47,653 bases of DNA, from positions 1 to 47,653 of the forward strand of contig JAGZSY010000040.1 in assembly GCA_018380885.1 (NCBI GenBank). The letters are read 5' to 3'. Numbering within the stretch: the first letter of the stretch is position 1; each line of letters starts with the position of its first letter. The notes below the pieces were generated by a model. That model saw only the letters and a list, made by a program, of their open reading frames with translations, made no database searches and was not told where the DNA came from. Below, piece after piece: positions 1 through 47,653 of this stretch. This DNA comes from Enterocloster asparagiformis (lineage in GTDB: Bacteria; Bacillota; Clostridia; Lachnospirales; Lachnospiraceae). The translations under genes and the position numbers were made by a program.

Positions 1-1
1 T

Positions 2-187
2 CCACCGATAGGAATTGTACTTTGTGCGGATAAAAGTGAATCTGTAGTAAAGTATACATTGCCAGAAAATGAAACACAGATTTTTGCGTCAAAGTATAAG
101 CTATACCTTCCAAGCGAAGAAGAGCTGTCACAGGAATTGCAAAGAGAGTACAGAGCATTGGAATATGATAAAGAAAAATCAAAATAA
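2..187 (+). CDS. C-terminal part of a YhcG-type (DUF1016) PD-(D/E)XK nuclease, cut by the window edge
   Basis: An open frame enters from the left edge and stops at TAA 185-187, giving 61 residues. It begins PPIGIVLCADKSES and continues through KYTLP and FASKYKLYLPSEEEL, which I recognise as the conserved end of the YhcG/DUF1016 family. Proteins of this family carry a PD-(D/E)XK nuclease domain in the C-terminal half and are common in defence islands and near type I restriction genes. The catalytic core lies mostly outside the window, so activity cannot be judged. The frame is AT-rich and followed by repeats and gene debris, consistent with an accessory region. Family assignment is from recalled motif similarity. 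Confidence 0.75.
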   Translation, partial: PPIGIVLCADKSESVVKYTLPENETQIFASKYKLYLPSEEELSQELQREYRALEYDKEKSK

Positions 188-229
188 CTTTACTTAAAGA
201 AAGTGTAATTTTTGTGGGAGGGTTATCGA

Positions 230-308
230 AAGGGGTAAATTTATTCATGAAGGGGAGATTTTCGTTCATAAGGGGTAAGAGGGAAAAATTGACGAAGAAA
301 TTTACCCC
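230..308. repeat. Iteron-like AAGGGG repeats with a distant inverted copy
   Basis: The hexamer AAGGGG occurs at 230, 250 and 270, exactly 20 bases apart, each followed by an A/T-rich stretch. An 11-base sequence GGGGTAAATTT at 232-242 is repeated perfectly in inverted form as AAATTTACCCC at 298-308. The 20-base period is close to two helical turns, so a protein could bind all copies on one face. It may be an operator or a remnant of a mobile-element control region. No gene in the window obviously uses it. Confidence 0.5.
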
Positions 309-360
309 ACCATTATGTAATGGGAATACTTTTGCCATGTAGTATAAAATATCCGTCCCA

Positions 361-642
361 CCGCATGTGGAGACGGTGGAGCTTTTATCCTACAAAAAAC
401 AGACAGTAATATCAACGTAGATGTGGACTTTGGTGAGGGACAAAGTGATAAAGGAGTACATACTTGAAAAGTATGGCTTCAAATTACAAACCGCTTACAT
501 TGCAGAGGTAAAACGGAGCCTTGGACTGCCAATGAACGATGCACCGAATGCAGTTGAAGAACTGAAAAATCCGAGGAAGCACCTGACAGAGGTTCAGGTG
601 GCTGCCATTAAAGAGCCATTGAAATATTTTGAAGTTATTTAA
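361..642 (+). pseudogene. Remnant of the 3' end of an RlmD/RumA-like RNA uracil methyltransferase
   Basis: Around 361-393 one frame reads HVETVELLS, the motif near the end of the methyltransferase domain in clostridial RlmD/RumA-like enzymes. A second frame (about 402-435) reads NINVDVDFGEGQ. The third frame, open from 421, reads KEYILEKYGFKLQTAYIAEVKRSLG and then DAPNAVEELKNPRKH, which I recall as the C-terminal extension of these proteins. The pieces are collinear but in different frames, so the gene is broken by small indels and lacks its N-terminal part. In Firmicutes the 3' end of such rum genes is a known integration target of conjugative elements, so this may be an integration scar. 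The 73-residue open frame is unlikely to be functional alone. Confidence 0.65.
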
Positions 643-788
643 TTCAGGCGAGAAATTCAGATAACTAAGGAAAGAGGTTACACATGAAAGACTGGGTGGA
701 AATTTAATTAATGTAGAATGGAAGCAATTGGAAGATGAGCTTGCGTTTATGAAGCCATTAAATAATTTAAATACATAGAAGAAAAGGT

Positions 789-1646
789 ATGAATACGAAT
801 AAAGTTAGAATAAGATTGGAAGAATTGAAGGAGTTATACGATATTGGGAAGAAAGTTAGTTTGATTACTGAGAATAGAAGGGCGACAACATTAAGATCAG
901 CAGAAGCTGAAAAAATAGTGGAAAAAGTCTTGTTACACTGCAATAGTATAATTGAATTATTTTGCATAGGTCTAACGGATTATACAGAATTAGATTTTGC
1001 GTTAATTGCTTCGGCAGCAAGAAATATAATGGATTGCGGGAATGTATATTTTTATATTTCGGAAAGAGGTATTTCTGAAGAAGAGGTGAATTTCAGATAT
1101 AATTTACAACTCTTGAATTATGATAAAAACATTAAAGATATTTTTCGAAAATTTGGTTTTCCTATGGATAGTTTTAAGATGAGGCTTAATTATTTTAGCT
1201 TTGTTGTAAAAGAGATCAAGGACAGTAGTATTTATCTAAATGCTAGCAATAATGAAAAAAGTATGATACTTTCAGGAAAACAATTTTTTAAAAGGAAAAG
1301 AGTTGATATTTTTAGTCAAGATTTAGAATCAGCCATTTTTAACATGCTATCTAATAGCGTACATAGTTTTTATATTGGCCTAAGTAATAATTCGATAAAA
1401 ACTCCCGGTGTATTTGCAAGTTTTATCGACCCTTTAATGCTATGTATTGTCTCTATAGAAACTACGCTAATATATACTGCTAACATTTTAAATGATTATT
1501 TATTATTGAGAAGACAGTTAAGCAAAAAAGTGACAAAAGAAGAAAGGGATAAGATTAAGAGGTTGAGGAGCATAGAATATCTGATTGATTATTTGGATAT
1601 TCAAAAAAATGAATTTGATAAAGATATATTTAATACAGGGTTTTAG
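789..1646 (+). CDS. Hypothetical AT-rich protein, 285 residues
   Basis: I do not recognise this protein. It starts at ATG 789 (MNTNKVRIRL) about five bases after AAGAAAAGG, a weak ribosome binding site. The first ~50 residues are charged and probably helical. A hydrophobic stretch lies near residues 212-240 (SFIDPLMLCIVSIETTLIYTA), which could be a membrane helix or a buried helix, and the tail is strongly charged. Low GC and isolation between remnants suggest recent acquisition. A distant relation to the DUF5677-like all-helical family is possible but not shown. Cargo of a mobile element is the best contextual guess. Confidence 0.55.
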   Translation: MNTNKVRIRLEELKELYDIGKKVSLITENRRATTLRSAEAEKIVEKVLLHCNSIIELFCIGLTDYTELDFALIASAARNIMDCGNVYFYISERGISEEEVNFRYNLQLLNYDKNIKDIFRKFGFPMDSFKMRLNYFSFVVKEIKDSSIYLNASNNEKSMILSGKQFFKRKRVDIFSQDLESAIFNMLSNSVHSFYIGLSNNSIKTPGVFASFIDPLMLCIVSIETTLIYTANILNDYLLLRRQLSKKVTKEERDKIKRLRSIEYLIDYLDIQKNEFDKDIFNTGF

Positions 1647-2179
1647 GTACATAAGGAACGGGATTACAAACTTCAACTTGTACATGTTTACTCGTTTTTA
1701 TAAATATTTCCTAATGGTTTTCAGCTCACGTGTGGAGAAGTTAGGAGACTGTTTTGGGGCCTGAGCAGGCTCTTTATAACAAGCTGCGTACCATCAGCCT
1801 TGGACAAGACGAGATATTGGAATGAGCTATTATTTTTGAGCTTGCTTCCATGCTTATTTTATGTAGGCGGGCCTTAAAAGGTACGTTTTGACACAGTTTC
1901 TATAGAAGGTGTGAGGTTGATTTTTCAGAATTGGTTTTCTGCGTTGAGGGATGGCAAGGGGACTAGGCTGAAATTACAGTCATTCTCCGGCGCTGGAGCA
2001 GCCGGGAAGCCCCCCTGGCGTATGGGGCAGCCAGCAGGACCTGGTTCCCCATGCCCCCTATCATTCTTTTAGAATATTCTCATACCTCCCTCCCGCCAAA
2101 CAGCGAAATCCCAACATAAAATCCCTTTTCCTGATCCGCTATCTGTTTTTATCATATTTGATACCCACCAACGCGCCCA
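1647..2179. other. Gene-poor stretch with coding debris
   Basis: No complete gene is visible in these ~530 bases. A short frame near 1756-1826 reads LGPEQALYNKLRTISLGQDEILE before a stop, which looks like the end of a lost protein, but I cannot name it. A GC-rich block around 2010-2060 contains ATGGGG and CCCCAT arms that could form a loose hairpin. Base composition shifts here from AT-rich to the GC-richer ABC genes, so this is likely a junction between pieces of different origin. Confidence 0.4.
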
Positions 2180-4003
2180 TCAGCCCGCGTTTTCAAACTG
2201 GCTCTTATGGAGCGCGGCATAGAAGCCGTTCTGTGACATTAGCTGTGCGTGGGTGCCACGCTCCACAATGTCACCGTTTCGCACCACGAGGATCAGATCG
2301 GCATTTTGAATGGTGGACAGGCGGTGGGCGATTACGAAACTGGTTTTTCCCTTCATCAGCTGCGACATGGCCTTTTGAATCTGTACCTCGGTGCGGGTGT
2401 CAACGCTGGAGGTGGCTTCGTCCAATACCAGAATAGCCGGGTCGGTCAGCATGGCTCTGGCGATGGTCAAAAGCTGCTTTTGCCCCTGAGAGACACCTGT
2501 GCTTTCGCCGGAAAGTACGGTGTCATAACCATTCGGAAGGGTGCGGATGAAGTGGTCGCATTGAGCGGATTTGGCGGCGGCCACGATTTCCTCCCGCGTG
2601 GCGTCCATTTTGCCATAGGCGATATTTTCCGCGATTGTCCCCTCAAAAAGCCAGGCGTCCTGAAGCACCATACCGATATGGCGGCGCATCTCTGCCCGCG
2701 GCATGGAGGTGATATCCTGACCATCAATCAAAATGGAACCGCTGTTCAGTTCATAGAACCGCATGAGCAAATTGACAAGCGTTGTCTTGCCGCCACCGGT
2801 AGGGCCGACGATGGCCACCATTTCATTGGGCTTTACCTCCAGATTTAAATTTTTGATGAGGGTTCGTTCCGGGGTGTAGCCAAAGCACACATTACGGAAC
2901 AGGACATGGCCTTTGGAAATGGCGTGGGCAGAACCGTTTTTGCAGGGGATTTCCTCTTCTGCGTCAAGCAGGCTGAACGCTCTCTCCGCACCTGCGATCG
3001 CTGCCTGCATCGAGGTGATCACGTAGGAAGCGCCGGTCACCGGTTCGGCGATTTGGTTGACAAACTGTAAAAATGCCTGCACAGCGCCAAGGGAGATGGC
3101 GCCTCCCAAGGCCATGCCGCCTCCAAGCACGGCAGTGGCGATAAATCCAAGCTGACCTAAGAAACGGATGGCGGGATAAATGGCATAGTCAGCGAATTGC
3201 GCTTTGCGCTGTGCCTTGAACTGCCATTCATTTAAGGCTTCTGCTTCCTTCAGCAGGGGTTCCTGCTGGTTAAACAGCTTAACGATCCGGTTGCCAGAGT
3301 ATATTTCTTCAATCTTGCCGCTTAGCGCACCCATGGAGGCCATATTTTCTCCATAGGCTTTTTGCGCGAGACCGGAAACATATACGGTGGCCGCCATGCT
3401 CAGTGCAAGAGAAATCACCACAACCAGAAAGAGCTTGGGACTCAACGCCAGCATAGCGATTGCAGTGAGGACAATCGTAAAAACAGAGGATATGAACTGC
3501 ATAAGGCCCACCTGCATGACGTAAGACACTTTTTCCAAATCATTGGTAATCCGGCTCATAATGTCGCCAGCCTTATGGGTGTCAAAGTAACGCAAAGGCA
3601 GGCGGTTCAACTTGGCGCTGACGTCCCTGCGGAAGGAGAGCACGAATTCCTCCCCAACGCTGGCTGTAACATACTGCTGGACATAGGTGAGCAGGCTGCT
3701 CACCAGGAAAATAACAGTCATAATGAGCAGCGGCATACCAAGGGCCAGCATAGCAGTCTGGAACACGCCCGCCGAGCCGTCAAATGTCCGGATTGCGGCC
3801 ACCAGCCGGTCTATGCCAAGCCCCATTGCCAACGGCATGGCGGTAAACGCGGCAGAACTGAGCAGTGTGGCAGCGGCGACGATGATTAACTTCTTTTTCT
3901 GATGCGCCATGCGATGAAAGAGCCGGCGGACAGTCACTATGGTGTCCTGAGGAATATCCTCGTTTTGAGTGGTATTTAGAGTGATGTTTCTATTTTCTTT
4001 CAT
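2180..4003 (-). CDS. ABC exporter half-transporter (catalytically competent subunit)
   Basis: A 607-residue fused membrane-plus-ATPase protein of the type IV (multidrug-type) exporter family. Hydrophobic helices fill residues ~38-340. The ATPase domain has Walker A GPTGGGKT at 400-407, a Q-loop (VLQDAWLF), a divergent signature VSQGQ at 504-508 in place of LSGGQ, Walker B with catalytic Glu (LVLDEA, ~525-530), and the H-loop His in AHRLST. A degenerate signature with an intact Walker B/Glu is the usual pattern of one member of a heterodimeric exporter. The partner gene ends three bases upstream and carries the complementary degeneracies. Substrate unknown; drug, peptide or lipid are possible. 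Because the partner is truncated, the pair is probably non-functional. Confidence 0.9.
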   Translation of the reverse strand: MKENRNITLNTTQNEDIPQDTIVTVRRLFHRMAHQKKKLIIVAAATLLSSAAFTAMPLAMGLGIDRLVAAIRTFDGSAGVFQTAMLALGMPLLIMTVIFLVSSLLTYVQQYVTASVGEEFVLSFRRDVSAKLNRLPLRYFDTHKAGDIMSRITNDLEKVSYVMQVGLMQFISSVFTIVLTAIAMLALSPKLFLVVVISLALSMAATVYVSGLAQKAYGENMASMGALSGKIEEIYSGNRIVKLFNQQEPLLKEAEALNEWQFKAQRKAQFADYAIYPAIRFLGQLGFIATAVLGGGMALGGAISLGAVQAFLQFVNQIAEPVTGASYVITSMQAAIAGAERAFSLLDAEEEIPCKNGSAHAISKGHVLFRNVCFGYTPERTLIKNLNLEVKPNEMVAIVGPTGGGKTTLVNLLMRFYELNSGSILIDGQDITSMPRAEMRRHIGMVLQDAWLFEGTIAENIAYGKMDATREEIVAAAKSAQCDHFIRTLPNGYDTVLSGESTGVSQGQKQLLTIARAMLTDPAILVLDEATSSVDTRTEVQIQKAMSQLMKGKTSFVIAHRLSTIQNADLILVVRNGDIVERGTHAQLMSQNGFYAALHKSQFENAG

Positions 4004-4006
4004 GAT

Positions 4007-5230
4007 TTACGCCCCTCTTTCATTCATTTGGCTTTCGGCAATGGCTCGGTACACCCCGCAGGTTTGTAAAAGCATATCATGGGTGCCAATCCCCACCAGA
4101 CGTCCCTTATCCAATACTAAAATCTGGTCGGCGTCCATAATGCTGCTGACGCGCTGGGCAATCACGAGCTTTGCGGGAGTCTTAACGCTTTGGCGGAGCG
4201 CTATACGCAGGGCGGCGTCGGTTTTCACATCCAGGGCTGAAAAACTGTCGTCAAACAGGAAAACATCTACTTTTTTGACCAGAGCGCGGGCAATGGAAAG
4301 CCGCTGCCGCTGACCGCCGGAAAAATTGGTTCCACCCTGCGCAACTGGGGAGTCTAAACCCTTGGGGAGTCCTTTGACAAAGGTTTCCGCCTGTGCGATG
4401 CGCAGCGCTGTCCAGAGCTCCTCGTCGGTAGCCTGCTCCCTTCCCATCCGCAGGTTATCTGCAATGGTGCCGCTGAACAGGAATGCCTTTTGCGGTACAC
4501 ATCCGATTCGCTCGCGCAGGGCCTGCTGGGAAAGAGCGCGTATATCCGTGCCGCCTATGGTGATACTGCCGTGCTGAATATCATGGACGCGCAGCAGTAA
4601 ATCTGCAAGGGTACTCTTGCCGGAGCCGGTACTGCCGATCACGGCGGTGGTCTGCCCTGGCAGCATTTTAAAGGAAAGATCATGGATGACCGGCTCCTCC
4701 GCACCCGGATAGGAAAACGTTACATGGTTGAAGGCAACGATCGCGTTTTCCGGCTGTTTCAATGTCCTCACGGGTACAACACCGTTGTCTTTGATCGCGG
4801 GCTCCGTATCGAGCACCTCCTGCAGGCGGCCCAGGCATGCAAGGGTTTTCGGCAGTGTGGTGAATACGGCTGCAGCTGAGATCAGATAGCCCATGGTCAT
4901 AGTGGTGTATTCAATCACGGCGGTAATCTGCCCTACCGCCATCGTACCCTTCAGGGAAAAGGCGCCGCCCAAACCGAGGATCACAAGCATCACAGCCCCC
5001 ATCGCAAGCCAGACCAAAGGGGTCGCTACGGCAAAGAGCCGGTTTAGACGTATCATGTTTTCAGCGTAGTGTTCATAGGCTTTGCCGGAGCGGTGTTCCT
5101 CGTAGACTTCGTTGCCAAAGGCCCGAATGACCCGGACGCCGGTAATAGATTCCCGAACCACCTTGTTGATGTGGTCAAGCCGCCTTTGGATGCTGCGGGA
5201 GAGCGAGTTGGATTTTTTAAGAAGGAACAC
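4007..5230 (-). pseudogene. ABC exporter half-transporter, N-terminally truncated
   Basis: The open frame (GTG at 5230) encodes 407 residues, whereas family members are about 570-600. The sequence begins in the middle of the membrane domain, just before the conserved RESITGVRVIRAFG segment, so the first three or so membrane helices are missing. The reading frame extends upstream only to about 5255 (HSLLASVFLLKK) before an in-frame TAA. The ATPase domain is intact: Walker A GSTGSGKS (199-206), signature FSGGQ (303-307), Walker B FLFDD (324-328) with Asp instead of the catalytic Glu, and Gln359 replacing the H-loop His. These are marks of the degenerate site in a heterodimer with the downstream gene. 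The 5' break looks like a deletion or recombination junction. A short functional product is unlikely. Confidence 0.8.
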
Positions 5231-5405
5231 AGAGGCCAGGAGCGAGTGACAATTCGTATGATTTTAAAGACGATTCTTTAAGTCCGGTAATAAGCCCGCA
5301 CAAACAATTTTTAATTTCTGTGGCGCAGGATTAGGTGACTCATTTAGTTGCCGAGAGCGATGAGGGCATGACGAAGAATTGCGGTGATATCATCATGAAG
5401 CATGA

Positions 5406-6118
5406 AGCTTTTTTAATAATTTCGCAGGAATTCAGAAGGTCGTTTTGATTGGCCATTCCCTGTCGCCTGTTGACTGGGATTACTTCGCCGAGGTTGCTTC
5501 ACGAGTGGCCGGTTCGAAAGAAGTTCAATGGTTTTTTGGGTGCCATGGACTGCGTGATCTGGAAAATTTGCAGACTTTGCTTGAAAAACTTGATATTGCG
5601 CGTTCATCTGTGTTTGTTTTTCGGGCAGATGATATTACTGAAACACCAATAAAAAATGTATCTGATATACCTGTGCTTCAGAAGGAGGAAAACGGAAAAC
5701 ACGCAGCAGATTGTCAGCCGATGGCCAGTAGATCTCAGAAATCACAGACCGATCGTTTAAGATACTCAATCAGAAAAACGGAGAATTGGTTTATGAAGTA
5801 ATGGTTTCTTCTCCGATCAGCGACGCCTTTTTCACACCATTCGGTGAATACATAATCGCAATCATCCGTGGTATTGATCCCGGAATCTTACTTTTTGGCG
5901 TTAAAGATAACCGATGGTGTTTTATTGGCGAGCTCGAAAGCATGCGGCACCAAAGTCTTATAAATTTCAGATTACGTCATGCTTTTTTGACTCGTCAGTC
6001 AATTATATTTGTCTATAATAACCGTGTTCGGATATATGATCTCCAGGATGGAAGCCTCACTTCCAATAGAAGCGTGCAAGGCGCCAGTAAAAGAGGGGTA
6101 ATAAATAACGGCAAATAG
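5406..6118 (+). pseudogene. Decayed AbiH-like / beta-propeller-like protein fragment
   Basis: From ~5421 one frame reads IQKVVLIGHSLSPVDWDYF followed by WFFGCHGLRDLENL. A GHS..D motif in the last part of the protein is typical of AbiH-like abortive infection proteins. The frame is then lost. Around 5717-5785 another frame reads LSADGQ, a TAG stop, then ISEITDRSFKILNQKNGELVYEV, which continues in the open frame to 6118. The tail has repeated strand-rich units (FGEYIIAII, RVRIYDLQDGS) like WD40 propeller blades. At least one frameshift and one nonsense codon separate the parts, and the N-terminus is absent. Whether the two halves were one protein is inferred from collinearity. The first-half family call is moderate. 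Confidence 0.6.
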
Positions 6119-6178
6119 AAATGAGAGGTCATTTAAGTGCTGTTTGTCGTAAAAAACGGGATATTGGCAATCTAAAAT

Positions 6179-6207
6179 TTGGAATATTTGGAAATCTGTG
6201 ATATTAT
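6179..6207 (+). promoter_or_regulatory. Candidate promoter for the HNH-NUDIX-SWIM-MBL cassette
   Basis: TTGGAA (6179-6184) and TATTAT (6202-6207) are separated by 17 bases, a good match to a housekeeping promoter. It would leave a leader of about 180 bases before the HNH gene, which contains two copies of ATATGATA (near 6279 and 6297). No competing promoter is stronger nearby. Confidence 0.4.
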
Positions 6208-6394
6208 GTCTAATAGTGACGGATGTAATTGATACTTGAACAAAATTTTGTAAAAATGTGATAAATCGCACGAGCGGGATATGATATCGATTCAAATATG
6301 ATACATTAGATAATAAAAATACATTGGCGGGAGGCTCTCGAACAGCCGTGTTAGAGTATGATAATACGTAAATTGCAGTAAGTCTGGAGGAAAA

Positions 6395-7288
6395 ATGAAA
6401 TTTAATCCCAAAATTAACATAGGAGATAACCTGACAAATGATGAGTTGCACCGCCTATTTAAATGCGGAAATATGGGCGGTATGCGGCGTTCAAAGAAAA
6501 CAGGTACATTGGTTATTATTTCCGATCACACAAAGGGCTTTTATGATGATGTATGGAAAGACGGAATTCTGTATTATACTGGAATGGGAAAAAGTGGTGA
6601 TCAGGTTTTGGAGGGGAACCAGAACAAAACCCTTTATTATGCAGAAACCAATGGTATAGAAGTCCATTTATTTGAAGTATTAGAGAAATCTGTCTATACA
6701 TATAAAGGAATTGTCAAACTTGCAGCGCAACCATATCAAGTAGCTCAGAGAGCGATTGACGGAAAAATGAGGAGTGTTTGGATATTCCCGGTGAAGCCTG
6801 TTTTAAATACAGAGGATGCTGCATTGGAGGCATTAGAGAGAGAAGTTGTAACGCTTCCCAATACAGAGTTGAATAGAAGGCTGAAGGCGAATCGCAAAAA
6901 TAGAGAGCCAAAGACAGTAGAGACGACGGTGTATTATAGGGATCCATACTTAAAGGAGCTGGTAAAGCGTATTGCGAATGGGAAATGTCAATATTGTGGA
7001 GAAGCGGCCCCGTTTATTGACAAGAATGGGGAGCCATATTTGGAGGAGCATCATGTCAAATGGCTTTCAAAAGGAGGAAGTGATACAATAGACAATGTGG
7101 TTGCAATCTGTCCAAATTGCCATTCAAAAGCCCATGTATTAGATGATGAGATCACGAAAATTACGCTGGTAAATGTAGCCAAGCATAATGAGAAGCGGTG
7201 GAAGCGCTTGTTAGCCTATGAGAAGAAAATAGATCAAGGTGTTTGGGAAACACAAAAAGCAAAGAAGGAAAACGATGAACACAATTAA
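6395..7288 (+). CDS. HNH endonuclease with N-terminal SRA-like (ScoMcrA-type) domain; probable modification-dependent restriction enzyme
   Basis: A 297-residue protein starting after GGAGG at the proper distance. Residues ~5-135 resemble the SRA/YDG-like domain of ScoMcrA-type enzymes: IGDNLTNDELHRLFKCGNMGGMR, then a long strand-rich part with GILYYTGMGKSGDQ. Such domains read modified bases. Residues ~195-250 form a zinc-type HNH domain: CQYC (198-201), the catalytic EHH (218-220), and CPNCHSKAH (239-247). The combination is that of type IV restriction, cutting DNA that carries foreign base modifications. The gene overlaps the NUDIX gene by 14 bases and heads a four-gene run. Phosphorothioate versus methyl/hydroxymethyl specificity cannot be told from sequence alone. 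Confidence 0.85.
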   Translation: MKFNPKINIGDNLTNDELHRLFKCGNMGGMRRSKKTGTLVIISDHTKGFYDDVWKDGILYYTGMGKSGDQVLEGNQNKTLYYAETNGIEVHLFEVLEKSVYTYKGIVKLAAQPYQVAQRAIDGKMRSVWIFPVKPVLNTEDAALEALEREVVTLPNTELNRRLKANRKNREPKTVETTVYYRDPYLKELVKRIANGKCQYCGEAAPFIDKNGEPYLEEHHVKWLSKGGSDTIDNVVAICPNCHSKAHVLDDEITKITLVNVAKHNEKRWKRLLAYEKKIDQGVWETQKAKKENDEHN

Positions 7289-7661
7289 CGTAGTGGCTGC
7301 GGTCATAAAACATAAGGGAAAAATATTTGCGACACAGCGCGGATACGGCGAGTTTAAAGACGGCTGGGAATTTCCGGGTGGTAAAATAGAACCAGGCGAA
7401 ACGCCGGAGGAAGCGCTGGAACGTGAAATAAAGGAGGAGCTAAATACTGAGATCGAGGTTCTCGATCTGATCGATGTCGTAGAATATGATTATCCCGCGT
7501 TTCATTTGAGGATGAGCTGCTATTGGTGTGGCATTATTTGCGGGAATTTCGAACTGTTGGAGCACAAGGCTTCAAGGTGGCTGAGCCGCGATGAACTCTA
7601 TACGGTTCCATGGCTGCCTGCGGATACGCAATTATTGGATAAGATAGAAAAAGAGATGTAA
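7275..7661 (+). CDS. NUDIX hydrolase (MutT-like)
   Basis: I choose ATG 7275 (MNTINVVAAV), preceded by AAGAAGGAAAAC, over an upstream TTG; it gives 128 residues, the usual MutT length. The NUDIX box is at ~37-59: GGKIEPGETPEEALEREIKEEL, with the metal-binding REIKEE core. The family hydrolyses nucleoside diphosphates linked to another group, and close relatives clean oxidised (deoxy)nucleotides. WLPADTQLL near the C-terminus is typical of MutT/CtfA-like members. The overlap with the HNH gene implies translational coupling. In a defence setting it might alter nucleotide pools or remove a signalling nucleotide; that part is inference. Confidence 0.88.
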   Translation: MNTINVVAAVIKHKGKIFATQRGYGEFKDGWEFPGGKIEPGETPEEALEREIKEELNTEIEVLDLIDVVEYDYPAFHLRMSCYWCGIICGNFELLEHKASRWLSRDELYTVPWLPADTQLLDKIEKEM

Positions 7662-7696
7662 ACAAAAGATAATAAAAATGGGAAAGGACAATACGT

Positions 7697-8134
7697 ATGG
7701 GACTAATTGAACTTGCCAGCGGTAATTCGGTGTGGCGCGGTATAGATTATTATCATGATAAAAAGGTAGTCTCATGGGAAAAGGCTGGCCCGGATTCCTA
7801 TAAAGGTATTGTATCAGGTAGTGGCGACAATCGTTATACCGTTTATATTGATAAGCAGCATCCGAGAAAGTCAACCTGCAACTGCCCGTTTGCCCAGGGC
7901 AGGCGCGTAATTTGCAAGCATATGTTGGCCCTGCTATTCACTGCGGAGCCGGACGTTGCCGATCAATTCCTTAGGGAAGTGGAGGAGTATGAAGCAGAGA
8001 ACGAGGAGAGGGAACGACAACACTATGAAGAGTTGGAGCGTTATGTAAAAAGTCTTTCAAAGTCACAACTACAGGAGCAGCTATTAAATGCACTTTTAGA
8101 ATTGGAAGAACGACAGCATTACGACCTATTTTGA
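7697..8134 (+). CDS. Small SWIM zinc-finger protein
   Basis: A 145-residue protein, ATG after GGAAAGGACAATACGT. The SWIM signature CxCxnCxH is seen as CNCPF...VICKHMLAL at residues ~60-78. SWIM domains bind zinc and mediate DNA or protein contacts; small single-domain versions occur beside helicases and in mobile or defence loci. The segment before the finger (SVWRGIDYYHDKKV...YTVYID) is the usual strand-rich lead-in. The C-terminal ~60 residues are highly charged and probably a coiled coil (VEEYEAENEERERQHYEELERY). No catalytic site is present, so it is likely an adaptor for the neighbouring nuclease or MBL protein. Confidence 0.85.
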   Translation: MGLIELASGNSVWRGIDYYHDKKVVSWEKAGPDSYKGIVSGSGDNRYTVYIDKQHPRKSTCNCPFAQGRRVICKHMLALLFTAEPDVADQFLREVEEYEAENEERERQHYEELERYVKSLSKSQLQEQLLNALLELEERQHYDLF

Positions 8135-8191
8135 AAATCATGATCACATATGAGGATATGAGTTAGGAGGAAACCACAGGGGGGATCACAA

Positions 8192-9574
8192 ATGGATACA
8201 GTAAAATTAAAAAAAGTGCAATGCCAATCGTCTGGGTACTTATATAACCTTTTGTGCCCATATCCATTTGCGGCATCTAAAAATATGAATCATGTTTATG
8301 CAAAAGTCATTAGTATTGACCGGATATGGAGGGAAGGGCAAAGGGTTTTAAAAGAGAGCAAGTATGGCATACATATATCCTTGATGAATAACTATATGGT
8401 CGAGGCGGACTATGAATATTTTACATCAGGGAATCAGTCCGATAGACCGATTAATATGGAATTAATTAAAAATTATAAACCGTATTATTATGAATTTTAT
8501 GCTGAAATTAGTGGTAAAGAACGCAGCCATATCATAGAGGCCACAAAGCTTCAGTGGTTTAATGCCGAGTTGATTGACAAAGACATTGTAAGCGATAATC
8601 GTCATATCATCTATGGTGTAGTCGAATTCAGTGCAAGTCCATTTGTTGAAAAAGGAATGGCGTTGGCATACAATGCGGATGAGGTTGAGGCCGAGATTCT
8701 AAAAAAATTGGATGATAATGTTTATACGTTTCGAAATTCTATTGATACTTGTCCAACCAGGTATAAAATCTTTGAGAATGCAATGAATGAAGCATTTGAT
8801 TATTGCAAAAAAGTAAAGATACGCGTCTATAATGTTGGGCAGGCAAATTGTGTCTATTTATTTTCACCGATTAAGAAAAATAGAGTGCTTTTTGATATTG
8901 GAATACCGAGAGAGCCGGAATTAATGTCCTATGACAGAAAAAAGAAAGAAGTCAAAAAATCACTGGCTTCGATCAAGATGCTTGTTCCGGGTTTGGTAAT
9001 CTTGTCCCATTGGCATTTAGATCATATAAAAGGCGCTTTCTTGCTGAATGGTGCATTTAATCAATACTGGATCGCCCCCAGTATCAAAACCGGTATAGCC
9101 CAAATTCCCCAATCAATTAAGCGGGTTGCGAGATATTTGGATTTTAATAATAAGCTTCTGCATATTTCTGCTGACAAAAATGGCACGCTGGTTTGGAGTA
9201 ACGATAAGCTTAGGTTGTGGAAGGGGAAGGGTAAATCGAACATAGATAACGGGGGAATCATTCTGGAAATTGCCGGTAATGAGGGGACGGCGATTTTACC
9301 AGGAGACTGCCGGTATTTTTTTTGGCCGGATCATTTGAATTTAGATCATAATAAATACCTTGTTGTGCCGCATCACGGTTCTAAACTTGACAATTACTGT
9401 AAATTAACCAAGACCGGAATCTGTAACGCCCATGCATATATTTCTGTTGGAGAGGATGGCAGAAGGATTCATAAATGGGAGCATCCGAGCGATGAACATA
9501 TCTATAAATTACAAAATTGTGGTTATTCGGTGGAAACAACATTAATGAAAGGAAATCGAGATTTTACTGTATAA
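8192..9574 (+). CDS. MBL-fold metallohydrolase (ComEC-like) with unassigned N-terminal domain
   Basis: A 460-residue protein, ATG 8192 after AGGAGGAAACC and GGGGG. Residues ~207-460 are a metallo-beta-lactamase fold of the ComEC/Rec2 type: NVGQANC (214-220, the counterpart of VGQGD), LFDIG (233-237), the metal site SHWHLDH (272-278), GD (371-372), PHHGS (393-397) and HP (431-432). All main metal ligands appear present, so phosphodiesterase or nuclease activity is plausible. Residues 1-~200 match nothing I recognise; they are mixed alpha/beta with many aromatic residues and end in CPTRYKIFENAMNEAF. There is no signal peptide or membrane helix, so unlike ComEC it is cytoplasmic. It is the last gene of the cassette. 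Confidence 0.85.
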   Translation: MDTVKLKKVQCQSSGYLYNLLCPYPFAASKNMNHVYAKVISIDRIWREGQRVLKESKYGIHISLMNNYMVEADYEYFTSGNQSDRPINMELIKNYKPYYYEFYAEISGKERSHIIEATKLQWFNAELIDKDIVSDNRHIIYGVVEFSASPFVEKGMALAYNADEVEAEILKKLDDNVYTFRNSIDTCPTRYKIFENAMNEAFDYCKKVKIRVYNVGQANCVYLFSPIKKNRVLFDIGIPREPELMSYDRKKKEVKKSLASIKMLVPGLVILSHWHLDHIKGAFLLNGAFNQYWIAPSIKTGIAQIPQSIKRVARYLDFNNKLLHISADKNGTLVWSNDKLRLWKGKGKSNIDNGGIILEIAGNEGTAILPGDCRYFFWPDHLNLDHNKYLVVPHHGSKLDNYCKLTKTGICNAHAYISVGEDGRRIHKWEHPSDEHIYKLQNCGYSVETTLMKGNRDFTV

Positions 9575-9626
9575 TAATATGGCGGAGGATTGTATACCAT
9601 TGATTAATATGATTCATGGCAGTATA

Positions 9627-9658
9627 TTGAAAGGGTTTGGTAAAATGGTAATACCCTT
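9627..9658 (+). promoter_or_regulatory. Promoter with an embedded inverted repeat, upstream of the ABC exporter
   Basis: TTGAAA (9627-9632) and TAATAC (9649-9654) are spaced by 16 bases. AAGGGT (9631-9636) and ACCCTT (9653-9658) form an inverted repeat that brackets the spacer and overlaps both promoter elements. This arrangement suits a repressor or a MerR-like activator. The exporter start codon lies about 25 bases downstream, so the leader is very short. Confidence 0.5.
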
Positions 9659-9682
9659 CTATCCGATTTGAAAGGCATAAAT

Positions 9683-11473
9683 ATGGAAATAAATGTAAAA
9701 TCAAAGCACAGAAAGCTCTACCTAATCTTTAGATACCTCCAGGGCTCTAAGATTTATTTTGCGGCGGCTGTCGCCGCTTCATTGATCTCAACCATATTAA
9801 ACGCCCTGACCCCGCAGATTTTCCGGTTCAGCATCGACGAGGTGCTGGGCGGAAACAGCGGGGGGCAGGGAAGCTACCTGACCAGCCATCTCTGGAGCTT
9901 GGCGCTGCTGATTGTGGCGGTGGCGGTAGCTTCGGGGATTTTTACCTATGTCAGCCGCACCAACACGGCCAAGGCAGGGGAGAATTTTGCTAAAAACTTA
10001 AGAGACGCCCTGTTTATCCATGTGCAGAAGCTTCCGATGCGGTGGCACGACCGGAACCAGACAGGGGATATTATCCAGAGGTGCACCTCGGATGTGGAGG
10101 TGATACGGGGATTTGTGGTCACGCAGCTCCTGGAGGTGTTCCGCACGGCGTTTCTTGTGATTACGTCGTTTGTCATGATGTTTTCCATGAACGTGAAGCT
10201 CTCCTGCATCGTTCTCCTGTTCGTACCGGTTGTGGTTGTGTACTCAACTGTGTTCTACCGATTGATCGCAAAACGGTTCACCACCGCGGATGAAGCGGAG
10301 GGGGAGCTCTCCACGGTTGTGCAGGAAAATGCCACGGGCGTGCGGGTGGTGCGCGCCTTCGGCCGCGAGCAATTTGAGATGGAGCGCTTTGACAAGAAGA
10401 ATGACGCCTTCGCGAAGCTGTGGATTCGGCTGGGGACCTTATCGGGGCTGTACTGGGGGATCGGGGACCTGATCACGGGGCTGCAGGTGGTTGCGGTGAT
10501 CATTTTCGGCGTGCTGGAAGCGGTGAACGGCGCTATCTCAGTCGGCGAGTTTATCGCGTTTGCGGCGTACAATTCAACGCTGGTGTGGCCGATCCGCGGC
10601 CTTGGGCGCATTCTCTCGGACATGAGCAAGGCCGGCGTTTCCTTCGAGCGCGTGGATTATATTATTCGCTCCCAGGAGGAAGCGTACGGGAGGGCGCGTG
10701 AAAAATCCGGCGGATCGTATGATATTTCTTTTCAGCACGTGACCTTTGGATATGAGACGGGAAAAGAGGTGCTTCAGAATATTTCCTTCACAATCGGGGA
10801 GGGGAAAACCTTTGGCATTTTGGGCGGTACGGGAAGCGGAAAGTCCACCATCGTTCAACTTCTCTCCAGGCTGTATGAGCTGGGCGACGGCGGGGGCAGT
10901 ATCTGCATCGGCGGCAGGGAAATCAAAGATATCCCCATTGAGGAGCTCAGGAGAAATATCGGGGTGGTATTGCAGGAGCCGTTTTTGTACTCCAGGACTA
11001 TCCGGGAAAATATCGCGGCTTCCGTGCCGGAGGCGTCCATGGAGGAGATTCGGCACGCCGCGCAGATCGCGTGCATCGACGATGCCATTATGAGCTTTCC
11101 GGACGGCTATGAGACGCTTGTGGGGGAGCGGGGCGTGACTTTGTCGGGTGGACAGAAGCAGCGGATTGCCATTGCCAGGATGCTGCTTGAGAAGGCGCCG
11201 ATCATGGTGTTTGACGATTCCTTGTCAGCTGTGGATTCCCAGACGGATTACCGCATCCGCTGCGCGCTGAAGGAGCAGATGAAGGAGGCTACGGTTATCC
11301 TCATCTCCCACAGAGTGACCTCCCTCATGAGCGCGGATGAGATCATGGTGCTGAACCAGGGCAGAATAGAGGAGCGCGGCACTCACCGGGAGCTGATACA
11401 GAGAAATGGTATTTACCGCAGGATTTATGACATACAGATGAGCCGTGACGACAGAGAGAAGATGGAGGGATGA
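9683..11473 (+). CDS. ABC exporter half-transporter A (heterodimeric multidrug type)
   Basis: I start at ATG 9683 (MEINVKSKHR) behind GAAAGG rather than the upstream TTG, giving 596 residues. Six hydrophobic helices lie in residues ~20-320, with the coupling-helix landmarks GDIIQRCTSDV and ENATGVRVVRAFG. The ATPase has Walker A GGTGSGKS (381-388), intact signature LSGGQ (487-491), Walker B MVFDD (508-512) with Asp in place of the catalytic Glu, and the H-loop His (ISHR). An Asp here marks the non-hydrolysing site of a heterodimer. The partner begins three bases after the stop. The family (BmrCD/LmrCD-like) exports drugs and amphiphiles; the actual substrate is unknown. Confidence 0.92.
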   Translation: MEINVKSKHRKLYLIFRYLQGSKIYFAAAVAASLISTILNALTPQIFRFSIDEVLGGNSGGQGSYLTSHLWSLALLIVAVAVASGIFTYVSRTNTAKAGENFAKNLRDALFIHVQKLPMRWHDRNQTGDIIQRCTSDVEVIRGFVVTQLLEVFRTAFLVITSFVMMFSMNVKLSCIVLLFVPVVVVYSTVFYRLIAKRFTTADEAEGELSTVVQENATGVRVVRAFGREQFEMERFDKKNDAFAKLWIRLGTLSGLYWGIGDLITGLQVVAVIIFGVLEAVNGAISVGEFIAFAAYNSTLVWPIRGLGRILSDMSKAGVSFERVDYIIRSQEEAYGRAREKSGGSYDISFQHVTFGYETGKEVLQNISFTIGEGKTFGILGGTGSGKSTIVQLLSRLYELGDGGGSICIGGREIKDIPIEELRRNIGVVLQEPFLYSRTIRENIAASVPEASMEEIRHAAQIACIDDAIMSFPDGYETLVGERGVTLSGGQKQRIAIARMLLEKAPIMVFDDSLSAVDSQTDYRIRCALKEQMKEATVILISHRVTSLMSADEIMVLNQGRIEERGTHRELIQRNGIYRRIYDIQMSRDDREKMEG

Positions 11474-11476
11474 CGG

Positions 11477-13315
11477 ATGGCAGCATACGAAGAACAAGAA
11501 TATAACAATCCCTTCAGCTTTAGGATATGGATGAAGCTGTTGCCTTTTTTCAAGCCCTATCAAAGGTTTTTTGTGATTACGCTGGGGCTGAATGTCCTGC
11601 TTGCGGGGGTGGATATCCTGGTGCCGCTGTTCCAGAGCTACGCAATAGACACGTTCATTGTGCCGGACCGTTTGGACGGGCTTTGGATATTTGCGCTGGT
11701 TTACAGCTTGGTCATTGCAGGGCAGACGGTTTGCGTCTACCTGTCGGTCCGCGCAGCGACAATCATTGAGATGAACGTGGGAAAAGATTTGAAAAGGGCG
11801 CAGTTTCAGCATTTGCAGACGTTGTCATTTTCCTACTACAACACAACGCCGGTGGGATATATCCACGCCCGGGTGATGAGCGATACGCTGAGGATCGCAG
11901 GGATGATCGCGTGGGGTCTGGTGGATATGTTCTGGGCGCTGATTTACGTGGTCAGCGTGTTTGTGATCATGTTTATTCTGAATGCGCGGCTGGCGCGGAT
12001 CATCGCCATGATTGTCCCGTGTATCGCCCTGCTGACCGTCTATTTCCAGAACCGGATTTTGAAATGGAACCGGAAGGTGAGGCGGATCAATTCTCAGATC
12101 ACCAGCGCTTACAATGAAGGCATTACCGGAGTTAAGACCTCAAAGAGCATGGTGATTGAGAAGGACAATGAGAAGCGCTTTTTTGAGCGGACGTCGGATA
12201 TGCATCAGGCGGCCATTCATTCGGCAAAGCTGAATGCGGTCTATATCCCGGCTATTTTGTTTTTCAGCTCTGTGGCTTCCGCGGTTGTATTGGCAAGGGG
12301 AGGCTATATGGTTCAGGAAAATATCATCAAGCTGGGGACCTTGTCTGTCTTTATCTCCTACGCGGTGGTGATATTTGAACCGATCCAGCAGCTTGCCAGA
12401 CTGCTGTCTGATCTGATTTCCTGCCAGGCGAATATCGAGCGGGTGATGGATCTGCTGGAGCAGAAGCCCAACGTGGTGGACCGGCCCGACGTGCTGGAAA
12501 AGTATGGGGACGCGTTTTCGCCCAATCAGGAGAATTGGGAGAAAATTCGGGGGGATATTGTGTTCGAGGACGTTTCCTTTATGTATCCGGACGGCAAGGA
12601 GTATGTGCTGGAGCATTTTAACCTTCACGTGCCGGCAGGCATGAATGTGGCGATTGTGGGCGAGACGGGGGCGGGAAAGTCAACCCTTGTAAACCTGGTG
12701 GGCAGGTTTTTTGAACCCACAAAGGGCAGAATCCTGATCGACGGCGTGGATTACCGGGAGCGGTCGCAGCTGTGGCTTCACAGCCAGATCGGTTATGTGC
12801 TGCAAAATCCCCATCTGTTTTCCGGAACCGTGCGGGAAAATATACGGTACGGCCGCCTGGACGCAACGGACGAGGAGATTGAGGAGGCGGCGCGCAACGT
12901 GTCCGCGGATATGGTTGTGGAGAAGATGGAAAAAGGCTATGACAGCGACGTGGGGGAAAGCGGCGGCTTGCTGTCCACAGGCGAGAAGCAGCTGATTTCA
13001 TTTGCCCGGGCGGTCCTGGCCAACCCCGCTATTTTTGTGCTGGACGAGGCCACGTCCTCCATTGATACACAGACGGAAAAACTGATTCAGGACGCGACGA
13101 ATCATCTGCTGAAGGGACACACATCCTTTGTGATCGCCCACCGTTTGTCCACCATCCGCCAGGCGGACCTGATCCTGGTGGTAAAGGATGGGAAGATTAT
13201 AGAGCGGGGCAGCCACTTGGAGCTGCTGGGGCAGAAGGGGTATTATTATGAGCTGTATTCCAGGCAGTTTGAGGAGGAGGCGTCTATGAAGGTATTTGCT
13301 GGGGGCGCCAACTGA
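11477..13315 (+). CDS. ABC exporter half-transporter B (catalytic subunit)
   Basis: A 612-residue partner of the preceding gene, starting at ATG 11477 after GATGGAGGGATG. Membrane helices occupy ~30-320. The ATPase has Walker A GETGAGKS (395-402), divergent signature LSTGE (499-503), canonical Walker B with Glu (FVLDEA, 520-525) and H-loop His555 (AHRLST). In the heterodimer its Walker A/B would pair with the intact LSGGQ of partner A to form the active site. The charged segment at ~335-358 between membrane and ATPase domains is longer than usual. The same order of degenerate and intact motifs is seen in the truncated pair at 2.2-5.2 kb, but the proteins are clearly divergent, so this is not a recent duplication. 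Confidence 0.92.
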   Translation: MAAYEEQEYNNPFSFRIWMKLLPFFKPYQRFFVITLGLNVLLAGVDILVPLFQSYAIDTFIVPDRLDGLWIFALVYSLVIAGQTVCVYLSVRAATIIEMNVGKDLKRAQFQHLQTLSFSYYNTTPVGYIHARVMSDTLRIAGMIAWGLVDMFWALIYVVSVFVIMFILNARLARIIAMIVPCIALLTVYFQNRILKWNRKVRRINSQITSAYNEGITGVKTSKSMVIEKDNEKRFFERTSDMHQAAIHSAKLNAVYIPAILFFSSVASAVVLARGGYMVQENIIKLGTLSVFISYAVVIFEPIQQLARLLSDLISCQANIERVMDLLEQKPNVVDRPDVLEKYGDAFSPNQENWEKIRGDIVFEDVSFMYPDGKEYVLEHFNLHVPAGMNVAIVGETGAGKSTLVNLVGRFFEPTKGRILIDGVDYRERSQLWLHSQIGYVLQNPHLFSGTVRENIRYGRLDATDEEIEEAARNVSADMVVEKMEKGYDSDVGESGGLLSTGEKQLISFARAVLANPAIFVLDEATSSIDTQTEKLIQDATNHLLKGHTSFVIAHRLSTIRQADLILVVKDGKIIERGSHLELLGQKGYYYELYSRQFEEEASMKVFAGGAN

Positions 13316-13359
13316 CGGCGGACAGCGGTATACGGCGGAGGGAAATATTGAAAGACGGG

Positions 13360-13388
13360 CTGCTCACGCCGGTGTGGGCAGTTTCTGT
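13360..13388 (+). terminator. Possible weak terminator after the ABC pair
   Basis: CTGCTCAC (13360-13367) can pair with GTGGGCAG (13374-13381) around a six-base loop, followed by TTTCTGT. The U tract is poor, so termination would be partial. Confidence 0.35.
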
Positions 13389-13509
13389 GCGATATTTTAT
13401 AGATTGCCCGCGAGGCAGATGTTATACCAAAAGGAAATGCTTGTCGATTCTTGTCGAACAGGAGGCAGAGCCAATTTCAAACTAAAAATATGAAAAACAG
13501 GAGAACAAT

Positions 13510-14259
13510 ATGAAACAAGGGTATTTGGAACAGGAAGCAGGGCGGTTGAATGAGGCTACGAAAAAAACACTTTTCAGGGCGGTTGCCGCGTATATCTGCC
13601 TCATTGCGCTTCTTTATTTTCTCATGAAGGATTCCATCGATCTGAGCGATCCTTCCGGCAGGCAGGTGGTGGTCTATGCGGCTATTTTAACAGGGGTTAT
13701 GGCGGCTGCGGTGGTGGTGCGGCTGCTTAAATCGAGACGAACAGGAGCCAATGGCGGAAATTTAGTTCTCCCTTATGAGGAAGATACAAAGGAGGCGGTG
13801 TCCGCGATCATCGACCGGGAGGCGTCGGAGGGAAAGATTCTGGTGGAGGAGTACATCGACCGGTTTGAAGGGGGAAAGAAGCCGTGCGGGGAGCGGGTGG
13901 TTCTCACACCCTCTTACCTGCTGCTTTTCAGCGGGGGAACCAGGATAACGGCGATCCCGCGGGATAAAATTTATTGGATTTGCGCCCAGGTCGGGCACAA
14001 GGGGGGATCGTTCCGGGTACAGCTGCTGGTATTCACGGAAAAGAAGCTTTACAGAATGGTCGGGGTCGATATCGAGCACGTGCAGAATATCGCGGCTCAG
14101 ATCGACCGGTACATACCGAATGTTTTCAGCAATTATGACCCGTTTGTTTTGTCCTATGAATTGGAAAAACTCTTTGATAAAAACCGCGCGGAGTTTTTTG
14201 CGTTTTACGAGAATGAAAGGAAGAAAGCGGCGGGCCGATCAAACTCTGCGGAGCGTTGA
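13510..14259 (+). CDS. Two-helix membrane protein with a cytoplasmic PH-like domain (DUF6709-like)
   Basis: A 249-residue protein, ATG after AACAGGAGAACAAT. Two membrane helices are clear at ~23-40 (AVAAYICLIALLYFLM) and ~54-72 (VVVYAAILTGVMAAAVVVRLL). The rest is soluble, with a strand-rich part at ~110-190 (GERVVLTPSYLLLFSGGTRITAIPRDKIYWI...) like a small PH-type domain, and a helical charged tail. The layout fits the uncharacterised DUF6709-type proteins of Clostridia, but the name is from memory. No enzymatic motif is visible. It is separated from the ABC genes by ~190 bases. Confidence 0.65.
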   Translation: MKQGYLEQEAGRLNEATKKTLFRAVAAYICLIALLYFLMKDSIDLSDPSGRQVVVYAAILTGVMAAAVVVRLLKSRRTGANGGNLVLPYEEDTKEAVSAIIDREASEGKILVEEYIDRFEGGKKPCGERVVLTPSYLLLFSGGTRITAIPRDKIYWICAQVGHKGGSFRVQLLVFTEKKLYRMVGVDIEHVQNIAAQIDRYIPNVFSNYDPFVLSYELEKLFDKNRAEFFAFYENERKKAAGRSNSAER

Positions 14260-14318
14260 TTGTTTTTGGCCCCGCATGGGCGTTATTTCATGGTATCAAG
14301 AGAAGAGCGGTTGACATC

Positions 14319-14474
14319 ATGAAGCTTGCCGCATTTAACGGAAGCCCGGCGGGGGAGAACGGCTCCACGAACTGCAAGATCCTTGCTATTTCATCTTTGG
14401 CGGAAATGTGCATTGCGCAGCTGTCCGCCAGGTATGTGACTTACAAACTTCATTTGCCAAAGGCGCGTGAATAG
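14319..14474 (+). pseudogene. N-terminal stub of an NADPH-dependent FMN reductase / flavodoxin-like protein
   Basis: A 51-residue frame starts MKLAAFNGSPAGENGSTNC, the first strand and phosphate-binding loop of NAD(P)H-dependent FMN reductases (GSP.G..G.T). The frame then departs from the family and ends quickly, whereas intact enzymes have about 180-200 residues. It lies in the gap before the Crp/Fnr gene and is best read as a deletion remnant. Confidence 0.6.
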
Positions 14475-14489
14475 ACGGGAGATGCCACA

Positions 14490-15086
14490 GTGACAGAGCC
14501 GGAAAAGAGAAGCATAATTGAAATTGTTTTCAAGGCAAAGGGGCGGCTCCTTGATGGGGAGCCGGTCCGCCGCATGACAGAGCTGGCGCAGGAGGTTTAT
14601 TTTCCGGCCGGCGCGTCCATACAGGATATGGGAATCCGGCAGAAATATCTCTATCTCATTACGGAAGGCATTGCCAGAAGCTATTACATTGATCCGGATG
14701 GAAATGATGTGACAAAAATGTTTGTGCGCGAGGGGGAGTTCGCAGTCGGGGAGAGCCTGTTCCTGCCGGAGAGCCTGGAGTTTTTTGAGGCGCTGGAGAA
14801 TTTGAGAGGCCTGCGCTTTGAGGCGAAAAAATTCAGGGAAATCATTTTCTCGGATAAAACGCTGACTTTGTTTTATGTTCAAATGCTGGAGCAGACGGTT
14901 GTTTACAAGATGCGCCGGGAATACAGCCTTCAGAACATGCGGGCCAGGGAGAGGTATCTGCAGTTTCGTGAGCTTTACGGAGATATTGAAGGACGGGTTG
15001 CCCAGGGCGTGATCGCCTCCTATCTGGGGATCAAGAAAGAATCTCTCAGCAGGATACGCCGGGACCTGAAAATGGACAAAAATTAA
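14490..15086 (+). CDS. Crp/Fnr-family transcription regulator
   Basis: A 198-residue protein with a GTG start and AGGGAGAT-type site upstream. Residues ~20-115 form the cyclic-nucleotide-binding-like beta roll (VYFPAGASIQDMG, YLYLITEGIARSYYID, EGEFAVGES). A long helix follows, and the C-terminal helix-turn-helix is at ~165-195 (VAQGVIASYLGIKKESLSRIRRDL), a typical Crp_2 type ending. No cysteines suited to an iron-sulphur cluster are seen, so the effector is unlikely to be oxygen in the FNR manner. It sits directly before the alpha/beta hydrolase gene, which probably is its target; a 5-4-5 palindrome overlaps its stop codon. Confidence 0.88.
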   Translation: MTEPEKRSIIEIVFKAKGRLLDGEPVRRMTELAQEVYFPAGASIQDMGIRQKYLYLITEGIARSYYIDPDGNDVTKMFVREGEFAVGESLFLPESLEFFEALENLRGLRFEAKKFREIIFSDKTLTLFYVQMLEQTVVYKMRREYSLQNMRARERYLQFRELYGDIEGRVAQGVIASYLGIKKESLSRIRRDLKMDKN

Positions 15087-15096
15087 CATTTGTTAA
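15083..15096. promoter_or_regulatory. Crp/Fnr-type 5-4-5 palindrome
   Basis: TTAAC (15083-15087), four bases, GTTAA (15092-15096) is a perfect palindrome with the half-site length and spacing of Crp/Fnr operators (compare TTGAT-N4-ATCAA). It overlaps the stop codon of the regulator and lies ~70 bases before the hydrolase start, where an activator or repressor would bind. Confidence 0.5.
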
Positions 15097-15165
15097 TGCG
15101 CGAATACTTCACTCCGAATAAAATTTTAATCAGATGGATTCTGATGAAAAACGGAGGAACACGCA

Positions 15166-16110
15166 ATGACATATGAAACACAAAAGGCATGGAGCGAAAT
15201 TGCGGCTTTTTTACCCGGGGAGTATGGGTATACAGCGGATTATAAGCCGGCGGAAGAGTACTGGGGCTGGAAGGGGAACAGCGTGCACCTGGATACGTTT
15301 CGCAATCCGCAGGCAAAAGCCAAAGTCATCTGCCTTCACGGAGTTGGAACCAACGGGAGGCAGATTTCCATGATCGTAGGAGGCCCGCTTGCCAAAAACG
15401 GATATGAGACGATTGCGGTGGATATGCCCACTTATGGGATGACACGCGTAAATTCCGGGATGCGGATCACGTACGCGGACTGGGTTCAGTGCGGAAGTGA
15501 TCTGGTGGACGCGGAACTGGAGAGGGACGAGCGTCCCATTTTTCTCTACGGACTGTCCGCGGGCGGCATGGAAGCCTACCATATAGCGGCGAAGAACGGC
15601 AGGGTAAACGGCATCATCGGGATGACCTTTCTCGATCAGAGAGAAAAGCAGGTCAGGATGACCACGGCCAGCAGCGCTTTTTGGGGAATCGCGGGAGCGG
15701 CGCTTGCCAAGCTGTCCTGCGCCGTGGGATTTTCCGGATTTAAGATTAAAATGAGCATACCATCCAAGATGGACGCGCTTGTCAACGACAGGGCGTGCCT
15801 GAATATTATGATGGCGGACCCGACGTCCGCCGGAAATAAGGTCACAATGCAATTTCTGAACAGCTATTTGTCCTACGCGCCGTATGTGGAGCCGGAGGAT
15901 TTTGCGGTCTGCCCCATTCTTCTGACCCAACCGGAGAAGGACCGGTGGACGCCGCAGTTTTTGAGCGATCTCTTTCTCGACAAAATTAAGAAGGTGCCGG
16001 TGACCAAAACGGTGCTTCGGAACGGATCACATTATCCGATTGAGGAGACGGCGCTGGCAGATTTGCAAAATGAGCTGGTGCGCTTTCTGGAAGCACAGCC
16101 CAAGCTTTGA
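15166..16110 (+). CDS. Alpha/beta hydrolase (esterase/lipase-like)
   Basis: A 314-residue protein with a strong site CGGAGGAACACGCA before ATG 15166. It has the family core: the oxyanion strand VICLHGVGTNG (~49-59), the nucleophile elbow GLSAGG with Ser in GxSxG (~125-130), an acid candidate in LLTQPEKDRWTP (~245-256), and a His in NGSHYPIEE (~285-293). No signal peptide is present, so it is cytoplasmic. A hydrophobic insert at ~165-180 may form the lid. Substrate is unknown; the family covers carboxylesterases, lysophospholipases and related enzymes. Likely controlled by the adjacent Crp/Fnr regulator. Confidence 0.85.
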   Translation: MTYETQKAWSEIAAFLPGEYGYTADYKPAEEYWGWKGNSVHLDTFRNPQAKAKVICLHGVGTNGRQISMIVGGPLAKNGYETIAVDMPTYGMTRVNSGMRITYADWVQCGSDLVDAELERDERPIFLYGLSAGGMEAYHIAAKNGRVNGIIGMTFLDQREKQVRMTTASSAFWGIAGAALAKLSCAVGFSGFKIKMSIPSKMDALVNDRACLNIMMADPTSAGNKVTMQFLNSYLSYAPYVEPEDFAVCPILLTQPEKDRWTPQFLSDLFLDKIKKVPVTKTVLRNGSHYPIEETALADLQNELVRFLEAQPKL

Positions 16111-16419
16111 AATCATCCGGATATCAAGCGTGGGAGTGACTGCCGGAATCGGTTCGAAGCAGAGCTGGCTTTCGGTCAAATTGAAATTGTGGTTGTTGAA
16201 TGGCGGAAAATGTGGTAATGTAGTCGTGGTAGCGGTTGTGAATTATGTTTATCGTTGTTTTGTAATGATTCAACAATTAAGCATAAGTGAAACAAACGCT
16301 ACGATTTTTTTTGAATATAAGGAAAAAACCGCCCGGTGCCTGCAGCGATTCCCGCTTGGCAGTGGGCCGCCATATTTCAAAACGCTGAAAATCAACTCGC
16401 AAAAATCACAGGAGAAACC
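16111..16419 (+). other. Long untranslated leader of the DEAD-box helicase gene
   Basis: About 310 bases without a gene. Weak promoter-like pairs occur (for example TTGTTG near 16194 with TAATGT 17 bases later), but none is convincing. Near 16330-16375 short GC-rich arms could fold just before the helicase ribosome binding site. Long structured leaders are usual for cold-induced DEAD-box helicase mRNAs, so post-transcriptional control is possible. Confidence 0.35.
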
Positions 16420-17790
16420 ATGCAATTTAAAGAATTAAACATCATGCCGGAGATTTTAAAGGCACTGGAAAATGAAAACTACAAAATTCCCACCCCGATT
16501 CAGGAGGAGGCGATTCCCGTTGTGCTCAGCGGCAGGGATTTGCTGGGATGCGCGCAGACGGGGACGGGCAAGACCGCCGCATTCGCCATTCCCACCCTTC
16601 AAATGCTCAGCAACGAAAAGCAGCCCCGCTGGGAAAAGCAGACCATAAAGGCCCTGGTGGTGACGCCTACCAGGGAGCTGGCCATCCAGATATTTGAAAG
16701 CTTCAACACCTACGGCCAATTTACCAAGCTGAAAACCTGCGTGGTTTTCGGAGGCGTGTCCCAGAAGCCCCAGGAGGAGAGCTTAAAACGGGGAGTCGAT
16801 ATTCTGGTGGCAACGCCGGGACGGCTGCTGGACCTGATGGACCAGAAGATTGTCAACATCGAGCGAATCAAGATACTGGTGCTGGACGAGGCCGACCGCA
16901 TGCTGGACATGGGATTTATCCATGACGTCAAGAAAATCATCGCCAAAACACCGGCAGAAAAGCAGACGCTGTTTTTTTCCGCCACAATGCCCCCGGACAT
17001 TGCCAAGCTGGCCGGAAAGATTCTGAAAAACCCGGAGAAGATCGAGATCACTCCCGCGGCCACCACGGTGGAGGCCATTGACCAGTATCTGTACTTTGTG
17101 GATAAGGGCAACAAGAAGGACCTGCTTTTGCACATTCTGAAGGATCAGAGCATCGAATCGACGCTGGTGTTCACCCGCACAAAGCATGGGGCGGATCGGA
17201 TTGTTAAACAATTATCAAGAAGTAATGTGGTCGCCCAGGCCATCCACGGCGATAAGTCCCAGGGGGCGCGGCAGAGGGCGCTGAATGATTTCAAGGATAA
17301 AAAGCTGCGGGTGCTGATCGCGACGGACATCGCGGCCAGAGGGATCGACATCGACGAGCTGTCCCATGTGATCAATTATGATCTGCCGGACGTGCCCGAA
17401 ACCTATGTGCACCGCATCGGGCGCACGGGCAGAGCGGGCCTTGGCGGAACCGCGATTTCGTTCTGCGATTTTGACGAGAAAGCGCAGCTGGCCGATATTG
17501 AGAAGCTGATCGGGAAGAAATTGACCGAGGTAAAGGATCATCCATACCCGCTGATGAACAATTTCCCGTCGGTCAAGGCCGCCCAGCCGAAAAGGGGCGC
17601 CTCAAAAAAGCAGGCCGCGGGCGCGGCGGCTTCTGCCGCTTCGGACAGGACGGAATCGCCGGCGAAGAACGGCGCTGGGGCAAAGGCCGGTTCCCCGGCA
17701 AAGGCTGGAGCTGGGGCGAAGGCTGGCTCTCCGGCGAAGAAAAAACAGCGGAAGCCGGGCAACGGTATGATAAGAGAAAAAAGGCGGTAG
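16420..17790 (+). CDS. DEAD-box ATP-dependent RNA helicase
   Basis: I start at ATG 16420 (MQFKELNIMP), six bases after GGAG, giving 456 residues; an upstream in-frame start adds non-family sequence. All motifs are present: Q motif TPIQEEAIP, motif I AQTGTGKT, Ia PTRELA, II DEAD (VLDEADRMLD), III SAT, IV VFTRTKHGAD, V AARGIDI, VI HRIGRTGRAG. The C-terminal ~65 residues are low-complexity and basic, with a repeated GAGAKAGSPAK unit, suited to non-specific RNA binding. RhlE-like members assist ribosome assembly and RNA decay, often in the cold. It is monocistronic and followed by a strong terminator. Confidence 0.95.
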   Translation: MQFKELNIMPEILKALENENYKIPTPIQEEAIPVVLSGRDLLGCAQTGTGKTAAFAIPTLQMLSNEKQPRWEKQTIKALVVTPTRELAIQIFESFNTYGQFTKLKTCVVFGGVSQKPQEESLKRGVDILVATPGRLLDLMDQKIVNIERIKILVLDEADRMLDMGFIHDVKKIIAKTPAEKQTLFFSATMPPDIAKLAGKILKNPEKIEITPAATTVEAIDQYLYFVDKGNKKDLLLHILKDQSIESTLVFTRTKHGADRIVKQLSRSNVVAQAIHGDKSQGARQRALNDFKDKKLRVLIATDIAARGIDIDELSHVINYDLPDVPETYVHRIGRTGRAGLGGTAISFCDFDEKAQLADIEKLIGKKLTEVKDHPYPLMNNFPSVKAAQPKRGASKKQAAGAAASAASDRTESPAKNGAGAKAGSPAKAGAGAKAGSPAKKKQRKPGNGMIREKRR

Positions 17791-17792
17791 CA

Positions 17793-17831
17793 TTGAGGGC
17801 AGAACCTATAACTGGTTCTGCCCTCAATTTT
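17793..17831 (+). terminator. Strong intrinsic terminator of the helicase gene
   Basis: A perfect 14-base stem, TTGAGGGCAGAACC (17793-17806) with GGTTCTGCCCTCAA (17814-17827), loop of seven, followed by TTTT. It lies between convergent genes and overlaps the last codons of the sensor kinase on the other strand. Confidence 0.9.
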
Positions 17832-19563
17832 ATAGCGTTCTGTTTAAAACCTGCTTTCCCACAACCAGGCGCACCGTACAGCCTGCGCCGAGAGAGGATT
17901 GGATGGTCACGCCGTATTCCGGTCCGTAGTAGAGCTTGAGGCGCTCGTCCACATTGCGAATCCCCACATGGCCCAGCAGCCCCGACCCTTTGGCGTCGGT
18001 TTCGGCGGAAGCAAAGCCCACGCCGTTGTCGGATACGGTAAAGATCAGGCGGCCGTTTTCTTCCTGTACGGTTACCGCGATGAAGCCCGGGCCGTCTAAC
18101 GGCTTGATGCCGTGGTAAATGCTGTTCTCCACGATGGGCTGAAGGATGATTTTGGGCACGGTGTAGTCCAACAGCTCCTCGGGCGCGCATATTTCGTAGT
18201 TGAGCTTATTCTCATAGCGCTCCTTCTGGATATAGAGGTACTGCCGGACGTGCTCCAGCTCGTCCTCAACAGAGACCAGCTCACGGCCTCCGTTTAGAGA
18301 CAGGCGGAAGAACGCGGCCAGAGATTTTGTGAGGGCGATGACCTTGGCGCTGTCGTTGAACTCAGCCATCCACACGATGGTGTCCAGCGTATTGTAGAGA
18401 AAGTGGGGATTGATCTGGCTGACCAGAGCGTTAAGCTCGGTCTGGCGGAGTGTCTTTTCCTGGTCCTGGATTTCCGCCAGAAGCTCCTTGATCCGCCGGA
18501 TCATCCGATTATAATTGCCGGCCAGCAGCTCTACCTCGTAAAAGCTGTTCTTGCGCACCGTGACCTCCGCCAGCTTTTCAATCTCGCGCATACCGCGCTC
18601 CAAATCGGCCATAGGCGTGGATAAACGGCGGGTAAAAAGGATTCCAAGCAGCAAAACGGCAAAGAACAGCAGCCCGCCGGTCAGCAGCACCGCTTCAAAG
18701 AGCTGCTGCTCCAGCATCGTGAGGGTGTCGAGGGACACCACGCCCACCATGGTCCAGCCGGTGTTCTCAATCTGCGTCTGATAGGTGAGAAGGTTTTTTT
18801 CTTTGTTGTAGCTGTCCCCGGCGGCCTGAATCTCCAGCAGCCGCTCACGCTTGTCCGGGTCTGAAAAATAGCTGGTGTCCCTGTGGTAGACCGGCTCGCC
18901 CTTGTCGTTGAGGAGAAAGACATACCCCTCCGAGCCCATATCCAGATAGCGCAGCTGATCCTCGATCACACAGTACGCCATATCCATCAGCAGAACGCCC
19001 AGATTTTCACCGCGGCTGCCGGTGATTTCCGTGCTCACGGAAATCACCCAGTTGTCCTTGTCGGTGGAGAAGCTCTGCATTCTGGCGCCGGTGAGAACGG
19101 GCATGGTATTGTGAATGGATTCCATATACCAGTCCTCCTTCATCATGTCCGCGGAGACCGACATGTCCAGGCCTTTTTCGTTGGAGAGGATGCGCCCGTC
19201 CTTGGAAACCACCACGATGGATTTGATATACGGATCGTTTTTCAACAGCGCGTCGATGCGGGAAAGCAGACCGGCCTGCAGGCTCTCGTCGTCCCCCGAT
19301 AAGTACTGCCGGAGCGTGGGATCGCTGGCAAAGACGTTGGACGCGCCCTTGACGCGGCCGATGTAGGTGCTGATGTTGGTCCCGCTCATTTCCAGCAGAT
19401 CGTGGGTTTTGGTGACCGTCTCGTCCATCAGGAGGTTGGCTGAGAAAAAATAAAGCGCACTGCTGAGCAGCAGGATGACGGCCAGCCCGGCGCCCAGAAA
19501 AAAGAGGGAGAGCTGTACGCCGAACCTTCTCGGCCACTCCCGGAATCTACAGCGTTTGCCCAT
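17830..19563 (-). CDS. YesM-type sensor histidine kinase
   Basis: I start at ATG 19563 (MGKRCRF), behind GGAGG; the start lies inside the last 17 bases of the response regulator gene, implying translational coupling. The protein has 577 residues. Helix 1 is at ~17-42 and helix 2 at ~291-311; between them lies a ~250-residue external dCache-like sensor. A HAMP segment follows, then the His_kinase domain with QINPHFLYNTLDT (phosphorylated His387) and an HATPase domain (PIVENSIYHGIK, DNGVGF, GLGHVGIRN-like). Kinases of this type pair with AraC-type regulators and usually sense sugars or cell-surface ligands. The ligand is not evident here. Confidence 0.93.
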   Translation of the reverse strand: MGKRCRFREWPRRFGVQLSLFFLGAGLAVILLLSSALYFFSANLLMDETVTKTHDLLEMSGTNISTYIGRVKGASNVFASDPTLRQYLSGDDESLQAGLLSRIDALLKNDPYIKSIVVVSKDGRILSNEKGLDMSVSADMMKEDWYMESIHNTMPVLTGARMQSFSTDKDNWVISVSTEITGSRGENLGVLLMDMAYCVIEDQLRYLDMGSEGYVFLLNDKGEPVYHRDTSYFSDPDKRERLLEIQAAGDSYNKEKNLLTYQTQIENTGWTMVGVVSLDTLTMLEQQLFEAVLLTGGLLFFAVLLLGILFTRRLSTPMADLERGMREIEKLAEVTVRKNSFYEVELLAGNYNRMIRRIKELLAEIQDQEKTLRQTELNALVSQINPHFLYNTLDTIVWMAEFNDSAKVIALTKSLAAFFRLSLNGGRELVSVEDELEHVRQYLYIQKERYENKLNYEICAPEELLDYTVPKIILQPIVENSIYHGIKPLDGPGFIAVTVQEENGRLIFTVSDNGVGFASAETDAKGSGLLGHVGIRNVDERLKLYYGPEYGVTIQSSLGAGCTVRLVVGKQVLNRTL

Positions 19564-20326
19564 GGCCGGCCTCCGTTCTGAACTCTTTTGGAGTTTTTTG
19601 GTATTTGCGGCGGAAGCATACGCTGAAATAATTGGGATCATCGATGCCCACCGCCGCGGCAATCTCATAGTTCTTCATCTGCGTGGTCAGGAGCAGGATT
19701 TTTGCCCGTTCCAGCCGCAGCCCCAGCAGGTAATCCCGGAAGTTTTCTCCAAAACACCGTTTGAAAAGGGTGCTCAGATAGCTGAGGCTGTACCCCAGCT
19801 CCGCGGCCATGGCGCTGAGGGTGAAGCCGGAATCGGCCAGATGGACCTCCAGCGTTTCAGCCATCTGCGTCCGTACGCTTTGGCTGCCGTCCGCTCCCGC
19901 ATCCCCGGCCAGCTTACCCACCGCCTGGCGGACGGCGGCAAAGCTGTCCGTCTCTTTTTTCTTCTCCACAAGGTGGAAGAGCAGCTTCTGTACATCGTCC
20001 CGGGAAAGTGGCTTTAAGGCGTAGTCGTCCACGCCGATCTTGATGGCGCGGATGGCGTAGTCCAAGTAGTCGTAGCCGGTCAGGATGGCGATTTTCAGGG
20101 AGGGGTCTTTTTCCTTTGCCAGCCGGCAGAAATCCAGGCCGTTCATTTTCGGCATGTTGATGTCGGCGAGAATTAAGTCGATATGGTGCTGATTGAGGAC
20201 CTCCAGAGCGCTTTCGCCGTTCTCAGCCTCATAGAATCCGCTGATGCCAAGGCCGTCAAAGTCGATAAATGCCCGGATACCACGGCGGATCAGGCTCTCG
20301 TCCTCCACCACGAGCAGGTTGTACAT
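19547..20326 (-). CDS. YesN-type response regulator with AraC DNA-binding domain
   Basis: A 259-residue protein. Residues 1-120 form a receiver: acidic pocket VEDE (7-10), phosphorylated Asp55 in LADINMPKMNG, Thr/Gly in ILTGYDY (81-87) and Lys105 in YALKPLS. A linker of ~35 residues leads to a two-helix-turn-helix AraC domain at ~155-255 (GYSLSYLSTLFKRCFGENF, YEIAAAVGIDDPNYFSVCFRRKYQKTPKEFR). The partner kinase overlaps its 3' end. Targets are unknown; the CcdA-TlpA-MsrAB operon just upstream is a candidate because of proximity, though such pairs more often control sugar transport genes. Confidence 0.93.
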   Translation of the reverse strand: MYNLLVVEDESLIRRGIRAFIDFDGLGISGFYEAENGESALEVLNQHHIDLILADINMPKMNGLDFCRLAKEKDPSLKIAILTGYDYLDYAIRAIKIGVDDYALKPLSRDDVQKLLFHLVEKKKETDSFAAVRQAVGKLAGDAGADGSQSVRTQMAETLEVHLADSGFTLSAMAAELGYSLSYLSTLFKRCFGENFRDYLLGLRLERAKILLLTTQMKNYEIAAAVGIDDPNYFSVCFRRKYQKTPKEFRTEAGHGQTL

Positions 20327-20374
20327 ATGGACGCCTCCCCACTGTCTCAGAGTTTATGTTGTCTTGATGACACA

Positions 20375-20403
20375 ATTATATAGCAGAGCGGCCCGGAAGG
20401 CAA
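20375..20403 (-). promoter_or_regulatory. Promoter of the response regulator/kinase pair
   Basis: On the minus strand TTGCCT (20403-20398) and a perfect TATAAT (20380-20375) are 17 bases apart, about 50 bases before the regulator start codon. The -35 hexamer lies in the centre of the inverted repeat at 20388-20416. Confidence 0.65.
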
Positions 20404-20416
20404 CCTACCGGGCCGC
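20388..20416. repeat. GC-rich inverted repeat around the -35 element
   Basis: GCGGCCCGG (20388-20396) and CCGGGCCGC (20408-20416) are perfect inverted arms separated by 11 bases. There is no U tract on either side, so an operator role for the regulator promoter is at least as likely as termination of the upstream msrAB message. Confidence 0.6.
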
Positions 20417-20542
20417 AGAGACTGTTGACAAAGTCAAATTGTTGAAACAGGAGCTTAAGGACAGCGTCCCCGAACTAAATTCACGCAGGTGGAATTCACT
20501 TCCGCCGCAGTGTGGAAATGCCGATTTCGTCCTTTCGGAACT

Positions 20543-20569
20543 GAAATTTATGGCGCAGCCATGAATTTC
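20543..20569. repeat. Hairpin just after the msrAB stop codon
   Basis: GAAATTTATGGC (20543-20554) and GCCATGAATTTC (20558-20569) pair with one mismatch around a three-base loop, 12 bases past the msrAB stop on the minus strand. There is no U tract, so it may protect the mRNA 3' end rather than terminate transcription. Confidence 0.5.
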
Positions 20570-20581
20570 ACAGAGCGAGCG

Positions 20582-21742
20582 TTACATTCCGAAAATCTGT
20601 TCCAGGAATCCATAGCCTTCCGATTCCAGATTCTCGTAGGGAATGAACCGGATGGAGGCGCTGTTGATGCAGTAGCGCAGTCCGCCCATTTCCGCGGGGC
20701 CGTCGTTAAATACATGGCCGAGATGGGTGTTGCCCGCGCGGCTGCGCACTTCGGTCCGCACCATGTTGAAGCTGGTGTCGGAATTTTCCGTCACAACCTC
20801 CGGGATGATGGGCTTTGAAAAGCTGGGCCAGCCGCAGCCGGACTCGAACTTGTCCTCTGAGCTGAACAGCGGTTCGCCGGTGACTACGTCCACATAGATT
20901 CCTTTATCAAAGGTGCTGGCGTACTCGTTGGTGAAGGGGCGCTCCGTATCATTGTTCTGGGTGACCTGGTACTGGATGTCCGTGAGCTTTGCTTTCAGCT
21001 CCTCGTCGCTGGGAATGGGGTAATTTTCGGGGCGTATCAAGCTGGACAGATCCGTCGTTCCCAGATTGTTCTCCTCGATAAATTCGTCGGCGTCGTTTAA
21101 ATTGATGTGGCAGTATCCACCGGGATTTTTATCTAGGTAATCCTGGTGATAATCCTCGGCCAGATAAAAGTTGTCAAGGGGCAGAATTTCTGTGGCGATG
21201 GGAGCCGTGAAGCGCTCCTGAACCTTTGCGGTTACCGCCTCCGCGACGGCTTTGTCCGCCTCGTCCACGTAGTAGATGCCGGAACGGTACTGGCTTCCCC
21301 GGTCGTTGCCCTGCTTGTTCACGCTGGTGGGGTCTACGACCTTGAAGAAGCCTTCCAGCAGCAGCTCCGTGGAGATGCCGGCCGGATCGTAGACCACCTT
21401 GACCGTCTCCGCATGGCCCGTGTTGTTGCGGCAGACCTCCTCGTAGGAGGGATTTTCCGTAGTTCCGTTGGCGTAGCCCACATCCGTGTCATACACGCCG
21501 GGCAGCTTTTTCATGTAGGCTTCGAGACCCCAGAAGCAGCCTCCCGCAAGGTAGATTGTGTGCAGATTTTCTTCATTCATCATCATTTTTTCCTCTTCCA
21601 TTTTTTTCTGTTCCGCAGACATGGTGTCCGCAGCTGTTTTTGCCGTCGCCGCCGGATTCCCCAAGGCGGCGGAGCAGCCTGACAGCGCCATGGCGGCCGC
21701 CAGCAGCCCGGTTCCTGCGTATATTATCCAATGTTTTTTCAT
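20582..21742 (-). CDS. msrAB: Lipoprotein methionine sulfoxide reductase MsrAB fusion
   Basis: A 386-residue protein. A lipoprotein signal peptide ends in LSGC (Cys23), so it is anchored on the outside of the membrane. A Met/Glu-rich linker (~41-58) follows. MsrA spans ~62-210 with GGCFWG (67-72, nucleophile Cys69) and reduces S-methionine sulfoxide. MsrB spans ~250-375 with [20 protein letters not shown] and the nucleophile Cys358 in RYCIN, and reduces the R form. The CxxC zinc pairs found in many MsrB proteins are not obvious. It is the last gene of ccdA-tlpA-msrAB; reducing power would pass from CcdA through the thioredoxin-like lipoprotein to MsrAB, as in the pneumococcal system. Confidence 0.93.
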
Positions 21743-21767
21743 ATTGCCGCTCCTTTCCGTACCGTTC

Positions 21768-22403
21768 TCATTTTATGGTTTCAAAGGTGAATTTGATGGT
21801 ATCGTTGTCGGCGTGGCCCGGAACCAATTTGACCAGCACGCCGTCGGAGCCGATATATTCTGAAGTCGGATACCCCCGCACGCCGGCCTGCGCCCCGTAG
21901 GCGCCGTCTGTGTCGAACAGAACGGTGATATTTTCCGTGTTTTCAACGCCTGAGAACCAGGTCTTAAAGTCCTCCATACCCTTTTCACCCTTTTGACCGG
22001 GAGCGACGATGGTCAGAATCCGAAAGCCGTTGTCCTCGCCGGAGAGCGTGTTGATATCCTCCAGCCCGCCCAGGCAGATTGGACACCAGGAAGCCCAGTA
22101 TTTGAGGTAAACTTTTTCGCCCCGCAGACCGGAGAGTCTGACCGTGTTACCGTTTAAATCCATCATCTCAAAGTCGGGCGCCAGGCTGCCGGAGTTCATC
22201 ATTTCGGAGCCGTCCATTATTTTATTATCGTCCATCATTTCCGTTTCGTCCACCATCTTCGTTTCATCCATCATTTCACCTTCACTTGTCATATCACTGC
22301 CGGACACCGGCTCGCCATTCATGGTTTTTCCGGTACTGCATGCGGTCAGGGTCAGAAATAAAAGGCCGGTTACGGCTCCAACTAATAAATTTTTCTTCAT
22401 CAT
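21768..22403 (-). CDS. Thioredoxin-like (TlpA/ResA-type) lipoprotein
   Basis: A 211-residue protein, ATG 22403 behind AAAGGAAGT. Signal peptide with lipobox LTAC (Cys22). Residues ~36-72 are a Met/Asp/Glu-rich linker made of irregular repeats of the type EMMDETK, ETEMMDD, GSEMM. The thioredoxin fold covers ~73-211 with active site WCPIC (106-110) and a cis-Pro region (RGYPTSEYI). It should shuttle electrons from CcdA to MsrAB outside the membrane. Gaps to the neighbours are 17 and 25 bases, consistent with one operon. Confidence 0.9.
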
Positions 22404-22420
22404 ACTTACTTCCTTTCATA

Positions 22421-23122
22421 TTATGATCCGAAGATCGCCAGAATACTGCCCAAATTGTCGGTCATCAGGAGAATGCCCATCAGGATTATGATCGTGCCGC
22501 CTGCGATTTTAATCTTCCCCAGGTGCCGGTTGAGCATTTTAACCTTTGTCAGCAGGATGTCGGAAAAGAGGGACAGGACCAGAAACGGGATCAGAAATCC
22601 AAATGAGTAAAACGCCATCAGAAATCCGCCGTACAACGGCCGGCTGCTGGTGGCCGAGAGTCCAAGGATCGCGCCTAGGACCGGGCCGATGCAGGGGGTC
22701 CAGCCGAAGCTGAATGTGAGTCCCAACAAAAACGAACCCAGGTAATCGCCCCTTCGGGAGCGCTCCAAATCCATTTTTTTCTCGTGGTAGAGCCATTTGA
22801 TGCGGATCAGTCCCGTCTGGTGCAGCCCCAGAAGAATGACGATGAGGCCCATGGCAGTCAGGAAAGATTTGCTGCCGATGACCGAACCGAGCGCTCCAGC
22901 GCCGAAGCCCAGCAGAATGAAGCAGACCGAGATGCCGGCGACGAAGAGAAGGCTTTTTAGGAAAATCCTCAGGCGCCTGCGGGCCGTATTCCCCGCGTCA
23001 CCGGCCTCGCCGGAAGAAAACAGGGAGATGTACACGGGAAGCAGCGGCACAATACAGGGGGAGAAGAAGGAAAACAGCCCCGCGGCAAATACAGTGCCCA
23101 GATAAAGGATGTTGGGATTCAT
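22421..23122 (-). CDS. ccdA: CcdA-type transmembrane thiol-disulfide carrier
   Basis: A 233-residue protein with six hydrophobic helices. The two functional cysteines are in the classic contexts FSPCIVPLLPVYISL (Cys23) and GWTPCIGPVLGAIL (Cys144). The cytoplasmic loop between helices is Arg-rich. CcdA moves reducing equivalents from cytoplasmic thioredoxin across the membrane; here the following genes show the acceptors are a TlpA-like lipoprotein and MsrAB rather than cytochrome c assembly. It is the first gene of the operon, reading away from the riboswitch-controlled ATPase. Confidence 0.93.
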   Translation of the reverse strand: MNPNILYLGTVFAAGLFSFFSPCIVPLLPVYISLFSSGEAGDAGNTARRRLRIFLKSLLFVAGISVCFILLGFGAGALGSVIGSKSFLTAMGLIVILLGLHQTGLIRIKWLYHEKKMDLERSRRGDYLGSFLLGLTFSFGWTPCIGPVLGAILGLSATSSRPLYGGFLMAFYSFGFLIPFLVLSLFSDILLTKVKMLNRHLGKIKIAGGTIIILMGILLMTDNLGSILAIFGS

Positions 23123-23152
23123 ATTGTCACCTCTTTTCTATTTGATGATTAA

Positions 23153-23181
23153 ATTCTACTTTCTTTTCGCCGGTTTTGTAA
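23153..23181 (-). promoter_or_regulatory. Weak candidate promoter for ccdA-tlpA-msrAB
   Basis: Read on the minus strand, TTACAA (23181-23176) and TAGAAT (23158-23153) are 17 bases apart and end about 30 bases before the ccdA start. The -35 match is poor. Confidence 0.35.
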
Positions 23182-23268
23182 TAGAACGGTTTTGGGTGTT
23201 TCTTTGATTTCTTTGGATGCGTGATGAAAAAACCATAGAAAATTGCGCCCTGAAATCGTCAGAATCTC

Positions 23269-23297
23269 TTGACACTCCCGCGATTCCATGTTAGAAT
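23269..23297 (+). promoter_or_regulatory. Promoter of the riboswitch-ATPase transcript
   Basis: A consensus TTGACA (23269-23274), 17-base spacer, and TAGAAT (23292-23297). Transcription would begin near 23304, just before the riboswitch aptamer, leaving a leader of about 210 bases. Confidence 0.85.
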
Positions 23298-23320
23298 CAT
23301 CCAACAATCAAATCGTTGCC

Positions 23321-23411
23321 CTCATGAGGGAGTAGTTAGCATTTCAATATGTGGCAAGTCAACATACTGACCGCGGGGCGGTCTGGCTTGTCTTAAATAA
23401 CGAGACTCATG
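23321..23411 (+). ncRNA. yybP-ykoY (manganese) riboswitch
   Basis: The leader contains GAGGGAGTAG (23327-23335 region) and AACATACTGACC (23360-23372), matching the two conserved loops (GGGGAGUAG and ACAUACU) that meet to bind Mn2+ in yybP-ykoY RNAs. An outer helix P1 can form between CATGAG (23323-23328) and CTCATG (23406-23411), and the CGAGAC just before it matches the conserved 3' part. A local stem (GACCGCGGGGCGGTC) follows the second loop. The downstream gene is a PEGLP-type P-type ATPase, a well-known target class. The P1 3' strand is shared with a terminator, so Mn2+ should turn expression on. Confidence 0.85.
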
Positions 23412-23447
23412 TATAGCTGAATTCCGGCTATACATGGTCTCTTTTTT
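23402..23447 (+). terminator. First riboswitch-controlled terminator
   Basis: GAGACTCATGTATAGC (23402-23417) pairs with GCTATACATGGTCTC (23427-23441), followed by six T. Its 5' arm contains CTCATG, the 3' strand of aptamer helix P1, so aptamer and terminator exclude each other. Confidence 0.88.
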
Positions 23448-23448
23448 A

Positions 23449-23488
23449 GACCCAGGTATAGCGGAACCGGCTGTACCCGGGTCTTTTT
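23449..23488 (+). terminator. Second tandem terminator, apparent copy of the first
   Basis: GACCCAGGTATAGC (23449-23462) pairs with GGCTGTACCCGGGTC (about 23469-23483), followed by five T. Arms and loop resemble those of the first hairpin, suggesting a local duplication. It lies ~30 bases before the ATPase start. Confidence 0.8.
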
Positions 23489-23517
23489 GATTGCAGAAAC
23501 ACACAGGAGGATAAAAT

Positions 23518-26196
23518 ATGGCAAAGGCATTTATGGAATGTCCGGAGGAGACGCTGGCCCGCCTGAACACGGACGGGCAGAACGGGCTGTCGGCCCGGCG
23601 GGTGGAAGAGAGCAGAAAAACCAATGGGGAAAATACGTTTTCAAAGGGAGAACGGACGCCGCTGGCCGTCAGAATATGGGAGGCCGCCACAGAGCCCATG
23701 CTGATCATGCTGGTCATGGCGGCGATCATCACGCTGGGGGTCAACACGGCGCGGTATCTGACCGGCGGGGAGGCCGATTTTCTGGAGTGTATCGGAATCT
23801 TTGTGGCCATCTCCCTTTCCGTGGTGATCACGGTGGTCATGGAGGGAAGAAGCGCCAAAGCCTTTGAGACGCTGAGCCGGATTGGGGAGGAAATTCCCGT
23901 CAAGGTGGTCCGGGAGGGCAAGGTCTGTCTGATCGCCAGAAAGGACGTGGTGGTGGGAGACGTTCTCTGCGTGGAGACCGGGGATAAGCTTCCTGCGGAC
24001 GGGCGTCTCCTGGAGAGCCATGAGCTTATGGCGGACGAGTCGGCTCTGACCGGTGAGAGCGTTCCGGTGCGAAAGGAAGCGGGGATTGTGTTTGACAATC
24101 CTGAAACGCCGGTGGCGGAGCGGCGCAACGTGCTCTATTCTGGCTGCTTTATTACCGGGGGAAGCGGCAAGATCGCGGTCACCGGCGTGGGCGATCACAC
24201 GGAATTCGGGAAAATTGCCAGGGAGCTGGCCTCTGCGGACAGCGGAAGCACGCCGCTGCAGGAAAAGATGGCGGCTCTGGGCAAAAAGATCACGATTCTG
24301 GGCTCGGCTGCCGCTGCGGTGGTATTTCTCATCCAGCTGATTTTGTTTCTGGTGAACGGCACGGCCTCCCTGGACACGGTGTCCGAGGCGTTTATCACCA
24401 GCATTGTGCTGATTGTAGCCGCGGTGCCCGAAGGGCTGCCCACGATTGTGGCCGTGTCCCTTGCCATCAATATTATCAAGATGTCGAATCAGAACGCGCT
24501 GGTGAAAAAGATGATCGCCTGCGAGACCGTGGGCTGTATCAACGTGGTCTGTTCGGACAAGACGGGGACTCTGACGCAGAACCGCATGGCGGTGACTGAC
24601 ATTTTCAGCCACATGAGGCTGTTGAAGCCTGGAGCGCTGAAAAACCATCATCTCCTGGACAATTTCTGTCTCAACAGCACGGCTAACGTGGCGTTTGAGG
24701 AAAACCGGATGAAGTTTATCGGAAATCCCACCGAGTGCGCGCTGCTGGCGGCCGCGCGTGAGGCCGGCAGGGACTACGAGGCAGAGCGGCGTCAGGCGGA
24801 CATTCTCCACGTCTACCCGTTCAGCTCGGAGACGAAGTACATGACTACCGTGGTGGGGACGGAGGGCGGCGTCCAGGTGCTGGCCAAGGGCAGTCCGGAA
24901 AAAATCATGGAGCTGTGCAGCCTGGGTGAGGAAGAGCGGGAGGCGGCCAACAGGCAGATCGGGCGGTTTCAGGAGAAGGCCTGCCGCGTGATCGGGTTCG
25001 CCCACAGGCGGGCGCAGGCCCCTGGGGATTATGAGGCCTGCCGGGCGCAGCTGGAGCGGGACATGGTGTTCGACGGTTTCACGGCCATCGCGGACCCGAT
25101 TCGGGAGGACGTGTACCAGGCGGTGGAGCGCTGCCGGGAGGCGGGAATTGAACTGAAAATGCTGACCGGGGACAACCTTTTGACGGCGCGGGCCATTGCA
25201 AACGAGCTGGGAATCCTGGATTCGGAGCATGCCGCGGTGGAAGCCCGGGAGATCGAGGGTCTGACGGACGAGGAGCTTAAGCGCCGGATTCCTTCGATCC
25301 GCGTGATCGCCAGGAGCACTCCCGCGGTCAAAATGAGGGTGGTGAACGCCTTAAAAGCTCTGGGAAACGTGGTGGCGGTCACCGGGGATGGAATCAACGA
25401 CGCCCCGGCGCTCAAACACGCGGACGTGGGCATCGCCATGGGAATCGCCGGCACCGAGGTGTCCAAGGAGGCCAGCGATATTGTGCTGCTGGACGACAGC
25501 TTTTCCACCATTGTGAAGGCGGTCCAGTGGGGCAGGGGAATTTATGAAAATTTCCAGCGCTTTATCCAGTTCCAGCTCACCGTGAATCTGTCGTCCGTGA
25601 TCGTGGTGCTGGCGTCCATACTGTCCGGGTTCGCAGCGCCGTTCACCGCGCTGCAGCTGCTGTGGATTAACATTATCATGGACGGGCCGCCTGCGCTGAC
25701 CCTGGGGCTGGAGCCGATCCGCGGCGATCTGATGAAGCAGCGCCCTACGCCCAGAAACGCCAGCATCGTATCGAAATCCATGCTGCGGCGGATTGTGGTC
25801 AACGGCGTGTACATTTCCGCCGTATTTATGGCCCAGCACTGGTTTAACTTTCTCGGCGCGGACCCTCGGGAGCTGCCCACGGTCCTGTTCACGCTGTTCG
25901 TGGTGTTTCAGCTGTTCAACGCCCTGAACAGCCGGGAGCTGACGGACGTCAGCATTTTTAAGAATATTGGGCGCAACCGGCTGATGCTGGGCGTATTCGG
26001 CGCGACCTTTGCGCTGCAGTTCGTGATCACCCAGTTCGGCGGAATGTTTTTTAACACCGTTCCCCTGTCCGCTATCATGTGGGCCAGGATTCTGGCCGCC
26101 GGGTTTACGGTGGTGCTGCTCTCGGAGGGCGTTAAGGCCGTGAGGCGGGGGGCAGAGACAGCGCGGGATGTGCGGCGAAGGAAGGCGGTCTGCTGA
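23518..26196 (+). CDS. P-type ATPase (P2A-like), probable Mn2+/Ca2+ exporter
   Basis: An 892-residue protein, ATG 23518 after CACAGGAGGATAAAAT. Landmarks in order: cation-ATPase N domain (1-70), helices, TGES (178-181), PEGLP in helix 4 (304-308, the SERCA-type ion site), phosphorylation motif DKTGT (347-351), KGSPE (~457), TGDN (550-553), GDGINDAP (623-630), then a six-helix C-terminal region. The family moves Ca2+ or Mn2+ out of the cytosol with ATP. Control by a manganese riboswitch points to Mn2+ detoxification. No N-terminal metal-binding CxxC domain is present, arguing against copper or zinc. Confidence 0.93.
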   Translation: MAKAFMECPEETLARLNTDGQNGLSARRVEESRKTNGENTFSKGERTPLAVRIWEAATEPMLIMLVMAAIITLGVNTARYLTGGEADFLECIGIFVAISLSVVITVVMEGRSAKAFETLSRIGEEIPVKVVREGKVCLIARKDVVVGDVLCVETGDKLPADGRLLESHELMADESALTGESVPVRKEAGIVFDNPETPVAERRNVLYSGCFITGGSGKIAVTGVGDHTEFGKIARELASADSGSTPLQEKMAALGKKITILGSAAAAVVFLIQLILFLVNGTASLDTVSEAFITSIVLIVAAVPEGLPTIVAVSLAINIIKMSNQNALVKKMIACETVGCINVVCSDKTGTLTQNRMAVTDIFSHMRLLKPGALKNHHLLDNFCLNSTANVAFEENRMKFIGNPTECALLAAAREAGRDYEAERRQADILHVYPFSSETKYMTTVVGTEGGVQVLAKGSPEKIMELCSLGEEEREAANRQIGRFQEKACRVIGFAHRRAQAPGDYEACRAQLERDMVFDGFTAIADPIREDVYQAVERCREAGIELKMLTGDNLLTARAIANELGILDSEHAAVEAREIEGLTDEELKRRIPSIRVIARSTPAVKMRVVNALKALGNVVAVTGDGINDAPALKHADVGIAMGIAGTEVSKEASDIVLLDDSFSTIVKAVQWGRGIYENFQRFIQFQLTVNLSSVIVVLASILSGFAAPFTALQLLWINIIMDGPPALTLGLEPIRGDLMKQRPTPRNASIVSKSMLRRIVVNGVYISAVFMAQHWFNFLGADPRELPTVLFTLFVVFQLFNALNSRELTDVSIFKNIGRNRLMLGVFGATFALQFVITQFGGMFFNTVPLSAIMWARILAAGFTVVLLSEGVKAVRRGAETARDVRRRKAVC

Positions 26197-26292
26197 TTGC
26201 GGCGGCGGGATCGGAAGAACGGCGGGCCGCCTCTGTGAATGGCAAAGCCGGAGACGGGGGAAAATGAACACGGACGGAAAGGACGGACTTTT

Positions 26293-27303
26293 ATGAGGCT
26301 GCGGGTCAACGGACTGAAAATGATAAAAATTGCCGGAGGAAGCCTTTTGGCTATGGTGATTGCCGAGGGGCTGGGGCTGCGCTACGGCGCTTCGGCCGGT
26401 GTGATCGCACTGCTCAGCATCCACGACACGAAGCGGGAGACGATCCGCGCCATGGCCAAGCGGCTGGGAGCGTTTTGCATCGCGCTGACCCTGGCGCCGG
26501 TCTGCTTTGGCCTGGCGGGGTACCGCCCGTTGGCTATCGGATTATTTCTGCTGTTGTTCGCGCCGGTGTGTTCTCTGCTGCAAATTCAGGAGGGCTTGTC
26601 CGTGAGCACGGTGCTCATGACCCATTTCCTGTCGGACGGGGGGATGCCGCCGGGCAGTATTGTCAACGAACTGCTGCTTCTGGCTGTGGGTGCAGGTGTG
26701 GGCGTGGGGATGAACCTGTATATTCCCGGAAAGCGGGGGTGGATTCGCGGGCAGCAGCGCCGGATCGAGGAGCAGTTCCGCCATAGCCTGCTGCGGCTGG
26801 CTGGAATTTTGGAGGGGGAAGATGGACAGGAGGAGGCCGGGGAGCACCTGGCTGTCCTGGAGCGGATGCTGGAGGAGGGCGAGGCGGCGGCCTACCGGGA
26901 CATACAGAACAATCTGCTCAGTGAGACCGAATACTATCTGCATTACATGATGCTGCGGAAAAACCAGCTGACGGTCTTAAACCGGATTCTGGGACAGCTG
27001 CGGCTGCGTACCGCCTATCCGGAACAGTCCCGGTGGCTGTCCGGGCTTATGCGCTCCATCGGCCGTTCCTTTCACGAGCACAACAACGCGCTGATCCTGC
27101 TGGAGGAGCTTAACGGCGTAAAGGGCCAGTTAAAGCGCCAGCCCCTGCCGGTTACCCGGGAGGAATTTGAGGCGCGGGCGATTTTGTATCAGGTTTTGCT
27201 GGAGCTGGAGCAGTTTCTGCTGCTCAAGCGGGAGTTTGTGGAGGGGTTGACGGAGAAAGAGATTGGGGATTTCTGGAAAATAAATGAGGGAGACAGGGAA
27301 TAG
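26293..27303 (+). CDS. Aromatic acid exporter (ArAE/FUSC-like) family membrane protein
   Basis: I start at ATG 26293 (MRLRVNGLKMIKIAGG), where family similarity begins, giving 336 residues; a start at 26239 would add 18 unrelated residues. Residues ~8-145 hold four to five hydrophobic helices with SIHDTKRETIRAMAKRL between, typical of the ArAE_1 family. The cytoplasmic C-terminal half is helical and charged. The family is named for relatives of aromatic-acid efflux proteins; transport has not been shown for most. It follows the ATPase by ~95 bases on the same strand and may share its transcript, which would place it under manganese control. A clear hairpin follows. Confidence 0.8.
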   Translation: MRLRVNGLKMIKIAGGSLLAMVIAEGLGLRYGASAGVIALLSIHDTKRETIRAMAKRLGAFCIALTLAPVCFGLAGYRPLAIGLFLLLFAPVCSLLQIQEGLSVSTVLMTHFLSDGGMPPGSIVNELLLLAVGAGVGVGMNLYIPGKRGWIRGQQRRIEEQFRHSLLRLAGILEGEDGQEEAGEHLAVLERMLEEGEAAAYRDIQNNLLSETEYYLHYMMLRKNQLTVLNRILGQLRLRTAYPEQSRWLSGLMRSIGRSFHEHNNALILLEELNGVKGQLKRQPLPVTREEFEARAILYQVLLELEQFLLLKREFVEGLTEKEIGDFWKINEGDRE

Positions 27304-27307
27304 GCGC

Positions 27308-27351
27308 GAAAGCTCTGCAAGCCGGTTTTACAACGGTTTTGCAGGGCTTTC
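27308..27351 (+). terminator. Hairpin after the ArAE gene
   Basis: GAAAGCTCTGCAA (27308-27320) pairs with TTGCAGGGCTTTC (27339-27351), with an inner CCG/CGG pairing. The T-tract is weak (CTGATTTAG). The next ~270 bases up to 27620 show no gene or clear site. Confidence 0.55.
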
Positions 27352-27625
27352 CTGATTTAGGCGACTCGGCAGAGCGCGGTCGCAACAAAGAAACTGCATT
27401 TTGTCTTGTCCCTCCCGCAAAAGTGCGCGATAATGAATAAAGTGTTTCTTGTGCAGGAAAATCTTCATAATAACTGCTGCGCCACGATCTGTTGATGAGC
27501 CAATAAGACAAGTGAGGGGGTGTGATTGAACAAATTTAAACAAATTTGCGAAAAGATAATGGCAAAATGCATAATATTATGAAGAAAAATTATATAAAAC
27601 ATACAAAGTGATAAAAAATATCAAA

Positions 27626-27676
27626 AACTTGTTGCGAACTTGTTCAATAAGTAGTATAAAGAGAATAGAACAAGTT
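27626..27676 (+). promoter_or_regulatory. Promoter and repeated operators of the GntR-sugar acid operon
   Basis: TTGCGA (27632-27637) and TATAAA (27655-27660) are 17 bases apart. AACTTGTT occurs twice directly (27626-27633 and 27637-27644), covering the -35 region, and once inverted as AACAAGTT (27669-27676), downstream of the likely start. GAACAAC just after it extends the symmetry. Such sites flanking a promoter suit autorepression by the FadR-type regulator encoded next, with looping or cooperative binding. Confidence 0.65.
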
Positions 27677-27742
27677 GAACAACCTGCGATATTTGGAAAA
27701 GGCAGAAGGCGCAGCAGAAACCAAAGAGACAGGAGAGGAAAA

Positions 27743-28441
27743 ATGGCAGACAGCAAAATCAGTTCAGGAGAGTATATCTTCAACAAATTAAAGGAGAAAA
27801 TCAGAAGCGGACAGTATCAGGCGGGCGACAAGCTGCCCACGGAAATGGAGCTGGCCGAAAAGTATGCGGTGAGCCGGAATACGGTGAGAGGGGCGATCAA
27901 CCGGCTGATCACGCTGGGCATGGTCGAGTCCTTTCAGGGAAAGGGAACTTTTGTGAAGGAAACCAATTTTACGAACAAGATTGAAAATCTGATACCCATG
28001 TTTTTTGCAGAGGGAAGCGATTATCTTTCCCTGATGAATCTGCGGACGGCCATTGAATCCCAGGCCACGTACCTGGCGGCCCAAAAGGCCACCTACCGGG
28101 ATGTCCAGCAGCTGGAAGCGATTGTGGATGATCTGGAATTACATAAGGACGATCTGAATTACTGTGCGGAGCACGATATAACCCTTCATTTTAAGATTGC
28201 GGAAATATCGGGGAATACGCTATTCCAGTCTTTGATTGAAATGATCCGGAACATGCTCAAAGATGTGCTGGAGGATTTTATCATGGATTTCGGGAATTAT
28301 GAGAGCATGATCGCCCATCGGAATATTTTAAACGGTATCAAGGCGGCGGATCCGGATATGGCCAGGGCCGCCATGCAGAAGCATATGCAGACCGTAATCA
28401 ACCGGTATATGGCTATGCCGAAGAAACTGGACGAGGAGTAG
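27743..28441 (+). CDS. GntR-family regulator, FadR/FCD type
   Basis: I start at ATG 27743 (MADSKISSGE) after AGGAGAGGAAA, giving 232 residues. The winged helix is at ~10-75 (YIFNKLKEKIRSGQYQAGDKLPTEMELAEKYAVSRNTVRGAI, then FQGKGTFV). The helical FCD domain spans ~90-220, with metal/ligand-binding candidates in the family positions (Asp and His in EHDITLHFKIAEISGN and a later His in IAHRNIL). FCD regulators of this group respond to sugar acids such as gluconate, galactonate or uronates. It leads the operon and probably represses it through the AACTTGTT sites. Confidence 0.9.
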   Translation: MADSKISSGEYIFNKLKEKIRSGQYQAGDKLPTEMELAEKYAVSRNTVRGAINRLITLGMVESFQGKGTFVKETNFTNKIENLIPMFFAEGSDYLSLMNLRTAIESQATYLAAQKATYRDVQQLEAIVDDLELHKDDLNYCAEHDITLHFKIAEISGNTLFQSLIEMIRNMLKDVLEDFIMDFGNYESMIAHRNILNGIKAADPDMARAAMQKHMQTVINRYMAMPKKLDEE

Positions 28442-28499
28442 GAGCGGGACGCGAAGTTCAGATACGCCCCGGGGTTGAAAGTATTGGGGGATTGCTTAC

Positions 28500-29987
28500 A
28501 TGAAAAATCTGGTGGAGTTTAAACACATCACAAAACGTTTTCCAGGCGTCCTGGCGCTGAATGACATTAACCTGGAGCTGAAGGCGGGGGAGGTCCATGT
28601 GCTGATCGGCGAGAACGGCGCGGGAAAATCCACCCTGATGAAGATTTTGTCCGGGGCATACCGCCAGGACGAGGGGGAACTGCTGATTGACGGCGAAGTG
28701 GTAAAGCGGAATTCGCCGATTATCTCATCATCCCTGGGCATAGGGATGATCTATCAGGAATTGAACCTGATTCCCGAGCTGTCAATCATGAAAAATATAT
28801 TTTTGGGAAGTGAGCGGAAAAAGGGGATATTTGACGACCGGGAATCTATGTACCGGGAGGCGAAGGAATATCTGCAGATGCTGCACCTGGACATTGACCC
28901 CGACACGCTGGTTAAGGATTTGGGCGTGGGAACCCAGCAGATGGTGGAGATCGCCAAGGCAGTCTCCAAGCATTCAAAGGTGTTGGTGCTGGACGAGCCC
29001 ACCAGTTCCCTGACGGATTCGGAGATCAAGGAGCTGTTTTCCATCATCCGCATGCTGAAGGAACAGGGGGTGGGAATGTTTTACATCTCCCATCGCCTGG
29101 AGGAGTTGTACGAGATCGGAGACCGCGTGACGATCATGCGTGACGGCGCCAAGGTGGGGACCTATCGTCTGGATGAGATTCAGATGAACGAGATGATTGA
29201 AAAGATTGCGGGCAGGAAGATTGAAAACCTTTATCCGCGTCGCCGTATCCCCCACGGAGAATGCGTGCTGGAGGTGAAGAACTGTTCGGGAACAGGCTTT
29301 GAGAATGTCAGTCTGAAGGTGTACGCAGGGGAGATCGCCGGACTGTCCGGCCTTGTGGGAGCCGGAAGGACAGAGCTGGCCAGGGCGATTTTCGGGATTG
29401 ACGGCTACCATTCGGGTGAGATCCTGCTGGAAGGCAGGAGAGTGAAGAAAAACAGCCCCAGGGAGGCGGTGCGGGCAGGTATTGGCCTTCTGCCCGAGGA
29501 CCGGAAGGTGCAGGGACTGGCGCTGAAGAAAAATATCCGGGAAAATATGGTGGTGTCCGTGCTGTCCGGCCTGTTTAAGAACGGGATTGTGGACACGAAG
29601 AAGGAGCGGACCGTCTGCCGCAAATACGTGGATGAGCTTCAGATTGCCACTCCGACCATTGAAAAGCTGGCCGGGTTTCTCAGCGGCGGCACCCAGCAGA
29701 AGGTAGTGATTGCAAAATGGCTGATGGCTGACTTGAAGCTCTTTATTTTCGACGAGCCCACCAGGGGCATCGATGTGGGAGCCAAGAGCGAGATCTACCG
29801 GCTGATGGATGAGCTGGTTCACCAGGGGGCGGCGGTGCTCATGATTTCCTCGGATCTGCCCGAGGTGTTGGGAATGAGCGACCGGATTTATGTCATGTCC
29901 CAGGGGAGGCTGACAGGGGAGCTGAAGCATGAGGAGGCCGACCAGAATTTGGTGCTGCGGTACGCGTACAATCAGGGGGGCAAGTAG
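28500..29987 (+). CDS. Ribose-type sugar ABC importer, double ATPase subunit
   Basis: A 495-residue protein of the RbsA/MglA/XylG class with two ATPase domains. Domain 1: Walker A GENGAGKS (37-44), signature LGVGTQQMVEIAKA, Walker B VLVLDEPTSSL. Domain 2 (~255-495): degenerate Walker A region GLVGAGRTE, as usual, signature LSGGTQQKVVIAKW and Walker B LFIFDEPTRGID. It powers import through the two permeases that follow. It starts 58 bases after the regulator and abuts the first permease with no gap. Confidence 0.95.
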   Translation: MKNLVEFKHITKRFPGVLALNDINLELKAGEVHVLIGENGAGKSTLMKILSGAYRQDEGELLIDGEVVKRNSPIISSSLGIGMIYQELNLIPELSIMKNIFLGSERKKGIFDDRESMYREAKEYLQMLHLDIDPDTLVKDLGVGTQQMVEIAKAVSKHSKVLVLDEPTSSLTDSEIKELFSIIRMLKEQGVGMFYISHRLEELYEIGDRVTIMRDGAKVGTYRLDEIQMNEMIEKIAGRKIENLYPRRRIPHGECVLEVKNCSGTGFENVSLKVYAGEIAGLSGLVGAGRTELARAIFGIDGYHSGEILLEGRRVKKNSPREAVRAGIGLLPEDRKVQGLALKKNIRENMVVSVLSGLFKNGIVDTKKERTVCRKYVDELQIATPTIEKLAGFLSGGTQQKVVIAKWLMADLKLFIFDEPTRGIDVGAKSEIYRLMDELVHQGAAVLMISSDLPEVLGMSDRIYVMSQGRLTGELKHEEADQNLVLRYAYNQGGK

Positions 29988-30995
29988 ATGAAAAGAGATA
30001 GAAGAGGATATTCACTAAAAAAGCTATATTCAAATCTGCCCAATTCCACCTATATCTTTGCGGCGCTGTTTATTGTGTTTGTGATTTTTATCCCCAATTT
30101 CGGCTCGGCCACCAATCTATCCACCTTGATCGGTCAGGCGGCAATCCTGATGGTGCTGAGCTCGGCTATGTCTCTGGCGATTATCACGGGAGGCATCGAT
30201 CTGTCGGTGGGAGGTCTGGTCTCGCTGATCGGGATTGTGATCGCCCAGTTGATCGGCCGGGGGGTGAACGAGACAGCGGCGATCCTTTTGGGGCTGGCGA
30301 CTGCGGCCGTATTCGGCTTTCTCAACGGGATCGTGGTGGTGAAGCTGAAGGTGGCGCCATTTATTGCGACCTTCGGCATGATGGGAGTGGCTCAGGGGCT
30401 GGCAAATACCTTTTCCAACAGCAGGGCCGTGTATCTTCCCTCTGAAAATATAACGGTGATACCGGTGCTGCAGATGAATCTTCTGGAGTGGATGTTTCCC
30501 TCGGGAAATATTCTGACCATCAATGTACAGGTCCTGATTACCGTTCTGGTGCTGGCCGCGGTGATCATTCTCTTTAAGAAAACAGTGCTGGGCACCTATC
30601 TGTACGCACTGGGCGGTAACCGCGAGGCTGCAAAGCTCTCCAACATCCGAACGGATGTCTGGAATATTGGGGTGTACGTGATTACCGGGCTTTTGGCAGG
30701 CGTTGCGGCGCTTCTCATGCTCCTGCGGCTGAACAGCGCGCAGCCCACGGCGGGCGATGGCCTGGAGTTCCAGGCTGTGGTGGCGGCCGTGCTGGGAGGT
30801 AATCTGCTGGCCGGCGGCAAGGGCAGCATACCGGGGGCCATTATCGGGGCCCTGGTGGTTTACACGGTCCGCAACGGTCTTTCCCTGGCGGGGGTCAACA
30901 CCAACGCAGTCATGGTAATCCTGGGGATTGTTCTGGTGCTGGGCATGATGATGAACGAGTTCGCGGTCAAAGGGTTAAGGAAGAAGGGGGCGTAA
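29988..30995 (+). CDS. Ribose-type sugar ABC importer, permease 1
   Basis: A 335-residue membrane protein of the RbsC family, with about nine to ten helices. The family motif AITGGIDLSVGG (near residues 64-76) and the EAA-like segment NREAAKLSNIRT are present, as are GGNLLAGGKGSIPGAIIGA. It starts directly after the ATPase stop and overlaps the next permease by one base, so the three are translationally coupled. Confidence 0.94.
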   Translation: MKRDRRGYSLKKLYSNLPNSTYIFAALFIVFVIFIPNFGSATNLSTLIGQAAILMVLSSAMSLAIITGGIDLSVGGLVSLIGIVIAQLIGRGVNETAAILLGLATAAVFGFLNGIVVVKLKVAPFIATFGMMGVAQGLANTFSNSRAVYLPSENITVIPVLQMNLLEWMFPSGNILTINVQVLITVLVLAAVIILFKKTVLGTYLYALGGNREAAKLSNIRTDVWNIGVYVITGLLAGVAALLMLLRLNSAQPTAGDGLEFQAVVAAVLGGNLLAGGKGSIPGAIIGALVVYTVRNGLSLAGVNTNAVMVILGIVLVLGMMMNEFAVKGLRKKGA

Positions 30996-32002
30996 TGATG
31001 AAGGATAAGAGCAAGCTGTATGATTTCTCCACATTTTTGATTCTGATCCTGATCACCCTGTTTTTCACCATTTTTGGAAACGGCTTTCTAAAGCCGGGAA
31101 ATATATCCAACATCATCAATCAGGCTTCTTTCCTTGCGATTATCGGGGTTGCCCAGCTGGTGGTGATTCTGACAGGGGGAATCAATCTTTCCATCGGCTC
31201 CATCATGGCGCTGTCCACTGTGCTCTGCGGCCCTATGCTGATCCGGGAGGCCAATGTACCGGTGATACTTCCCGTGTTCCTGGTGCTCCTGTTCGGGGCG
31301 GGCGTGGGGACAATCAACGGACTGATGATCACCAAACTGAATATTCCGGCTTTTCTGGCCACCTTTGCCACCATGTATGTGGCCAGAGGCGCGGCATGGC
31401 TCTATATTGGAAAAGGAGTGTTTTATGGGATCAATGACCACATCCGCTTCTGGGCAATGGGCGAACTGGTCAATATCAACGGATTCCGGCTCACCATGCC
31501 CATTGTGCTGGTTGCCGTGTTCCTGTTGGTGATGTGGTTTCTGCTGGCCAAGACCACGATTGGAAGGCGGCTGTATTTTACGGGCTCCAACCCGGTGGCG
31601 GCGGAATTTTCCGGGATACCAACAAAGGGCGTAATTATTCTGGCCCATCTTCTGAGCGGACTGATCTCAGGGATCGCGGGAATTATGTACGTGGCCCGTA
31701 TCAACGCTGCGGATGCCAATCTGGGCACCCAGTACCACTTTGACGCGATCTCAGTAGCTTTGATCGGCGGCGCGGTAATGTCCGGGGGAGTCGGAAGCGT
31801 CTGGGGAGTTGTAGGGGGCGCGCTGATCATCTCGGTAATACAGAGCGGCATGAACAACATGCAGATTCCCACAGAGATACAGAAAGCGTTTCTGGGAGTC
31901 ATCATTATTCTGGCGGTATTCTTCAATGCGTTCCTTCAGGAACAGAAGATGAAGGCGGGAAATGACAAGCCGGTGAAAAAAGAGAACACAGCAAATGCTT
32001 AA
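30995..32002 (+). CDS. Ribose-type sugar ABC importer, permease 2
   Basis: A second 335-residue RbsC-like permease, with VILTGGINLSIGSIMAL (~56-72), SNPVAAEFSGIPTKG and GGAVMSGGVGSVWGVVGGALI. Two different permeases imply a heterodimeric channel, in contrast to the ribose and xylose systems, which use one permease gene. Its ATG overlaps the stop of permease 1. Substrate is probably a monosaccharide, polyol or cyclitol, by family. Confidence 0.94.
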   Translation: MMKDKSKLYDFSTFLILILITLFFTIFGNGFLKPGNISNIINQASFLAIIGVAQLVVILTGGINLSIGSIMALSTVLCGPMLIREANVPVILPVFLVLLFGAGVGTINGLMITKLNIPAFLATFATMYVARGAAWLYIGKGVFYGINDHIRFWAMGELVNINGFRLTMPIVLVAVFLLVMWFLLAKTTIGRRLYFTGSNPVAAEFSGIPTKGVIILAHLLSGLISGIAGIMYVARINAADANLGTQYHFDAISVALIGGAVMSGGVGSVWGVVGGALIISVIQSGMNNMQIPTEIQKAFLGVIIILAVFFNAFLQEQKMKAGNDKPVKKENTANA

Positions 32003-32026
32003 TCATTAAAAGAGGAGGATTTCATT

Positions 32027-33025
32027 ATGTTTAAAAGGTTAACAGCGGTAACTCTGAGTTTGGCTTTAGCAGCAGCTTCTTTAGTTGGCTGCTCAAATGT
32101 CAAGGGTACGAATGCGGGATCGGGCACCACAGCCGCCGCGGACGTCCAATCCGGCTCAGGAGACACGGCGCCGTCCGGGCAGAAGTACAAGATTGCCTTT
32201 ATTGTAAAAAGCCTTCAGTCGGCATTTTTCATCAATATGACCGAGGCGGCGGAGAAGTGCGGGCAGGATTACGCGGACAAGATTGACGTGGAGATCATGG
32301 CGCCCCAAACGCCGTTTAATATCGAGGAACAGATCCAGCTGGTGGAGCAGTGCATCACCAACAAAATGGATGCCATTGTGATCGCGCCCTGTGACTCCGA
32401 GGGAATTGTTCCGGCTATCAAAAAAGCAAATGACGCCGGAATTCTGGTGGTGACAGCCAATACCAAGGCCAACGGCGGGGACATCGTCTCCTATGTGGGG
32501 GCGCAGAACTACGATGTGGGCTACAGCCTGGCAACGGCGCTGTTTGAAAAGCTGGGAGGCCAGGGCAAGGTCATCTTGATCGAGGGCAAGGCGGGGAACT
32601 CCACATCCGAGGAGCGCGCGGAGGGCTTCAAAGCCGCGCTGAAGGAATATCCCGGCATTGAGCTTTTGGCCAGCCAGCCTGCGGACTGGGACCGCGCCTC
32701 AGCCATGACGGTTATGGAAAACTGCCTTCAGACATATGACAAGATCGACGGCGTGCTGACGCTGACGAAGGACATGGGCCTGGGAACCATTGAGGCGATC
32801 AAGTCCGCGGGCAGAGACAAGGAAATCATATCCATGACCTTTGACGTGGACGATGACGTGATATCCGCGCTGAAGGCCGGCGATTTATACGCCTCCGGCA
32901 ATCAGAATGAGCAGAGCCAGGCCTACATCGCCATCATGACCGCTGTGTTCGCGTTAGACGGATACAAAGTTGACGGCAGCCAGATTATGCCGATCACCGT
33001 TGTGACAGCTGAAGATTTTCAGTAA
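32027..33025 (+). CDS. Sugar-binding lipoprotein of the ABC importer
   Basis: A 332-residue substrate-binding protein of the Peripla_BP_4 (ribose-binding) type. Signal peptide with lipobox LVGC (Cys22), then a flexible Gly/Ser/Thr/Ala linker to ~45. Core landmarks: YKIAFIVKSLQSAFFINM, MDAIVIAPCDSEGIVPAI, GGQGKVILIEGKAGNSTS and a late DVDDDVISALKAGDLYASGNQN. It sits at the 3' end of the transporter genes, after AGAGGAGGATTTCATT. Confidence 0.94.
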   Translation: MFKRLTAVTLSLALAAASLVGCSNVKGTNAGSGTTAAADVQSGSGDTAPSGQKYKIAFIVKSLQSAFFINMTEAAEKCGQDYADKIDVEIMAPQTPFNIEEQIQLVEQCITNKMDAIVIAPCDSEGIVPAIKKANDAGILVVTANTKANGGDIVSYVGAQNYDVGYSLATALFEKLGGQGKVILIEGKAGNSTSEERAEGFKAALKEYPGIELLASQPADWDRASAMTVMENCLQTYDKIDGVLTLTKDMGLGTIEAIKSAGRDKEIISMTFDVDDDVISALKAGDLYASGNQNEQSQAYIAIMTAVFALDGYKVDGSQIMPITVVTAEDFQ

Positions 33026-33054
33026 ATACCAAAATAAGGAGAGGTGTGCAGACT

Positions 33055-34170
33055 ATGATTAACAAGACAAAATGGTATACAACAGAGGAGCCGTCCATCT
33101 TTTTCGAGGACACGTCCGTGGGAAGAATGAAAAAAGAGCTGTGGGAGGCCGGCGAGGAGGAGATCGACCGGATCCTGGAGGAGTACGGGATTCCGTCTCC
33201 CTCGGAGCTGGGGCAGGCAAACACCTACATTCAGACCACCAACCGCTCAAAGGTGATTGAGAAAAGACGGAAAAACGACATTGTGTTCGTGCCTGTCGGC
33301 TGTACGGAAAACCATGGAAAGCATGCCAACACCGGTTTGGACACCTTTATGGTAACGCAGATACTGGAGGGCGTGCGCAGATACACGGCAAAACAGGGAC
33401 ATGAGTGCAGCATCGCCTTTACGCCGCTCAATTACGGAGGGCATCCCTACCATCATATCGCAATGCCTGGGACTGTGAACATGCCCCATGAGGTGGTCCA
33501 GGAGACGATCATCTATATGATGCTGGGACTGTGGAACGACGGCTTCCGCAAAATTATTCTGGTAAACAATCACGGTCATCTCTGGATGCTGGAGGCGGCG
33601 ATCCAGGAGTTTTGCAAGCGGTTCCAGCTGCCGGGCATTTTCCGGGTGATTGACTGGCATCGGGCGATTCGGGAGTTCTTTATCCCGGTGGACCGGGGAG
33701 ACAGCTTTGAGACCACGTTTATCCATGCGGACGAGATTGAGACCTCCATGGGGCTGCTGCTGTTCCCTGAGATGCTGGACATGGACAAGGCGGAGGAGGC
33801 CTGGCCCAAAGGCTACCTGCCGGGCGGACATTTCGACGTCTCGGTGGATGCCTACCGGCGCCCCTGCCGCTGGAGCGAGGGCCAGGGTCACCAGGCCATC
33901 GAGATCGCGGGGACGCCGGAGGGCGTGGTGGGCAATCCCAAGCTGGCCACGGCCAGAAAGGCGAAACGCCCCACGGCGGCCATATTAAAATACCTGACAT
34001 TGGTACACGACGAAATTCTGGAGGCGTTCCCGGCGGGTACGGTTCCGCCTGTGGAGGAGATGACGCTGCGGACGGAGGCTGAGATGGAGCCGTATCTGAG
34101 AGAGCCGCTCAGCGAGGGCTGGAAGTCCGTGTACGGTATTCCTAAAATCGGAGCGTTTGAGAAACTTTAA
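33055..34170 (+). CDS. iolN: Creatininase-family hydrolase resembling IolN (3-dehydro-scyllo-inosose hydrolase)
   Basis: A 371-residue protein; I prefer ATG 33055 (MINKTKW) to GTG 33046. Creatininase-family metal motifs are seen: PVGCTENHGKHANTGLDT (~80-97; Glu85, His87, Asp96 region), YGGHPYHH, NNHGH, and an acidic EIE in FIHADEIETS. N-terminal FFEDTSVGRMKKEL and the DWHRAIREFF and AYRRPCRWSEGQGHQAIEI blocks are those I recall from IolN-type enzymes, which open a diketo-inositol ring to a keto-gluconate in Thermotoga-like inositol degradation. No IolG/IolM-type dehydrogenase is in this window, so the substrate could be another cyclic diketone or lactone. The family is secure, the exact reaction moderate. 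Confidence 0.72.
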   Translation: MINKTKWYTTEEPSIFFEDTSVGRMKKELWEAGEEEIDRILEEYGIPSPSELGQANTYIQTTNRSKVIEKRRKNDIVFVPVGCTENHGKHANTGLDTFMVTQILEGVRRYTAKQGHECSIAFTPLNYGGHPYHHIAMPGTVNMPHEVVQETIIYMMLGLWNDGFRKIILVNNHGHLWMLEAAIQEFCKRFQLPGIFRVIDWHRAIREFFIPVDRGDSFETTFIHADEIETSMGLLLFPEMLDMDKAEEAWPKGYLPGGHFDVSVDAYRRPCRWSEGQGHQAIEIAGTPEGVVGNPKLATARKAKRPTAAILKYLTLVHDEILEAFPAGTVPPVEEMTLRTEAEMEPYLREPLSEGWKSVYGIPKIGAFEKL

Positions 34171-34193
34171 ATGGCGGAATCAAAATGAGCGTA

Positions 34194-34228
34194 ACGGCGG
34201 ATTTTTAAGTTTCTTAAAAATCTGCCGT
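34194..34228. repeat. Long intra-operon hairpin
   Basis: ACGGCGGATTTTTAAG (34194-34209) pairs with CTTAAAAATCTGCCGT (34213-34228) with one G-T pair and a three-base loop. No T tract follows, and the site lies between two operon genes, so it probably stabilises or processes the mRNA rather than ending it. Confidence 0.65.
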
Positions 34229-34253
34229 AAGCTTTAAAACGGGAGAAAAAATC

Positions 34254-35009
34254 ATGGATTTATTTGATTTGACGGGAAAAAGGGCGATTGTGACGGGCTC
34301 CTGCCAGGGGCTTGGAAGAAGCATAGCCGAGGGCTTGGCCCAGGCCGGCGCTGCGGTCTGCCTGATGGATTTAAACCCGGAGTGCGGGCGGACGGCAAAG
34401 GAAATGTCGGTGGACGGGCTGGCGTTTGAGGGCGTGACCGTGGACCTGACGGACAGGGAGGACCTGGAGCGCGGATTCATGGAGGCGGTGGACAGGCTGG
34501 GAGGGCTGGATATCCTGGTCAATAATGCGGGCATGCAGGTCAGAGGCGATGCGGAGGAGATCGAATTAACCCGCTGGGATAAGCTGATGGAGTTGAATGT
34601 AACCGCGGTGTTTGAGATGAGCCAGCTGGCCGCCAGGCACATGATCGCCCACGGAGGCGGTAAAATCATCAACGTGGCGTCTATGCTCAGCTTTTTCGGC
34701 GGCTACCGCTGCAGCCCCTACGCGGCCTCCAAGGGCGCGGTGGCGCAGCTGACCAAGGCCTGCTCCAACGAATGGGCGGGAAAAGGAATCAATGTGAACG
34801 CCATCGCGCCAGGGTATATGGACACCCCCTTAAACACTGCAATCATAAACGATCCGGAGCGCAACCGCGAGATCACGCTGCGGATACCGGCTCACCGGTG
34901 GGGCGTTCCGGAGGATTTGAAGGGCACGGTGATCTATCTGGCCTCCGGCGCGTCGGACTACGTGTCGGGCGCGATTATCCCCATCGACGGGGGATACCTG
35001 GGGAGGTAA
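34254..35009 (+). CDS. kduD: Short-chain dehydrogenase, KduD-like (2-dehydro-3-deoxy-gluconate 5-dehydrogenase type)
   Basis: A 251-residue classical SDR. NAD-binding TGSCQGLG (14-21), NNAG (90-93), catalytic Ser143, Tyr156 and Lys160 (SPYAASK). KIINVASMLSFFGG, INVNAIAPGYMDT and RIPAHRWGVPEDL match KduD-type enzymes closely in memory, which interconvert 2,5-diketo-3-deoxygluconate and KDG; gluconate 5-dehydrogenases are the main alternative. Next to an IolN-like hydrolase it could reduce a 5-keto-gluconate. It starts after the intra-operon hairpin and is followed by the aldolase 9 bases later. Confidence 0.82.
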   Translation: MDLFDLTGKRAIVTGSCQGLGRSIAEGLAQAGAAVCLMDLNPECGRTAKEMSVDGLAFEGVTVDLTDREDLERGFMEAVDRLGGLDILVNNAGMQVRGDAEEIELTRWDKLMELNVTAVFEMSQLAARHMIAHGGGKIINVASMLSFFGGYRCSPYAASKGAVAQLTKACSNEWAGKGINVNAIAPGYMDTPLNTAIINDPERNREITLRIPAHRWGVPEDLKGTVIYLASGASDYVSGAIIPIDGGYLGR

Positions 35010-35018
35010 GGTGACGGT

Positions 35019-35699
35019 ATGAGTACACAGGAGGTTCTGGAAAGAATTAATCGGGAGAGGCTGATTGCAATTATCCGGGGAGTGGGACCGGACGAGATTG
35101 TGGATACGGCGAAAGCCGTAAAAGAGGGAGGGATTTTCAATCTTGAAATTACCTTTGACCATAGCTGTCCGGGCGGCATAGAAGCCACCCTGGAGTGCAT
35201 CCGGCGGGTGAGAACCTGCTTTGGCGATGAAGTCAATGTGGGGGCGGGGACGGTGCTGACTGCCGGGGAGGTAGAACTGGCGGCAGAGGCAGGGGCCGGG
35301 TATATGATCTCGCCGGGCGCGGATACCGCTGTGATCAGGCGCACAAAGGAATTGGGAAAAATATCCATACCGGGGGCCCTCACTCCCACGGAGGTCTGTC
35401 AGGCATATGAGAGCGGGGCGGACATAGTCAAGCTGTTTCCCGCCGGCGTGCTGGGCCTGGAATATTTAAAAGCGGTGAGAGCGCCCCTGAAGCATATTCC
35501 CATGTGCGCGGTGGGGGGCATAAGCCCGGACAATATCGGGATGTTCCTGGCCGCGGGTATCCGCTGCTTCGGAATCGGGGGCAACCTGGTTTCTCCGGCT
35601 GCGGTCCGCAGAAAAGAATTTGGGAAGCTGACGGAGACTGCCGCGGCCTACCGGCAGGCTGTGAGCCGGTATCCGGAGGACAGGAGGGATGAGGAATGA
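35019..35699 (+). CDS. eda: KDPG/KDPGal-type aldolase
   Basis: A 226-residue class I aldolase. Motifs: LIAIIRG (15-21), Glu43 in NLEITFD (acid/base), GAGTVLT, and the Schiff-base Lys138 in ADIVKLFPAGVLG, then PMCAVGGISPDN. It splits 2-keto-3-deoxy-6-phosphogluconate or its galactonate isomer into pyruvate and glyceraldehyde 3-phosphate. The DgoK-type kinase downstream would supply the substrate, favouring KDPGal. It overlaps the following gene by four bases (ATGA). Confidence 0.9.
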   Translation: MSTQEVLERINRERLIAIIRGVGPDEIVDTAKAVKEGGIFNLEITFDHSCPGGIEATLECIRRVRTCFGDEVNVGAGTVLTAGEVELAAEAGAGYMISPGADTAVIRRTKELGKISIPGALTPTEVCQAYESGADIVKLFPAGVLGLEYLKAVRAPLKHIPMCAVGGISPDNIGMFLAAGIRCFGIGGNLVSPAAVRRKEFGKLTETAAAYRQAVSRYPEDRRDEE

Positions 35700-36970
35700 G
35701 CGTTGTAAACGAGATTATCAGAGACATTCCGCTGCCTGATATGGTGAAGGTGCGGCAGGAGTTTGACCGGACCCGCCTGGAGGATGTGGCGGCGGAGGTG
35801 AGGGCGCGCCTGGACAGACCCGAGATCCGCCAGCGGCTGAAGCCGGGAATGTCCGTAGCCGTGGCGGCGGGCAGCCGCGGAATCAGCAACCATGCTCTGA
35901 TCGTACGGGAAATCGTGCGCTTTTTGCAGGAGTGCCGGACCAGGCCCTATATCGTATCCTCCATGGGCAGCCACGGCGGGGCCACGGTGGAGGGGCAGCG
36001 GGATATTCTGGAGGGCTATGGCATCACGGAGGAGTACTGCGGCTGTCCCGTTCGGGTGGGCACGGACTGCGCCATGATCGGTTACACCGACGACGGCAGA
36101 CCAGTTTATATCGACCGGTTTGCGGCGGAGGCGGACGGCATTGTGCTGGTAAACCGGATCAAGCCCCATACCGCGTTTCGCGGCCCCTACGAATCGGGGC
36201 TGATGAAAATGATGGCCATCGGCCTGGGAAAGCAAAAGGGCGCGGAGACCTGCCACGCGGCGGGCTTTGAGAATATGGCGGAGAATATTCCTAAATTCGC
36301 CCTGGCGGTGTTGAAAAATTGCAATATCGTGGCCGGCCTGGCGATTCTTGAAAATGCCTATGACGAGACGAGGGAGATTGAGGCGCTGACGGCAGACGAG
36401 ATCCCCGAACGGGAGCCGGAGCTTTTGGAGCGGGCGAAACGCTATATGCCCCGCATACTTGTGGACCATGTAGATCTGCTGGTGGTGGGACAGATCGGAA
36501 AGAATTTTTCCGGGGACGGTATGGACCCTAACATTACCGGCACATTTGCCACAAAGTGTGCCAGCGGAGGCCTGAATACCCAGCGGGTGGCGGTGCTGGA
36601 CATCTCCGACGAATCCCACGGAAACGGCGTGGGGTTTGGCATGGCGGATGTGTCCACCAGGAGAGCGTTTGAGAAGTACGATTTTGAGATGAGCTATCCC
36701 AACGCTCTGACCTGCCTGGTAACCCAGGTGGTCAAGGTGCCGATGATTTTTGACAGCGATATGCTGTGCATGAAGGCGGGAATCAAGCTGTGTGCAGATA
36801 TCGAGTATAAAAACGCCAAGGTGATTTACATACAGAACTCGCTAAAGCTTGGGGAAATTTATATTTCGGCCAATCTCCTGCCCCAGGCGAAAGCCCTGGC
36901 AGGGGTCACGGTTGCAGGGGAAGCCGGTCCTATGGAATTTGACGACGGCGGAAATCTCATTTCAATGTAA
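35696..36970 (+). CDS. LarA-superfamily (DUF2088) protein, possible nickel-dependent sugar-acid epimerase
   Basis: A 424-residue protein with the LarA N-terminal fold. SSMGSHGGAT (88-97) corresponds to the THRP region of lactate racemase and RIKPHTAFRGPYESGLMKMM (154-173) to its PHFFAG...GRK region, so His93, His158 and Lys171 appear to keep the nickel-pincer and catalytic positions. LarA homologues include racemases of other hydroxyacids and epimerases of aldonic acids. Within a sugar-acid operon, a C2 epimerase of an aldonate-like intermediate is a reasonable inference. The cofactor genes larB, larC and larE are not in the window. Alignment was made by eye. Confidence 0.75.
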   Translation: MSVVNEIIRDIPLPDMVKVRQEFDRTRLEDVAAEVRARLDRPEIRQRLKPGMSVAVAAGSRGISNHALIVREIVRFLQECRTRPYIVSSMGSHGGATVEGQRDILEGYGITEEYCGCPVRVGTDCAMIGYTDDGRPVYIDRFAAEADGIVLVNRIKPHTAFRGPYESGLMKMMAIGLGKQKGAETCHAAGFENMAENIPKFALAVLKNCNIVAGLAILENAYDETREIEALTADEIPEREPELLERAKRYMPRILVDHVDLLVVGQIGKNFSGDGMDPNITGTFATKCASGGLNTQRVAVLDISDESHGNGVGFGMADVSTRRAFEKYDFEMSYPNALTCLVTQVVKVPMIFDSDMLCMKAGIKLCADIEYKNAKVIYIQNSLKLGEIYISANLLPQAKALAGVTVAGEAGPMEFDDGGNLISM

Positions 36971-36983
36971 AGAGGGGCAAAAT

Positions 36984-37991
36984 ATGGAACAGTATATCAT
37001 AACGATAGACGGCGGAACTACCAATACAAGATGCATTCTGTGGGATAACCGCCGCAGACGGGTGGGGGAAGAGCGGCGGGAAATCGGAGTGCGTAACACA
37101 GCCATTGACGGGAATAATGAGCGCTTAAAGCAGGCGGTGAAGGAGTGTCTGGAATGCCTCACAAGGGATAACGGCGTGGGTTGGGATCAGATTCACCGGA
37201 TCATTGCCAGCGGTATGATTACATCGGACGTTGGGCTGGTGGTGGTGCCTCATCTGACGGCGCCGGCGGGGCTTCAGGAGCTGGCGGATGCCACGGTGGC
37301 CATCGATATGCCGGAAATCTGCCCGATTCCCATTTACTTTATTCCGGGCATCAAAAATTTCTCTGAAGCTGTCACTTTTGAGAATTTTGAGGCCATGGAC
37401 ATCATGAGGGGGGAGGAGGTGGAGAGCATCCCCATTATTGAGAAATATCACAACGGCTCCCCCATGATTCTGGTGCTCCCCGGCTCCCATAACAAGTTTG
37501 TGGCTGTGGATGAGAACAAAAAAATGACAGGCTGTCTGACCTCCATTTCCGGGGAACTGCTGGCGTCCATTACCAACGATACCATTATCGCCAAATCCGT
37601 GGGAAAGCGGTTCCTGGATGTAGCGGACTATGACCGGGAATGGCTGCTGGAGGGGTATCAAAACGCAAAAAAGACGGGGCTGGGCCGGGCCTGCTTTTCC
37701 GCCAGGATACTCTACCTGTTTCAGGACAGCCGGGTGGAAAAGATACAGAATTATATTCTGGGAGCAGCGCTGGCCGGGGACATTACCGCGATTCTGAATT
37801 CCAGCGCAGTCAAGGCTGATGGGCGGACGGTTGTGGTGGTGTGCGGCAAGGACCCGCTGAAACAGGCGCTGTTGGATATTATGGAATATGAGAATATATT
37901 TGCCAGGGTCTGCTCCTTTGTGCCGGAGGAGGGCATGTCCACTTCCGCTCTGGGGGCTTACATGATCGCTGAAAAGAGCAGAATTTTATAA
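36984..37991 (+). CDS. dgoK: 2-keto-3-deoxy-galactonokinase (DgoK-type)
   Basis: I choose ATG 36984 (MEQYIITIDGG), after AGAGGGGC, over an upstream in-frame start inside the previous gene; this gives 335 residues, the usual DgoK length. The ASKHA-fold phosphate loop is IDGGTTNTRCILWD (8-21). PVYFIPG-like (IYFIPGIKN), VLPGSHNKFVAVD and a C-terminal VVVCGKDPLKQAL match the family. It phosphorylates 2-keto-3-deoxy-galactonate (or KDG) at C6 with ATP, feeding the KDPG-type aldolase encoded two genes upstream. Confidence 0.88.
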   Translation: MEQYIITIDGGTTNTRCILWDNRRRRVGEERREIGVRNTAIDGNNERLKQAVKECLECLTRDNGVGWDQIHRIIASGMITSDVGLVVVPHLTAPAGLQELADATVAIDMPEICPIPIYFIPGIKNFSEAVTFENFEAMDIMRGEEVESIPIIEKYHNGSPMILVLPGSHNKFVAVDENKKMTGCLTSISGELLASITNDTIIAKSVGKRFLDVADYDREWLLEGYQNAKKTGLGRACFSARILYLFQDSRVEKIQNYILGAALAGDITAILNSSAVKADGRTVVVVCGKDPLKQALLDIMEYENIFARVCSFVPEEGMSTSALGAYMIAEKSRIL

Positions 37992-38008
37992 TAGGGGGGA
38001 TAGTTCAG

Positions 38009-38971
38009 ATGAAGGTTGTGATTACGGATTATCAATATGACAATATAGATTCAGAGCGGAAGATTGTGGAAGCTGCCGGATTTGAGCTGCTGGATTACCA
38101 GGTAAAGACGCCTGGGGCCCTGATTCCGCTGGTTGCGGATGCCGATGCGATCATTACTCAATATGCGGATGTGAACAGGGAGGTGATTGAACACCTGAAA
38201 CACTGCAAAATGATTATCAAATACGGCATAGGCGTCAACAACATCGACTGCAAGGCCGCAGGGGAAAAGGGAATCTTTGTCTGCAATGTACCGGACTACG
38301 GTGTGCATGAGGTTTCGGATCAGGCGGTTACCATGATCCTGTGTTTAGGAAAGAAACTGGAGACGCTTCAGGAGGATTTGCGCCGGGGCAAATGGGGGTA
38401 CGGCGGAATCGTCCCGGTAAAACGCTTTACAGAGTGCAAGGCCGGGCTTATTGGCTTTGGCCGGATACCGCAGATGGTGTGTAAGAAGCTGCAGGCGTTC
38501 GGAATGGAGATCATGGTATATGATCCTTATGTGGATGAGTCTGTCATCGCGGCGGCGGGAGCGGTAAAGGCCGGTGTGGAGGAAATTTGCCGGAACGCAG
38601 ATTTTATCTCCGTCCACTGTCCGCTGACAGAGGACACGCGCCATATGATCGGTGAGAAGGAATTTGCCATGATGAAGCCGGAGTGCTGCGTTGTCAATAC
38701 CGCCAGGGGCGGCGTGGTGGACGAGCAGGCGCTGATCCGCGCCCTGAAGGAGGGGCGCATCGCAGGAGCCGGCGTGGACGTATTCGAGGAGGAGCCGGTT
38801 TCCGTGTATCATCCGCTGCTGCACATGGACAATGTTATCGCCACGCCGCACAGCGCGTGGTACAGCGAGACGGCTATCACTACACTCCAGCGCAAGGCGG
38901 CGGAGGAGGTGGTGAATGTTTTACAGGGAAATCCGCCGTTTCACTGTGTGAACAGGCAGTATCTTCAATAG
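38009..38971 (+). CDS. D-2-hydroxyacid dehydrogenase, CtBP-like
   Basis: A 320-residue NAD-dependent dehydrogenase. The N-terminal half has KYGIGVNNID (71-80) for substrate binding. The Rossmann loop GFGRIP is at 149-154 with Asp172 of MVYDP favouring NAD. Catalytic Arg233 (TARGGVVDE), Glu262 (DVFEEEP) and His281 (TPHSAW) form the triad. The Trp after His and VKTPG near the start resemble C-terminal-binding-protein-like bacterial members. It could interconvert a 2-keto and a 2-hydroxy acid in this pathway, perhaps opposite in function to the LarA-like enzyme. Exact substrate unknown. Confidence 0.88.
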   Translation: MKVVITDYQYDNIDSERKIVEAAGFELLDYQVKTPGALIPLVADADAIITQYADVNREVIEHLKHCKMIIKYGIGVNNIDCKAAGEKGIFVCNVPDYGVHEVSDQAVTMILCLGKKLETLQEDLRRGKWGYGGIVPVKRFTECKAGLIGFGRIPQMVCKKLQAFGMEIMVYDPYVDESVIAAAGAVKAGVEEICRNADFISVHCPLTEDTRHMIGEKEFAMMKPECCVVNTARGGVVDEQALIRALKEGRIAGAGVDVFEEEPVSVYHPLLHMDNVIATPHSAWYSETAITTLQRKAAEEVVNVLQGNPPFHCVNRQYLQ

Positions 38972-38974
38972 CCC

Positions 38975-39637
38975 ATGAGCCGGTCTGCGCTTACAAAACG
39001 GAATATGCTGGCGCTGTCTCTGGGGATTTTCTTCGATGCCCTGGGGGTGGCGCTGGTGACGAAATCCGATTTCGGTATATCCGCGGTGTCCTCCGTGGCC
39101 TATGTGCTCAGCCGCGTATTTCCGGCTATGACCTTTGGCATGTGGAGTTATACTTACCAGTTCTTTCTGTTTGTTCTGATGTGTGGTCTGGTGAGACGAT
39201 GTTCGGCGGGCTATGCCATAAGTTTTTTGGTGGGCATCGTGTTTGGATATACCCTTGATTTTTGCAGGTTCTTTGTGAACTGTCTGCCGTTGGGAGCGCT
39301 GCTGAGGATTCTGTATTTTGTGCTGGGAACGGCGGTTCTGATCGCTGGGGTGGCCTTTCTCATGATTTCCAATATGCCGATTATGCCGCAGGATCTGTTT
39401 ACCCGGGAGCTGTCCGCCCACTTTTCGCTTCCTTTTAAACGGGTAAAGACAATGTTTGACCTGTTCTGCGTGGCCTTCAGCCTGGCTGTGTCGGTCTGCG
39501 CGCTGGGGAGAGCGGCAGGCCTTGGGGCGGGAACTCTGGTAAGCGCGCTGATTACCGGCAGATGTGTGGATTGGATCAAAGAGAGGCTGTTGTCCACAAA
39601 AATGTTCGGACCGGACTGCCGGAGAGGCGAAACGTAA
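38975..39637 (+). CDS. YczE/DUF6198-like integral membrane protein
   Basis: A 220-residue protein with five to six hydrophobic helices and start three bases after the previous stop. The N-terminal LGIFFDALGVALVTKSDFGISAVSSVAYVLS and PIMPQDLFTRELS are typical of the YczE/YitT-like membrane family of Firmicutes. Function is unknown; as the last gene of the operon it may assist transport or efflux of an intermediate. A strong terminator overlaps its stop codon. Confidence 0.8.
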   Translation: MSRSALTKRNMLALSLGIFFDALGVALVTKSDFGISAVSSVAYVLSRVFPAMTFGMWSYTYQFFLFVLMCGLVRRCSAGYAISFLVGIVFGYTLDFCRFFVNCLPLGALLRILYFVLGTAVLIAGVAFLMISNMPIMPQDLFTRELSAHFSLPFKRVKTMFDLFCVAFSLAVSVCALGRAAGLGAGTLVSALITGRCVDWIKERLLSTKMFGPDCRRGET

Positions 39638-39677
39638 AAAAACGTATTCACACTGATTTGCGTGAATACGTTTTTTT
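39636..39677 (+). terminator. Terminator of the sugar-acid operon
   Basis: ACGTATTCAC (39642-39651) pairs with GTGAATACGT (39662-39671), flanked by A-run and T-run, so it could work in both directions. It lies directly after the last operon gene. Confidence 0.9.
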
Positions 39678-39682
39678 ATAGA

Positions 39683-39755
39683 TGGAGACAACAGGGCTCG
39701 AACCTGCGACCTTCTACACGTCAAGCAGACGCTCTCCCAGCTGAGCTATATCTCC
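39683..39755 (-). tRNA. tRNA-Val(GAC)
   Basis: Read on the minus strand: acceptor GGAGATA/TGTCTCC, D-stem GCTC/GAGC, anticodon stem TCTGC/GTAGA with loop TTGACGT giving anticodon GAC, and T-arm GCAGG-TTCGAGC-CCTGT. The discriminator base is A. CCA is not encoded. Confidence 0.93.
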
Positions 39756-39820
39756 ATGCGACAATTATAGCATAACGGATGATCAATAAGCAACAAAAAG
39801 ATATCCGAAATTATAAAAAA

Positions 39821-39894
39821 TCGAGGCGACAAGATTCGAACTTGCGGCCTCTGCGTCCCGAACGCAGCGCTCTACCAAACTGAGCCACGCCTCG
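39821..39894 (-). tRNA. tRNA-Pro(CGG)
   Basis: On the minus strand: acceptor CGAGGCG/CGCCTCG, D-stem GCTC/GAGC, anticodon stem CTGCG/CGCAG with loop TTCGGGA giving anticodon CGG, and T-arm GCAAG-TTCGAAT-CTTGT. Discriminator A; CCA is not encoded. It lies upstream of tRNA-Val in the same direction and probably shares its transcript. Confidence 0.93.
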
Positions 39895-39951
39895 ATATTG
39901 TCCATTGACGAACGGTAAATATCATATCACTGATTTGGGAAAAAAGCAAGT

Positions 39952-39983
39952 GAAAAATGAAAAAGAAGGCAGCCTCAGCTGCC
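39952..39983 (-). terminator. Terminator overlapping the stop codon of the 49-residue gene
   Basis: On the minus strand GGCAGC (39983-39978), loop TGAG, GCTGCC (39973-39968), then TTCTTTTTCATTTTT. The loop contains the TGA stop codon (39977-39975). Confidence 0.8.
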
Positions 39984-40124
39984 CTCCTCCACGATCTGTT
40001 CCAGGACCCGGATGAGATCCTGCAGGGTGTTTAACTGCACGTCCCGCGCCAGAATATCGTTTTTCAGGTCAATAGACAGGGATTCGAATTTGTCCCGAAT
40101 TTTCGGGGAAACATAGGATGCCAT
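39975..40124 (-). CDS. Small conserved-looking protein, 49 residues
   Basis: I choose ATG 40124 (MASYVSPKIRDKFESL), seven bases after a perfect GGAGGT, over a longer frame that lacks one. The product is probably all-helical: two amphipathic helices, SPKIRDKFESLSIDLKNDIL and VQLNTLQDLIRVLEQIVEE. There is no membrane helix and no cysteine. I cannot name the family, though the sequence feels like a conserved short Lachnospiraceae protein. It has its own terminator, and a cluster of DnaA boxes lies ~100-340 bases upstream of its start. Size and context recall the checkpoint protein Sda, but the sequence is not Sda. Confidence 0.75.
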   Translation of the reverse strand: MASYVSPKIRDKFESLSIDLKNDILARDVQLNTLQDLIRVLEQIVEEGS

Positions 40125-40227
40125 GTGATCACCTCCAATGCTAGTATGGGCAGTCGGGCCGTTTCTTATCCCCAGAGCGCTGGCGGTCAAAGGCCCTGAT
40201 TCGACTCTTTGTCTATAAAACCAAGAG

Positions 40228-40460
40228 TTATCCACAATAATGTGGAAAAATCTGTGGATAAAATGTTATTGTCTGACAGAATGTGTATAAGTACATACTG
40301 AACCAGAATAGAAGGGCAATTTGCGCAGCGATAGCTGCTCTGACAGAAAAGAGTCTGTAATATGGGAACATCTCAGTTAGGGGGCGGATAAACAGGTGAA
40401 ATAGCGGAGAGATGACCGGACGGTGGATAACATTCTGATTTTCAGCGCCTGTGTGGATAA
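40228..40460. promoter_or_regulatory. DnaA-box cluster
   Basis: Three perfect DnaA boxes: TTATCCACA at 40228-40236, TGTGGATAA at 40253-40261 and at 40452-40460. Three more differ by one base: TGTGGAAAA 40241-40249, TGTGTATAA 40282-40290 and GGTGGATAA 40422-40430. The first three sit 12-13 bases apart, with the outer two inverted. No dnaA, dnaN or rpmH is nearby, so this is not the usual oriC locus. It may titrate DnaA or let DnaA control the divergent small gene and hydantoinase gene. Confidence 0.75.
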
Positions 40461-40521
40461 CTTTGTGCGCCGCAGCCCTTCGGCACGGTTTTTTAGTCCA
40501 GGCGCGCGTCATAACCGGTAT

Positions 40522-40549
40522 TTCCCGGGGCTCGGGAACGTGCTATAAT
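40522..40549 (+). promoter_or_regulatory. Extended -10 promoter with an inverted repeat, upstream of the dihydropyrimidinase gene
   Basis: TGCTATAAT ends at 40549: a perfect TATAAT (40544-40549) with the extended TG motif and no good -35. TTCCCG (40522-40527) and CGGGAA (40533-40538) form an inverted repeat over the -35 position, a probable regulator site. The gene start is ~93 bases downstream. Confidence 0.65.
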
Positions 40550-40641
40550 AGAAGAGACGGTTTTGGAAGCGGGGAGCGCCGGCAGCCGACCGTCAAAATC
40601 AACGGATAGTGCGATCATTTGGAGAGGGGAGCGATAAAAGA

Positions 40642-42030
40642 ATGAAAACGATCATCAGACACGGTACGATTGTGTCGCCCAGCGAGACATATGAGGCGGA
40701 CATTTTAATCGACGGCGGGAAAATCGCCTGCATCGGCCGGGATATACCGGCCGACGGGGCGGAGGAGATTGAGGCAGGGGGAAAGTATGTGATTCCCGGC
40801 GGCGTGGACGTTCACACGCACATGGATTTACAGGCGGGAAGTTCCCGGGCGGTGGACGATTTCTACGACGGCACGGTGGCGGCGGCCTGTGGGGGGACGA
40901 CCTCCATTGTGGATCACATGGCTTTTGGGCCGGCGGGCTGCAGCCTGCACCACCAGCTGGAGGAATATCATCGGCTGGCGGACGGCAAAGCGGTGATCGA
41001 TTACGGCTTCCACGGCGTGGCCCAGCATCTGAACGGGGAGATTCTGGAAGAGCTGGCGGGTATGATGGCGGACGGCGTGCCCAGCGTCAAGGTGTACATG
41101 ACCTATGATTTTAAAATGAATGACGCTGAGATTTTCCAGATTCTCAGGCGGATGAAGGAGCTGGGCGGCGTCACCGCGTTCCACTGCGAGAACCATGAGA
41201 TCGTGGAGTATTGGAGGCGCACGTACCGGGAAAATGGCGACACGCAGCCCATCTATCACGCCAAGAGCCGCCCCAATCTGGCCGAAGCTGAGGCCGTTGC
41301 CCGGGTGCTGAACCTGGCCCGTCTGGCAGGGGATGCGCCGGTGTACATTGTGCATCTGTCATGCAAGGAGAGCCTGGAGGCGGTGCGGGACGCCAGGCGA
41401 AAGGGGCAGAAAAACATTTTTGTGGAAACATGCCCCCAGTATCTGACGCTGACTGAGGAGAAATACCTGGAGCCGGACGGACTCAAATATATCATGTCCC
41501 CGCCGCTGCGCACCGCCGAGGATTGCGACCGGCTCTGGGAGGGGCTGGCCTGCGGGGATATCCAGGTGGTGGGAACGGATCACTGCCCCTTCAATTACCA
41601 CAAGGAGAAGCAGCTGGGCAAGGACGACTTCACCATGTGCCCCAACGGCGCGCCCGGCGTGGAGGAGCGGATTTGCCTGCTGTTCTCCGAGGGTGTGATG
41701 AAAGACCGCATCACCGTCAACCGCTTTGTGGAGACGATGTGCACCAACCCGGCCCGAATCTACGGGCTGTACCCGCAGAAGGGTATTTTGCAGCCGGGTT
41801 CGGACGGGGATCTGGTGATTCTCGACCCGAACAGGTCGTGGGTGATCACACATGACCGGATGCACAGCGCCGTGGACTACACCGCCTACGAGGGCGTGGA
41901 GGTCCGGGGCGGCATCGACCTGGTGATGCAGCGGGGGCTGGTTGTGGCGAAGGACGGCAGCTTTACCGGCCAAAAAGGAGCAGGGCAATTTATCTGCCGG
42001 AAACCGCTGGCAGCGGATCAGGGCCTTTGA
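40642..42030 (+). CDS. hydA: Dihydropyrimidinase / D-hydantoinase
   Basis: I start at ATG 40642 (MKTIIRHGTIV), giving 462 residues, the family length. It is an amidohydrolase with all binuclear metal ligands: DVHTHMD (His58, His60), the carboxylated Lys150 in VPSVKVYMTYDF, His181 (AFHCEN), His238 (IVHLS) and Asp313 (GTDHCPF). It opens dihydropyrimidine or hydantoin rings to N-carbamoyl amino acids, in pyrimidine breakdown or related reactions in the cytoplasm. No partner dehydrogenase (preTA) or carbamoylase gene is adjacent, so it may act on another cyclic amide. Confidence 0.92.
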   Translation: MKTIIRHGTIVSPSETYEADILIDGGKIACIGRDIPADGAEEIEAGGKYVIPGGVDVHTHMDLQAGSSRAVDDFYDGTVAAACGGTTSIVDHMAFGPAGCSLHHQLEEYHRLADGKAVIDYGFHGVAQHLNGEILEELAGMMADGVPSVKVYMTYDFKMNDAEIFQILRRMKELGGVTAFHCENHEIVEYWRRTYRENGDTQPIYHAKSRPNLAEAEAVARVLNLARLAGDAPVYIVHLSCKESLEAVRDARRKGQKNIFVETCPQYLTLTEEKYLEPDGLKYIMSPPLRTAEDCDRLWEGLACGDIQVVGTDHCPFNYHKEKQLGKDDFTMCPNGAPGVEERICLLFSEGVMKDRITVNRFVETMCTNPARIYGLYPQKGILQPGSDGDLVILDPNRSWVITHDRMHSAVDYTAYEGVEVRGGIDLVMQRGLVVAKDGSFTGQKGAGQFICRKPLAADQGL

Positions 42031-42053
42031 AATTGAAATCATAACAGGAGAAA

Positions 42054-42087
42054 AGCGCCGGGGCCTGCAATGGCTCCTGCGCTTTTT
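42054..42087 (+). terminator. Terminator after the dihydropyrimidinase gene
   Basis: AGCGC...GGGGCC pairs with GGCTCCT...GCGCT (42054-42083), followed by TTTTT. The loop is about TGCAAT. The rest of the gap to 42258 is AT-rich and probably holds the next promoter (TTGAAA near 42164, TATTAT near 42194 at poor spacing). Confidence 0.8.
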
Positions 42088-42257
42088 CCACGGCCGTTGA
42101 TCCGCCCCGGTACCTGCGCCACCCCGACAGACGCCTTTTGAGACAAATTTCCTGTCCTGTCCCGTTGAAACATGATTCTGCTGGCTAAAATAAGTATTAT
42201 AGTGTAAAATATTGAATAGACAGGCGAAAGATAAATTTGCGATAGGAGTTTGAAATC

Positions 42258-43499
42258 ATGAAGAATCCAAGGTTCAAAGGTTATATATATTGGGGCGTGA
42301 CGGCGCTGGCCGTGATCGCCTGCTCGGTGGCGTTCGTATTCTTTCTGCTGGAATTCAGGATGGTGGCCGCGGCGGCCGGAAAGATTGTGAGCGTGCTCAT
42401 GCCGATTATCTACGGCGCGGTGCTGGCATACCTGATGCTGCCTGTTTACAACAAGACCAGGCGGTATATCACGGAGTCCATGAGCGTGAAGGTCAAAAAT
42501 GAGCGGGTGGTCCAGGGCGCAGCAAAGGGCGTGGGAACGCTGGTGAGCCTGCTGCTGCTGATCGCCATAGTGGTGGGGCTGTGCTGGATGATTCTGCCGC
42601 AGATTTACACCAGCATCCTGGGATTGCAGGAGAGCTTTAGCGAGAACATTAACAATCTGTCCATCTGGCTACAGAAGCAGTTAAAGGATAACGAGGCTCT
42701 GGAGCAGATGGTGGTTCCGGTATACGAGCAGATCACGGACAAGCTGGAGACCTGGCTGTACGACACGCTGGTGCCCAACATGTCCATGGTGATCAATATT
42801 CTCTCCAGCGGACTTCTGGGAGTGGTCACCGTGCTGAAGAACAGCCTGATCGGCCTCATCGTCATGGTGTATTTCCTGAATATCAAGGACACGTTTTCGG
42901 CCCAGTCCAAGAAGATCGTTTACAGCCTGTTCCCGTTAAAGCAGGCCAACCGCATCATTGAGGAGGTCCGCTTTACCCACAGCGTGTTCGGCGGGTTTAT
43001 CACCGGAAAGCTGTTAGACTCCCTGATCATCGGCGTGCTGTGCTTTTTCTGCCTGCGCCTGCTGCGGATGCCCTATGTGCTGCTGATCAGCGTGATCATC
43101 GGCGTGACCAACGTGATTCCCTTTTTCGGCCCCTTTATCGGAGCCATCCCCAGCGCGTTCCTGATTCTGCTGGTCAGCCCCATGAAGTGCCTGTACTTTC
43201 TGCTGTTCGTGCTGGTGCTGCAGCAGTTTGACGGAAATATCCTGGGCCCGAAGATACTGGGCGATTCCACAGGACTTCCCAGTTTCTGGGTGCTGTTCTC
43301 CATCCTGCTGTTCGGCGGCCTGTTGGGATTTGTGGGCATGGTGATCGCGGTGCCCACCTTTGCGGTGATCTATCACCTGACCTCGGAATATGTGAACCGC
43401 TGCCTGGAGAAAAAATCGCTGTCCCAGCGCACGGACGATTACCGGGATTTGGACTACATCGATGAGGCGGGCAACGAGTATATTGAGCGGAAAGACTGA
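42258..43499 (+). CDS. AI-2E family transporter (PerM-like membrane protein)
   Basis: A 413-residue membrane protein, with two N-terminal helices (~10-65), one at ~90-115, an extracytoplasmic helical part (~115-190), and a C-terminal bundle of about four to five helices (~215-375) containing VTNVIPFFGPFIGAIPS and the LGDSTGLPSFWVLFSILLFGG segment that mark the family. Members were named for AI-2 export, and others act as Na+/H+ antiporters or sporulation proteins (YtvI-like). Direction and substrate cannot be told. The ArsC-like gene follows 20 bases later. Confidence 0.9.
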   Translation: MKNPRFKGYIYWGVTALAVIACSVAFVFFLLEFRMVAAAAGKIVSVLMPIIYGAVLAYLMLPVYNKTRRYITESMSVKVKNERVVQGAAKGVGTLVSLLLLIAIVVGLCWMILPQIYTSILGLQESFSENINNLSIWLQKQLKDNEALEQMVVPVYEQITDKLETWLYDTLVPNMSMVINILSSGLLGVVTVLKNSLIGLIVMVYFLNIKDTFSAQSKKIVYSLFPLKQANRIIEEVRFTHSVFGGFITGKLLDSLIIGVLCFFCLRLLRMPYVLLISVIIGVTNVIPFFGPFIGAIPSAFLILLVSPMKCLYFLLFVLVLQQFDGNILGPKILGDSTGLPSFWVLFSILLFGGLLGFVGMVIAVPTFAVIYHLTSEYVNRCLEKKSLSQRTDDYRDLDYIDEAGNEYIERKD

Positions 43500-43519
43500 A
43501 CGACAGGGAAGGTGCGACG

Positions 43520-43861
43520 GTGAACATACAGATTTTTGGAAGAGGAAAATGCTTTGACACGAAGAAGGCCCAGCGCTACTTCAAGGAGCGGGGCGTCAAA
43601 TTCCAGTACATTGATCTCAAAGAAAAGGAAATGAGCCGCGGCGAGTTTAAGAGCGTGTGCCAGGCTGTGGGCGGTTACGCCTCCCTGGTGGACGAGCGCG
43701 CCAGGGATCAGGATACTCTGACGCTGCTGCGCTATCTGGCGGAGGAGGACCGGGAGGAGAAGCTGTTCGGCAACCAGCAGCTGATCCGCACGCCGGTGGT
43801 GCGAAACGGAAAATGCGCCACTGTGGGGTATTGCCCGGAGGTTTGGAAGGAGTGGAAATAG
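43520..43861 (+). CDS. ArsC/Spx-like small thioredoxin-fold protein
   Basis: A 113-residue protein with GTG start after CAGGGAAGGTGCGACG. The ArsC-family core is clear: IFGRGKCFDTKKAQRYFKERG with a single N-terminal Cys11, YIDLKEKEMSRGEF, then LIRTPVVRNGK (the cis-Pro region) and ATVGYCPEVWKEW. The usual Spx CxxC is absent. Many such proteins in anaerobes are not true arsenate reductases; no ars genes are nearby. It likely shares a transcript with the membrane protein before it and ends at a terminator. Confidence 0.85.
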   Translation: MNIQIFGRGKCFDTKKAQRYFKERGVKFQYIDLKEKEMSRGEFKSVCQAVGGYASLVDERARDQDTLTLLRYLAEEDREEKLFGNQQLIRTPVVRNGKCATVGYCPEVWKEWK

Positions 43862-43877
43862 ACCGTGATGGAAGGCG

Positions 43878-43905
43878 CCCGGCTGCTGGTCAGCCGGGTA
43901 TTTTT
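43878..43905 (+). terminator. Terminator between the ArsC-like gene and the STAND gene
   Basis: CCCGGCTG (43878-43885) pairs perfectly with CAGCCGGG (43891-43898), loop CTGGT, followed by TATTTTTG. It lies 17 bases after the ArsC-like stop, which separates the STAND gene transcriptionally, yet only ~50 bases remain before that gene for a promoter. Confidence 0.8.
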
Positions 43906-43957
43906 GCAGGTACCGCAATTTGCCGGGCCAAATAACCGGAGAAAGAGAGGGTATGAG

Positions 43958-46900
43958 ATGCCGAATTATAATTTCCACGAAGTATTCCGGTCCCAGCCGC
44001 TGCGCTTTCAACAGTTTGCATGCGCGGTGGTCAGCCAGAAGTCGGGCTGCACATTTCAGCGCTTCGGACCGGGGCCGGACGGGGGCGCAGACGGGCTGTA
44101 CGCCTCTGAGAATGGCGATATGGTTCTGCAGGCCAAGTGCACCTCGGTCAGGGGACGAGGCCTGTTGGGAATGCTGCGCCGGGAGCGGGAGAAGATAGCG
44201 GGGAAAGCGCTCAGCCGGTATATCCTGGTACTGTCGCTGAACTCGGTTTCATGGCAGCAGAAGGAAGCGATCCGGGAGATGATCCCGGAAATCAGGGATA
44301 CGAACGACATTATCACGGGGGAGGATTTAAACGGTTTTTTGGAGCGCCCGGAATATGCCTGGATTGAGCGGGCGTACCCGGAGCTGTGGCTTTCCAGCGC
44401 CAACCAGCTGGAGGAAATTCTGTCAAGGACGATGTCAGGGGAGCTTATGAAGCAGTCCCGCGTAAAGATCAGGCGGATGGAGGAGCAGCAGAAAACATTT
44501 GTCGCGACGAAGATTTTTCAGGAGGCGCTGGAACTTTTAGAGCAGCATCAGCGGGTGATCATATCCGGGGAGCCGGGGGCGGGCAAGACGACCCACGCGG
44601 AATGTCTGGCAAACTATTATATTAAGATCAAGGGATATGAGGAGCTGTATTTTGTCAATTCCTTGAGGGAAATTGAGCGGATTTTGGGGGAGGAGAGCGG
44701 AAGAAAAACCGTGATTGTGTTTGACGATTTCTGGGGACACAATACATTTTCTGAGAGCAGGATTGAGCTGAATTCGGAACGGATGATGGAAGAACTGTTC
44801 CAGTCCCTGAAGTTCTACCCGGACGTCCGGCTGATTTTTACCACCCGGGAATTTGTGCTTCAGCAGGGGCTTCGGCGTTTTACTGAGTTGGACCAGGTCT
44901 GCGGTATCCGGAAGGTCAATTTAAACCTGAGCACCTATTCGCTGGCGCAGAAGGCGGAGATTCTGTACCGCCATCTGGAAGCCTCGGATTTGGAGTACAG
45001 CTATGTGAAGGAGATTTTCAGGAGAGGGGAGCACATTGTCCGCAGCCCTGCTTACAGCCCGCGCTCTGTGACCTATTACCTCCAAAACAGTCCGGTGGGA
45101 GAACGGGAACCCTGGGAATACGCGGTTGATCTGCAAAAATATGTGGCGAAGCCCGAAGCGTACTTTGAGAAGATTTTCAAATTGCTGTCATACGGGGCGA
45201 AGCTTATCTGTTTTCTGCTCGTCCTGTCGGAAGAAGAGATACGTGTGGAGAAGGAACTGAAGGCGGGCTTTATGTCGCTGGCGGAGGGGTGCGGTTTAAG
45301 GGTTGAGAAGGAGCGCTATGAGGATTACCTGAGAGAACTGGAGGGGACATTTACAGAGATTAGAAATTCCTTTGACGAGGATGTGCTGGTCCTGGAATTT
45401 CTCAATTATTCCATCCGGGATTTTGTGAGGGATTATCTGAACCGCAACATGGCGGCATTTGAGCCGGTTCTGGTAGAGCAGTGTATTTATTTCAACCATC
45501 TATATTATTTGGCGGACGAGCTTACGGTTTCGGATCAGGGAAAGAAGCGCATCCTCCAACGGCTGATGGAGGAGAGGGATCAGCTGAAATATACATATGT
45601 GTACAATACGGAGGTTGATTTTTGGAACTATCATATGGATGCGGAAACCTATGAATACGATGCGCATAAAATGTGGCAGCTGCTGTTGCTTTATGAAAAG
45701 GAGCGCGACTGTGAGCTGTTTGCTTATTTAAAATCATACTGCGACCGGCTGATATCGGAACTGAACCAGAACCAGCTGGAGCGGTATGGAAGAGAGTGCC
45801 TGGTCAATCTGATTCCGCGCATGTGCGAAAATGGGTACGTGGTTGAGGCGGACAAGCTGCTGGAACCGTTTTTCAGAAATATCAGATGGTCCGAGGAAAT
45901 CAGAAATATGGAATATCTGAGGCCGTGCTGCCCGGAAGAATTTGAAAAATTCTGGAACAGCCACCTGGAAGAAATCCGCCGGAAGCTGCCCCGCCTGATG
46001 CTGGGGGATATTGAATACTGGATGGGGGAATTGGACGGAGATGATCGGATCGATGAGATTCTCACTGACGCCCAGTCCCAAATGGAGCGGTATGGTTTGG
46101 AGTACACAAGGTCCTTTGAGAGACTTCTCTACCGCGCGGCGGAGCGGCCCGTACCTGGAAAAAGAAAGCCGAAAATGGCAGCTCATGAGACAGAGGGGGA
46201 GGAATCGCCTTTTGAAACGGAGCAGCGCATGTTTCAGGAGGTTAGGGACTCCGCCAAAGAATGGCTGATTCCTGAGGAGCGCTATCTGACGTCCGGGGAG
46301 ATCAAAGGTGCTCAGCGGGCCGCGGGGAAGGACTACAGGAAGGGCTATCTCACCAGGGGAAAATTTACCGGGCAGGACTTTTCAATTGTGATGGAATTTC
46401 TGGGGGACCTCGGGCGGCCGCCGGTGGATGAGGAGACTTTTTATGGGAAATTGAAAGCGTACCTTTTAAAGGACTGGGATGATGAGAGCGGGAAAATGAC
46501 GGGGCGCCTGGCGCGGGTGCTGATCGAGAGGGATATATTTTATTTCACGGAAAAAACGCTGGCCGGTCTGCGGGAGGAAAAAGCCATGGCGTCTCTGCCG
46601 GAACGGCTGCTGGCTGCCGGACTGCTTCATAGGACGGGCAAATGGTACAGCTTCTGGAACTGGCCCTTCATGAGCTTCATCGCCCTGGAAGATTTCAGAG
46701 CCATGGGGGATGAGGAAAAGAAACGCTACTATGAGGAGGATTTTTGGGAGCTCCGGTATAAGGGCGAGGAAAACATCTGGATGAAAACGCTGGCGAAGCA
46801 CGACAGGGATTTTAGGAGATATCTGGCAGTGCCGTATTTTGAGGCGTTTCTGTCGGAGGTTGGGCAGGCTGGGAGCGAGAATGAGGCTCAATATGTTTTA

Positions 46901-47245
46901 GAGAAAATGGAGCTGAAAGGATTGGATATGGGAAGCGGATGGGCTCAGGACAGATGGCGGGCGATCATGCACCTTTCGGGCGCGTTGGAGATTTTGTCCG
47001 ATATCGACGAGGACGCTGTCTGGGATATCGACTCTGCCTTCCAGTCCATGCTGGATTTGGAACCTGACAGCTGGGATATTTATAAAACTGAGTCGGGGGG
47101 ACACGAATATGTGGAGGTTCACACACTTCTTCGATCTCAAAAGGGCGTGCATTTCCTTGAAACCAGCGGCTGCTTTGAAAAGGCGTCTGAGCTGCTGGAG
47201 ACGATGAGGCGCTATTTGGTTCAGAAACCGTCGGGGACGCGCTGA
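43958..47245 (+). CDS. PD-(D/E)XK nuclease-STAND NTPase, probable anti-phage sensor/effector
   Basis: I start at ATG 43958 (MPNYNFHEVF) after GAGAGGG, giving 1,095 residues. Residues ~1-130 look like a restriction-endonuclease fold: FQRFGPGPDGGADG (Asp41/Asp45) and VLQAKC (Gln58, Lys60), the D...QxK pattern seen in Mrr-like and nSTAND3-associated nucleases. Residues ~170-400 are a STAND P-loop NTPase: Walker A GEPGAGKTT (204-212), Walker B VIVFDDFWG (252-260), and the sensor-like FTTREF (294-299). Residues ~430-1095 are helical and charged with no named domain, the usual place for a ligand-sensing array. The architecture is that of Avs-like systems: sensing of a phage protein, assembly, and DNA cleavage. 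No partner gene is needed or seen. Confidence 0.85.
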   Translation: MPNYNFHEVFRSQPLRFQQFACAVVSQKSGCTFQRFGPGPDGGADGLYASENGDMVLQAKCTSVRGRGLLGMLRREREKIAGKALSRYILVLSLNSVSWQQKEAIREMIPEIRDTNDIITGEDLNGFLERPEYAWIERAYPELWLSSANQLEEILSRTMSGELMKQSRVKIRRMEEQQKTFVATKIFQEALELLEQHQRVIISGEPGAGKTTHAECLANYYIKIKGYEELYFVNSLREIERILGEESGRKTVIVFDDFWGHNTFSESRIELNSERMMEELFQSLKFYPDVRLIFTTREFVLQQGLRRFTELDQVCGIRKVNLNLSTYSLAQKAEILYRHLEASDLEYSYVKEIFRRGEHIVRSPAYSPRSVTYYLQNSPVGEREPWEYAVDLQKYVAKPEAYFEKIFKLLSYGAKLICFLLVLSEEEIRVEKELKAGFMSLAEGCGLRVEKERYEDYLRELEGTFTEIRNSFDEDVLVLEFLNYSIRDFVRDYLNRNMAAFEPVLVEQCIYFNHLYYLADELTVSDQGKKRILQRLMEERDQLKYTYVYNTEVDFWNYHMDAETYEYDAHKMWQLLLLYEKERDCELFAYLKSYCDRLISELNQNQLERYGRECLVNLIPRMCENGYVVEADKLLEPFFRNIRWSEEIRNMEYLRPCCPEEFEKFWNSHLEEIRRKLPRLMLGDIEYWMGELDGDDRIDEILTDAQSQMERYGLEYTRSFERLLYRAAERPVPGKRKPKMAAHETEGEESPFETEQRMFQEVRDSAKEWLIPEERYLTSGEIKGAQRAAGKDYRKGYLTRGKFTGQDFSIVMEFLGDLGRPPVDEETFYGKLKAYLLKDWDDESGKMTGRLARVLIERDIFYFTEKTLAGLREEKAMASLPERLLAAGLLHRTGKWYSFWNWPFMSFIALEDFRAMGDEEKKRYYEEDFWELRYKGEENIWMKTLAKHDRDFRRYLAVPYFEAFLSEVGQAGSENEAQYVLEKMELKGLDMGSGWAQDRWRAIMHLSGALEILSDIDEDAVWDIDSAFQSMLDLEPDSWDIYKTESGGHEYVEVHTLLRSQKGVHFLETSGCFEKASELLETMRRYLVQKPSGTR

Positions 47246-47294
47246 CTTGAAAATTCCCGCGTGAGATGTAAAAACATCCTCAGGGGGGATTCGT

Positions 47295-47507
47295 TTGAAG
47301 GAGTACATTGAAGAACGGGCCGTAGCCATCGCCAATTACATCATAGACCACAATGTAACGGTGAGGCAGACAGTGAAAAAGTTCGGAATTTCCAAATTTA
47401 CGGTACATACGGTAGTAACAAAATGGAACGGTTGTTGGTTAGGCTGGGATGATATTAATACTGTGCGTAGTAAATGTCAAATAAGACAGCGGATTCCATT
47501 TTTATAA
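47295..47507 (+). pseudogene. spoIIID: Broken spoIIID (sporulation mother-cell DNA-binding regulator)
   Basis: A TTG start after CAGGGGGGA opens a frame beginning MKEYIEERAVAIANYIIDHN, then TVRQTVKKFGISKFTVHT, which is the helix-turn-helix of clostridial SpoIIID (about 80-90 residues when intact). After VVTK the sequence becomes unrelated and stops at 47507. Several helix positions also differ from the usual residues (Val for Ala twice, Phe for Ser in SKSTVH), suggesting decay. SpoIIID controls mother-cell genes with sigma-E. The break coincides with the approach of an AT-rich foreign-looking gene on the other strand, so insertion or recombination here is likely. A second intact copy may exist elsewhere. 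Confidence 0.75.
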
Positions 47508-47653
47508 AAAGCCATCATAATTAGGCCTCTATTTCCTGAAGTTTTAGGAGTTCCTTCTACTACAATGTATTTATGGTTAATATCCCTTACAGCCAGTAAG
47601 GAATTATCCATCTTGTTGCTTAAGCTGTTATAATGATGGAGCAATCGGTATAT
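47477..47653 (-). CDS. Partial unknown gene entering from the right edge
   Basis: On the minus strand a frame is open from the window edge to TGA (47479-47477), giving 58 residues that end NRGLIMMAFYKNGIRCLI. It contains NSLLAVRDINHKYIVVEGTPKTSG. I do not recognise the family. The AT-rich composition contrasts with the STAND gene, and its 3' end overlaps the tail of the broken spoIIID frame. It may be the end of a mobile-element gene, but nothing in these residues proves it. Confidence 0.5.
   Translation of the reverse strand: MYRLLHHYNSLSNKMDNSLLAVRDINHKYIVVEGTPKTSGNRGLIMMAFYKNGIRCLI

Follow-up and report, generated by a model that had tools for sequence, protein, structure and literature searches.

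To our knowledge, type IV restriction enzymes lack a companion methyltransferase that would label host DNA as self, and how a nucleotide-salvaging cell with such an enzyme spares its own DNA is the question raised here. McrBC kills its hosts once their own genome is methylated, according to PMC2614495. TagI, like the first gene described below, combines an SRA-like reader and an HNH nuclease in about 300 amino acids (Foldseek), the HNH part of EcoKMcrA comes closest to that gene among sequences with a solved structure, and ScoMcrA is its best Foldseek match, spanning both the SRA and HNH parts. SauUSI cleaves DNA containing m5C and hm5C (PMC3874153), and a figure legend places a MutT homologue beside SauUSI in Streptococcus, with such neighbours called small DNA repair proteins (PMC7641849). 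A literature search returned no report of a NUDIX gene beside McrA or TagI.

The window is a 47,653-nucleotide contig of Enterocloster asparagiformis, and within it we examined four open reading frames on the + strand (297, 128, 145 and 460 codons for amino acids respectively), together with their surroundings. The features are as follows.

4007-5230: ABC exporter ORF lacking about 190 N-terminal residues
5445-5801: AbiH C-terminal fragment (PADLOC, E 5.7e-4)
6395..7288, + strand: predicted SRA-HNH modification-dependent endonuclease, 297 aa, McrA/TagI/ScoMcrA-like (Pfam, PADLOC, AlphaFold/Foldseek)
6395..6814, + strand: SRA-like modified-base reader, approximately residues 1-140 (AlphaFold model and Foldseek)
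6986..7135, + strand: HNH nuclease domain, residues 198-247 (PF01844, E 5e-12)
7275..7661, + strand: NUDIX hydrolase, 128 aa, NudG/MutT-like (Pfam NUDIX, E 4.5e-19)
7380..7448, + strand: presumed Nudix box, residues 36-58 (sequence and alignment)
7623..7625, + strand: Asp117, aligned with the NudG Asp and MutT Asn119 (alignment)
7697..8134, + strand: SWIM zinc-finger protein, 145 aa, a neighbour outside the conserved unit (Pfam SWIM, E 5.3e-9)
8192..9574, + strand: soluble ComEC-like metallo-beta-lactamase (MBL) protein, 460 aa, a neighbour outside the conserved unit

The four genes are intact, lie on one strand and are tightly spaced, just as the sequence-only reading had described them: genes 1 and 2 overlap by 14 bases and are followed by gaps of 35 and 57 bases. 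The start of the NUDIX gene is taken as the ATG inside gene 1 (7275), and the ORF listing also contains an earlier GTG at 7239. A GGAGG ribosome site is located at 6386-6390, ahead of the SRA-HNH gene. A terminator consensus scan of 5200-9800 gave no terminator-like site between the four genes and only one in all, inside the NUDIX gene (3.5 are expected by chance), so that co-transcription of the four genes is possible. Calling the surroundings a decayed defence island was partly right, and to that picture we add the AbiH fragment and the shortened ABC exporter ORF.

By its fold and motifs the first gene is predicted to encode a modification-dependent (type IV) nuclease, in agreement with the earlier assignment. 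The PADLOC profile mREase_IV matches residues 164-261 (E 1e-22), and the HNH residues C198, H219, H220, N234, C239, C242, H243 and H247 are invariant in all 42 aligned sequences, the window protein included (alignment A3, from which L017, with an in-frame stop, and L033 were excluded). Pfam gives only a sub-threshold AspBHI N-terminal match to the SRA part (E 0.005); the AlphaFold model (mean pLDDT 90.3, pTM 0.52) matches ScoMcrA, TagI, EcoKMcrA and SUVH5 SRA structures in Foldseek, with a TM by target of 0.69 for the SUVH5 SRA structure 3q0c. The protein does not fit a ScoMcrA-type phosphorothioate-dependent enzyme: there is no sulfur-binding domain before the SRA part and the NCBIfam PT-DNA_restrict model falls below its cut-off of 180, matching residues 173-245 only at 27.9 bits. 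We infer that gene 1 cleaves modified cytosine DNA.

The second gene encodes a NUDIX hydrolase in which the residue aligned with MutT Asn119 is an Asp; the Nudix box is assigned from its sequence pattern. This Asp is present in the window protein, in NudG, which is reported to be a 5-methyl-dCTP pyrophosphatase, and in every coupled or subfamily NUDIX compared (68/68, 21/21, 10/10 and 4/4; 103 records representing 101 distinct sequences), as against one of the 20 control NUDIX proteins. Four sequences (L055, L085, L066 and L027) were excluded from the alignment because of an internal stop in the extended match. Neither Arg72 nor Arg77 of NudG, which we take to be substrate residues, has a counterpart in the window NUDIX. 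The protein scores 81.1 bits against the NudG equivalog PRK10546 (cut-off 156) and 81.8 bits against MutT TIGR00586 (cut-off 97.9), and since it falls below both cut-offs, 8-oxo-dGTP may be a substrate. The nearest solved structures are 3gwy, a putative CTP pyrophosphohydrolase, and 5x1x, which is named for MutT; fifth is the CTP pyrophosphohydrolase 2rrk, listed as the E. coli 5-methyl-dCTP pyrophosphatase in PMC5389931. The match to PADLOC PDC-S07 was rejected as proof of a defence NUDIX, because E. coli MutT and NudG match the same profile. Modified cytosine nucleotides are the leading candidate substrate, judging from these comparisons and from the genomic context.

That the nucleotide hydrolase belongs with the nuclease, as had been proposed, is borne out by related loci. 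Of 85 related SRA loci, 35 have a NUDIX gene on the same strand no more than 700 bp away (34/83 distinct loci after removal of two duplicates), whereas the flanks farther out, 815 kb in all, hold only four further NUDIX matches (binomial p 4.7e-28, not corrected for relatedness). The frequency is 20/36 where the match reaches into the HNH and 15/49 where it ends before the HNH, a group in which some loci are broken or, like L026, run off the end of a contig. Of the 35 coupled loci, 11 have the NUDIX gene ahead of the SRA gene and 24 have it behind, the two ORFs overlap in several, and one relative (P0086) is a single protein fusing SRA-HNH and NUDIX. In three Priestia megaterium plasmids (one examined) an annotated (deoxy)nucleoside triphosphate pyrophosphohydrolase or MutT overlaps the HNH match, and only one of five plasmid regions examined has a NUDIX within 2.5 kb. 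A phage search gave only partial matches, in 12 records, none covering 80%, and with two query enzymes no C5-cytosine methyltransferase was found in the 85 SRA loci.

The NUDIX partner is optional, with none within 700 bp at 16 of the 36 SRA-HNH loci. A whole-genome NUDIX search covered 12 of these 16 loci, in 11 genomes, leaving out L006, L013, L080 and L082. Two of the 11 genomes have a NUDIX 1-2.7 kb from SRA-HNH; seven of the other nine lack a clear NUDIX relative altogether, their best E being weaker than 1e-10, and the remaining two have matches at E 2.5e-14 and at E 4e-19, the latter at a contig start in a genome whose SRA-HNH is also at a contig start. Some NUDIX partners are apparently SRA proteins that lack a nuclease domain: L048, the one protein scanned among the coupled ones matched only ahead of the HNH, shows nothing beyond a UvrD-tudor-like tail below threshold, with no nuclease, and a nuclease-antidote role therefore leaves L048 unexplained.

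The same NUDIX subfamily accompanies a second type of nuclease. Among 200 Lachnospiraceae genomes there are 61 DUF3427 matches in 56 genomes (both pieces of one split gene in G107 are within the 61), and a subfamily NUDIX is downstream, on the same strand and within 1.6 kb, of 48 of these SauUSI-like PLD-helicase-DUF3427 matches; the subfamily is present in 54/56 of the genomes (Fisher p 3.4e-23, uncorrected for relatedness). Viewed from the NUDIX side, 45 of 68 subfamily loci have a SauUSI-like (42) or SRA (3) gene no more than 1.5 kb away and 23 have neither nuclease within that distance, as compared with none of 20 control loci beside either nuclease (p 3e-8), the controls being hand-picked from weaker rows of the same search (E 5e-10 to 1e-7). 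The 68 loci are those examined with their surroundings from 92 subfamily matches (E at most 4.4e-31); the first 28 comprise 18 top-ranked loci and 10 chosen for fusions or because their genomes were of interest, and the remaining 40 were taken in roughly list order. In 3/68 subfamily loci and 0/20 controls there is a C5-cytosine methyltransferase no more than 3 kb away. Outside the Lachnospiraceae set a NUDIX is at the 3' side of 11 of 54 DUF3427 loci, and because eight of these pairs are convergent, the link is not only one of inherited operon order. Only 4/26 DUF3427 loci of a 199-genome phylum sample have a NUDIX, as do 7/30 in a Bacilli sample, where the best 30 of 82 matches were checked. 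NUDIX is thereby recurrently coupled with two unrelated modified-DNA nucleases.

A tree of 71 NUDIX sequences, retained after thinning 55 of 126, has few columns and its bootstrap is not settled; all that it supports is that SRA-coupled NUDIX sequences are interspersed among the subfamily rows, which are mostly SauUSI-coupled. Its starred branches force at least seven changes of the SRA-downstream label and at least two of the SRA-upstream label, the labels recording the locus from which a sequence came; among the subfamily rows there are some with SRA or other partners.

We give roughly even odds to the interpretation that this is a type IV restriction unit with an optional NUDIX partner that clears modified cytosine nucleotides and protects host DNA from the cell's own nuclease. 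Gene 1 would recognise 5-methyl- or 5-hydroxymethylcytosine in incoming DNA through its SRA domain and cleave that DNA through its HNH domain, while the NUDIX would hydrolyse 5-methyl-dCTP or 5-hydroxymethyl-dCTP to monophosphates, the modified cytosine coming from degraded foreign DNA or from uptake from outside. Modified cytosine would thus not enter the host chromosome and expose it to the nuclease, and SauUSI-like nucleases may be served likewise by the same subfamily. Self-protection is the purpose that we infer for the NUDIX.

It is rather unlikely that the NUDIX acts offensively, destroying modified dCTP made by a phage while the nuclease cuts phage DNA that is already modified. The same coupling data fit, and an independent arm would allow for the 23 subfamily loci that have no such nuclease beside them, but destroying the precursor leaves less of the mark on which the nuclease depends, and the three C5-methyltransferase neighbours go unexplained, as such enzymes act on DNA; both objections are arguments and not experiments. 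We regard as similarly improbable a general sanitation role, in which a MutT-type hydrolase of 8-oxo-dGTP or other damaged nucleotides is a repair gene carried with restriction genes and has no direct link to modified cytosine. This would accord with the near-equal MutT and NudG scores, with the shared PDC-S07 match, with the repair-protein label in the earlier figure legend and with the weak 5-methyl-dCTP activity of MutT itself (PMC3744803), but it is at odds with the Asp, rather than Asn, in the window protein and in each of the 101 distinct sequences compared from the coupled and subfamily sets, and with the recurrence of the NUDIX beside two modified-cytosine nucleases that are unrelated to each other.

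A four-gene SRA-HNH, NUDIX, SWIM and MBL defence cassette, as the sequence-only reading proposed, is highly improbable in spite of the shared strand, tight spacing and lack of intervening terminator-like sites, since SWIM and MBL occur in 0/85 SRA loci and 0/68 subfamily NUDIX loci (153 records, a few of them duplicates), which refutes the cassette in these collections, and in the six SWIM and six MBL loci examined elsewhere the remaining three window proteins are all absent (tblastn, E 1e-4). The four-gene reading is corrected to a two-gene unit of genes 1 and 2, and SWIM and MBL look like unrelated island neighbours; a role for either as an arm of the system, including MBL-mediated degradation, is unsupported. 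The short SWIM family has 748 matches and the MBL family is rare (70 matches), with no relative found in the viral contigs searched. The description of the last gene as a soluble ComEC-like MBL protein holds: it contains HWHLDH at residues 273-278, its AlphaFold model (mean pLDDT 83.7) best matches the ComEC beta-lactamase-like domain, and it scores 22.3 bits against Pfam Lactamase_B (E 1.4e-4, cut-off 22.7) and 23.2 bits of 190 against NCBIfam ComEC/Rec2, so that the likeness is to the MBL domain fold and not to the full-length membrane competence protein. LmuA of Lamassu matches residues 207-283 only (E 4.6e-5), and PADLOC found no match to the Lamassu partners among seven window proteins scanned.

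Returning to the two-gene unit and its putative pool-clearing NUDIX, we suggest, with considerable doubt, that a nucleotide-pool guard commonly accompanies modification-dependent restriction, the NUDIX destroying modified cytosine nucleotides so that the nuclease's mark is never written. If true, self would be told from non-self by a chemical rule at the dNTP level, common to SRA-HNH nucleases, SauUSI-like nucleases and SRA readers, and a NUDIX common to unrelated modified-cytosine nucleases makes the question of self-sparing directly testable. In comparison with known systems, the window differs from TagI and EcoKMcrA in that its NUDIX gene overlaps the nuclease gene. ScoMcrA is larger (561 residues as compared with 297), and gene 1 lacks its separate sulfur-binding domain, with the SRA part beginning at the N-terminus. 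E. coli NudG shares the NUDIX fold and the Asp at the MutT Asn119 position, but its Arg72 and Arg77 are absent from the window protein, which is below the NudG NCBIfam cut-off, and in an 8 kb stretch of the E. coli K-12 sequence NudG has no nuclease gene near it. SauUSI and its adjacent MutT homologue are a further parallel, as the same NUDIX subfamily adjoins a modified-cytosine nuclease, although SauUSI is an ATP-dependent PLD-helicase-DUF3427 protein and the window enzyme is an HNH nuclease without a helicase.

Four plus-strand ORFs in the window have the order, strand and spacing described in the sequence-only reading, and a family search agrees with its domain calls, with HNH, NUDIX and SWIM scoring above cut-offs and MBL slightly below:

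6395-7288 (+), gene 1, SRA-HNH
7275-7661 (+), gene 2, NUDIX
7697-8134 (+), SWIM
8192-9574 (+), MBL

The description of the last protein as ComEC-like also holds, the ComEC beta-lactamase-like domain being the best match of its model. The SRA part of gene 1 gives only a sub-threshold Pfam match. Among solved structures, those most similar to a model of gene 1 (mean pLDDT 90.3, from 42 aligned sequences) are ScoMcrA, TagI and EcoKMcrA, and plant SUVH proteins, which contain SRA domains, come next; PADLOC places gene 1 among type IV methyl-directed enzymes (E 1e-22), and eight residues of the HNH region are invariant across the 42 aligned relatives. Three other features were seen in the surrounding DNA:

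789-1646 (+), 285-aa ORF with no confident family and a weak CARF4 match (E 0.002)
4007-5230 (-), ABC exporter ORF, shorter at the N-terminus by about 190 residues than related ABC proteins of the window
5445-5801 (+), fragment resembling the C-terminus of AbiH (PADLOC E 5.7e-4), near the truncated ABC gene

We compared 85 loci encoding relatives of gene 1, of which 78 come from genomes and 7 from viral contigs. A same-strand NUDIX gene lies within 700 bp at 20 of the 36 SRA loci where the match reaches into HNH and at 15 of the 49 where it ends before HNH, while only four further NUDIX matches occur across the other 815 kb of flanking DNA (p 4.7e-28, with position as the sole variable and relatedness ignored). 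Since two viral-contig loci duplicate two genome loci, the pairing is present in 34 of 83 distinct loci. NUDIX comes after the SRA gene in 24 cases and before it in 11, with overlaps in several, and one homologous protein of 428 aa, found on two contigs, carries SRA, HNH and NUDIX in a single chain. The pair is also annotated in three Priestia plasmid records; five plasmid regions were fetched, with NUDIX beside the SRA-HNH gene in one and none in four. We conclude that genes 1 and 2 form a real, recurrent two-gene unit, a variant of type IV restriction. On Aerococcus plasmid pT4302, the neighbours of SRA-HNH (L344:2498-3331) are dcm and a gene for a Sau3AI-family endonuclease; the fetched stretch contains no NUDIX. 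At L048:7001-7765 and similar loci among L037-L066, shorter SRA proteins (about 250 aa) with a match stopping before HNH are encoded, often with the same NUDIX following them; that of L048 has a sub-threshold UvrD-tudor-like tail.

The proposal that all four genes constitute one undescribed defence cassette survives only in this pairing, as neither SWIM nor MBL occurs at any SRA locus (0/85 each). The short SWIM protein has 748 matches; 36 of 200 Lachnospiraceae genomes contain some match and six a near-full-length one (41-72% identity). MBL has 70 matches in the protein collection and is matched in six of the 200 genomes, with most of its length covered in one. The four genes fail to co-occur from this side too: at the six SWIM and six MBL loci fetched, the three remaining proteins of the set are absent. 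The two downstream genes are unrelated to the unit. One of the SWIM loci, L206, contains a stretch distantly similar to SauUSI (28% identity) at a distance of about 6.6 kb.

The 92 closest NUDIX matches in the 200 genomes stand apart (E at most 4.4e-31), and many lie directly 3' of a gene for a protein of about 1000 aa. One such neighbour was scanned: it combines PLD, helicase and DUF3427 domains, the make-up of SauUSI, and matches PADLOC mREase_IV (E 1.4e-203); SauUSI is described in PMC3874153 as a type IV enzyme cutting m5C and hm5C DNA. NUDIX lies downstream within 1.6 kb of 48 of 61 DUF3427 matches and is present in 54 of 56 genomes with DUF3427 versus 33 of the remaining 144. SauUSI-like or SRA genes adjoin 45 of 68 fetched subfamily loci, compared with 0 of 20 control loci hand-picked from weaker NUDIX matches. 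Pooled phylum and Bacilli samples (the latter the best 30 of 82 matches) have a 3'-side NUDIX at 11 of 54 DUF3427 loci, eight convergent and three co-directional. In a tree, SRA-coupled NUDIX proteins are interleaved with other members of the subfamily.

Other arrangements were seen within this subfamily. Apparent NUDIX fusions occur at L201:8107-9669, L202:5078-6082, L217:8073-9086 and L220:7488-8492, with partners that by eye appear peptidase-like, MBL-like, SAM-methyltransferase-like and GNAT-like. A C5-cytosine methyltransferase gene lies 5' of NUDIX at L255:7013-8401 (adjacent) and L192:6910-7869 (one gene between). A second HNH family (HNH_4) is encoded within 1.5 kb of NUDIX at several loci (e.g. 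L189:9078-10190 and L183:2197-3300), some of which lack SauUSI and SRA.

Of the nearest solved relatives of the window NUDIX, the first and fifth bear the name CTP pyrophosphohydrolase, the second and fourth the name MutT; the protein falls below the curated cut-offs for both MutT and the CTP pyrophosphohydrolase/NudG type. At the position of MutT Asn119, the 8-oxoguanine contact, Asp is present in the window NUDIX and in all 101 distinct coupled or subfamily sequences, as in NudG, and in 1 of 20 controls. Unlike NudG, the window protein lacks two arginines that are presumably substrate contacts. NudG is listed as a 5-methyl-dCTP pyrophosphatase in PMC5389931, and weak activity of MutT itself on 5-methyl-dCTP is given in PMC3744803. 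A good guess at what this NUDIX may do is removal of modified cytosine nucleotides.

According to PMC2614495, methylation of the host genome leads McrBC, another methyl-specific nuclease, to cut the chromosome, which is lethal. If modified dCTP were incorporated, a nuclease reading modified cytosine would pose a similar danger to the host chromosome, which a NUDIX partner cleaning the nucleotide pool would remove; such guarding would also explain why one NUDIX is common to nucleases sharing little beyond their target. Against this, NUDIX is not obligatory, because seven of nine SRA-HNH genomes without NUDIX near the nuclease gene have no clear relative genome-wide, and SRA proteins apparently devoid of a nuclease domain have NUDIX as well.

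We found no published description of an SRA-HNH and NUDIX unit in a searched literature that largely excludes subscription papers. NUDIX beside SauUSI is not new, because a figure legend in PMC7641849 identifies the small DNA repair proteins adjoining streptococcal SauUSI homologues as MutT homologues; the relevant passages propose no role for them. What is new here is that the association extends to SRA-HNH enzymes, together with its frequency, the control comparison and the idea of a guarded pool, and the unit would be of greater interest if modified dCTP proves to be the NUDIX substrate.
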